The notes beneath the pieces are model-generated. The model made no database searches, was not told the origin of the DNA, and worked only from the letters and a program-made list of their open reading frames with translations. From contig CAMMMH010000015.1 in assembly GCA_946497955.1 (NCBI GenBank), positions 1 to 36,452 on the forward strand: a stretch of DNA of 36,452 bases, given 5' to 3'. The translations under genes and the position numbers were made by a program. The DNA is from an uncultured Mycoplasmatota bacterium (GTDB lineage Bacteria; Bacillota_I; Bacilli_A; RF39; UBA660). Positions 1-36,452 of the stretch are shown one piece after another (positions within the stretch are counted from its first letter, which is position 1; the number at the start of each line of letters is the position of its first letter).

Positions 1-11
1 TTATATACTAA

Positions 12-27
12 TGTTTCACGTGGAACA
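12..27. promoter_or_regulatory. parS: parS site 1
   Basis: TGTTTCACGTGGAACA is the reverse complement of TGTTCCACGTGAAACA, a canonical B. subtilis parS matching the consensus TGTTNCACGTGAAACA. ParB/Spo0J loads here as a CTP-dependent clamp and recruits SMC for origin segregation. parS clusters near oriC, so this supports an origin-proximal location. Confidence 0.92.
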
Positions 28-68
28 TATAAAGAAGTTAATAAAACTATATAGAAAAGCAGTAAAAT

Positions 69-84
69 TATTTCCCGGGAAATA
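69..84. promoter_or_regulatory. Noc-binding site (NBS) 1
   Basis: TATTTCCCGGGAAATA is a perfect palindrome identical to the NBS described for B. subtilis Noc, the nucleoid-occlusion ParB paralogue. The symmetry extends to bases 65-88. Noc spreads from such sites and blocks division over the nucleoid. Confidence 0.88.
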
Positions 85-138
85 ATTTAGGTAGAAGTAA
101 GTATTAAATTTATACTTTATTTCAACTTTATATATCAA

Positions 139-154
139 TGTTTCACGTGGAACA
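139..154. promoter_or_regulatory. parS: parS site 2
   Basis: Exact second copy of the 16-bp parS (TGTTTCACGTGGAACA), 127 bases after the first, within the tandem duplication. Confidence 0.92.
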
Positions 155-195
155 TGTAAAGAAGTAGATAAAAATATATAGAGAAGTAGTAAAAT

Positions 196-211
196 TATTT
201 CCCGGGAAATA
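196..211. promoter_or_regulatory. Noc-binding site (NBS) 2
   Basis: Exact second copy of TATTTCCCGGGAAATA, 42 bases beyond parS site 2, the same offset as in copy 1. Confidence 0.88.
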
Positions 212-239
212 ATTTGATATCTATTTGTATTTTTTCTAC

Positions 240-268
240 TTGAAATAATTATTATTTTCCTGTATACT
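240..268 (+). promoter_or_regulatory. SRP RNA promoter
   Basis: TTGAAA (240-245), 17-bp spacer, TATACT (263-268): a good vegetative sigma-A promoter placing the start near 274-275, exactly at the 5' arm of the SRP RNA helix. Confidence 0.85.
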
Positions 269-273
269 TTAGT

Positions 274-352
274 CGTGCAATAAATTAGTTTGGAACCAGG
301 TCAGGATGGAAACATAGCAGCCTTAACAAATTTAATTTATGTGCACTTTTTT
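274..352 (+). ncRNA. ffs: Small bacterial signal recognition particle RNA (4.5S type)
   Basis: The conserved SRP core (CCAGGTCAGG ... GGAA ... AGCAGCC) lies at about 296-322. The flanks pair: GTGC-TAAATT on the 5' side with AATTTAT-GTGCAC on the 3' side, giving the long hairpin of the roughly 80-nt SRP RNA without an Alu domain. It works with Ffh in co-translational membrane targeting. The terminal stem followed by seven Ts (347-353) doubles as the intrinsic terminator. In B. subtilis scr follows tadA; here it precedes it. Confidence 0.92.
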
Positions 353-377
353 TATACTATAAAAAGGAGATTGTTAT

Positions 378-836
378 ATGAATGATTATCAATATATGTT
401 GTTGGCTATAGAAGAAGCAAAGAAAGCTTATGATAATGATGAGGTTCCGGTTGGTGCTATTATTGTTCAAAATGGTAAAGTTATTTCTTCTGCTCATAAT
501 AGAAAGGAAGAGTGCCAATGTCCTCTTGAACATGCTGAATTAATTGCTATTAAAAGTGCCTGTGGAAAAAATAATAACTGGAGGTTAACTAATGCGGTGA
601 TGTACGTAACATTAGAACCCTGTCCTATGTGTGCTAGTGCTATTAAACAGTCTAGAATTAGTAAAGTTGTATATCTATTAGATAATAGTAATGATAATAT
701 ACGAGAAATCGTTAATAATATTTTTAATTCAGAAGATGCAAATAAGCCTGTGGAAAAAGTAAAATTAGATATTTCAAAGTTTAAAAGTGAAGATGTAAGA
801 ATGCTAAGTGATTTTTTTAAGAAAAAACGTAATTGA
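378..836 (+). CDS. tadA: tRNA-specific adenosine deaminase TadA
   Basis: 152 aa, the usual TadA length. It deaminates wobble A34 to inosine in tRNA-Arg(ACG), an essential reaction in most bacteria. The CDA-fold zinc site is intact: His52-Ala-Glu54 (ligand and proton shuttle) and Pro81-Cys82-x-x-Cys85. Asn41 sits in the substrate pocket region. An AAGGAG Shine-Dalgarno (364-369) is well spaced from the ATG. A TATACT at 353-358 right after the SRP RNA terminator may help transcription, and readthrough from the SRP RNA is also possible. The gene ends in TGA, which shows the standard code is used. The neighbourhood scr/tadA/dnaX matches Bacillus. Confidence 0.95.
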   Translation: MNDYQYMLLAIEEAKKAYDNDEVPVGAIIVQNGKVISSAHNRKEECQCPLEHAELIAIKSACGKNNNWRLTNAVMYVTLEPCPMCASAIKQSRISKVVYLLDNSNDNIREIVNNIFNSEDANKPVEKVKLDISKFKSEDVRMLSDFFKKKRN

Positions 837-906
837 ACAAATGTTTTATATGTTATTTTCTTCTTTTGTTTGTTATACTAATTGTGTTTAGTGAGGTGAA
901 AACATT

Positions 907-2598
907 ATGTATCAAGCTTTATATCGTAAATATAGACCTACTGTTTTTGATGATGTAGTTGGACAGAATGTAGTAGTTAATACTTTAAAAAATGCAATTA
1001 AATATAATCATATAAATCATGCTTATTTGTTTTCTGGTCCTAGAGGTACTGGTAAGACAACAATTGCCAAGATATTCGCAAGATCTGTTAACTGTTTAGA
1101 ACCAGTTGATGGTGTTGCCTGTGGGAAATGTAAAAGTTGCTTATATTCTTTTTCTAAAGAGTGTATGGATATTATTGAAATAGATGCTGCCTCTAATAAT
1201 GGCGTTGATGAAATAAGAGAACTTCGTAGTAAAGTTAATATTTTGCCTAGTGAATTAAAATATAAAGTATATATTATAGATGAGGTTCATATGTTATCAA
1301 TTGGCGCTTTTAATGCTTTACTTAAAACTATTGAAGAGCCTCCAGAACATGTTATTTTTATATTAGCTACTACAGATCCACAGAAAATACCTGCAACAAT
1401 AATATCTAGATGTCAATGGTATTCTTTTAAGAAGATTAGTAATGATGATATAAAGAAAAGATTATCAGAGATAGTTAAAGCTGAAAATATAAAAATTGAA
1501 GATAATGTTCTTGATAAGATTGCTCAAGCTTCTGATGGGGGACTTCGTGATGCAATTGGACTTCTTGATAAATTAAGAGCTTTTTGTACTGATGAGATTA
1601 CTTTAAATGATTTTTATGAGATAAATGGGGAAGTTAATGAGGAAGAATTAAAAAAACTAGAGGATTTAATATTTTCTTATGAAATAAGCGATGTTCTTTC
1701 AACTATTGAAAGCTATTATCAAAATGGTAAAAATTTAATACAAGTAGTTAAACAGTTGATGATTCTTATAAAAGATGAGCTTTTTGACCATTATCTAAAT
1801 GAGTCTGTGCTTTCTTTTGATGAAGAAGAACTTGTTAATTTTCTAAATTTATTGAATGAACATCTTGTTGAATTAAAAAAGGCAGATGATGTTAGATTGT
1901 CTGTTGAGATATTCTTATTACATTATATTAATGAACATAAAAATAAAGATTCTAAGGTGGAAGTTAGGAGTCAAGCAAATACTAATAATATAAAAGAAAC
2001 TTCTTATGTAAGACCTGCAAAAGAAGAAAAAACTATATCCACAGATACTGTGGAAAAAGAAAATAAAGAAAAAACTTTATCAACAGAAGTTGTTCAAAAA
2101 AATAATGAGCAAACTCAAAAATATAAAGAGTTAATGTTAATAAGAAGTAAGAATACAATGATAGAAGCAGTTAAAGATGAACTTAATAAAGAGACTGCTA
2201 ATCTTGAAAAGCTTAATGATTATACATTTGATCCTAATAATGGTTACCTTGCTTGTGAACTTTTAGATGGTAAGATTAGGGCTTCTAGTCTTAAGAATAT
2301 TGTTATTAGTTATGATTATGAAGGAATGGTAGATAAGTTAAGTAATCATTTTGATAAATTAAATGACTTTTATAATGAAAAGACAGGTTCATCTAAAAAA
2401 ATTGCTTTTATTACAACAGCAAAGTGGAATGAGTTAAAATTAGAATACATTAATCTACATAAACAAGGTAAACACTTTGAATATCAAGAAGAACCTGTAT
2501 TGAATACTTTAGGAGAAGATGATAAAATAAATAGTGAATCTAAAGACTTAATAAGTAAAACTATTGAGATGTTTGGAGATTTAGTAGAAGTTGAATAG
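907..2598 (+). CDS. dnaX: DNA polymerase III subunit gamma/tau
   Basis: 563 aa. Clamp-loader ATPase that loads DnaN and couples polymerases. The AAA+ module has the Walker A loop GPRGTGKT at 44-51, a zinc module with Cys63, Cys72, Cys75 and Cys78, Walker B DEVH at 125-128, and a sensor-1/SRC segment (arginine finger) near 155-170. The C-terminal 200 residues are charged and poorly conserved, as in tau. It heads a probable operon with ybaB and recR (14-base gap, then a TAATG overlap). A TATACT at 874-879 and a GAGGTGA ribosome site precede the ATG. No E. coli-style programmed frameshift signal is obvious, so one full-length product is likely. Confidence 0.96.
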   Translation: MYQALYRKYRPTVFDDVVGQNVVVNTLKNAIKYNHINHAYLFSGPRGTGKTTIAKIFARSVNCLEPVDGVACGKCKSCLYSFSKECMDIIEIDAASNNGVDEIRELRSKVNILPSELKYKVYIIDEVHMLSIGAFNALLKTIEEPPEHVIFILATTDPQKIPATIISRCQWYSFKKISNDDIKKRLSEIVKAENIKIEDNVLDKIAQASDGGLRDAIGLLDKLRAFCTDEITLNDFYEINGEVNEEELKKLEDLIFSYEISDVLSTIESYYQNGKNLIQVVKQLMILIKDELFDHYLNESVLSFDEEELVNFLNLLNEHLVELKKADDVRLSVEIFLLHYINEHKNKDSKVEVRSQANTNNIKETSYVRPAKEEKTISTDTVEKENKEKTLSTEVVQKNNEQTQKYKELMLIRSKNTMIEAVKDELNKETANLEKLNDYTFDPNNGYLACELLDGKIRASSLKNIVISYDYEGMVDKLSNHFDKLNDFYNEKTGSSKKIAFITTAKWNELKLEYINLHKQGKHFEYQEEPVLNTLGEDDKINSESKDLISKTIEMFGDLVEVE

Positions 2599-2612
2599 AA
2601 AGAAGGAATATT

Positions 2613-2909
2613 ATGAATATACAAGCGATGATGAAACAAGCTCAGAAATTACAAAGTGATATGATGAAAGTTAAGGACGAAATCGATAAGATGGAGTTTT
2701 CTAGTACTAATGGCTTAGTAACAGTTAAAATTAATGGTAAGAAAGAAATAATAGATGTTAAAATTGCCAACGATTCTGATTTTTCTAGTGATGATTTAGA
2801 AATGCTTCAAGATATGATAGTTATTGCAGTAAATGATGCAATGAAACAAGTAGATAAAGTTACAGAAGAGAAAATGGGACGTTTTAGTTCTATACCTGGG
2901 TTATTTTAA
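2613..2909 (+). CDS. ybaB: YbaB/EbfC family nucleoid-associated protein
   Basis: 98 aa, typical of the YbaB/EbfC family (YaaK in B. subtilis), small dimeric DNA-binding proteins encoded between dnaX and recR. The N-terminal helix rich in Met and Gln (MMKQAQKLQ), the central GLVTVKINGKKEI beta segment and the C-terminal helix ending in PGLF are family hallmarks. A ribosome site AAGAAGGAA precedes the ATG. The stop overlaps the recR start (TAATG at 2907-2911), implying translational coupling. The exact role is unsettled in the family; a link to recombination or nucleoid structure is inferred. Confidence 0.93.
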   Translation: MNIQAMMKQAQKLQSDMMKVKDEIDKMEFSSTNGLVTVKINGKKEIIDVKIANDSDFSSDDLEMLQDMIVIAVNDAMKQVDKVTEEKMGRFSSIPGLF

Positions 2910-3505
2910 TGTATCCTGATAGTTTAAAGAACTTAATAGAGAGTTTTGAAAATTTTCCAGGAATAGGGGAAAAGACGGCAGAACGGATGGCTTTTTCTGT
3001 TCTTGGGTTTGATGAAGATAAATTTAGATTGTTACAAGAAAATTTAGAAGATGTTAAAAATAATATTCATCCATGTAAGATATGTAATACACTTACTGAT
3101 AAAGATGAATGTATGATATGTAGTTCTGACTTGAGAGAAAAAGGGACTATTTTAGTGGTAGAAGATTCTAAAATAGTGTTCTTGTTTGAAAAGTTAGGGA
3201 CTTATAAAGGTCTATATCATGTTATTAATGGACTTATTTCACCACTTGATGATGTTAATCCTGAAGATATAGGACTTGATAAATTATTAGATAGAGTTAA
3301 GAATGAAAATATTAAAGAAGTAATACTTGCTTTAAAACCTAGTGTGGAAGGAGAGATAACTTCTTTATATATTAAAAAAATACTAGAAGGAATGAATATT
3401 GTTGTTACAAGACTTGCTAGTGGGGTACCTATAGGTGCTGATATGGAATATATAGATACTCTTACTTTGGAAAGAGCTTTAGAAGATAGAAAAGAACTTT
3501 CATAA
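2909..3505 (+). CDS. recR: Recombination mediator protein RecR
   Basis: 198 aa, full family length. RecR acts with RecO (and RecF) to load RecA on SSB-coated gaps. It has a helix-hairpin-helix with FPGIGEKTAERMA at 16-28, a four-cysteine zinc finger (Cys56, Cys59, Cys68, Cys71), a Toprim domain beginning ILVVED at 81-86, and a C-terminal Walker-like segment GADMEYIDTLTL. It starts inside the ybaB stop, so it is translationally coupled to it. Confidence 0.96.
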   Translation: MYPDSLKNLIESFENFPGIGEKTAERMAFSVLGFDEDKFRLLQENLEDVKNNIHPCKICNTLTDKDECMICSSDLREKGTILVVEDSKIVFLFEKLGTYKGLYHVINGLISPLDDVNPEDIGLDKLLDRVKNENIKEVILALKPSVEGEITSLYIKKILEGMNIVVTRLASGVPIGADMEYIDTLTLERALEDRKELS

Positions 3506-3528
3506 TTATAAATACTTTGTCATATGCT
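3500..3528 (+). promoter_or_regulatory. Sigma-E-like promoter of bofA
   Basis: TCATAAT (3500-3506) and CATATGCT (3521-3528) resemble the mother-cell sigma-E pattern (ATA-N16-CATAHANT); the ATA to CATA spacing is 16. The ribosome site AGGTGA follows 13 bases after the C of CATAT. The same layout occurs before yabG and yabP. This is a pattern match only. Confidence 0.5.
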
Positions 3529-3544
3529 TTATTAGGTGAAGACT

Positions 3545-3742
3545 ATGAAGCAAATTATGAAGAAAGTATGGCATGTTTTACAAAGAATAATAATTAGTAC
3601 TTTTATACTGTATGGATATAATTTAATTGCAACAAGATTTAACTTAGTTATTCCTATTAATGTTATTACAGTAGGCTCTGTTAGTTTACTTGGGTTTCCA
3701 ATGCTCTTTGTTTTGGTTTTATTAAAAGTATTAATGTTTTAA
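3545..3742 (+). CDS. bofA: BofA-like pro-sigma-K processing inhibitor
   Basis: 65 aa from the ATG at 3545. An in-frame GTG at 3536 lies within the AGGTGA ribosome site and is unlikely to be the start. The protein is two hydrophobic segments joined by IPINVITV, then a small-residue stretch (SLLGFPMLFVLVLL) that resembles the conserved BofA core (N..TV...LG.PG). BofA holds SpoIVFB inactive in the outer forespore membrane until signalled. The position just after recR matches B. subtilis (recR-yaaL-bofA), which strengthens a weak sequence match. The family's PG is PM here. A sigma-E-like promoter precedes it, as expected for a mother-cell gene. Confidence 0.72.
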   Translation: MKQIMKKVWHVLQRIIISTFILYGYNLIATRFNLVIPINVITVGSVSLLGFPMLFVLVLLKVLMF

Positions 3743-3754
3743 AGGTGGTGTCTA

Positions 3755-4582
3755 ATGGATTTAGAAGTAGAGTCTTTACAGCCTAAATTTTATAATGAGA
3801 TAAATAAAGCTCTTGATAAGGGCTTTTTGTCGCATGCATATCTAATAGAGACTAATAATAATAGTTTAGAGGTTGTTAAGAAATATATTCTTTTCTTAGT
3901 AGAGAAAATATATGAAGACTCTTATAAAAATCATGATGTTACTATATCTAAAGATAAATTATTTCATTTAATTGAAAATAAAGAGTTTCCTGATTATATA
4001 GAAGTTAATCCTATTAATAATCAGATAAAAAAAGAACAATTACTATTTATTAGAGATGAGTTTTCTAGTAAATCTCTTTATAATACAAGAAAAGTATATG
4101 TTGTGTTTGAATGTGAAAAGATGAATGTTAGTGCTTCTAATACAATTTTAAAGTTTCTTGAAGAGCCAAGTGATGACGTAGTGGCTATCTTTGTTACTAG
4201 TAATCAATATAATATTTTAGATACTATTAAATCTAGGTGTCAGATTATAAGGCTTCAATATGAAGATAGTAGTGATATTATTTTTAGTGATGATGTTCTT
4301 TCTTTTGTTGAAGATATAAATAATAGAAAGAATGAGGACTTGTTACTTAAGTTTAATTATTATAACAATAACTTGTTTAAAGATAAGAGTATGGCAACTA
4401 ATTTTATTAGAGAAGTACTTAAGTATTATGAAGTATTATTAAATAAAAAAGATGGCACTACTAAACTAGAAGAGATAATTAATATTGTCTCTATATTAGA
4501 TAAAAGTTTTAAAAAATTAAAATATAATGTTAATATGAAGTTATGGATTGATGATTTATTGCTTTCTTTGATGGAGGTGTAG
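3755..4582 (+). CDS. holB: DNA polymerase III subunit delta'
   Basis: 275 aa. Clamp-loader delta' protein, a AAA+ relative of DnaX without a working Walker A. Recognisable elements are SHAYLIE at the N-terminus, a mid-domain NTILKFLEEPSDD (the family's N.LLK.LEEP) and the SRCQIIRL segment that carries the arginine finger. No zinc cysteines are present, unlike DnaX. RBS AAGGTGGTG precedes the ATG. The stop is one base before ricT, so the two are probably co-transcribed, as in Bacillus. Confidence 0.9.
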   Translation: MDLEVESLQPKFYNEINKALDKGFLSHAYLIETNNNSLEVVKKYILFLVEKIYEDSYKNHDVTISKDKLFHLIENKEFPDYIEVNPINNQIKKEQLLFIRDEFSSKSLYNTRKVYVVFECEKMNVSASNTILKFLEEPSDDVVAIFVTSNQYNILDTIKSRCQIIRLQYEDSSDIIFSDDVLSFVEDINNRKNEDLLLKFNYYNNNLFKDKSMATNFIREVLKYYEVLLNKKDGTTKLEEIINIVSILDKSFKKLKYNVNMKLWIDDLLLSLMEV

Positions 4583-4583
4583 G

Positions 4584-5363
4584 ATGAAGTTATTAAAAAT
4601 ATCTTATATAGATGAAGTGTTTAACGATTATGATTATGTAAAATATCCTGATAATGTATTTTTTAAAATTGGTTGGGAGATTATTGTTAAAAGTGATGAT
4701 ATGTTAAAGATTGCATCTATAGTGAGTATAGAAGATGAAGAAAATATAGATGTTACTACTTCTTTTGTTAGAGTTGCTACGAAAAGAGATAGGGAACAAC
4801 ATAATAAAAATAAAAAAGACAGTATAGAGGCTTTAACTTTTGCTCAAGAAAAATCTTTAGAGCTTAATTTGGATATGCATTTTATTTCATCATTTTATAC
4901 GTTTGATAGAAAACAATTATTTCTTTCTTATACAGCGGATGCTAGGGTTGATTTTAGAGAACTTGCCAAAGTATTAGCACAACGTTATAAGACAAGAATT
5001 GAACTTAGACAAATTGGGGTTAGAGATAGAGCAAAGAAAGTAGGAGGACTTGGTCCTTGTGGGTTATTTTTATGTTGTAGTACCTTTTTAACTGACTTTG
5101 CTAGTGTTTCTATTAATATGGCAAAAAATCAGTTTCTAGCTTTAAATCCTACAAAGATAAATGGAAGTTGTGGTAGACTTTTGTGTTGTTTGAACTATGA
5201 AGATGAAGTTTATACAGAGTTGAAGAAAGGTATGCCTAATATTGGTAGTTTAGTAGAAACAAAAGAAGGTTTAGGTAAAGTTACAGAAGTAGATGTGTTT
5301 AAGAGAACATATAAAGCAGAGTTTAAAGATAAGGGAGTAATAGAGTTTAGTGTTAATGAGTAA
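4584..5363 (+). CDS. ricT: PSP1-domain protein RicT (YaaT)
   Basis: 259 aa, the usual size for YaaT. The PSP1 C-terminal domain is clear, with the cysteine set Cys159, Cys164, Cys165, Cys196, Cys201 and Cys202 (GPCGLFLCC and SCGRLLCC). In B. subtilis RicT forms the Fe-S Ric complex with RicA and RicF, which tunes RNase Y-dependent mRNA maturation and affects sporulation, biofilm and competence. The gene follows holB, as in Bacillus, but yabA, which normally comes next, is absent. The last bases overlap the start of the methyltransferase gene. Confidence 0.92.
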   Translation: MKLLKISYIDEVFNDYDYVKYPDNVFFKIGWEIIVKSDDMLKIASIVSIEDEENIDVTTSFVRVATKRDREQHNKNKKDSIEALTFAQEKSLELNLDMHFISSFYTFDRKQLFLSYTADARVDFRELAKVLAQRYKTRIELRQIGVRDRAKKVGGLGPCGLFLCCSTFLTDFASVSINMAKNQFLALNPTKINGSCGRLLCCLNYEDEVYTELKKGMPNIGSLVETKEGLGKVTEVDVFKRTYKAEFKDKGVIEFSVNE

Positions 5364-6060
5364 AAAAATGGAGTTTTTACATAATGGTAAGAACTTAATA
5401 TTCTATTATGATGATGACTACTTTAAGATTACTACTGATAACCTTGCTCTTGCTAATTTTATTAAAATAAAAAGTAAAGATAAATTATTAGTAGAGTTTG
5501 GTAGTGGACTTATGGCTATACCTTTACTTCTTTCTACTAGAACTAATATAAAGATAGTGGGAATTGAAAAAGATGATAAAGCTTCTAAACTTTCAGAGAT
5601 GACGATAAAAGATAATCATTTAGAGGAGAGAATTAAAGTTATTAATGATGATATTAATAATTTAGATAAATATTTTCCTATTAACTCTATTGATGTTATA
5701 GTTTGTAATCCTCCATATTTTCTTTTAGAGAATGAATCTAGTGTTAGTAATAAAGACTATTTAAAGATGGCTAGACATGAAGGTAATATGACTATAGAGA
5801 TGATAGCAAGATTATCAAAAATCTATTTAAAAGATGGAGGAAGTCTATTTTTGATACAAAGAGCGGATAGATTGTTTGAAATTAGAGATGTTTTAATTAA
5901 GAATAATTTGGCGATTAAAGAGATTCAGTTTATTTATCATGATTTAGAGAAATGTGGCAAGTTAGTATTAGTGGAAGCGAGGAAAAGTGGTAAGGAACAT
6001 GGATTAAAGGTGTTAAAGCCTATTATTTTAGAGAAAGAAAGTAGTGATGTTAATGGATAA
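5356..6060 (+). CDS. trmN6: tRNA1(Val) adenine-N6 methyltransferase-like (YabB/TrmN6)
   Basis: 234 aa from the ATG at 5356; an in-frame GTG at 5350 lacks a better ribosome site. Class I SAM-dependent methyltransferase with a SAM loop VEFGSGLMAIP near 45-55 (the usual DLGTGxG is changed), an acidic IEKDDK after strand 2, and the catalytic N-P-P-Y motif typical of N6-adenine methylation, followed by FLLENE. The family (YfiC/TrmN6, YabB in Bacillus) modifies A37 of tRNA. The start lies inside the end of ricT, and the end overlaps rsmI. The small GIY-YIG gene yazA that follows in B. subtilis is missing. Confidence 0.85.
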   Translation: MSKKMEFLHNGKNLIFYYDDDYFKITTDNLALANFIKIKSKDKLLVEFGSGLMAIPLLLSTRTNIKIVGIEKDDKASKLSEMTIKDNHLEERIKVINDDINNLDKYFPINSIDVIVCNPPYFLLENESSVSNKDYLKMARHEGNMTIEMIARLSKIYLKDGGSLFLIQRADRLFEIRDVLIKNNLAIKEIQFIYHDLEKCGKLVLVEARKSGKEHGLKVLKPIILEKESSDVNG

Positions 6061-6877
6061 ACCAAGTTTATATTTGATACCAACTCCAATAGGTAATTTG
6101 GATGATATTACTATTAGAGGGCTAAAGACTTTAGAACTTGTTGATGTTATACTTTGTGAAGATACTAGGGAGACTTCTAAATTACTTAGTAAATATAATA
6201 TAAAAAATAAATTAGTTAGTTGTCATGAGTTTAACGAAGATAAAATGAAAGATAAAGTACTTGGCTTTTTAGAATCAGGTTTAAATGTTGGTTTAGTTAC
6301 TGACCAAGGTACTCCTTTAATTAGTGACCCTGGATACAGAATAGTTGACTATATTTCATCACATGATTATAATATTGTGAGTTTACCAGGGGCGACAGCC
6401 TTTGTTCCTGCTTTAACTATTTCTGCTCTAGCACCGCAACCTTTTACTTTTTATGGCTTTCTTAATGCAAAGAAAAATAAACAGATAAAAGAATTAGAGA
6501 CTTTAAGAAACCATCCTTATACATTAATATTTTATGAGGCACCTCACAGATTAATAGATACTTTAAATAATATTAAAGATGTTTTTGGTGATAGAAATAT
6601 TTGTGTAGTTAGAGAAATATCTAAAAAGTATGAACAGGCAATTAGAGGTAAAATAAGTGAAGTATTGGCAAGTGATTTTCCTATTAAGGGAGAATTTGTT
6701 ATTGTGGTAGAAGGTGCTAAGTTAGAATTTGACTTTAATAGTATGAGTATTGTAGAACATGTTAATTATTATATAAAAGATGGTAATACTAAAAATGATG
6801 CTATTAAGTTAGTAGCAAAAGAAAGAGGTATTCCTAAGTCTATTTGTTATAAAGAATATCTTGATAATAATAAATAA
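6053..6877 (+). CDS. rsmI: 16S rRNA (cytidine1402-2'-O)-methyltransferase RsmI
   Basis: 274 aa from ATG 6053, chosen because family members begin M-x-x-LYL.PTPIGNL.D; ATG 6047 and GTG 6044 are in frame just upstream. A tetrapyrrole-methylase (MraZ-like) fold: SLYLIPTPIGNLDDIT at the N-terminus, LCEDTRETSKLL, GLVTDQGTPLISDPG, and LPGATAFVPAL. It methylates C1402 in the decoding centre together with RsmH. The C-terminal extension is short. Overlaps trmN6 by 8 bases, so translation is coupled and no strong Shine-Dalgarno is seen. Confidence 0.94.
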   Translation: MDKPSLYLIPTPIGNLDDITIRGLKTLELVDVILCEDTRETSKLLSKYNIKNKLVSCHEFNEDKMKDKVLGFLESGLNVGLVTDQGTPLISDPGYRIVDYISSHDYNIVSLPGATAFVPALTISALAPQPFTFYGFLNAKKNKQIKELETLRNHPYTLIFYEAPHRLIDTLNNIKDVFGDRNICVVREISKKYEQAIRGKISEVLASDFPIKGEFVIVVEGAKLEFDFNSMSIVEHVNYYIKDGNTKNDAIKLVAKERGIPKSICYKEYLDNNK

Positions 6878-6879
6878 AT

Positions 6880-6895
6880 TATTTCCCGGGAAATA
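6880..6895. promoter_or_regulatory. Noc-binding site (NBS) 3
   Basis: A third perfect TATTTCCCGGGAAATA, squeezed between the rsmI stop and the pth ribosome site. The symmetry extends outward, and the flank AAATT...AATTTT matches copies 1 and 2. No parS accompanies it. Confidence 0.87.
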
Positions 6896-6916
6896 ATTTT
6901 AGAGGTGGTTTTAATT

Positions 6917-7480
6917 ATGAAATTAATTGTTGGACTAGGTAATGTTGGAAAAGAATATGAAAATACAAGACATAATATGGGATTTATGTTAGTAGATAGG
7001 TATTTAGAGTATAAAAATATTCCTTTAAAATTTAAAGAAAAGTTTAATGCTATGTATGTAGAGACTACTATTAATAATGAGAAAGTTATCTTTATTAAAC
7101 CTACTACTTATATGAATAATTCTGGTATTGCAGTTAGAGCTTTTCTAGACTTTTATAAATTAGATGTTCAAGATGTCTTAGTAATTAGTGATGACCTTGA
7201 TTTAGATTTAGGTAAGTTTAGATTAAGAAGAAATGGTAGTAGTGGAGGACATAATGGGTTAAAGAGTATTATTTCCCATCTTGGAACTGATGGTTTTAAA
7301 AGACTTAGAATAGGTATTTCTAATGATAAAGATGATGTTATTAATTATGTCTTATCTAAATTTAGTAAGAAGGAACTTAATGAGATAGATACAATGTTTG
7401 ATACCTTAGTTAATGTTTTAGATGATTATTTTGTAATGGACTTTACCTCTTTGATGAGTAAATATAATAGAAAGGGGTAA
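6917..7480 (+). CDS. pth: Peptidyl-tRNA hydrolase
   Basis: 187 aa from ATG 6917. The GTG at 6905 belongs to the AGAGGTGG ribosome site. Pth cleaves the ester of peptidyl-tRNAs released from stalled ribosomes. The catalytic His is in NTRHNMGF and the substrate-binding Asn residues in TYMNNSG; DDLDLDLG and GSSGGHNGLKSI are family signatures. The N-terminal GNPG motif reads GNVG here, a mild deviation. Directly followed by mfd, as in B. subtilis. Confidence 0.95.
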   Translation: MKLIVGLGNVGKEYENTRHNMGFMLVDRYLEYKNIPLKFKEKFNAMYVETTINNEKVIFIKPTTYMNNSGIAVRAFLDFYKLDVQDVLVISDDLDLDLGKFRLRRNGSSGGHNGLKSIISHLGTDGFKRLRIGISNDKDDVINYVLSKFSKKELNEIDTMFDTLVNVLDDYFVMDFTSLMSKYNRKG

Positions 7481-7482
7481 TT

Positions 7483-10400
7483 ATGAAAATATTTGATAAC
7501 TTCTTTGAGAAAATTTATGATAAAGATATCGCTCTTACAGGGATGACTGAAGAGCTTTTTGCCGTTTATGTAAATAAGCTTTATGATAACAAGAAAAACA
7601 TTTTGATAGTTACTTCTAATCTAGTAGAGTCTAATAGTTTATATAGAAGTATTAGTAATTATACAGACAATGTATATTTGTTTCCAATGGATGATTTTTT
7701 AACTAGTGAAGCGATGGCGATTAGTCCTGATTTAATGGTTACAAGACTTGAGACAATGGAAGCGATTAGTAAGGATAGTCATGCTATTGTTATTACTAAT
7801 TTAATGGGTTATTTAAGATATTTACCTCCAAAAAAAGAATATTTAAAGAGTGTTTTATCTTTAAAGGTAAATTATGAGATTAGTCCAAAAGAGTTAGTAG
7901 AAAGACTTACTAATATAGGTTATGAGAGGACTACTTTAGTTACAAAGACTGGGGAAATTGGGGTTAGAGGTTTTGTTATAGATATTTTTCCATTAGGTGA
8001 ATCTAATCCTGTTAGATTAGAGTTTTTTGGCGATACAATAGATTCTATTAGATATTTTGATGGTAAAAGTCAAAAGTCTTTAAATGAAATAAAAAGTATT
8101 GAAATATATCCTTATACAGAAATATTTTCTAATGATACTTTTATTCCAGAAGAAAAAAGGAATACTAAGTATTTAAGTGAATATGGCAATGTAACTAATA
8201 TTGGTGGTTATCTAGATAATCATGTAATTATTTATAAAGATAAAAGTGCGATATTAATTAATTATAAACAGATATGTACAGATATTTTAGAGTATAGAGA
8301 AGAAAAGGATACTGACTTTAAAGGTAGTTATATGTTTTCCTTTGATGATATTTATGAAAACAATGCTCTATATTACTTAACTGTAGATAATTTAGATAAG
8401 TCTTTAAAGATAATAGATTTTAAGAGTAAGGAATTACCTTTATTTAATGATGATATAGAGGGTATTACTAAGTATATTAGAGAAAAGTTATATGCTAATT
8501 ATACAGTTATTGTTTGCTTAAAAGATTATCAGTTACATAGTTTTAGAAGTAAGATATCTTTGCCTATTATGGATACTACAATGGATGAAATTTATCCTAA
8601 TAAGCTTAATTTAGTTAACTTTAGTTTAGATAGTGGTTTTCAGTATAAGAATTATATCTTTTTAACAGGTAGAGAATTATTTAGAAATAATGAGAAGGTT
8701 AAGAAGTATAAGACTAAGTTTAAATATAATACCAAGATAACTGATTTAAATAAATTAGAGATAGGGGATTATGTTGTTCATCAAGTTCATGGTATTGGTA
8801 TTTATAATGGTTTAAAGACTTTAAGTCAACAAGGTGTTTTAAAAGATTATATAGAAGTTTTATATCAAGGTAATGATAAGCTTTATATTCCTGTAGAAAA
8901 AATTGATATGCTTTATAAATATACTGGTAAAGAAGGAGTTAGGCCTACTATTTATAAACTTGGTGGTAAAGAATGGGAAAAGGTTAAAGCTAGAGTTAAA
9001 AGTAAAGTTCAAGATATGGCTAATGACTTGTTAAGAGTGCAAGCGGAACGTGAAAGCCAAAAAGGTTTTGCTTTTTCTTCTGATAATGAGTTACAAAAAG
9101 AGTTTGAAGATGCTTTCCCTTATGTGGCAACTAATGACCAGTTGCTTGCTACTAAACAGATAAAAGAAGATATGGAGAAGGTCTCTCCTATGGATAGGCT
9201 ATTAGTAGGAGATGTTGGTTTTGGTAAGACAGAAGTTGCTTTTAGAGCAGCCTTTAAAGCGATTATGGATAATAAGCAAGTATTACTTTTATGTCCAACA
9301 ACTATTCTTTCTAGTCAGCACTATAAAAATGCATTAGAGAGATTTAAAGATTTTCCTGTTAATATTGGGCTTTTAAATAGATTTACTAGTACAAGAGAAC
9401 GTAATAGGATACTAGAAGAGTTAAGAGAAGGAACAATTGATTTTGTTATTGGTACGCATAGGATACTTAGTGATGATATTAGACCTAAGGATTTAGGATT
9501 ATTAATTATTGATGAAGAGCAGAGATTTGGAGTTAAACATAAAGAGAAGTTAAAACAATATAAGAGTACTGTAGATGTTTTAACTTTAACGGCTACACCA
9601 ATTCCTAGAACTTTACAAATGTCTATTGCAGGTATTAGAAGTTTGTCTTTAATCGAGACTCCTCCAAGAGATAGATATCCAATACAGACTTATGTTATCG
9701 CTTATAATAAACAACTTGTTAGAGAAGCGATAATGAAAGAGATGTCTAGGGATGGGCAAGTATTTTTGTTATTTAATAATGTAGAAAATATTGAGCAAGA
9801 AGTAATGGAAATTGAGAATCTTGTCCCAAGTGCTAGAGTTATTTATGCCCATGGTAGAATGGATAAGACTAAAATTGAAGATGTTATGCAGTCATTTATT
9901 GACCATGAGGCAGATGTTTTAGTATGTACAACGATAATAGAGACAGGTATTGATATTCCTAATGTTAATACATTAATTATTTTAGATGCTGATAGATTTG
10001 GTCTTGCACAGTTATATCAGATTAGAGGTAGAGTTGGTCGTAGTAACAAAATCGCTTACTGTTACTTAATGTATCAAGAACATAAAGTATTAACAGAAAC
10101 TGCAGAAAAACGTTTAAAAGTTATTAAAGAGTTTACAGAGTTAGGTAGTGGTTTTTCTATTGCAACTCGTGATTTATCTATTAGAGGTGCAGGGGATATT
10201 TTAGGTAGTAAACAAGCAGGCTTTATTGATAGTGTTGGTATTGACCTTTATTTAAAGATGCTTAATGAAGAAGTAGAACGTCTTAAAGGTAATGTTGTGG
10301 AAGAAGATAGCGAAGAAGAATCTAATAAAACATTACTTAATGTATCTACTCATATAAGCGATGATTATGTAACTGATGATGATTTGAAGATTATGATTCA

Positions 10401-10767
10401 TAGAATGATTAATGAGATAGACAGTAAAGAGAAACTTGAAGAAGTTAGAAGTGACTTAGAAGATAGATTTGGTAAACTTAGTGAAGATATCATTGTTTAT
10501 ATGTATGAAGAGTGGTTTGAGAAACTTGTTAAACAAGTGGGTGTTACTAAAGTTAGTGAAACTAAAAATACTATTGAACTTTACTTTGATAAAGAATCTA
10601 CTAGTAAGTTAAATACAGAAGATTTATTTATGAATGCTTATACAATTACACCTATGTTTAGATTTAAAAGTAGAGAGAGTGACTTAACTATTATTTTAGA
10701 TATCGTTAAATTAGATAAGCATCCTATCTATTATTTAGTCGCTTTGTTATCTAGTATGGTGGGGTAA
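7483..10767 (+). CDS. mfd: Transcription-repair coupling factor Mfd
   Basis: 1094 aa, slightly shorter than B. subtilis Mfd. It removes stalled RNA polymerase and recruits UvrA. Seen in order: UvrB-homology modules (ETMEAI, GFVIDIFPLGE), the CarD-like RNA-polymerase-interacting domain (EIGDYVVHQVHGIGIYNG, near 427), helicase Walker A GDVGFGKTE near 576, DEEQRFG near 677, TATPIPRTLQ, IIETGIDIPNVN, QIRGRVGRS, and the C-terminal TRCF domain. It lies two bases after pth with RBS AAAGGGG, and the next gene has its own promoter, so a pth-mfd unit is likely. Confidence 0.97.
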   Translation: MKIFDNFFEKIYDKDIALTGMTEELFAVYVNKLYDNKKNILIVTSNLVESNSLYRSISNYTDNVYLFPMDDFLTSEAMAISPDLMVTRLETMEAISKDSHAIVITNLMGYLRYLPPKKEYLKSVLSLKVNYEISPKELVERLTNIGYERTTLVTKTGEIGVRGFVIDIFPLGESNPVRLEFFGDTIDSIRYFDGKSQKSLNEIKSIEIYPYTEIFSNDTFIPEEKRNTKYLSEYGNVTNIGGYLDNHVIIYKDKSAILINYKQICTDILEYREEKDTDFKGSYMFSFDDIYENNALYYLTVDNLDKSLKIIDFKSKELPLFNDDIEGITKYIREKLYANYTVIVCLKDYQLHSFRSKISLPIMDTTMDEIYPNKLNLVNFSLDSGFQYKNYIFLTGRELFRNNEKVKKYKTKFKYNTKITDLNKLEIGDYVVHQVHGIGIYNGLKTLSQQGVLKDYIEVLYQGNDKLYIPVEKIDMLYKYTGKEGVRPTIYKLGGKEWEKVKARVKSKVQDMANDLLRVQAERESQKGFAFSSDNELQKEFEDAFPYVATNDQLLATKQIKEDMEKVSPMDRLLVGDVGFGKTEVAFRAAFKAIMDNKQVLLLCPTTILSSQHYKNALERFKDFPVNIGLLNRFTSTRERNRILEELREGTIDFVIGTHRILSDDIRPKDLGLLIIDEEQRFGVKHKEKLKQYKSTVDVLTLTATPIPRTLQMSIAGIRSLSLIETPPRDRYPIQTYVIAYNKQLVREAIMKEMSRDGQVFLLFNNVENIEQEVMEIENLVPSARVIYAHGRMDKTKIEDVMQSFIDHEADVLVCTTIIETGIDIPNVNTLIILDADRFGLAQLYQIRGRVGRSNKIAYCYLMYQEHKVLTETAEKRLKVIKEFTELGSGFSIATRDLSIRGAGDILGSKQAGFIDSVGIDLYLKMLNEEVERLKGNVVEEDSEEESNKTLLNVSTHISDDYVTDDDLKIMIHRMINEIDSKEKLEEVRSDLEDRFGKLSEDIIVYMYEEWFEKLVKQVGVTKVSETKNTIELYFDKESTSKLNTEDLFMNAYTITPMFRFKSRESDLTIILDIVKLDKHPIYYLVALLSSMVG

Positions 10768-10774
10768 GTTTTTA

Positions 10775-10803
10775 TTTACAAAATGATAAAAATATTGTAT
10801 TAT
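10775..10803 (+). promoter_or_regulatory. Promoter of unknown gene after mfd
   Basis: TTTACA (10775-10780), 17-bp spacer, TATTAT (10798-10803): sigma-A-like, between the mfd stop and the next gene. Confidence 0.6.
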
Positions 10804-10831
10804 ATGTGGCAAATGAAGGGTGAGAGGTTTT

Positions 10832-11314
10832 GTGAAAGAAAATACTTTTGATGTTCCAGCCTATAAGTTTTTTGCTTGGAAGATAAATGATGGGCTAAAA
10901 TATCATTCATATGATGACTATAATTTTTCAATTTCTAAAACTAATAATAGTATTATAATTATTCCCTTTGAAAATATAGATGGATTAAATGTTCAAGAGG
11001 TTCAGACTTTATTATCTACATCTGAGATAGTTGTTAGTGGTGGATTATATTATAGCTTCAACTATGGTGAAGGCAGAGTTTCTCAAAAGCTTGACAATTC
11101 AAATTGGATTTATTTTGCTCCTGATTATCTTAATGAACATAGAGAAGAAACTATTGATAGATTATTAGAAGAATTTATGGAAAGAGATTATATGTCAAAA
11201 GATGAATACACTAAAAGAATGTATAGATGTTTTTTTGAAAGATATCAAGATGGTAGTTATGAGAAAACTAAAGAAAGAGTTAAGAGATTAGAAATGCAAA
11301 GTAATAATAAATAA
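10832..11314 (+). CDS. Hypothetical soluble protein
   Basis: 160 aa from GTG 10832, chosen because GAGAGG lies just upstream; an in-frame GTG at 10820 is the alternative. I do not recognise it. There is no signal peptide or membrane segment. The N-terminal half is beta-rich with aromatic residues (FDVPAYKFFAWKIND, GGLYYSFNYGEG); the C-terminal third is a charged helical region with several Arg and Lys (MERDYMSKDEYTKRMYRCFFERY). It has its own promoter and a terminator right after, so it is a single-gene unit between mfd and the next unknown gene. B. subtilis has nothing comparable at this spot. Confidence 0.7.
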   Translation: MKENTFDVPAYKFFAWKINDGLKYHSYDDYNFSISKTNNSIIIIPFENIDGLNVQEVQTLLSTSEIVVSGGLYYSFNYGEGRVSQKLDNSNWIYFAPDYLNEHREETIDRLLEEFMERDYMSKDEYTKRMYRCFFERYQDGSYEKTKERVKRLEMQSNNK

Positions 11315-11328
11315 TAATATTTTATGAA

Positions 11329-11349
11329 TAGAGCTTAGGCTCTTTTTCT
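11329..11349 (+). terminator. Intrinsic terminator
   Basis: AGAGC (11330-11334), loop TTAG, GCTCT (11339-11343) and a T-run. Ends the unknown gene that starts at 10832. Confidence 0.75.
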
Positions 11350-11358
11350 TTTGTCCTC

Positions 11359-11387
11359 TTGACTAAAACCTTTTATCTTCTTATACT
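11359..11387 (+). promoter_or_regulatory. Strong sigma-A promoter
   Basis: TTGACT (11359-11364), 17-bp spacer, TATACT (11382-11387), immediately after the preceding terminator. Confidence 0.75.
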
Positions 11388-11407
11388 TATTAGTAGAATT
11401 GGAGGCT

Positions 11408-12046
11408 ATGAATATTGTGGTTAAAGAGGATATTTTGAAGCAACATAAAGAGATTTTAATGACAGCAGGGGTTGAACTTGCTACTAATAATACTAATTCT
11501 TTAATAGAAGATGATATTATTAATGGAGTTATTGAAGTACCACTTGAAGCGATGGATACTGTTAAACAAAGAGTTCTTAATATCGCTAAACATAATAATT
11601 TAATCTTAAATAGTGATAAATTTAATGAAGTTTTAACTAGTTATAAAGATGACTTAAAGAAAGAGGTTAGAAATATTTTTAAAAGACGGATAGATATAAT
11701 TAAAGATAATTATTCTAAGATGGATGATGATAAGCCATTAGAGTTGGTTAAGAACTTGAAGAAAGAATTAGTTAAATTTAATAAAGATGCTAAAAAAGAA
11801 GAGAAGCAAGTACTTACTAGTCTTGTTAAAGAGAAGCTTGTAAGTAATTTAGATTTGATAGTTAAAGATAGTAATCCTAACTTTAAAAAAGATGCTACTA
11901 AGTTTTTACAAACAACTTATGTTAAACAGATATTAGAGACTGTTGATATGAAAATTTTAGTTAAAGATACGATACTTCTTAATAGTCTTAAAGAACAGAT
12001 AGAAAGGTTTGTTTTTACTAAAGAAAATTCTCATTTATTTGATTAA
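11408..12046 (+). CDS. Hypothetical helical protein
   Basis: 212 aa from ATG 11408. GGAGG (11401-11405) is only 2 bases before this ATG, so GTG 11417 is a real alternative. Not recognised. Very Lys/Asp/Asn-rich and predicted almost all-helical, with a middle stretch (about residues 70-130) of alternating Lys and Glu/Asp that could form coiled coil. No signal peptide or membrane segment. It has its own promoter and terminator. The place between mfd and spoVT is empty in B. subtilis, so this is a lineage-specific insertion. Confidence 0.68.
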   Translation: MNIVVKEDILKQHKEILMTAGVELATNNTNSLIEDDIINGVIEVPLEAMDTVKQRVLNIAKHNNLILNSDKFNEVLTSYKDDLKKEVRNIFKRRIDIIKDNYSKMDDDKPLELVKNLKKELVKFNKDAKKEEKQVLTSLVKEKLVSNLDLIVKDSNPNFKKDATKFLQTTYVKQILETVDMKILVKDTILLNSLKEQIERFVFTKENSHLFD

Positions 12047-12061
12047 ATGAGTATTTTTTTT
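12030..12061 (+). terminator. Intrinsic terminator
   Basis: CTCATTTA (12030-12037), 6-base loop, TAAATGAG (12044-12051), then a run of Ts. It overlaps the stop codon of the preceding gene. Confidence 0.85.
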
Positions 12062-12198
12062 GTTTCTTTTGTTAACTGGAAATAATTACCAGAGAAAAAA
12101 AGTCCTTCTTACGTATATAATATCAATAGATAGCATAATTTTGATGGTATAAAATGGGCTGATATTGGAATAATACTACTGAAAAGGAAGGAGAGCTT

Positions 12199-12738
12199 AT
12201 GAAGACAACAGGTGTAGTTAGAAGAGTTGATGACTTGGGAAGAATTGTAATTCCTAAAGATATTAGAAAATCTCTTAGAATTAGAGATGGTGAGAGTTTA
12301 GAATTTTTTGTAGATAAAGAGACAATAAGCTTAAAGAAGTTTTCTACTAGTGATGTTTTAAGTGATATTGCACAGTCTTTACTTGATACTATTTATATGA
12401 CTATTAGTAAGAATATCTTTGTTACAGATAGAGATAAGTTTGTAGCAGGTACTGGTAAGTATAAAAAAGAGTTTTGTGGATGTAATATTTCTACTAAATT
12501 AGAAGAGTGTTTATTTGAAACAGAGAGTCTAGTTAAAGGAACTTGTCAGATAGAAGAGATAGTAGATAGTAAAAATTCAGGTGAAGAGTATAAGTATATT
12601 ATTAGCCCTATACTATCAGATGGTGAGATTATAGGACTTGCTTTAATGCTTAATGAAGATGGTAAGAGTTTTACTGAAGAAGATGAACATATAATACAAA
12701 TAATTGCTAATTTCTTATCAAAATATCTTGAAGATTAA
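12199..12738 (+). CDS. spoVT: Stage V sporulation regulator SpoVT
   Basis: 179 aa, the SpoVT length (AbrB itself is about 95). Residues 1-50 are an AbrB-type swapped-hairpin DNA-binding domain (TGVVRRVDDLGRIVIPKDIR, then ESLEFFVDK). Residues about 55-178 fit the GAF domain of SpoVT. In B. subtilis SpoVT is a forespore regulator of sigma-G genes and lies right after mfd. The gene has a strong GGAAGGAG ribosome site. A vegetative relative of AbrB is possible, but the GAF half and the location favour SpoVT. The 152 bases upstream hold no clear sigma-A promoter apart from an extended -10 (TGGTATAAA, 12145-12153). Confidence 0.9.
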   Translation: MKTTGVVRRVDDLGRIVIPKDIRKSLRIRDGESLEFFVDKETISLKKFSTSDVLSDIAQSLLDTIYMTISKNIFVTDRDKFVAGTGKYKKEFCGCNISTKLEECLFETESLVKGTCQIEEIVDSKNSGEEYKYIISPILSDGEIIGLALMLNEDGKSFTEEDEHIIQIIANFLSKYLED

Positions 12739-12756
12739 CTTCTCTTGTGTTAGAAT
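12728..12756 (+). promoter_or_regulatory. metS T-box promoter
   Basis: TTGAAG (12728-12733, inside the end of spoVT), 17-bp spacer, TAGAAT (12751-12756). The start would be about 12763, at the 5' end of the T-box leader. Confidence 0.75.
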
Positions 12757-12762
12757 AGCGTT

Positions 12763-12990
12763 ATTAAAAGTTGTGATGAAGAGTCTTATAACTTCTAGTT
12801 ATAGAGAGTTCTTGGTAGGTGGAAAAGAAACGAATGATATTATAAGATATGGCTTCTGAACTTTCATATTGATATGTAAGTATGAACGTGCTAAGCGTTA
12901 ATTAGAATAAGTGTACAAGATTTATTGTAAAGAAAGGTGGTACCACGGGGTTAACTCGTCCTTTTGATATGATAAATCTTTTTATTTTGA
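12763..12990 (+). promoter_or_regulatory. T-box riboswitch (tRNA-Met) of metS
   Basis: The conserved T-box AAAGGTGGTACCACG (12933-12947) is present, with the terminator/antiterminator switch around it. AAAGG pairs with CCTTT near 12958-12964, and ACGGG with CTCGT at about 12945-12957. Upstream are the K-turn-like GTGATGAAGAG (12774 onward) and the distal-loop motif AGAGAG ... GGTAGGTGGAA (12804-12824). A likely specifier codon is ATG at 12849-12851, followed by a purine, which fits methionine. Uncharged tRNA-Met would stabilise the antiterminator and raise metS expression. The element is clear; the specifier choice is an inference. Confidence 0.9.
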
Positions 12991-13003
12991 GGAGGAGATA
13001 TTA

Positions 13004-14539
13004 ATGGATAAATATTATATTACAACACCAATTTATTACCCTAGTGCAAACTTTCATATAGGGCATTGTTATACAACAATAGTTGCAGATGCTATTGCAA
13101 GATATAAAAGAAGTAAAGGGTATGATGTTTATTTTCAAACTGGTACTGATGAACATGGATTAAAAATAGAGACTAAAGCGAAGGAAGCAGGAGTTAGTCC
13201 TAAAGAATATGTTGATGAAGTAGTAGAGAATGCTAAGGATTTATGGAAAGCTTTAGATATTTCTTATGATTATTTTATTAGGACTACTGGTGAAAATCAT
13301 GTTAAAGCAGTTCAAAAAATATTTACTAAGTTATATGAACAAGGAGATATTTATAAAGGAACTTATAAAGGGCTTTACTGTGTTCCTTGTGAGTCTTTTT
13401 GGACTAAAACACAACTTGTAGATGGTAAATGTCCTGATTGTGGTAGAGAAGTTAAAGAAGTAGAAGAAGAGGCTTACTTTTTAAAACTTTCTAAATATCA
13501 GGATAGATTAGTTAAATATCTAGATGAACATCCTGATTTTATAGAGCCAGAGTCTCGTAAAAATGAGATGATTAATAACTTTATTAAACCTGGTCTTGAA
13601 GATTTATGTGTTTCTCGTACTAGTTTTAAATGGGGAATTCCTGTTCCTTTTGATGATAAGCATGTTGTTTATGTATGGTTAGATGCTTTAACTAACTATA
13701 TTACCTCTTTAGGGTATATGAGTGATGATGATAGTAAACTTAAGAAGTATTGGCCTGCTGACTTACATTTAGTAGGTAAAGAGATTATTAGATTCCATAC
13801 AATAGTGTGGCCTATTATTTTAATGGCTTTAGATTTACCACTTCCTAAGAAAGTTTATGGTCATGGTTGGCTTGTTATAAATGGAAGTAAAATATCTAAA
13901 TCTTTAGGTAATTATAGAGACCCTAGAGAATATATTGAATATTTTGGGGTAGATGCTGTTAGATATTTTGTTTTAAGAGAAGTTCCTTTTGGAAGTGATG
14001 GTAACTTTTCAGTTGAAGCTTTAATAGATAGAACTAATGCTGACCTTGCTAATACTTTAGGTAATTTAGTACAACGTACTATAAGTATGGCTAATAAGTA
14101 TTTTGATGGTGTTGTTACTAATAAAGAAGTTTATGAAGATATAGATGCTTCTCTTATAGAAAAAATAAATAACTTAGATGAAGAGATTAGTAAAGATATA
14201 GATGGTCTTGAAATATCTAATGCTTTAAACAAGATATTTGAAGTATTAAGAGCTAGTAATAAGTATATAGATGAAACTACTCCTTGGGTTCTTGCAAAAG
14301 ATGAGTCTAGCAAAGACAGATTAGAGACTGTTTTATATAATTTACTTGAATCTATTAGAGTATGTGCTATTAATCTTTCTTTTGCCATACCTTTTACTTC
14401 TAAAGAAATATTAAGACAGATTAATAATGAAAAGCAAGAAAATCATTATTTAAAAGATAATAAATACGAAGTAGGAATTCCTAAAGTATTGTTCCAAAGA
14501 ATAGATAAAGAAAAGTTCTTAAAAGAACATGATTTGTAA
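13004..14539 (+). CDS. metG: Methionyl-tRNA synthetase
   Basis: 511 aa. Class I synthetase that charges tRNA-Met. The HIGH motif is at 18-21, a zinc knuckle with two CxxC pairs (CVPC and CPDC) lies near 125-145, and the KMSKS loop reads KISKS near 296. Then comes an anticodon-binding helical domain. The C-terminal EMAP/Arc1p-like tRNA-binding domain of B. subtilis MetS (about 150 residues) is missing, so this is the short form. A T-box leader controls it. The RBS GAGGAG precedes the ATG. It is followed by a hairpin terminator. Confidence 0.96.
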   Translation: MDKYYITTPIYYPSANFHIGHCYTTIVADAIARYKRSKGYDVYFQTGTDEHGLKIETKAKEAGVSPKEYVDEVVENAKDLWKALDISYDYFIRTTGENHVKAVQKIFTKLYEQGDIYKGTYKGLYCVPCESFWTKTQLVDGKCPDCGREVKEVEEEAYFLKLSKYQDRLVKYLDEHPDFIEPESRKNEMINNFIKPGLEDLCVSRTSFKWGIPVPFDDKHVVYVWLDALTNYITSLGYMSDDDSKLKKYWPADLHLVGKEIIRFHTIVWPIILMALDLPLPKKVYGHGWLVINGSKISKSLGNYRDPREYIEYFGVDAVRYFVLREVPFGSDGNFSVEALIDRTNADLANTLGNLVQRTISMANKYFDGVVTNKEVYEDIDASLIEKINNLDEEISKDIDGLEISNALNKIFEVLRASNKYIDETTPWVLAKDESSKDRLETVLYNLLESIRVCAINLSFAIPFTSKEILRQINNEKQENHYLKDNKYEVGIPKVLFQRIDKEKFLKEHDL

Positions 14540-14561
14540 AATTTTAGTGTAAACTGAAAAA

Positions 14562-14597
14562 TAAATGGGATGATTTTGATAATTATCCTATTTTTTA
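14562..14597 (+). terminator. Probable terminator of metS
   Basis: ATGGGAT pairs with ATCCTAT (one G-U) across a short AT loop, followed by a T-run at about 14590-14596. Confidence 0.6.
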
Positions 14598-14664
14598 TGT
14601 TATAGTTGAAGGGTAGTGGCCGTAGTAACAAGTAGTATTTGAAGTCGTAAGAAAGGATAGAGTT

Positions 14665-14844
14665 ATGACTAAAAAACGAAAGTTAGAAATTGAAGCAGTG
14701 GCATGTATAATTCTTTATGTAGTATTAGTTGTAATGGTTATTTTAGGGCATAATATATTAGATATTGGTTATTTAGTTGTGTTAACTTTTTATTTAATAA
14801 GATTGTTTTTATGTCGAAGAAGAAATAATAAATCTTGTAAATAG
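14665..14844 (+). CDS. Small two-segment membrane protein
   Basis: 59 aa (begins MTKKRKLEIE, ends RRRNNKSCK). RBS AAAGGAT lies 6 bases before the ATG. There are two hydrophobic stretches, about residues 12-27 and 34-49, with positive ends (KKRK and CRRRNNK) that fit a hairpin with both termini inside the cell. An extended -10 (TGTTATAGT, 14598-14606) follows the metS terminator. No family recognised. The clean ribosome site, codon-like composition and separate promoter make it more than a chance frame. Confidence 0.6.
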   Translation: MTKKRKLEIEAVACIILYVVLVVMVILGHNILDIGYLVVLTFYLIRLFLCRRRNNKSCK

Positions 14845-14904
14845 TAAAATACTGTTTAGAAGATTCTTTTTTTGATATAATATTTTTTAGAAAGTGGTGG
14901 TTTT

Positions 14905-15660
14905 ATGTTTATAGATACACATTGTCATTTAAGTAAGGAAGATTATGATGATATAGATAAAGTTATTATAGAAGATAAAGAAGCAGATGTTGATAAAATA
15001 GTTGTATCTGGTTGTAGTAGAGAAGCAATAGATGAAGTAATGAGTTTTAAAGATAAATATGATATGGTTTATGTTACGATAGGATATCATCCGGAATATG
15101 CAGATAGTGTAAGAAAAGAAGATTTAGATTATTTAAAGAGTTTATTAGCGAAGAAAAAGATAGTTGGTATTGGGGAGATAGGACTTGATTATCACTATAC
15201 TAAAGAAAATAAAGATAAACAGATATGGTTATTTGAAGAACAATTAAAGATAGCAGAGAATTTTAATTTACCTGTTGTAATACACTCTAGAGATGCAACA
15301 CAGGATACTATTAATACTTTAAAGAAATATAAAGTAAAAGGAATAATACATTGTTTTAGTGGAAGTTTAGAGACTGCTAATATTTATATAAGTATGGGAT
15401 TCTTATTAGGAATAGGTGGAGTTGTTACTTTTAAAAACTCTAAATTAAAAGATGTAGTTAAAGAATTGTCTTTAGAATCTATTGTACTTGAGACTGATAG
15501 TCCTTATCTTACTCCTGTTCCCTTTAGAGGGAAAATTAATTCTTCTAAGTATTTAGAGTTTATTGCTAACTTTATTGCTGATATAAAAAATATTAGTGTA
15601 GATGAATTAGCAGAAATTACCAGTAGAAATGCTTCAAGTTTATTTGACTTTAATAGATAA
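14905..15660 (+). CDS. tatD: TatD family metal-dependent DNase
   Basis: 251 aa, standard length (YabD in B. subtilis). TIM-barrel hydrolase with metal ligands in DTHCHL (residues 4-9), GEIGLDYHY, VIHSRDA, IHCFSGS and LETDSPYLTP. Family members have 3'-5' exonuclease activity and act in DNA repair or turnover. The order metS-tatD-yabE-like follows Bacillus. A TATAAT (14876-14881) and a GTGGTGG-type ribosome site precede it. Confidence 0.94.
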   Translation: MFIDTHCHLSKEDYDDIDKVIIEDKEADVDKIVVSGCSREAIDEVMSFKDKYDMVYVTIGYHPEYADSVRKEDLDYLKSLLAKKKIVGIGEIGLDYHYTKENKDKQIWLFEEQLKIAENFNLPVVIHSRDATQDTINTLKKYKVKGIIHCFSGSLETANIYISMGFLLGIGGVVTFKNSKLKDVVKELSLESIVLETDSPYLTPVPFRGKINSSKYLEFIANFIADIKNISVDELAEITSRNASSLFDFNR

Positions 15661-15700
15661 CAATGCTAGTATTATCTTAAGTAGAAAATGAGGTAAAAAG

Positions 15701-16288
15701 ATGGGTAAAAGATTTTTAAGATATTTTAGTTTTGTAATTGTTGTCTTTGCTTTAGCTTTTGTTGTATTATCTGGTAATAATAAGACTGTAGTAATGACTT
15801 CTAATATAAATAGTGTAAAGAGTTTGCAAGCAGTTCATATTGTTAATAAGTATAATTCTATTAAGGAGATGGAGAAAGCGAAAGAGCCTACTTTATATAA
15901 TAACTTTTATGATGCGATTAGTGTGGCTAGTAGTAGTCCTGTAGCTTTTATGGGCACTCTTACTGCTTATGGACCTGACTGTCCAGGATGTTCTGGTAAT
16001 AGTGCATGCCCACCTCGTCAAAACTTTAAAAATGGTAATATCTATTTTGAAGACCAAGTATATGGAAAAGTTAGAGTGGTTGCTGCAGATAGATCTATTC
16101 CATGTGGTAGTATTGTTAGGATAAGTGGAATCAATATATATAGTGAACCTATTCTTGCTATTGTTATGGATAGAGGTGGAGCGGTTACAGGTAACCACAT
16201 GGATTTATTATTTACAAGTCAATCTAACTTGGAAGGTTTTGCTACTAGCCATAATATAAAATTTGAACTTATACGATATGGTTGGTAA
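15701..16288 (+). CDS. Membrane-anchored 3D-domain protein (YabE-like)
   Basis: 195 aa. An N-terminal signal anchor (about residues 8-25) is followed by a linker and a C-terminal 3D domain at about 85-195. The three name-giving aspartates are visible in AADRSIPCGS, IVMDRGGAV and HMDLLF. The domain is a double-psi barrel related to MltA, found in peptidoglycan-active proteins such as YabE, YocH and YuiC. The four cysteines before it (CPGCSGNSAC and PCGS) are unusual for the domain. Unlike B. subtilis YabE it lacks G5 and DUF348 repeats. The place after tatD is the yabE slot. A role in wall remodelling is inferred. Confidence 0.85.
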   Translation: MGKRFLRYFSFVIVVFALAFVVLSGNNKTVVMTSNINSVKSLQAVHIVNKYNSIKEMEKAKEPTLYNNFYDAISVASSSPVAFMGTLTAYGPDCPGCSGNSACPPRQNFKNGNIYFEDQVYGKVRVVAADRSIPCGSIVRISGINIYSEPILAIVMDRGGAVTGNHMDLLFTSQSNLEGFATSHNIKFELIRYGW

Positions 16289-16316
16289 ATTATATGTAAA
16301 ATCATTTAAAAAGTAG

Positions 16317-16345
16317 TTGCGTTTAATATTTTAATTTGCTATAGT
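16317..16345 (+). promoter_or_regulatory. Promoter of TasA-like gene 1
   Basis: TTGCGT (16317-16322), 17-bp spacer, extended -10 TGC-TATAGT (16340-16345). The same module recurs before paralogues 2 and 3. Confidence 0.75.
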
Positions 16346-16373
16346 TATATTGTAGAAGGAGGTTAGACAAAAG

Positions 16374-16985
16374 ATGGGAGATAATAATAACAATTCAAAA
16401 CAAGTGTTATTATCAGTGCTTGGTGTAGCAATTTTAGTTGTAGCTGTAGTTGGAGTTTCATTCGCTGCATTTACTTATAGTAAAACAGGAGAAAAAGTTA
16501 ATACTATTACAACTGGTACTATTACAATGAGTTATAGTGAAACTACTAATGGTATTAATTTAACTAATGCACTTCCTATGACTGATGGTGTAGGTAAAGC
16601 TTTAAAAGATACAAATCAATATTTTGATTTTACAGTTAATGCTACTATTAGTGGTAATACAACTATCAATTATGCAGTTACTGCTACTAAAGAATCAGAC
16701 AGTACTATTCCAGATACGGGAGTTAAAGTTTATTTAACTGATATGGATGGTGATGCTGATACTGAAATTGTGCCACCAACTAAAGTTTCTGAATTAGATG
16801 TGACTGCAAGTGACGTTTCAGGTGCACCAGATGATCAATTTTTATTAACATCTGATACATTTAGTGCTTCTAACTCACATGATTATCGTTTAAGAATGTG
16901 GGTAGCAGATGATTATGCTGCTCCAGCAACTGCTCAAACTTATAAGTTAAGAGTAAATGTTTATGGTTCAGCAGCTGCTCAATAG
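16374..16985 (+). CDS. SipW-dependent TasA/camelysin-like surface protein 1
   Basis: 203 aa. A short Asn-rich start is followed by a hydrophobic segment (about 11-33) of the SipW-dependent signal-peptide type, with SFAAFTYSKTGEKVN at its end where cleavage would fall. The secreted part is rich in Thr, Ser, Asn and beta-branched residues. Landmarks shared by all paralogues are NGINLTNALPM, NQYFDFTV and YRLRMWV near the C-terminus. There is no LPXTG and no HExxH. TasA-type proteins assemble into extracellular fibres after SipW cleavage. A perfect AAGGAGG ribosome site and its own promoter suggest high expression. Identity as a fibre subunit is inferred from signal type and the linked signal peptidase. 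Confidence 0.82.
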   Translation: MGDNNNNSKQVLLSVLGVAILVVAVVGVSFAAFTYSKTGEKVNTITTGTITMSYSETTNGINLTNALPMTDGVGKALKDTNQYFDFTVNATISGNTTINYAVTATKESDSTIPDTGVKVYLTDMDGDADTEIVPPTKVSELDVTASDVSGAPDDQFLLTSDTFSASNSHDYRLRMWVADDYAAPATAQTYKLRVNVYGSAAAQ

Positions 16986-17002
16986 AAAAAACATAATTAT
17001 AT

Positions 17003-17030
17003 AAAAGTGTCTAATCTCTGACACTTTTTT
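17003..17030 (+). terminator. Terminator after TasA-like gene 1
   Basis: AAAAGTGTC (17003-17011), 8-base loop, GACACTTTT (17020-17028) and Ts. Nearly the same hairpin follows genes 2 and 3. Confidence 0.9.
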
Positions 17031-17048
17031 CTTTTTTTAGAAAAGTAA

Positions 17049-17078
17049 TTGCTATTTTAGTTAGTTTTATGCTATAGT
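17049..17078 (+). promoter_or_regulatory. Promoter of TasA-like gene 2
   Basis: TTGCTA (17049-17054), 18-bp spacer, extended -10 TGC-TATAGT (17073-17078). Duplicate of the gene 1 and gene 3 modules. Confidence 0.72.
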
Positions 17079-17106
17079 TGTATTGTAGAAGGAGGTTAGA
17101 CAAAAA

Positions 17107-17730
17107 ATGAAAGAGAATAATAATAACTCAAAACAAGTGTTATTATCAGTTCTTGGTGTAGCAATTTTAGTTGTAGCTGTTGTAGGAGTTTCATTTGCAG
17201 CATTTAGCTATAGTAAAACAGGAGAAAAAGTTAATACAATTACAACTGGTACTATTTCAATGAATTATGTTGAAGGTGAAAATGCTATTAACTTAACTAA
17301 TGCACTTCCTATGACTGACGATGTTGGTAAAGCTTTAGCTGATACAAATCAATATTTTGATTTTACTGTAAGTGCTAAGATTACTGGTGATGCTACAATT
17401 AATTATGCTATAACTGCACAAGAAGCTAATGAGGAAGCAGAATCTGCTATTCCTAATACAGGAGTTAAAGTTTATTTAACTGATATGGATGGTGATGCTG
17501 ATGATGAAATTTTAGCACCAACTAAGGTAAGTGAATTAACTGCAACTACTGGTAGTGAGCCATCTGGAACACCAAGTGGTCAATTTATTCTTCATACTGG
17601 TACATTTAGTGCTACTAGTTCACATGATTATCGTTTAAGAATGTGGGTAGCTGATGATTATGCTGCTCCAGCAACTGCTCAAACTTATAAGTTAAGAGTA
17701 AATGTTTATGGTGCTGCTGCTGCTCAATAG
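17107..17730 (+). CDS. SipW-dependent TasA/camelysin-like surface protein 2
   Basis: 207 aa. Closest to paralogue 1: the signal segment (about 11-33), the NTITTGTI stretch and the last 30 residues are nearly identical, also at DNA level. The central region (about residues 80-160) differs by substitutions and small insertions such as EANEEAES. The pattern of constant ends and a variable middle fits recent tandem duplication with divergence or recombination. It carries its own promoter, AAGGAGG ribosome site and terminator, spaced about 730 bases from gene 1. Confidence 0.82.
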   Translation: MKENNNNSKQVLLSVLGVAILVVAVVGVSFAAFSYSKTGEKVNTITTGTISMNYVEGENAINLTNALPMTDDVGKALADTNQYFDFTVSAKITGDATINYAITAQEANEEAESAIPNTGVKVYLTDMDGDADDEILAPTKVSELTATTGSEPSGTPSGQFILHTGTFSATSSHDYRLRMWVADDYAAPATAQTYKLRVNVYGAAAAQ

Positions 17731-17747
17731 GAAAAGCATAATTATAT

Positions 17748-17774
17748 AAAAGTGTCTAATCTCTGACACTTTTT
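17748..17774 (+). terminator. Terminator after TasA-like gene 2
   Basis: AAAAGTGTC (17748-17756), loop, GACACTTTT (17765-17773). Duplicate of the gene 1 terminator. Confidence 0.9.
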
Positions 17775-17789
17775 CTTTTTGGAAAATGA

Positions 17790-17819
17790 TTGCTATTTTA
17801 TTCAGTTTTATGCTATAGT
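17790..17819 (+). promoter_or_regulatory. Promoter of TasA-like gene 3
   Basis: TTGCTA (17790-17795), 18-bp spacer, extended -10 TGC-TATAGT (17814-17819). Confidence 0.72.
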
Positions 17820-17847
17820 TGTATTATAGAAGGAGGTTAGACCAAAA

Positions 17848-18465
17848 ATGAAAGATAATAATAATTCAAAACAAGTATTATTATCAGTACTTGGTGTAGT
17901 AATTTTAGTTGTTGCTGTTGTAGGAGTTTCATTTGCAGCTTTTAGTTACAGCAAGACAGGAGAAAAAGTAAATACAATTACTACAGGTACTATTACTATG
18001 AGTTATAGTGAAAATACTAATGGTATTAACTTAACGGATGCTTTGCCAATGTCTGACGAACAAGGTAAGGCTTTAGCTGGAGAAAATAATGTTTTTGATT
18101 TTACTGTGACTGCTACTATTAATGGTTCTGGTACTACAACAATTAATTATGACGTAACAGCAACTAAAGAGAGTGATAGTACTCTTGATGATAGTGCTGT
18201 GAAGGTATATTTGACTAATATAGATAGTAATGCTGATACTCAAGTTTTGAAACCTACTAAAGTTTCTCTTTTATCAACTACTGGTAGTTCTGAAGCAAGT
18301 GGTGCTCCTAGTGGTCAATTTAAGCTTACAACTGGAACTTTTACATCTACAGGAACACATAAGTATAGATTAAGAATGTGGGTAGCTGATGATTATTCTA
18401 ACTTAGGTAGTTCAGGAACTTATAAATTGAGAGTAAGTGTATATGGTGCTGCAGCAGCGCAATAG
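17848..18465 (+). CDS. SipW-dependent TasA/camelysin-like surface protein 3
   Basis: 205 aa. Third member of the near-identical group, with the same signal segment and C-terminal YRLRMWVADDY, but with a more diverged middle (FDFTVTATINGSGTTTIN; SEASGAPSGQFKL). NQYFDF is replaced by NNVFDF. Promoter, AAGGAGG ribosome site and terminator are again duplicated. No catalytic motif is visible; a structural surface protein is the simplest reading. Confidence 0.82.
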   Translation: MKDNNNSKQVLLSVLGVVILVVAVVGVSFAAFSYSKTGEKVNTITTGTITMSYSENTNGINLTDALPMSDEQGKALAGENNVFDFTVTATINGSGTTTINYDVTATKESDSTLDDSAVKVYLTNIDSNADTQVLKPTKVSLLSTTGSSEASGAPSGQFKLTTGTFTSTGTHKYRLRMWVADDYSNLGSSGTYKLRVSVYGAAAAQ

Positions 18466-18480
18466 AGTTTTAATTTCTAG

Positions 18481-18508
18481 AAAAGTGTCTAATCTCTGAC
18501 ACCTTTTT
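18481..18508 (+). terminator. Terminator after TasA-like gene 3
   Basis: AAAAGTGTC (18481-18489), loop, GACACC plus five Ts. A slightly decayed copy of the repeated terminator. Confidence 0.82.
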
Positions 18509-18514
18509 CTTTTC

Positions 18515-18543
18515 TTGCTAAACTTCAATAGATGTGTTATATT
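18515..18543 (+). promoter_or_regulatory. Promoter of TasA-like gene 4
   Basis: TTGCTA (18515-18520), 17-bp spacer, extended -10 TGT-TATATT (18538-18543). Confidence 0.65.
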
Positions 18544-18563
18544 TTTATTGTAGGAGGCTTTAT

Positions 18564-19175
18564 ATGAAAAAGGAAAATAGTAATAATTCTAAGTCAATTG
18601 TACTAATTATAGTTTGCATTATTATTTTAATTTTAGCTGTAGTTGGAGTAAGCTATGCTGCTATTTTTTATTCTAAGGCAGGAGAAAAAGTTAATAGAGT
18701 TACAACTGGTACTATGACTATGAGTTATAGTGAGAATACTAATGGTATTAATTTAACTAATGCACATCCTATGACTGATGATATTGGTAGAAATTTAAAT
18801 GATACAAATCAATATTTTGATTTTACTGTAAATGCAACTATTGGTGGTAATGTTATAATTGATTATGTTGTTACTGCTACTAAAGAAGGAGATAGTACTT
18901 TGCCAGATAATGCAGTAAAAGTATACTTAACTAATTTAAATAGTGGAACTGAATCTCAGGTTTTGGCTCCAACTAAAGTTTCAGATTTACAAATTACTTA
19001 TCAAAATACAGCTGGTGCACCAGATGGGCAGTATGTTCTTTTTTATAGCACTTTTAGTCAAACTGAAGCTCGTAATTATCGTTTAAGAATGTGGGTTGCT
19101 AGTGATTATGTTCTTCCAAGTTTTAGTCAAACTTATAAATTACGAGTAAATGTTTATGGTAGCATAGTTGAATAA
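18564..19175 (+). CDS. SipW-dependent TasA/camelysin-like surface protein 4
   Basis: 203 aa from ATG 18564, which follows TAGGAGG at 18551-18557; the frame is open to a GTG at 18534, but that codon lies in the promoter. It is more diverged than copies 1-3: the signal segment is Ile-rich (IVLIIVCIIILILAVVGVSYA) but the GEKVNRVTTGTMTMSYSENTNGINLTNA region is retained. NALPM has become NAHPM and the C-terminus ends NVYGSIVE. Its promoter and terminator are not copies of those of genes 1-3, so it is an older duplicate. Confidence 0.8.
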   Translation: MKKENSNNSKSIVLIIVCIIILILAVVGVSYAAIFYSKAGEKVNRVTTGTMTMSYSENTNGINLTNAHPMTDDIGRNLNDTNQYFDFTVNATIGGNVIIDYVVTATKEGDSTLPDNAVKVYLTNLNSGTESQVLAPTKVSDLQITYQNTAGAPDGQYVLFYSTFSQTEARNYRLRMWVASDYVLPSFSQTYKLRVNVYGSIVE

Positions 19176-19188
19176 GATATTAGATGTG

Positions 19189-19211
19189 GTACAGTTTATC
19201 TGTACTTTTTT
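19189..19211 (+). terminator. Terminator after TasA-like gene 4
   Basis: GTACAG (19189-19194), 5-base loop, CTGTAC (19200-19205) and six Ts. Confidence 0.85.
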
Positions 19212-19268
19212 CTTTACCTAAAAAAATTAGTGTGATACAATTATTTTAGAATACGAGGGAGTGTAATT

Positions 19269-19901
19269 ATGGATAATCAAAATTATAATGATGAAGTTAT
19301 AAAAAAAGAATCAAACAATAAAATATTTATTATTATTATTTGTTTACTTATTTTTATTATTATGGTAATTGGTGTTTCAGTTGCAACTTTTACTTATACA
19401 AAGGAAAATAAAAGTATTAATACGATAAGTACAGGTAATATTTATTTGAATTATACAGAAGATACTAATGGAATTAATATTACAAATGCTTATCCAATAG
19501 CTGATGAAGTAGGAAAAACTTTAACTAATGAAGATCAATATTTTGATTTTACAGTTGAAGCTTCGCTAGAAGGTGATGTTGCTGCTAAATATGAAGTGTC
19601 AGCAGAGAAAGAAACTTCTTCTACATTAGATAATGATGAAGTTAAGTTATACTTAGAAAAGAAAGTTAATAATTCATATCAAGAAGTAATGGCTCCTAAG
19701 CGTTTTACTCCTCTTAAAGAGAGTACAGATTTAGGAACAATGGCAGGTACGATGTTATTAGACAGTGGTACTTTATCTAAAAGTTCAACTATTAATTACC
19801 GTTTAAGAATGTGGGTTGATGAAAATACTATATTAGATAATTTAGAAAAAAGTTTCGGAGTTAGAGTTTCTATTAAAGCAAAAGTTGATTTAGCAGAATA
19901 A
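19269..19901 (+). CDS. SipW-dependent TasA/camelysin-like surface protein 5
   Basis: 210 aa, the most diverged of the five. A longer acidic/polar N-terminus (MDNQNYNDEVIKKESNN) precedes an Ile-rich membrane segment (about 19-42). Still shared are NGINITNAYP, DQYFDFTVEA and YRLRMWVDE. The body is more charged (Glu/Lys) than the Thr-rich copies 1-3, and the C-terminus ends KAKVDLAE. It is the copy next to the signal peptidase, and no strong terminator separates them, so it may be partly co-transcribed with sipW and could be a minor or anchoring subunit. Confidence 0.78.
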   Translation: MDNQNYNDEVIKKESNNKIFIIIICLLIFIIMVIGVSVATFTYTKENKSINTISTGNIYLNYTEDTNGINITNAYPIADEVGKTLTNEDQYFDFTVEASLEGDVAAKYEVSAEKETSSTLDNDEVKLYLEKKVNNSYQEVMAPKRFTPLKESTDLGTMAGTMLLDSGTLSKSSTINYRLRMWVDENTILDNLEKSFGVRVSIKAKVDLAE

Positions 19902-19977
19902 ATTTCTCATAATGACTTTTTCTTCTTTTTAAGTTGTGATATTATATACTTTAGAATAATAAGTGGGTGATAACTCA

Positions 19978-20652
19978 ATGAAAAAAAATAATAAAGAATG
20001 GTTAACTACAGTGAAAAAAGCATTTCATTTTATTACAACAGTACTAATGTATTCCATTTGTTTAATAATGATAATTGTTTTCTTAGTATTTGTAGTTAAT
20101 TTTATAGATAAACAATATAATTTGAAGTCAGGAGAAAATAAAAAAGACCTTTTTTCAGCTTATACAATAGTTAGTCCTTCTATGGTTCCAGCAATTAATG
20201 TTTTAGATGTTGTTGTTACTATGAGAGTAAATAGTCCTGAAGATTTGGAGAAAGGTGATATTATAACTTTTAATTCTACTGATTATAGATATTCTGGTGT
20301 TCTTGTTACACATAGAATTGTTGATATAGAAAAAACTAGTAGCGGTGAATATTTATTTACTACAAAAGGAGATAATAATAATACTCAAGATTCTTCAAGA
20401 ATTAGTTTTGATGAAATATATGGTAGTGTTTTATTTAGAATTCCTAAAATAGGTTATATTCAATATTATCTTAGTTCGGTTTTAGGATGGGTTGCTATTA
20501 TTATAGTTCCTGCTGTTATTATTATAGGCTATGATATTTATAAACTAATTAAAACTTTAAGGTCTAATGATAATGGTTCTACAAAAAGTGAAAATAAAGA
20601 AAAAAAGAAGAAAAAAATCAAGAAAGAAAAAGAAAAGAGGTTTAAAAAATGA
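19978..20652 (+). CDS. sipW: SipW-type (ER/archaeal-like) signal peptidase I
   Basis: 224 aa from ATG 19978; the GTG at 19963 lies in the GTGGGTGA ribosome site. Topology is an N-terminal membrane segment (about 19-43), an external catalytic domain and a second membrane segment (about 165-190), then a very basic Lys/Glu tail. The catalytic serine is Ser68 in VSPSM. Instead of the bacterial Lys there is His112 (VTHRI), and Asp132 lies in TKGDNN, which is the Ser-His-Asp arrangement of SipW and eukaryotic Sec11. SipW processes TasA and TapA in Bacillus. The TATACT at 19945-19950 may be its -10. The stop overlaps the next gene (ATGA). Confidence 0.9.
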   Translation: MKKNNKEWLTTVKKAFHFITTVLMYSICLIMIIVFLVFVVNFIDKQYNLKSGENKKDLFSAYTIVSPSMVPAINVLDVVVTMRVNSPEDLEKGDIITFNSTDYRYSGVLVTHRIVDIEKTSSGEYLFTTKGDNNNTQDSSRISFDEIYGSVLFRIPKIGYIQYYLSSVLGWVAIIIVPAVIIIGYDIYKLIKTLRSNDNGSTKSENKEKKKKKIKKEKEKRFKK

Positions 20653-21194
20653 AAAAAATAATTTTATTATTGTTGGCTGGAGTTGCTTTATTTGCTTTTA
20701 TTTTTACGACTTCAATACTGTGGTATAGATTCTTTTATAATGATTCTACTGTTATAAATGATGTCGGTTCTGTTAATGTTCAACTTGGTGATAACAACGT
20801 AATAGATGAAAGTGGTTTCATTCCTTTAGATGATGAGACCGCTAAAAATATTACTCCATATGAGTTTAAGGTTGAAAATAATAGTAACGGTGATGCTTTA
20901 TATACTGTTTTGTTAGAAGATGGTATGATTAGTGATGATGCTAATTATACTAATAAGGAATTACTTTCAAGAAATCAGCTAAGATATCAGTTATCTTTAA
21001 ATGGTAATGTTATTAAAGTTGGTAATTTAAGTGAAATTGAAAATAATGTTTTAGATACTAGGAATATAGCTTCTTCACAAGTTAATAATTATCAATTACG
21101 TATCTATGTAGGCGAGTCTTTCCAAAACACTGATTGGCAGAATAAATATTATCATTTTAATATTAATGTACAAATGGAGGATGAAAATGTATGA
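20649..21194 (+). CDS. Divergent TasA/TapA-like secreted protein
   Basis: 181 aa. One hydrophobic segment at about 4-25, then an extracellular domain. Sequence identity with the five upstream paralogues is low, but the layout matches: a short strand after the signal (VGSVNVQLGD), PYEFKVENNSNGDALYTV in place of FDFTV, and NNYQLRIYV in place of YRLRMWV. It overlaps sipW by 4 bases and the next gene by 4 bases, so all three are translationally coupled. By analogy with TapA in the tapA-sipW-tasA operon it could be an anchoring or nucleating partner; that role is inferred. Confidence 0.68.
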   Translation: MKKIILLLLAGVALFAFIFTTSILWYRFFYNDSTVINDVGSVNVQLGDNNVIDESGFIPLDDETAKNITPYEFKVENNSNGDALYTVLLEDGMISDDANYTNKELLSRNQLRYQLSLNGNVIKVGNLSEIENNVLDTRNIASSQVNNYQLRIYVGESFQNTDWQNKYYHFNINVQMEDENV

Positions 21195-21880
21195 AAAAGT
21201 TTCTTTTAGAATATGCTAATGTTTTTGCTTATACTATTACTGGTTTAATTTTTGGCCTTGCTTTCTTTTTGCTTTTTATTAACTTCTATCATATGCAGGA
21301 GCTGGCTGAAACTGTTGATGTTAGTTCTTATAATGATACTAATAAGGCAACTGTAGAAAGTAAAATTGAAACTATAAGAAATAATATAAGTGTTTATAAT
21401 CAATCTACTTATACTGGTTCTCTTAATATATATGGGCTTAATACTGTTCAGCTAAAATTACAGGATTGTCTTGAAATATTAGAAAGTGAAGATATGATGA
21501 AATATTTTGAGTTAGATGAGATAGGTATTAAGGATAGTTATAATTTTACTTTGGATTTTAAAAATAAAATATTAAATGACTGTTTAGTTATGCAGGTTAA
21601 ATCTATGTTTAATACTGATACTGTGTCAATGTTACCTAATTTTAATGTTATAAAGCCTTATGTAGAACTTAATTTAGACACTTTGCTTGATTCTACTAAT
21701 TATGTTCAAAGTAATATTGAAAATTCTGATCATTATTATTTCAGTACAGAAACTAATAAAGCTAATTTCTTTAATTTAGTTGATGATAGTTATTCAGATG
21801 TTATGAATAGTTATCAGAATTCTCTTGATTTACTTGTAGAAGTTTCTAATTGGTATAGAAATGTAGTATTAGGAGGTTAG
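21191..21880 (+). CDS. Unknown single-pass surface protein of the sipW operon
   Basis: 229 aa. One N-terminal membrane segment (about 10-31, YTITGLIFGLAFFLLFINFY) is followed by a roughly 195-residue extracellular part that looks helical and is rich in Asn, Ser, Tyr and Asp (NNISVYNQSTYTGSLNIYG; NFTLDFKNKILNDCLV). Two cysteines are present. Not recognised. It starts within the stop of the preceding gene (ATGA), which argues that its amount is matched to the sipW and TasA-like products. It could be an adaptor or assembly factor for the surface fibre. Confidence 0.65.
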   Translation: MKKFLLEYANVFAYTITGLIFGLAFFLLFINFYHMQELAETVDVSSYNDTNKATVESKIETIRNNISVYNQSTYTGSLNIYGLNTVQLKLQDCLEILESEDMMKYFELDEIGIKDSYNFTLDFKNKILNDCLVMQVKSMFNTDTVSMLPNFNVIKPYVELNLDTLLDSTNYVQSNIENSDHYYFSTETNKANFFNLVDDSYSDVMNSYQNSLDLLVEVSNWYRNVVLGG

Positions 21881-21883
21881 ATA

Positions 21884-22339
21884 ATGAAGAAAATTTTTAA
21901 TTGGTTATTTTATGGTCTTAAATTTCTTCTTTTAATTGCAGCTTTGGGTTTGACTTTGTTTGTTTTAATTAGAATGAATGTAAGACTTGAAAAAAATATG
22001 ATGTCAGTTTTACCAGAATTAATTCCTTTTGCACTTTTATTAATTTTGTTTATAGTTAATATGATTTTTAAACAAAAAGGTGTTAATGAAAATATATTTT
22101 ATAATTTAACTTGTTGTTTGGTTTTAGCGACAATTGTGTGTGTAGCTTTAAGGGCTGTTTTGGATACTAATATGGTTCTTAATGAAAAATATGGATATGG
22201 TGTTGATTTTAACTTTTTTGATAATTTTGTTGCTTATATAAATATCATGTTATATGGTTTATCAATTGCTAATATTTTGTTTATGTTTAGGGAAAAAGAA
22301 GATAAAGTTCAAAAGTCTAAGAAATTAAAGAAAGCTTAG
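21884..22339 (+). CDS. Unknown small polytopic membrane protein of the sipW operon
   Basis: 151 aa with about four hydrophobic segments: near 9-27, 45-61, 73-90 and 110-130. The C-terminus is basic (KEDKVQKSKKLKKA). Not recognised. It follows the previous stop by three bases, behind a good GGAGG ribosome site, and is last in the operon: a strong terminator overlaps its stop codon. An accessory role in export or anchoring of the TasA-like proteins is a guess from context. Confidence 0.65.
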   Translation: MKKIFNWLFYGLKFLLLIAALGLTLFVLIRMNVRLEKNMMSVLPELIPFALLLILFIVNMIFKQKGVNENIFYNLTCCLVLATIVCVALRAVLDTNMVLNEKYGYGVDFNFFDNFVAYINIMLYGLSIANILFMFREKEDKVQKSKKLKKA

Positions 22340-22347
22340 ACTTTTTT
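22311..22347 (+). terminator. Terminator of sipW operon
   Basis: AAAGTCTAAG (22312-22321) pairs perfectly with CTTAGACTTT (22335-22344) across a 13-base loop, then Ts. The stop codon of the last gene is in the 3' arm. Confidence 0.9.
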
Positions 22348-22348
22348 C

Positions 22349-22377
22349 TTTACAATTATTTTAACTCTTAATATAAT
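22349..22377 (+). promoter_or_regulatory. rsmA promoter
   Basis: TTTACA (22349-22354), 17-bp spacer, TATAAT (22372-22377), directly after the sipW-operon terminator. Confidence 0.8.
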
Positions 22378-22411
22378 CTAAGTGTAGATGAAATTAAAGG
22401 AAGTGAGTTTT

Positions 22412-23215
22412 GTGGAAGAGTTTAAATTTAAGAAAAAGTTCGGACAAAATTTTTTACAGAATAAAGCTGTTATTGATAAGATTGCTAAAGTTGCTTTAGT
22501 TAAACCAGGGTCTTTAATTATAGAAGTAGGTCCTGGCAGTGGTAATTTAACTGTTGCTTTAGCAGAACTACATAAAGATAGTAATATTTTGGCTTATGAA
22601 ATAGATAATAATTTAGAAGATATTCTTTCTGTTAGACTTAATGATTATAATAATGTAAAAGTCTTATTTTCTGATTTTCTTAAGGCAGATATTGCTTTAG
22701 ATGTGAAGGAATATTCTTATAATAATATTTATTTTGTTAGTAATGTACCATACTATATAACTACTCCTATACTTTTTAAATTGATTGATAGTAATTTAGC
22801 TTTTGAAAAAATTGTAATGATGGTTCAAAAAGAGGTTGGGGATAGATTTTGTAGTAAAGTATCTACAAAAGATTATGGGGGTCTTACTGTTATTCTTAAC
22901 TATTTTTTTGATGTGAGAAAGGAATTTGTTGTTGATAGAAATCAGTTTTATCCTAGACCTAATGTTGATAGTGTTGTTGTTTCTTTTAGTAGAAAAGAGA
23001 AGCTTGAAGAGTTAGCAGATAAAGACTTTTTTATAAAGCTTGTTCATGATAGTTTTCAGTTTAGGAGAAAGACTTTAAGAAATAATTTAAAGAAATATGA
23101 TTTAGAACTTTTAGAGAGTGTTTTAAATAAATATGGATATGATTTGAGTGTGAGAGCTGAGGCTTTAGATTATAAAATATTTGTTGAGATGGCTAATACT
23201 TTATATAAATCATAA
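22412..23215 (+). CDS. rsmA: 16S rRNA dimethyladenosine transferase RsmA (KsgA)
   Basis: 267 aa from GTG 22412, preceded by AAAGGAAGTGA. The in-frame ATG at 22388 would lie only about 4 bases from the predicted transcript start, with no ribosome site. KsgA dimethylates A1518 and A1519 in 16S rRNA during 30S assembly. Signatures: FKFKKKFGQNFL near the N-terminus, the SAM motif IEVGPGSGNLT, and the catalytic NVPYYITTP (N-x-P-Y). The C-terminal helical domain is complete. In B. subtilis rnmV lies just upstream; here the surface-protein island takes that place. Confidence 0.95.
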   Translation: MEEFKFKKKFGQNFLQNKAVIDKIAKVALVKPGSLIIEVGPGSGNLTVALAELHKDSNILAYEIDNNLEDILSVRLNDYNNVKVLFSDFLKADIALDVKEYSYNNIYFVSNVPYYITTPILFKLIDSNLAFEKIVMMVQKEVGDRFCSKVSTKDYGGLTVILNYFFDVRKEFVVDRNQFYPRPNVDSVVVSFSRKEKLEELADKDFFIKLVHDSFQFRRKTLRNNLKKYDLELLESVLNKYGYDLSVRAEALDYKIFVEMANTLYKS

Positions 23216-23237
23216 TTATTTCTTTTAAACATATAAT
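23210..23237 (+). promoter_or_regulatory. Sigma-E/K-like promoter of yabG
   Basis: TCATAAT (23210-23216) and CATATAAT (23230-23237), with ATA to CATA spacing of 15. The ribosome site GGGTGA follows 13 bases after the C of CATAT, as at bofA and yabP. In B. subtilis yabG is read by sigma-K, whose -10 is similar (CATANNNTA). Confidence 0.45.
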
Positions 23238-23253
23238 TTAATGGGTGAATTTT

Positions 23254-24033
23254 ATGTTTAAAATTGGTGATGTTGTAACTAGGAATTCTTATAATAATGA
23301 TATAATATTTACAATTATTGATATTAAAGATGATATAGCTTATTTAAAGGGAATAGATGTTAGACTTTATGCTGATAGTAGTTTAGATGATTTAGAAAAA
23401 GCTTTAGTAAATTATGATAATAATAAAGACCGTAATGATGCTTTAAAGATTAAAGATATGTTAAATTTAGATAGAAGTGAATACTTTTATTTACCAGGGA
23501 AGATTTTACATATCGATGGGGATAAGGATTACTTGAAAAGATGTATAGATTTTTATAAGGATATGCATTTAGAAGCTTATGGTGTTAATTTGGATGAAGA
23601 AAGATTTGAAAGAGATATTACTTCTTGTTTGAAAGAGTATAAACCAGATATTTTAGTTATTACAGGACATGATTCTTTTAAGAAAAATAAAGATAAGAAT
23701 AATTTGTCTAGTTATCAGAATTCAAATAATTTTGTTAAGGCAACTGTTAAAGCTAGAGAATATGAGAGAAATCAAGATAAACTTATTATAATAGCAGGAG
23801 CATGTCAGTCTTTTTATGAAGATTTAATTAAAGCGGGTGCTAACTTTGCTTCTAGTCCTAAGCGGATTAATATTCATGCACTGGACCCTGCTATAATAGC
23901 AAGTGCTGTAGCATTATCTCCTAAGAATAAAGAAATTGATTTAATAAGTCTTTTAGATAAGACACATTACGGTAGTGATGGTATGGGTGGTATTATTACT
24001 AATGGTGTTATGTATGTGGGGTATCCTAGATGA
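23254..24033 (+). CDS. yabG: Sporulation-specific protease YabG
   Basis: 259 aa from ATG 23254; the GTG at 23245 lies in the GGGTGA ribosome site. Peptidase family U57. It begins with a small SH3-like KIGDVVTRNSY region. Conserved stretches are GKILHIDGD, DILVITGHDS, ACQSFYEDLI, ASSPKRINIHALDP and the C-terminal KTHYGSDGMGGI. In Bacillus it is made in the mother cell and trims coat proteins (SpoIVA, SafA, YrbA) so that Tgl can cross-link them. It overlaps veg by 4 bases. Gene order rsmA-yabG-veg is as in B. subtilis. Its presence is strong evidence for a spore former. Confidence 0.93.
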   Translation: MFKIGDVVTRNSYNNDIIFTIIDIKDDIAYLKGIDVRLYADSSLDDLEKALVNYDNNKDRNDALKIKDMLNLDRSEYFYLPGKILHIDGDKDYLKRCIDFYKDMHLEAYGVNLDEERFERDITSCLKEYKPDILVITGHDSFKKNKDKNNLSSYQNSNNFVKATVKAREYERNQDKLIIIAGACQSFYEDLIKAGANFASSPKRINIHALDPAIIASAVALSPKNKEIDLISLLDKTHYGSDGMGGIITNGVMYVGYPR

Positions 24034-24245
24034 ATGTTGATAAAGTAAGAGATGAGGTTAAGTCTCAAGAAGGTAAGATACTTCATTTTAAATTTAATGG
24101 TAGTAGAAATCAAATAGTAGAATTTGATGGGGAAATAATAGAGACATATCACTCTATATTTGTAGTTAAATTAGTCGATGATAATAATATTAAATCTTTT
24201 TCATACAGTGATTTGATTACTTCTAGTTTGGAGATACTTAAGTAG
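24030..24245 (+). CDS. veg: Veg protein
   Basis: 71 aa, within the usual Veg size. Beta-rich fold with GKILHFKFNGSRNQIVEFDGEI and HSIFVVKL, typical of the family. In B. subtilis Veg stimulates biofilm formation through effects on SinR. Here it starts inside the yabG stop (ATGA), so it may be coupled to yabG rather than driven by the strong separate promoter known in Bacillus. A link to the nearby TasA-like locus is possible but not shown. Confidence 0.92.
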   Translation: MNVDKVRDEVKSQEGKILHFKFNGSRNQIVEFDGEIIETYHSIFVVKLVDDNNIKSFSYSDLITSSLEILK

Positions 24246-24254
24246 TTTATTTTA

Positions 24255-24263
24255 TGGTATACT
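24255..24263 (+). promoter_or_regulatory. Extended -10 promoter
   Basis: TGG-TATACT (24255-24263) without a good -35, upstream of the unknown gene at 24287. Confidence 0.45.
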
Positions 24264-24286
24264 TAGTATAAGAGGTTGTGATTTAT

Positions 24287-25327
24287 ATGAATATTGATAA
24301 CATTGCTATAGTTAGAGCGACTAATATTATTCCATTTGATGGAGTTATTAATCCTATTAGTGAAGTTCCATATTTAGTTAAACCAAATGGAATGCAGATT
24401 AGTTTTATGATTAGTGATTTGTTAACTGAACAAGGTATACTTGAATCATATGATTTTACTAAAATTAATGATGAAGAGTATCAAACAAAAAGAAAAGAAA
24501 TTTTAGATAGTTATTTACCATATATTTCTTCATATAATTCAGTGGTTTTATTTTCTTTAAATGGTTTAGTTCCTGATGATATGAATAATACGTTTAGTAA
24601 TAAGAATTGTGTAATTGTTGATGGTTTAAAAGAGCATATTTCTGATGTTGTTTCTTTGATGCCTACTGATACTGCTATTAAAGGAAAAGTTATTATTTCT
24701 TCAAGTGGTGTTTTGCTTATTAAAAAAGATTTTTATAATTCTTTAAGTGATTTTGATAAAAGTAGGTTATGTAATCTTAACTTTACTGTGAAAATAGTTA
24801 ATGGAAGTTTAGAGGAGGCAGTAAAAGAAACTCTTACTAATAGTGATAGATTTCATTATGAAAAATTATCTTTAACAAGAAGTGCTGGTGGTTTTTTTCC
24901 TTCAGAAACTAGTGAAGATACTAAAAGAGTAATTAATGAAATAGCAATTTCTTATGATATTCCTCAAGTTTTGTATTATGATTTGCTAACAAAGAATAAT
25001 GATGATATGGGTAGGCTTTCTTCTGTTGCAAGTGAATATGATAATTCTCTAATTGTTACTAATTATTATTTGGTAAATTTTTATAATTATTTGCTTTCTA
25101 ATATGGGATGTTCTGCTCTTAAATCTTTTGTTCCTGATTATATGGATTCTATTGAATTTATAAAATTTTTAACTGTTGCTATTAGAAATTATGGCTTAGA
25201 AAATTATAAAAAGTTAGTAGATTCATATAATGAGCAATTAGAAAAGGAAAAAGAAATGGGTCTTTTATTAACACCAGAACAAATAGTTAATACGTATAAA
25301 GATAAGGGTAATTCATTTAATATTTAG
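24287..25327 (+). CDS. Hypothetical 346-aa protein
   Basis: From ATG 24287; GTG 24278 overlaps the AGAGGTTGTGA ribosome site. I do not recognise the family. It has no signal peptide or membrane segment. Alternating hydrophobic strands and helices (VVLFSLNGLVPDD, CVIVDGLKEHI, GKVIISSSGVLLIKKDF) look like an alpha/beta fold in the first half. The second half is helical, ending in a charged LEKEKEMGLLLTPEQIVNTY. In B. subtilis this interval between veg and spoVG holds sspF, ispE, purR and yabJ; this protein resembles none of them. Given its neighbours a sporulation role is conceivable. Confidence 0.75.
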   Translation: MNIDNIAIVRATNIIPFDGVINPISEVPYLVKPNGMQISFMISDLLTEQGILESYDFTKINDEEYQTKRKEILDSYLPYISSYNSVVLFSLNGLVPDDMNNTFSNKNCVIVDGLKEHISDVVSLMPTDTAIKGKVIISSSGVLLIKKDFYNSLSDFDKSRLCNLNFTVKIVNGSLEEAVKETLTNSDRFHYEKLSLTRSAGGFFPSETSEDTKRVINEIAISYDIPQVLYYDLLTKNNDDMGRLSSVASEYDNSLIVTNYYLVNFYNYLLSNMGCSALKSFVPDYMDSIEFIKFLTVAIRNYGLENYKKLVDSYNEQLEKEKEMGLLLTPEQIVNTYKDKGNSFNI

Positions 25328-25357
25328 TAAAGTAATTGACAATGTTTTAAAAATATC

Positions 25358-25386
25358 TTGCAAAAGTTAGTTAACTGGTATAGAAT
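25358..25386 (+). promoter_or_regulatory. spoVG promoter
   Basis: TTGCAA (25358-25363), 17-bp spacer, TAGAAT (25381-25386), preceded by TGG-TA. It looks like sigma-A rather than the sigma-H promoter of B. subtilis spoVG. A TTGACA at 25336-25341 has no matching -10. Confidence 0.55.
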
Positions 25387-25419
25387 TGACTTATAAGACT
25401 TAGTATTAGGAGGTTACAT

Positions 25420-25698
25420 ATGAAAATTACATCTGTAAATGTACGTAAAATTGAAAAAGAAGGAAGTCGTATGAAAGGTATTGCATCTGTATTGCTTGAT
25501 GATTCTTTTGCAGTTCATGATATTAGAATCATTGAAGGTGATAATGGACTTTTTATTGCTATGCCTAGTAGAAAGACTCAAGCTGGAGGATATCGTGATA
25601 TTGCACATCCAATTAATCCAGAAGTTAGAGCAATGTTTCAAGATAAGATTATTGAAGCTTATAATAACATTAAAGATGAAGATACTAAAGAAGATTAA
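25420..25698 (+). CDS. spoVG: SpoVG regulator
   Basis: 92 aa, full length. Signatures are ITSVNVRKI at the start, [30 protein letters not shown] and [12 protein letters not shown]. SpoVG is a small nucleic-acid-binding regulator that affects septation in sporulation, and virulence and capsule genes in other Firmicutes. AGGAGG sits 6 bases before the ATG. Confidence 0.96.
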
Positions 25699-25710
25699 TT
25701 CTTCTTTTTT

Positions 25711-25738
25711 TCATATTTTTTTTTCTTTTGCATATCAT
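25711..25738 (+). promoter_or_regulatory. Sigma-E-like promoter of yabP
   Basis: TCATATT (25711-25717) and CATATCAT (25731-25738), ATA to CATA spacing 15. The sequence from CATAT to the ribosome site (CATATNNTTTATTAGGTGA) is shared almost base for base with bofA. yabP of B. subtilis is sigma-E-dependent. Confidence 0.52.
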
Positions 25739-25753
25739 TTATTAGGTGATGAT

Positions 25754-26053
25754 ATGGAAACAAAGGAAGCAATTATTAATAATTATAATCATAGTATTAC
25801 TATTACAGAAAGAAAGAACTTACTTATTACTGGAGTTAAGAAAATAGAAAACTTTGATAATGAAGAGTTTTTGTTAGAGACAGTTATGGGGTATTTGGCT
25901 GTTAAAGGGGAAGATTTGGAACTTGTTAAGTTAGATACTTTAGCAGGTAATGTTTCTATTAAAGGATTGATAAAGGGATTTTCTTATATGGATGATAATA
26001 GTGGTAAGAAAGATAAAGAAGGCTCTAGTGTCTTTAATAGACTATTTAGATAA
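25754..26053 (+). CDS. yabP: Sporulation protein YabP
   Basis: 99 aa from ATG 25754, preceded by AGGTGAT. The same frame is open further upstream into spoVG, but the ribosome site and family length set the start here. YabP/YqfC family: HSITITERKNLLITGVKKIENFD, then LETVMGYLAVKGEDLELVKLD and GNVSIKGLI. YabP is a mother-cell sporulation protein in B. subtilis, related to YqfC. It ends TAATG, overlapping yabQ. Confidence 0.9.
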   Translation: METKEAIINNYNHSITITERKNLLITGVKKIENFDNEEFLLETVMGYLAVKGEDLELVKLDTLAGNVSIKGLIKGFSYMDDNSGKKDKEGSSVFNRLFR

Positions 26054-26385
26054 TGAGTTTAGTTGAACAAGTAGTGGCATTAATTTTTTCTTTTATATAT
26101 GGGGGAGTCTTATCAGTCTTATATAATTTTAATTATAATATTCTCTTTTATAAAAATAGAGTTGTTAAGATTATATTTAATATTTTATTTGTTTTTGATT
26201 TAGTACTTATTTATTTTCTTGTTATGAGAAAGATAAATAATGCTGTTATTCATCCATATTTTTATTTATTTATTATCTTGGGCTTTTTTACTTTCTTTAA
26301 TATTACTAAAAGATTTAGAAAACTAGTAAAGATGCCTGAGGTTAAGAAAAAGCCTAAAAAAGATGACCAAAAGTGTAAAGAGTGA
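26053..26385 (+). CDS. yabQ: Spore cortex protein YabQ
   Basis: 110 aa. Three hydrophobic segments (about 5-26, 38-58, 68-86) followed by a basic tail (KKPKKDDQKCKE). SLVEQVVALIFSFIYGGVLSVLYN matches the start of YabQ, a membrane protein needed for cortex formation in B. subtilis. It is shorter than the Bacillus protein (about 210 aa). Coupled to yabP by the TAATG overlap. A terminator follows directly. Confidence 0.82.
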   Translation: MSLVEQVVALIFSFIYGGVLSVLYNFNYNILFYKNRVVKIIFNILFVFDLVLIYFLVMRKINNAVIHPYFYLFIILGFFTFFNITKRFRKLVKMPEVKKKPKKDDQKCKE

Positions 26386-26411
26386 CTAGTTAATATTGAA
26401 CTAGTTTTTTT
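26385..26411 (+). terminator. Terminator after yabPQ
   Basis: ACTAGTT (26385-26391), 7-base loop, AACTAGT (26399-26405) and six to seven Ts. The divIC -35 lies in its loop and 3' arm. Confidence 0.9.
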
Positions 26412-26424
26412 ATGGTTTTATAAT
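26396..26424 (+). promoter_or_regulatory. divIC-tilS promoter
   Basis: TTGAAC (26396-26401), 17-bp spacer, TATAAT (26419-26424), interleaved with the yabPQ terminator. Confidence 0.8.
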
Positions 26425-26452
26425 ATATCTTAGGAAAGTGGGTGAAAATTTA

Positions 26453-26770
26453 ATGGCTAAAAGAAGAAAAAAGAAAAAGTTAGGTCCAGTACTATTACTT
26501 TGTGTTTCTTTTGCTGTTATTATTTTTACTACGTTTACAATTTTTAGATATTGGACTATGATATATAGTAAATATCAGGAAAAGGGAGAGTTAAAAAAAG
26601 AACTTGCTTCCTTAAAAGATAAAGAAGAAGAGTTGGAGTCTGATGTTAATAAGTTACAGGATTCTGATTATATAGCAAGATATGCTAGAGAAAAGTATTA
26701 TTACTCTAAAGATGGAGAGTTAATCTTAAAAATACCTGAAGATGATGAAGAGGAAAGTGATAGTAAGTAA
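26453..26770 (+). CDS. divIC: Septum protein DivIC (FtsB-like)
   Basis: 105 aa from ATG 26453; GTG 26438 lies in the GTGGGTGA ribosome site. A basic cytoplasmic start (AKRRKKKK), one membrane segment (about 12-32), then a coiled coil (KGELKKELASLKDKEEELESDVNKL) and the conserved DSDYIARYAREKYYY. DivIC partners FtsL and DivIB in the divisome. The acidic tail is lineage-specific. The stop overlaps the tilS start (TAATG). Confidence 0.92.
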   Translation: MAKRRKKKKLGPVLLLCVSFAVIIFTTFTIFRYWTMIYSKYQEKGELKKELASLKDKEEELESDVNKLQDSDYIARYAREKYYYSKDGELILKIPEDDEEESDSK

Positions 26771-28086
26771 TGAATATTGAAAGTTTATATAAAGATATTA
26801 AAGTAAAAGATGGTGACTTCTTAGTTTTCGCTTGTAGTTATGGTCCTGATTCTATGGCTTTATTTAAGAGTTTATTAGAACTTAGAAAAAAATATGATAT
26901 TAGATTAGTCTGTGCTCATGTTAATCATGATAAAAGGTGTGAGAGTGCTAAAGAAAAAGAAGATTTAGAGAAGTATTGTAAAGAAAATAATGTAATCTTT
27001 GAATATATGAAAATAGATAGATATGGTGATGATAACTTTCATAATGAAGCGAGAAATATTAGGTATCAGTTCTTTGATGAAATTGTTAAGAAATATAATG
27101 CTAAATATCTTTTAACTGCTCATCATGGTGATGATTTGATGGAAACAATTCTTATGAGAATTGCTAGAGGTTCTACTTTAAAAGGATATAGTGGCTTTAG
27201 AAAGTTGATAAAAATGGATGGCTACTACATTTATCGTCCTTTTATAGGTTTAACTAAGAGTGAGTTATTAGATTATTGTCATAAGAATAGAGTTCCTTAT
27301 GCTGTTGATAAAAGTAACTTTAGTGATGTTTATACAAGAAATAGATATCGTAAGGAAGTTTTACCTTTCTTAAAAAGTGAAGATAAAGATATCCATAAGA
27401 AATATTTAAAGTTTAGTAATGTGTTAAGCCAAGCGGATGATTTTATAGAAGAGGAAGCTAGTAAAGCGATTAGTAAAGTTATTAAGGATAATAAACTATA
27501 TATAGATAAATATTTAGAGATTAATAAATTCTTAAAGAGAATTATTTTAGAGAGATTTATATCTAGTTTTTATCAAGATGATTTAATTTTAATAAATGAT
27601 AAACATCTAGATTTAATAGAAAGTCTTATTAATAGTAAGAAGAGTAATGCTAAGGTTAATCTTCCTAATGATGTTGAGGTGGTAAAGAGTTATAATACTT
27701 TATCTATTAGAAGGAATCCTAATTTACTTAGTAGTTATGAAATAGAAGTAAGTAGGGAAGTAATACTTCCTAATGGACATAAGTTAGAATTATTAGATTC
27801 TGTTAAGGGTAATGGTAATAATATTATAAAATTATCTAGTAAAGATGTAACATTGCCTTTAATTGTTAGAACTAGAAAGCTTGGAGATATTATGTCTATT
27901 AAGGGAGGAGGACATAAAAAAATAAAAGATATTTTTATAGATAGTAAGATTCCTCTTGCTGATAGAGACTTATGGCCTATAGTAGTTGATAGTCGTGAAA
28001 GAATAGTTTTTGTTCCAGGATTAAAAAAATCTAAATTTGATAAGACTAATAGTGAATTTTATGATATAATACTGAGATATGAGTAG
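26770..28086 (+). CDS. tilS: tRNA(Ile)-lysidine synthase TilS
   Basis: 438 aa. N-type ATP-pyrophosphatase that makes lysidine at C34 of tRNA-Ile(CAU), essential for reading AUA. The PP-loop reads SYGPDS (about 24-29) where SGGxDS is usual. Then CAHVNHDKR, FHNEARNIRYQFF, TAHHGDDLMET and RPFIGLTKSEL are all typical. The C-terminal substrate domain (RTRKLGDIM...GGHKKIKDIFID...PLADRDLWPIV...VPGL) is present. In B. subtilis hprT follows; here ftsH comes next. Confidence 0.95.
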   Translation: MNIESLYKDIKVKDGDFLVFACSYGPDSMALFKSLLELRKKYDIRLVCAHVNHDKRCESAKEKEDLEKYCKENNVIFEYMKIDRYGDDNFHNEARNIRYQFFDEIVKKYNAKYLLTAHHGDDLMETILMRIARGSTLKGYSGFRKLIKMDGYYIYRPFIGLTKSELLDYCHKNRVPYAVDKSNFSDVYTRNRYRKEVLPFLKSEDKDIHKKYLKFSNVLSQADDFIEEEASKAISKVIKDNKLYIDKYLEINKFLKRIILERFISSFYQDDLILINDKHLDLIESLINSKKSNAKVNLPNDVEVVKSYNTLSIRRNPNLLSSYEIEVSREVILPNGHKLELLDSVKGNGNNIIKLSSKDVTLPLIVRTRKLGDIMSIKGGGHKKIKDIFIDSKIPLADRDLWPIVVDSRERIVFVPGLKKSKFDKTNSEFYDIILRYE

Positions 28087-28104
28087 AAAAAAGGAGAGAT
28101 TTCC

Positions 28105-30072
28105 ATGAATGTAAATAAAAAAGTTGTTAAAAAAGGTTTACTACCTTATGTCTTTTTACTTCTAGTAATGCTTGGAGTTATATACTTTGTTAGTGTTGCT
28201 AATCAGAAAGTTAATGTTTTAACTTATGATGAGTTTATGAGTGATTTAGAGGCTAAGGAAGTAAGTGAGATTACTGTAACTCCTCGTGAGAGAGCACAGA
28301 TTTATGAGATTACTGGTAAGTTAGACAATTATAAAGAAAATGAAAGTTTCTTTGTTAGAGTTCCATTATCTGACCAAGTAATGAAAAAGTTAGTGGAAGC
28401 TAGTGAAGCGGATGACTTTGAGTTTACTAGTGTAGCTGATCCAGAGTCTAGTACTATTTTACTTGTAATAGTTAATATTTTACCTATTGCTTTACTTGCC
28501 TTTATTTGTTTTTGGTTTTTAACTAAACAAATGGGTGGAGGTAAGAATTCTCTTGATTTTGGTAAGAGTAAAGCAAAGCTTTCTAGTGATAAGAATAAAG
28601 TTACTTTTAAAGACGTAGCTGGTCTTAATGAAGAGAAAGAAGAAGTTAAAGAGTTAATAGACTTTTTAAAGAATCCTAAAAAGTTCCAAAAGTTAGGTGC
28701 TAGAATTCCTAAGGGTGTACTTTTATATGGCCCTCCAGGAACTGGTAAAACATTACTTGCTCGTGCAGTAGCAGGAGAAGCGAATGTTCCTTTCTATTAT
28801 ATTAGTGGATCTGACTTTGTTGAGTTGTTTGTTGGTGTCGGTGCAAGCCGTGTTCGTGATATGTTCCAACAAGCGAAAAGAACTGCTCCATGTCTTATCT
28901 TTATAGATGAGATTGATGCTGTTGGTAGACAAAGAGGTACAGGAATTGGTGGTGGACATGATGAGAGAGAACAAACATTAAACCAATTACTTACTGAGAT
29001 GGATGGATTTGGTGAAAATGAAGGTATCATTATTATTGCTGCTACTAATAGACCTGATGTATTAGACCCTGCTTTACTTCGTCCAGGTAGATTTGATAGA
29101 CAAGTTGTTGTTAATTTACCTGATGTAAAGGGACGTGAAGAAATACTTAAAGTACATGCTCGTAACAAAGTATTAGCTCCTTCTGTTAATATTCCGGCAC
29201 TTGCTAAGAGAACTCCAGGTTATTCTGGTGCAGACCTTGAAAACTTACTTAATGAGGCTGCTTTACTTGCTGTTAGACGTAATAAAGATGCCATTACAAT
29301 GAGTGAAATAGATGAAGCTAGTGATAGAGTACTAATGGGACCTGCTAAGACTAGTGCTAAAAGAAGTGAAGCCGACCGTAAGTTAGTTGCATATCATGAA
29401 TCAGGTCACGCTGTTGTTGGTATTAAGTTAAAGGGTGCTAACGATGTTCAAAAGGTTACTATTATTCCACGTGGTTCTGCAGGTGGATATAATATGATGA
29501 TTCCTAGTGAAGAGAAGATTTGTAAGACTAAAACTGATTTACTTGAAGAAATTACAGGTTTACTTGCAGGACGTGTTAGTGAAGAGGTTGTCTTTGGTGA
29601 AGTTACAACAGGGGCACAAAATGACTTTGAGAAAGCTACTAAGATAGCAAGAGCTATGGTTACTGAATATGGTATGAGTGATTTAGGACCTATGCAATTA
29701 GAAGAAAGAGAAGGTAGTGCTTTCTTAGGTAGAGACTATGCTAAGAGTAGAAACTTCTCTAATGAAGTAGCTCATGAAATAGATCAAGAAATGAGAAAGA
29801 TTATTGATAAGTGCTATGATGAAGCGACTAAGATAATTAAAGAAAATAGAGATTTACTTGATTTACTTGCTAAGACATTATTAGAGTATGAGACATTAAC
29901 TAAAGAACAAATTGATTACTTAGTAGAACATGGAGAGATGCCTCCAGAAGAAGAGGAAACTAACTATGAGAAAATGAGTTTAACTAAGTTAAAAGAACTT
30001 GCTAAAGAAAAAGGAGTTAAAGGTTACTCTAAGATGAATAAAGCAGAACTAATAAAAGAACTTGAAAAATAG
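28105..30072 (+). CDS. ftsH: ATP-dependent zinc metalloprotease FtsH with SAP/Rho_N-like tail
   Basis: 655 aa. Two membrane segments (about 11-31 and 118-140) flank an extracellular domain. The AAA+ domain has Walker A GPPGTGKT (209-216), Walker B with DEID (268-271) and the second region of homology near 315-332. The protease site is HESGH (431-435), with the third zinc ligand in the NDFEKAT region. FtsH degrades membrane and regulatory proteins. The last 32 residues (624-655; [20 protein letters not shown] then [12 protein letters not shown]) resemble a SAP/Rho_N helix-extended-helix motif, not usual for FtsH. RBS AAAGGAGAG. Confidence 0.97.
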
Positions 30073-30082
30073 TTCTTTTTTC
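30055..30082 (+). terminator. ftsH terminator
   Basis: AAAGAACT (30055-30062), 8-base loop, AGTTCTTT (30071-30078) and Ts. It spans the ftsH stop codon. Confidence 0.85.
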
Positions 30083-30090
30083 TGTATTAT
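30062..30090 (+). promoter_or_regulatory. mscL promoter
   Basis: TTGAAA (30062-30067, in the terminator loop), 17-bp spacer, TATTAT (30085-30090). Confidence 0.65.
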
Positions 30091-30138
30091 AAAGTCAGTT
30101 ATCCACTTAAACTGTGGAAAAAGATGGAGGAAGTAGTT

Positions 30139-30576
30139 ATGAAAGCTAAGAAAGCAGTGAAAAAAGAAATAGGAGAATTTAGAAAGTTTATTAGTAGAGG
30201 TGCTGTTTTAGATATGGCTATTGGTGTTATTATTGGTGGTGCTTTTTCTAAAATAGTTAGTAGTTTAGTAGATGATATATTTATGCCTTTACTTGGAGTT
30301 ATACTAGGAGGACTTGACTTTAGTGGTTTATCTATTAAAATAGGTGATGCTTCTATTATGTATGGTTCTTTTATACAGAGTATTGTTGACTTTTTAATCA
30401 TTGCTATTTGTATTTTTGTAATGGTTAAGATAGTTGCTAATATTAGAGATAGAGCAGATAAGAAGTTAGGAATTGAACATAAAAAAGAAGAGAAGAAAAA
30501 GGATGAACAAGTGGTGTTACTTGAAGAGATTAGAGATTTGTTAAAAGATAATAAGAAAGTTGGAGGAAAAAGATAA
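30139..30576 (+). CDS. mscL: Large-conductance mechanosensitive channel MscL
   Basis: 145 aa from ATG 30139, 8 bases after GGAGG; ATG 30124 would have no ribosome site. Amphipathic N-terminal helix, then first membrane helix with the constriction FISRGAVLDMAIGVIIGGAFSKIV, periplasmic loop, second membrane helix (FLIIAICIFVMVKI), and a cytoplasmic helix bundle. MscL is a pentameric osmotic release valve. Its leader holds two inverted DnaA-box-like 9-mers. It overlaps the next gene (TAATG). Confidence 0.95.
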   Translation: MKAKKAVKKEIGEFRKFISRGAVLDMAIGVIIGGAFSKIVSSLVDDIFMPLLGVILGGLDFSGLSIKIGDASIMYGSFIQSIVDFLIIAICIFVMVKIVANIRDRADKKLGIEHKKEEKKKDEQVVLLEEIRDLLKDNKKVGGKR

Positions 30577-31268
30577 TGGAATTATATGAATTTAGTGAAG
30601 ATAGAAAGAAAATATTAGTTTATAAATTAGAAGCCAAAAAAGATGAGGTAATAAGTTATAAAAAAACAAATCTAAATCCAAATGACTTTTTTACATTAGA
30701 AACACTTAATAAAGATTTAATTGATAGTATTGTTAAAGGAGATACAATAGATAGGAGACTTTTAAATTCAAAAAATGGATATTTTTATACTAATTTAATA
30801 TTTATTAATGATAGATATGTAACAGATTATGAGAGAGTAGTTAGAGAAAATTTATTAAGAAAATATTATAATAGTGATTGCTTAGATTTTAATATAGTTC
30901 AAGTAGATACTGGTAATAAAGATGCAGATCTATTTAGTCATTATTCACTTTTGCCATTAGATAAGTATGAAAGTATTTATTCGTATAAAGATTATAATAC
31001 ATGGTACAGATTTCCTAATATATTACGTTTATATGAAGATTTGGTTGGTTTACATTATTTAGAACAGGGAAATTTTGATAAACTTTTATCTTATCCTGAT
31101 GTTTGTGATAAAACACCTTTTGAACTTTTTGATTTATCTTTAAAAATGCAACTTCCTAATAGATTAGATGATGATACAATTGTCGATATTTTAGGCTTTG
31201 ATAAAGAAAAATATATATCTGAGTCTTCAAAAGTATTAACTTTATATCGCAACAGTGTAAAAAAATAG
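30576..31268 (+). CDS. Hypothetical protein coupled to mscL
   Basis: 230 aa, not recognised. No signal peptide or membrane segment. Rich in Asp, Tyr, Leu and Lys. The middle carries YRFPNILRLYEDLVGLHYLEQ and the C-terminus is helical. It starts within the mscL stop with the ribosome site GGAGG upstream, so both are made from one transcript. It lies beyond the conserved synteny and is probably lineage-specific. A cytoplasmic protein of unknown role is all I can support. Confidence 0.72.
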   Translation: MELYEFSEDRKKILVYKLEAKKDEVISYKKTNLNPNDFFTLETLNKDLIDSIVKGDTIDRRLLNSKNGYFYTNLIFINDRYVTDYERVVRENLLRKYYNSDCLDFNIVQVDTGNKDADLFSHYSLLPLDKYESIYSYKDYNTWYRFPNILRLYEDLVGLHYLEQGNFDKLLSYPDVCDKTPFELFDLSLKMQLPNRLDDDTIVDILGFDKEKYISESSKVLTLYRNSVKK

Positions 31269-31291
31269 TATCTAATTTGTGAAAAAAGCAC

Positions 31292-31320
31292 TTGTATCAA
31301 AATTGTCTTTAGTATATAAT
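31292..31320 (+). promoter_or_regulatory. Promoter of small-peptide RNA
   Basis: TTGTAT (31292-31297), 17-bp spacer, TATAAT (31315-31320). It predicts a transcript from about 31327, giving a leader of roughly 77 bases. Confidence 0.75.
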
Positions 31321-31361
31321 ATGTCTAAGGGAACTTCAACAGATTAATGAGTATAACCACT

Positions 31362-31395
31362 ACCTCTAATTTAAAAAGGAGTATAACCAGAGGTT
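31362..31395 (+). other. RBS-sequestering hairpin of the small peptide
   Basis: ACCTCT (31362-31367) is complementary to AGAGGT (31390-31395), the ribosome site of the 32-aa peptide. A direct repeat GAGTATAACCA flanks the loop. Such folding would keep the peptide mRNA poorly translated. Confidence 0.55.
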
Positions 31396-31403
31396 TGATA
31401 GAT

Positions 31404-31502
31404 ATGAATAGACGCATCTTTGTATTAAAAGTACTTAAGCATATTTCTATCATTTTATCTCTAGTTATCATATTGATAATAGTAATAAAAAATGACACTT
31501 AA
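31404..31502 (+). CDS. Short hydrophobic peptide, type I toxin-like
   Basis: 32 aa: MNRRIFVLKVLKHISIILSL then VIILIIVIKNDT. A basic start, one membrane-length hydrophobic stretch (about 13-28) and a short polar tail are the form of Fst/Ldr/TxpA-type toxins, though I do not recognise a specific family. An AGAGGT ribosome site lies 8 bases before the ATG and is masked by an upstream anti-site. A strong promoter lies upstream, a long hairpin covers the stop codon, and a possible antisense promoter faces it. It lies in the 390-base gap between the mscL-linked gene and dusB, with no other gene there. Toxin function is inferred. Confidence 0.5.
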   Translation: MNRRIFVLKVLKHISIILSLVIILIIVIKNDT

Positions 31503-31524
31503 TTCATCTAATGAATTAAATGTC
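31494..31524. terminator. Long hairpin at the end of the peptide RNA
   Basis: GACA-c-TTAATTCAT (31494-31507) pairs with ATGAATTAA-a-TGTC (31511-31524): 13 pairs and one mismatch. No T-run follows at once, so termination strength is uncertain; it may instead be the pairing region with an antisense RNA. Confidence 0.6.
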
Positions 31525-31529
31525 TTCCT

Positions 31530-31557
31530 ATAATAATATTTTTGGGTAGGCATTCAA
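31530..31557 (-). promoter_or_regulatory. Possible antisense promoter
   Basis: On the minus strand, TTGAAT (31557-31552), 16-bp spacer, TATTAT (31535-31530). It would start an RNA near 31523 and run across the hairpin and the small peptide gene. Confidence 0.35.
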
Positions 31558-31574
31558 CAAGGAAAGGTTGAATG
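31551..31574. repeat. Perfect inverted repeat before dusB
   Basis: CATTCAAC (31551-31558) and GTTGAATG (31567-31574) with an 8-base loop. No T-run follows. Could be an operator or an RNA structure in the dusB leader. Confidence 0.5.
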
Positions 31575-31659
31575 TTCACTTAATAGTTTATGTAAATTTC
31601 TTTTACAGATTCATAGTAACACAAAAGTTAATATTTTTGCAAGTGTTGGGTGATTTTAT

Positions 31660-32643
31660 ATGTGGAAAATAGGTAATGTTGAAATAGAAAATAGAGTTGT
31701 TCTTGCTCCTATGGCAGGTATTTGTAATAGTGCATATCGTAAGATAGTTAAAGAAATGGGTTGTGGTCTTATTTATGCAGAGATGGTTAGTGATAAGGCT
31801 ATATGTTATGATAATAAGAAAACTATTGATATGCTTTATATGGAAGATGTTGAACGTCCTATCGCACAACAGATATTTGGTAGTGATGTAGATAGCTTTG
31901 TAGAGGCTGCTAAATATATAGAGAAAGAAATGAGACCTGATATCATTGATATTAATATGGGGTGTCCTGTTCCTAAAGTGGCTTTAAGAGCCCAAGCAGG
32001 TAGTGCCTTGCTTAAAAATCCTAATAAAGTAAAAGAGATAGTTAAGGCTGTGGTAAATGCTGTTAAATGCCCTGTTACTGTTAAAATACGTAGTGGATGG
32101 GATGCTAATCATATAAATGCTGTAGAAATTGCTAAAATTTGTGAAGAAGCAGGTGCTAGTGGTATTACTGTCCATGGGAGAACGCGAAGTCAAGGATATT
32201 CTGGTAAAGCTGATTGGAATATAATTCGTGATGTCAAAAATAGTGTTAAAATTCCAGTAATTGGTAATGGTGATGTTACTAGTCCCGAGAAAGCGAAAGA
32301 GATGTTAGATTTTACGGGGTGTGATGCAGTTATGATTGGAAGAGCTGCTTTAGGTAATCCTTGGCTTATTAGAAATACTGTATTATATCTTGAAGGAAAA
32401 CCTTATACACTACCTACAACTATTGATAAAATAGATATGTGTATTAAACATTTAAAGATGTTAAATGACTTAAAAAGTGAGAAGCAGGCAGTACTTGAAA
32501 TAAGAAGTCATGTAGGATGGTATCTAAAGGGTGTTAAAGGAAGCAATGATATTAAAAATAAAATTTATAAAATGACTAAGATATGTGATATACTACAAGT
32601 ATTAGAAGAGTTTAAGGAGGAAGTTTATGAAGAAGAAAGTTAA
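31660..32643 (+). CDS. dusB: tRNA-dihydrouridine synthase (DusB type)
   Basis: 327 aa. FMN-dependent TIM barrel that reduces uridines in tRNA. Signatures are VVLAPMAGICNSAYRKI, the active-site DINMGCPVPKV with catalytic Cys in GCP, TVKIRSGWD, TVHGRTRSQGYSG (FMN/RNA binding) and VIGNGDV...CDAVMIGRAALGNPW. The order dusB then lysS is as in B. subtilis, with an RDD gene inserted here. Overlaps the RDD gene by 17 bases. Confidence 0.94.
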   Translation: MWKIGNVEIENRVVLAPMAGICNSAYRKIVKEMGCGLIYAEMVSDKAICYDNKKTIDMLYMEDVERPIAQQIFGSDVDSFVEAAKYIEKEMRPDIIDINMGCPVPKVALRAQAGSALLKNPNKVKEIVKAVVNAVKCPVTVKIRSGWDANHINAVEIAKICEEAGASGITVHGRTRSQGYSGKADWNIIRDVKNSVKIPVIGNGDVTSPEKAKEMLDFTGCDAVMIGRAALGNPWLIRNTVLYLEGKPYTLPTTIDKIDMCIKHLKMLNDLKSEKQAVLEIRSHVGWYLKGVKGSNDIKNKIYKMTKICDILQVLEEFKEEVYEEES

Positions 32644-33349
32644 ATTTACATATGAAGAGACATTTGAAGATGATAATAAAAAAGAAAATGAGAAATCAAG
32701 TTTAAATAAGTCTAGTCCTGATATTAAAGCGATGTTTAGTCAAAGAGTACTTGCTTTTCTAATAGATTTAGTACTTATTAGTATGATAACTTCTCTTATT
32801 ACAATGTTTGTTCCTGTTAATGATACGGCTACTAAGCTTTATGAAGAACAAAATAGAGTTTTAGAAGGTTATGTTGAAGGAACTGTTTCTATGGAAGAAT
32901 ATGTTAATCAGATGGTAGATTTAAGTTATGATATTTCTAGACAAACGGTTATTGTTTCTATTGTCACTATTGTTATAAGTCTACTTTACTATGTTGTTTA
33001 TCCATGTTATAATAATGGGCAGACTTTTGGTAAGAAGTTAATGAAAATTAAAATTAAGAAAACTAATGATACAGAACTATCTATGAATGATTTACTTATT
33101 AGAGGGATGATTAATAATAGTATTTTAGTTAATATTATTAATGTTATTTTAGTACTATTCTTAAGTAAAAATATATTTTTAAGTGCTAGTAGTCTTGTTA
33201 GTAGTATTCAATATATAGTACTTATTATTAGTTTAATAATGATAGCATTTACTAAGAATGCACAAGGATTACACGATAAAGTTTCTAAGACTGAAGTTGT
33301 AGTTGCAGATACAGTGAAGGAGGATGTTTTATGCACGAGCGAAAATTAA
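32627..33349 (+). CDS. RDD family membrane protein
   Basis: 240 aa. An acidic/basic cytoplasmic N-terminus (about 35 residues) is followed by four hydrophobic segments (near 43-63, 108-126, 165-180, 190-205). The RDD hallmarks are QRVLAFLIDLVLI at the first segment and GQTFGKKLMKIKI after the second. Family function is poorly defined; some members affect Na+/H+ exchange. It has an AAGGAGG ribosome site inside dusB and overlaps lysS by 19 bases, so the three are coupled. Confidence 0.85.
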   Translation: MKKKVKFTYEETFEDDNKKENEKSSLNKSSPDIKAMFSQRVLAFLIDLVLISMITSLITMFVPVNDTATKLYEEQNRVLEGYVEGTVSMEEYVNQMVDLSYDISRQTVIVSIVTIVISLLYYVVYPCYNNGQTFGKKLMKIKIKKTNDTELSMNDLLIRGMINNSILVNIINVILVLFLSKNIFLSASSLVSSIQYIVLIISLIMIAFTKNAQGLHDKVSKTEVVVADTVKEDVLCTSEN

Positions 33350-34821
33350 CAGAACAGGAATTAGTTAGAAGAGATAAAGCTCTTAAGTTAAGAGAATTAG
33401 GTTATGATCCTTTTGGTAGTAGATATGATAGAAGTGATTCTGCTAATGATGTTAAAGAAAAGTATGAAAGTGTAGACCATGATGCTTTTGATAGTATGAC
33501 TGATACTGTTAAAGTGGCTGGTAGAATTATGTTTATTAGAAAGATGGGTAAAGCTTCATTTTTCTCTATTAAAGATAAGAGTGGTTCTATTCAAGTATAT
33601 ATATCAATTAATGATGTAGGAGAAGATATCTATACATTATTTAAGTCTGCTGATATTGGGGATATTGTTGGTGTTTATGGTAAGGTTATGAAGACAAGAA
33701 CAGGAGAAGTTACTATTAAGTGTTTAGAATATACACCTTTAGTTAAGGCTTTAAGACCACTTCCTGAGAAGTTTCATGGACTTACTGATGTTGAAGAAAG
33801 ATATAGAAGACGTTATGTTGATTTAATGATGAATGATGAGTCTAGACGTGTTGCTTTTTTAAGACCTAAGATTATTCGTTCTATTCAAAGCTTTTTAGAT
33901 AATAGAGATTTTGTTGAAGTTGAAACACCTGTTTTATCAACACTGTTAACTGGTGCTTCAGCTCGTCCTTTTGTTACTCATCATAATAGTCAAGACCTTG
34001 ATATGTACCTTAGAATTGCCTTAGAATTACCTTTAAAAAGACTTTTAGTTGGAGGTATGGAAAAGGTTTATGAAATAGGTCGTGTCTTTAGAAATGAAGG
34101 AATGGACCCTAAACATAATCCAGAGTTTACTCTTATGGAAGTTTATGAAGCATATTCTGATTTAGAGGGTATGATGGATTTAACAGAAAAGATGTTTGTT
34201 AATATTGCCGAGAATGTTATTGGTAAGATGGATTATCATTGGAATAATCAAGATATTAACTTAAAAGGACCATGGAAGAGAATTAGTATGGTTGATGCAA
34301 TTAAAGAAGTAACTGGCATTGACTTTAAAAAAGAAATGAGTGTAGATGAGGCTTTAGAACTTGCAAAAGAACATAATATTGAAGTTCAAGAACATGAAAA
34401 GACCGTAGGACATATCATAAATCTTTTCTTTGAAAAGTATGTAGAGGAAACTTTAATTCAACCAACTTTCTTATATGGACATCCAGTAGAGATTTCTCCA
34501 CTTACTAAGAAAAATAAAGATGATCCTAGATTTGTGGATAGATTTGAATTATTTATTGCAGGTAGAGAAATGGCTAATGCTTATACTGAGTTAAATGATC
34601 CAGATGATCAGTTAGATAGATTTGAAGAACAATTAAAAGAAAAGAATTTAGGTAATGCTGAAGCGAATGATATAGATATGGACTTTATTGAAGCTTTAGA
34701 ATATGGTATGCCTCCTGCTGGTGGTGTAGGTTATGGAATAGATAGACTTATAATGTTCTTTACAGAACAAGATAGTATTCGTGATGTTATATTATTTCCT
34801 ACAATGAAGCCTACCTGCTAG
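33331..34821 (+). CDS. lysS: Lysyl-tRNA synthetase, class II
   Basis: 496 aa, full length. The N-terminal OB-fold anticodon-binding domain (VKVAGRIMFIRKMGKASF) is followed by the class II core with motif 1 (RRYVDLMMN onward), motif 2 (YEIGRVFRNEGMDPKHNPEFT) and motif 3 (GVGYGIDRLIMFF). The ATG lies inside the RDD gene behind GAAGGAGG. No T-box is present here, in contrast to metS; expression depends on the dusB-RDD transcript. Confidence 0.96.
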   Translation: MHERKLTEQELVRRDKALKLRELGYDPFGSRYDRSDSANDVKEKYESVDHDAFDSMTDTVKVAGRIMFIRKMGKASFFSIKDKSGSIQVYISINDVGEDIYTLFKSADIGDIVGVYGKVMKTRTGEVTIKCLEYTPLVKALRPLPEKFHGLTDVEERYRRRYVDLMMNDESRRVAFLRPKIIRSIQSFLDNRDFVEVETPVLSTLLTGASARPFVTHHNSQDLDMYLRIALELPLKRLLVGGMEKVYEIGRVFRNEGMDPKHNPEFTLMEVYEAYSDLEGMMDLTEKMFVNIAENVIGKMDYHWNNQDINLKGPWKRISMVDAIKEVTGIDFKKEMSVDEALELAKEHNIEVQEHEKTVGHIINLFFEKYVEETLIQPTFLYGHPVEISPLTKKNKDDPRFVDRFELFIAGREMANAYTELNDPDDQLDRFEEQLKEKNLGNAEANDIDMDFIEALEYGMPPAGGVGYGIDRLIMFFTEQDSIRDVILFPTMKPTC

Positions 34822-34848
34822 TAACGATTGTAATTTGGGGGATTGGTT

Positions 34849-35613
34849 ATGAATTTAAGTGAAGAAGAGTATTCTGGTTTAGAAAAGCTTTTTGATAGTA
34901 GGACTGCAGAATTTAGAAAAAAAGGAAACTTACTTTTTAAAAACTATTATTTTTTAAAAATGGTAACAAAAGATAATCTTGAATATTTGATTAATAATAT
35001 ATATATTTTAGGTAGTGGTATTCCTATTGATGAGTTTTTTGTAAATGATAGATTTAAAGGTATTGTTACCAAATATTTTAAAGATGCTGTTTCTTTTTCA
35101 AAAGCTAGTAGTTTTTCTATAGAAGAAAAAGTCAAAGCATGTAATGATATTTCTAGACAATTAAATGAACTTCATAGTTATGGTATGTGTTTTAATGATA
35201 TCCAATGTGATAATTTATTAATTGATAAAGATGGTGGGCATTTAATTGATTTTGATAGTTCTAGTTTTATTGGAAGTACTGAATATAGTTGTAGATATAG
35301 ATTAAGAGATGATCTTTTGAGTAGTGTTAAAACTGATTTATATAAAGCTTTAATTTGTTATCTTAGTATTTTCTATAATATGGATTTAGAAAAAATGCTT
35401 AAATATAATGGAGTTTTAAGTGTTTCAGAAGTTTCTTATCTTTTTGAAAATACTTCTATTGAAGATGTTGTTAGTGATATTACAAAATATATATTTAGTG
35501 ATAATAAAGAAATGTTACCTAGTATGGAAGTATTTCTACCATTTTTATCTGATGAAGATAGAGTTAATTATGATATCAACATACTTAAAGATAAAGTTAA
35601 AATATTAAGATAG
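34849..35613 (+). CDS. Minimal protein-kinase-like protein
   Basis: 254 aa from ATG 34849 behind a TTGGGGGA ribosome site. The C-lobe shows an HRD-type catalytic loop, LHSYGMCFNDIQCDNLL, with Asp117 and Asn122, and a DFG-like DFD (Asp134) in HLIDFDSSSF. The HRD His-Arg is replaced by Phe-Asn. The N-lobe is short and has no glycine loop; Lys37 (FLKMV) is the only candidate for the ATP lysine. No membrane or PASTA domain. It could be a small Ser/Thr or small-molecule kinase or a pseudokinase. It follows lysS by 27 bases and ends in a terminator. Confidence 0.62.
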   Translation: MNLSEEEYSGLEKLFDSRTAEFRKKGNLLFKNYYFLKMVTKDNLEYLINNIYILGSGIPIDEFFVNDRFKGIVTKYFKDAVSFSKASSFSIEEKVKACNDISRQLNELHSYGMCFNDIQCDNLLIDKDGGHLIDFDSSSFIGSTEYSCRYRLRDDLLSSVKTDLYKALICYLSIFYNMDLEKMLKYNGVLSVSEVSYLFENTSIEDVVSDITKYIFSDNKEMLPSMEVFLPFLSDEDRVNYDINILKDKVKILR

Positions 35614-35639
35614 GAGTTAAATATTCTTATCTTTTTTCA
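35607..35639 (+). terminator. Terminator after kinase-like gene
   Basis: AAGATAGGA pairs with TCTTATCTT (one G-U) across a short loop, followed by six Ts. It spans the stop codon of the kinase-like gene. Confidence 0.85.
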
Positions 35640-35653
35640 TATCTTATTTTGAG

Positions 35654-36334
35654 GTGATTAAGATTAAACCTATTATTGGTATTGTAGGAAGGTTATATAG
35701 TGGAGATGCTAATATTATTTGTGTAGAAGAAGTTAGACTTGCTGTTACTAAGTTTGGGGGTATTCCTTTATTAATATTACCTGTTGATAAGGATGACTTG
35801 TCTTGTGAAAATCTTTATAGTGAAGAAGAAATTAAAGATTTAGAGAGAGTTCTAAAAAACTGTGATGGGTTTATATTACCTGGAGGAGATACTTGGTACA
35901 GGTTTGATGAAGTAGTTATTGATTATGCAATTAATTGTGATAAACCATTATTTGCTATATGTCTAGGTATGCAAGCTTTAAGTAAAGTATTAAGTGGGGA
36001 CGAGAAAATTGGTTATGATAATACTATTAAAAATAATACCTCTATCAATCATTTAGAACCTACTAAGAATTATGTTCATTCAGTTATTATCGATAAGAAT
36101 AGTAAACTTTATTCTATTATAGGTGAGAAAGAGATATGGGTTAATTCTAGACATAGTTATCATGTTCCAGAACTAAATAATACTTTGGTCTGTGCTAGGA
36201 GTAGGGATGGACTTATAGAAGGTGTGGAACTTAAAGATAAAAACTTTATATTAGGTGTACAGTGGCATCCTGAATCTAATTTAGATGATGAATATTCTAA
36301 GAGATTATTTAAAGCCTTTTTTGATAAATTATAA
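35654..36334 (+). CDS. Gamma-glutamyl-gamma-aminobutyrate hydrolase family (peptidase C26) protein
   Basis: 226 aa counted from GTG 35654. Class I glutamine amidotransferase-like hydrolase. The nucleophile is Cys103 in AICLGMQ, with His205 and Glu207 in QWHPES; FILPGGDTWYRF precedes. Relatives (PuuD, YvdE) hydrolyse gamma-glutamyl amides. The start is doubtful: the GTG lies inside the GAGGTGA ribosome site, and family proteins begin MKPIIGI. ATT at 35663 is at exactly that point, 5 bases after GGTGA, and may be the true start. It has a terminator before it, so it is probably transcribed alone. Confidence 0.88.
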   Translation: MIKIKPIIGIVGRLYSGDANIICVEEVRLAVTKFGGIPLLILPVDKDDLSCENLYSEEEIKDLERVLKNCDGFILPGGDTWYRFDEVVIDYAINCDKPLFAICLGMQALSKVLSGDEKIGYDNTIKNNTSINHLEPTKNYVHSVIIDKNSKLYSIIGEKEIWVNSRHSYHVPELNNTLVCARSRDGLIEGVELKDKNFILGVQWHPESNLDDEYSKRLFKAFFDKL

Positions 36335-36371
36335 AATTCACAAAAGTTTCACAAAAAAAGTCGTCAAAAGC

Positions 36372-36400
36372 TTGTAAACTAAAGGAATTCTTCGTATAAT
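36372..36400 (+). promoter_or_regulatory. Strong promoter at right edge
   Basis: TTGTAA (36372-36377), 17-bp spacer, TATAAT (36395-36400). It drives a unit beyond the window. The -10 lies in the loop of the hairpin at 36376-36409. Confidence 0.6.
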
Positions 36401-36413
36401 CTTTAGTTTTTCA
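36376..36413 (+). terminator. Probable terminator after the C26 gene
   Basis: AAACTAAAG (36376-36384) pairs with CTTTAGTTT (36401-36409) across a 16-base loop, followed by Ts. Confidence 0.65.
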
Positions 36414-36452
36414 GCAAGGTTTTGCAAACCATTATAAAAAAAGGGCTGGAGC

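Follow-up and report, generated by a model that had tools for sequence, protein, structure and literature searches.

What is the role of five tandem genes for TasA-like proteins that lie, together with a signal peptidase gene and three further genes, between a yabE-like gene and rsmA in the genome of an uncultured bacterium? The window analyzed here is a 36,452-nt stretch of a contig of the source genome.

Gene order and flanks of the island

The island consists of five tandem TasA-like genes followed by sipW, the divergent sixth member six, and two membrane protein genes, mem7 and mem8 (Table 1), the layout given in a preliminary description of this DNA. The upstream flank comprises metG, tatD, and the yabE-like gene, which encodes a 3D domain, and the downstream flank rsmA, yabG, and spoVG. 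The island had been proposed to occupy the slot of rnmV, which we take from the B. subtilis gene order to be the position between the yabE-like gene and rsmA. This placement fits the absence of an rnmV (TIGR00334) match from the 92%-complete source genome.

Table 1. Genes and candidate transcription signals of the TasA-like island in the window
Feature	Position	Strand	Basis
TasA-like subunit 1 (tas1), class p3+ (variable-copy)	16374..16985	+	ORF, repeat identity, fold model (TasA fibre 8aur_A top by Z, near-tied)
Intrinsic-terminator-like site after copy 1	17003..17028	+	terminator scan
Promoter-like site ahead of copy 2, TTGCTA-18-TATAGT, TG before -10	17049..17078	+	consensus match
TasA-like subunit 2 (tas2), class p3+	17107..17730	+	ORF, repeat identity, tree
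Intrinsic-terminator-like site after copy 2	17748..17773	+	terminator scan
Promoter-like site, copy 3	17790..17819	+	consensus match
TasA-like subunit 3 (tas3), class p3+	17848..18465	+	ORF, repeat identity, tree
Intrinsic-terminator-like site after copy 3	18485..18502	+	terminator scan
Promoter-like site, copy 4	18515..18543	+	consensus match
TasA-like subunit 4 (tas4), fixed positional orthologue p2	18564..19175	+	ORF, tree clade
Intrinsic-terminator-like site after copy 4	19188..19206	+	terminator scan
TasA-like subunit 5 (tas5), fixed positional orthologue p1, adjoins sipW	19269..19901	+	tree clade
SipW-like signal peptidase (ER/archaeal-type, Ser-His-Asp)	19978..20652	+	profile matches, catalytic residues
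six, divergent TasA-like protein, N-terminal hydrophobic segment	20649..21194	+	profile-profile comparison
mem7, one hydrophobic helix and predicted helical bundle	21191..21880	+	hydrophobicity, alignment, predicted structure
mem8, about four hydrophobic segments	21884..22339	+	hydrophobicity, alignment
Hairpin and T-run overlapping mem8 end	22314..22348	+	read by eye; absent from automated terminator listing

The tandem subunits and their relationship to TasA

The tandem genes are spaced 733, 738, 722, and 726 nt from start to start, and over 300 nt copies 2 to 5 show 89, 74, 71, and 60% identity to copy 1, far above chance. For tas4, the ATG at 18564, which follows AGGAGG, was favored over the mechanical GTG start at 18534. 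Three motifs had been described as common to all copies. YRLRMWV is indeed present in all five and the YFDFTV-like core was also found (YFDFTV in copies 1, 2, 4, and 5, VFDFTV in copy 3), whereas NGIN(L/I)TNA is exact in only three (copies 1, 4, and 5), with NAINLTNA in copy 2 and NGINLTDA in copy 3. An alignment of 62 array subunits contains only 15 invariant columns, among them N43, T47, G48, and Y54. Diversifying selection is not claimed because, in pairwise comparisons among copies 1 to 4, dN was below dS in every zone apart from residues 32 to 60 in copies 1 versus 2 (dN 0.17, dS 0.14) and one further zone with saturated dS.

Searches of the subunits against Pfam, NCBIfam, and PDB profiles gave nothing over cut-off, and we therefore used profile-profile and fold comparison. 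The TasA/camelysin models to which the preliminary description had pointed gave matches under cut-off, with 13.8 bits for PF12389 (Peptidase_M73; cut-off, 22.5) and 15.6 bits for the NCBIfam TasA model NF046066 (cut-off, 450), and the subunit is a member of neither model; the SipW-type signal features expected along with them were found. When the mature part was compared with M73-family proteins by hhalign, a moderate, not decisive probability of 73.8 was obtained (pairwise E, 2.9e-5; 55 columns), with 0.7 and 1.1 for reversed controls. In a VIA-align comparison of the predicted fold of copy 1, the TasA fibre 8aur_A had both the highest Z (7.0; rmsd, 3.9; 136 aligned) and the longest alignment shown, with unrelated sandwiches within 1 Z, and a Foldseek search with the same fold ranked TasA 14th. 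The predicted fold leans toward TasA, though nearly tied, and does not refute a TasA relationship; together with the profile-profile comparison and its reversed controls it supports remote homology of the subunits to TasA.

The peptidase and its probable substrates

The signal peptidase matched the ER/archaeal-type model TIGR02228 with 91.1 bits (6.3e-26), above the cut-off of 51.85, versus 20.2 bits for the LepB-type Ser-Lys model TIGR02227, under its cut-off of 47. Its score against the Bacillus SipW equivalog NF046067 was 96.2 bits (1.7e-27), below the cut-off of 190, and a human SEC11A profile matched with 5.8e-15. Ser68, His112, and Asp132, the arrangement noted at the outset, are kept in 44/44 aligned SipW sequences, as is Asp138. 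Judged by these matches and residues, the enzyme is SipW-like and neither a member of the NF046067 equivalog nor LepB-type; the source genome has its own LepB-type gene elsewhere (168.4 bits, G000:C6).

At the predicted cleavage site of 62 aligned subunits, Ala is found at position 31 in 61, an aromatic residue at position 30 in 47, and F, I, or V at position 33 in all. The subunits conform to the SipW-type signal peptide pattern and are adjoined by a sipW gene, which is consistent with cleavage by the local SipW-like peptidase.

Six, mem7, and mem8

Comparison of six with the five tandem subunits by hhalign gave a probability of 96.2, and still 88.9 after removal of the signal segments (reversed controls, 0.3), which argues that six is a remote relative of these subunits, as its earlier designation as a divergent member implied. 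The 4-nt overlap of six with sipW was found in 24/24 loci. The position of the cleavage-site Ala is occupied by Leu or Met in 17/17 six proteins of the genus, and six might be an uncleaved membrane anchor; as 7 of 17 six proteins from other genera retain the Ala, in the form S-Y/F/I-A-W or S-Y-A-F, we treat this as a mere possibility. The mem7 protein has one hydrophobic segment and 229 aa in 22/23 genus loci, and 257 aa from an earlier mechanical start in the remaining one (L062). In mem8, a strongly conserved stretch, KYGYGxDFNF, lies ahead of the last hydrophobic segment. No credible Pfam family matched mem7, and none was obtained at E<=0.01 for 16/16 mem8 members searched, in agreement with the view of both as membrane proteins of no known family.

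Three tiers among related genomes

The comparison of the rsmA-upstream region in relatives revealed a three-tier organization, new in this analysis, of a variable array, the fixed copies p2 and p1, and the sipW-six-mem7-mem8 block. Array size ranges from 3 to 7 copies among 17 complete loci, p2 and p1 each form a single clade in the tree (22 rows, support 99/100, and 23 rows, support 100/100, respectively), and the block is contiguous in 23/23 genus loci. In 20 regions from 12 other genera, mem7 is flanked by sipW and mem8 in every case and six was detected in 17; the two membrane proteins thus accompany the system in other genera as well. The genus p1 rows share one clade (98/87) with 9 of the 15 copies that adjoin sipW in other genera and with 4 non-adjacent copies, and p1 as a position kept family-wide appears only partly upheld.

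TasA-like domains are present in 35/35 genus genomes searched (4 to 35 each), and a SipW match at 1e-5 is absent from five. A patchy distribution was considered and rejected, as assembly gaps explain or may explain these five cases. In G005, contig C9 starts inside the island, as shown by mem7 at position 471 and rsmA at position 1674, and in G006 the contig carrying the yabE-like gene stops within the array. G008, G022, and G031 are without an rsmA match at 1e-20 and may have truly lost the locus. At least one of the relatives is a chicken-gut Candidatus species, and the source bacterium is related to a chicken-gut genus.

Four terminator-like sites were found in the region, compared to 1.0 ± 1.0 in shuffles, and none follows copy 5; the p1-sipW gap contains such a site in only 1 of 23 loci, which is not the window. 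The promoter-like sites are consensus matches only, their number (49, versus 40.5 ± 5.8 in shuffles) showing no clear excess. The terminator-like sites suggest that the array copies mostly form one transcription unit each and that the sipW-six-mem7-mem8 block is apparently co-transcribed with p1. The tree and this layout fit the earlier suggestion of alternate or minor subunits. The hairpin at the mem8 end might terminate this unit ahead of rsmA; a terminator-like site was found between mem8 and rsmA in 8 of 22 loci, in a cross-locus scan that lost the left arm of the window's hairpin.

Beyond the five tandem genes, the source genome contains 13 further TasA-like matches at E<=1, of which 12 also pass a threshold of E<=1e-5, and eight proteins of 544 to 622 aa are headed by a TasA-like domain. 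A Pfam and NCBIfam search covering six of these eight (all except L015 and L016) yielded only weak sub-cut-off matches, to FGE-sulfatase (0.034 and 0.079), and a lectin nature of the large proteins was rejected. A sub-cut-off DUF6273 match (0.0019) is located in a neighboring 621-aa protein outside the 18 TasA-like matches.

Proposed assembly and alternatives

We consider it probable that the locus encodes a SipW-dependent surface fibre or fibrous coat, in which remote TasA/camelysin relatives are matured by SipW and joined into heteropolymers through donor strands, and that it includes a membrane module devoted to assembly. The multi-subunit reading first proposed gains support, neither the near-tied fold nor the peptidase type refuting it; fibre formation and polymerization are inferred by analogy with TasA. 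The pre-subunit site, with a mostly aromatic residue before the Ala and a hydrophobic one two places after it, would be unfriendly to LepB, and cutting by the local SipW-like peptidase would free an N-terminal strand that completes the beta-sandwich of a neighboring subunit by donor-strand exchange, so that mixed polymers form. Variable in copy and apparently transcribed one by one, tas1 to tas3 would be bulk subunits, whereas p2 (tas4) and p1 (tas5) would be specialized or minor ones, with p1 expressed along with the block. A membrane platform may consist of six, mem7, and mem8: six, TasA-like and tied to the membrane, would start or anchor the fibre as its end subunit, and mem7 and mem8 would dock or chaperone subunits on leaving the membrane. 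The large TasA-domain-headed proteins, presumably matured by the same peptidase, could be display or tip subunits. Tentatively, one may go further and regard the platform as a Gram-positive functional counterpart of a chaperone/usher base that nucleates and grows mixed donor-strand fibres and inserts the large display or tip proteins, with array copy gain and loss tuning the bulk composition.

The subunits could instead be separate SipW-processed beta-sandwich lectins or adhesins that form a coat without donor-strand fibres. Larger partners or the wall would then retain them, and six, mem7, and mem8 would serve to sort or anchor them as a complex. The eight large proteins would suit such a coat, the fold searches also gave scores to lectins and adhesins of the beta-sandwich type, and TasA was near-tied with unrelated sandwiches; we nevertheless regard it as rather unlikely, since TasA gave the highest Z and the longest alignment shown and four of the 15 invariant columns (N43, T47, G48, and Y54) lie just behind the expected donor-strand position. 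This position, about residues 32 to 42, would correspond, provided that the first aligned pair (47/43) gives the offset, to residues 28 to 38, the donor strand of TasA according to the available text of PMC9674648.

A link to sporulation, with SipW-matured spore-coat or forespore-surface proteins, is suggested by a Spo0A_C match in the genome (3.3e-41), by the neighboring yabG and spoVG, and by the first description of TasA as spore-coat associated (PMC9674648, partial text). We judge it improbable, as the genome carries additional TasA-like domains at dispersed sites. The adjacency of yabG and spoVG also says little, because it presumably reflects an inherited housekeeping order, as in B. subtilis. 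Least probable are camelysin-like secreted metalloproteases instead of structural subunits: camelysins are annotated as Peptidase_M73, but HExxH is absent from 94/94 array subunits and the PF12389 matches are below cut-off.

Comparison with known systems

To our knowledge, most of what is known about TasA-type fibres comes from a small number of Bacillus species that use one or two subunits, against which stand the 4 to 35 TasA-like domains in each of the 35 genus genomes searched. The conserved block pairs a SipW-like peptidase and a TasA-like protein with two uncharacterized membrane protein families. If the proposed assembly is true, the start, anchoring, and multi-subunit make-up of Gram-positive donor-strand fibres become directly testable, and the system would be a likely route by which little-known uncultured bacteria build their surface. 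Among the papers listed by searches of an open-access library, none describes this locus by title or abstract.

The alignment to the human SEC11A profile covers the active site, including Ser, His, and Asp, whereas the peptidase described here has a second strong hydrophobic segment (165-183) and a Lys-rich tail and is chromosomally tied to TasA-like genes. The bundling pili of Pyrobaculum calidifontis (7ueg) are archaeal and had a lower structural score than TasA. Overall, the locus resembles the biofilm-fibre system of Bacillus in an apparently more elaborate form. As in tapA-sipW-tasA of B. subtilis, a SipW-type peptidase adjoins TasA-type substrates, the cleavage site is LepB-unfriendly (PMC10269814, partial text), and an accessory gene overlaps sipW, tapA there and six here (PMC10151520, partial text). 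In contrast to the single TasA of B. subtilis, there are 3 to 7 array copies, most of which have a terminator-like site of their own. Two conserved membrane proteins come in addition, as do many TasA-domain-headed proteins elsewhere in the genome. In B. cereus, available parts of PMC4292775 and PMC13082335 describe sipW-tasA, capP (bc1280), and calY. Of the two TasA homologues there, one shares a transcript with sipW while the other is monocistronic; the filaments are heteropolymeric, and an accessory protein is dedicated to them. The likeness would lie in several TasA homologues, apparently either co-transcribed with sipW or transcribed separately, in the proposed heteropolymers, and in dedicated accessory proteins; the present locus differs in its larger number of subunits, in gene order and location, and in having six-mem7-mem8 in place of CapP, which is reported to contain DUF4047 plus repeats (PMC13082335 and PMC4292775, partial texts).

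Layout of the island and the loci of the genus

The tandem TasA-like array with its own SipW that the preliminary description had proposed was confirmed, with small motif corrections. Its five copies in the window are spaced at 722 to 738 nt, and copies 2 to 5 are 60 to 89% identical to copy 1 over 300 nt. The island is flanked on the 5′ side by metG, tatD, and a 3D-domain (yabE-like) gene and on the 3′ side by rsmA, yabG, and spoVG; the order metG-tatD-yabE-rsmA-yabG is otherwise preserved (window 15701-23215). A search for rnmV (RNase M5), the gene in this slot in B. subtilis, gave zero matches in the genome carrying the island (1.72 Mb, 81 contigs, 92% complete).

Features of the TasA-like island in the window
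Feature	Position	Basis
Five tandem TasA-like ORFs, 203-210 aa	16374-19901	ORF reading
Signal peptidase (sipW), 224 aa	19978-20652	ORF reading
Divergent TasA-like protein (six), 181 aa, 4 nt overlap with signal peptidase gene	20649-21194	ORF reading
mem7, 229 aa, one hydrophobic segment	21191-21880	ORF reading, hydrophobicity
mem8, 151 aa, about four hydrophobic segments	21884-22339	ORF reading, hydrophobicity

For comparison within the genus, 23 close loci were found in public genomes, including one (L069) of Candidatus Onthousia faecipullorum (Bacilli incertae sedis); the genus Candidatus Onthousia is reportedly included in a chicken-gut paper. The block sipW-six-mem7-mem8 was unbroken in all 23 and was followed by rsmA in 21, the contigs of the remaining two ending earlier. 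A yabE-like gene lay upstream in 16 loci; in six others the contig starts only at, or already within, the array or block. Locus L064 has a 422-aa antisense frame upstream, taken by eye for a transposase. Among the window and the 16 loci with the upstream yabE-like gene, the array comprised three copies in 3 cases, four in 9, five in 3, six in 1, and seven in 1. In a tree of 94 array copies, the copies adjoining sipW (p1, 23 rows) formed a single clade with 100/100 support, as did those preceding p1 (p2, 22 rows; 99/100), and the other 49 rows (p3+) represent a copy class of variable number.

Terminator-like sites, for which shuffled sequence gave a background of 5 to 13%, were present in 28/28 gaps between p3+ copies, 14/22 gaps between p3+ and p2, and 23/23 gaps between p2 and p1, but in only 1/23 gaps between p1 and sipW. 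The 4-nt overlap of sipW and six recurred in 24/24 loci. Because of this distribution and the overlap, the bulk array copies look like separate transcription units, and p1 probably shares a transcript with the block.

Distribution beyond the genus

When 60 genomes were searched, TasA-like domains of the array type were detected at E<=1e-5 in 35/35 genomes of the genus (4 to 35 each) and in none of the 25 others; mem7 was found in 31/35 and 0/25, respectively. A wider draw from the family revealed mem7 in 27/291 genomes, namely 3 of the genus and 24 from 13 other genera, and 20 of these 24 regions, covering 12 genera, were read. In all 20, sipW and mem8 stood on either side of mem7; six was detected in 17, rsmA followed downstream in 18 (in L125 beyond four other frames), and TasA-like genes preceded sipW in 15. 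Two regions (L130 and L131) had tatD and then directly sipW-six-mem7-mem8 without a TasA-like array, and in L142 the block lay apart from rsmA. Since the block is kept across genera while the array may be absent, it is the block that forms the stable core, and the array is the part that changes. A comparable expansion arose independently in L116, which belongs to a different genus of the family and has a tandem of four genes that are similar and, by eye, M73-like.

TasA-like proteins elsewhere in the genome

At E<=1 the genome gave 18 TasA-like matches, of which 17 reached E<=1e-5 (a profile search at 1e-5 gave 16). They comprise the five array genes, four others of 188 to 218 aa, one of which, on contig C19, reached only E 0.02, eight of 544 to 622 aa, and, close to the end of a contig, a single frame of 337 aa. 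The eight large proteins (L010, L013-L016, L018-L020) have a SipW-type signal, ending in S/T-Y-A-x-F/L in 8/8, and an N-terminal TasA-like domain. Their C-terminal parts gave nothing over the cut-off in the six tested, only weak FGE-sulfatase matches; the ends show motifs such as YWSMTP, YWLLSP, and GSFRLVMS. Next to a weak TasA-like match (E 0.02), L022:1885-2571 encodes a protein with a ricin-type lectin domain (9.6e-16), whose N terminus (NNKGFAITTILYG) is pilin-like by eye. Adjoining a TasA-like gene, L012:1032-2897 encodes a 621-aa protein that is absent from the TasA-like matches; by eye its signal segment (SYAMF) resembles theirs, and it gave a weak match to DUF6273 (0.0019).

Signal peptidase

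The window peptidase passed TIGR02228 (91.1 bits, cut-off 51.85) and stayed below the Ser-Lys model (20.2 bits, cut-off 47), so that its separation from ordinary Ser-Lys peptidases, on which the preliminary description had made its fibre model depend, stands. It falls outside the Bacillus SipW equivalog because it scored 96.2 bits against a cut-off of 190. Ser68, His112, Asp132, and Asp138 were present in 44/44 sequences (window, 23 genus loci, and 20 loci from other genera). The profile reached human SEC11A (5.8e-15), and Ala is aligned with Ser68 in the second matched SEC11A sequence (9rjb). A SipW query found one peptidase in the genome at E<=1; its reach is limited, since it missed a LepB-type gene (168.4 bits) on a separate contig. 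Eight genus members (G003, G011, G012, G017, G020, G021, G024, and G034) have a second SipW-like peptidase, ~30% identical, which is a separate system; 6/8 carry a further SPase-like match in a ~670-aa frame ~4.6 to 4.7 kb away. One SipW orthologue (G017:C46:1684-2328) contains an in-frame internal TGA.

Interpretation and comparison with known systems

We consider it probable that the island encodes a SipW-dependent donor-strand fibre or coat system with a dedicated membrane assembly module. Neither the fold comparison nor the peptidase class contradicted the earlier fibre interpretation, and fold and locus type together suggest that fibres may form here. In the fold comparison, the rows near-tied with TasA are unrelated structures, so that the fold only leans towards TasA; this lends some weight to a coat of SipW-processed surface proteins without donor-strand fibres, which we regard as less likely. 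In the donor-strand system, SipW would most likely cut the pre-subunits, and the freed N-terminal strand would link them. Their places in the gene order make p1 and six candidate starter or anchor proteins. The mem7 product, 229 aa long in 22/23 genus loci, has one hydrophobic helix and then a bundle of helices, the bundle being predicted with good confidence, and mem8 has a highly conserved loop ahead of its last hydrophobic segment; both are candidates for docking, and their basic termini suggest that bundle and loop face outside.

New here are mainly three things: a conserved block containing two membrane families that are uncharacterised, an array organised in tiers, and an expansion of SipW-type substrates throughout the genus. 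Cryo-EM showed N-terminal strand joining of B. subtilis TasA subunits (PMC9674648), TapA donates its N terminus (PMC10151520), and mixed TasA/CalY filaments are reported in B. cereus (PMC13082335). The joining proposed here would resemble that of B. subtilis TasA. For the split in transcription between p1 and the bulk copies, a precedent is described in B. cereus: sipW shares its transcript with one of two TasA homologues, the second being monocistronic (PMC4292775).
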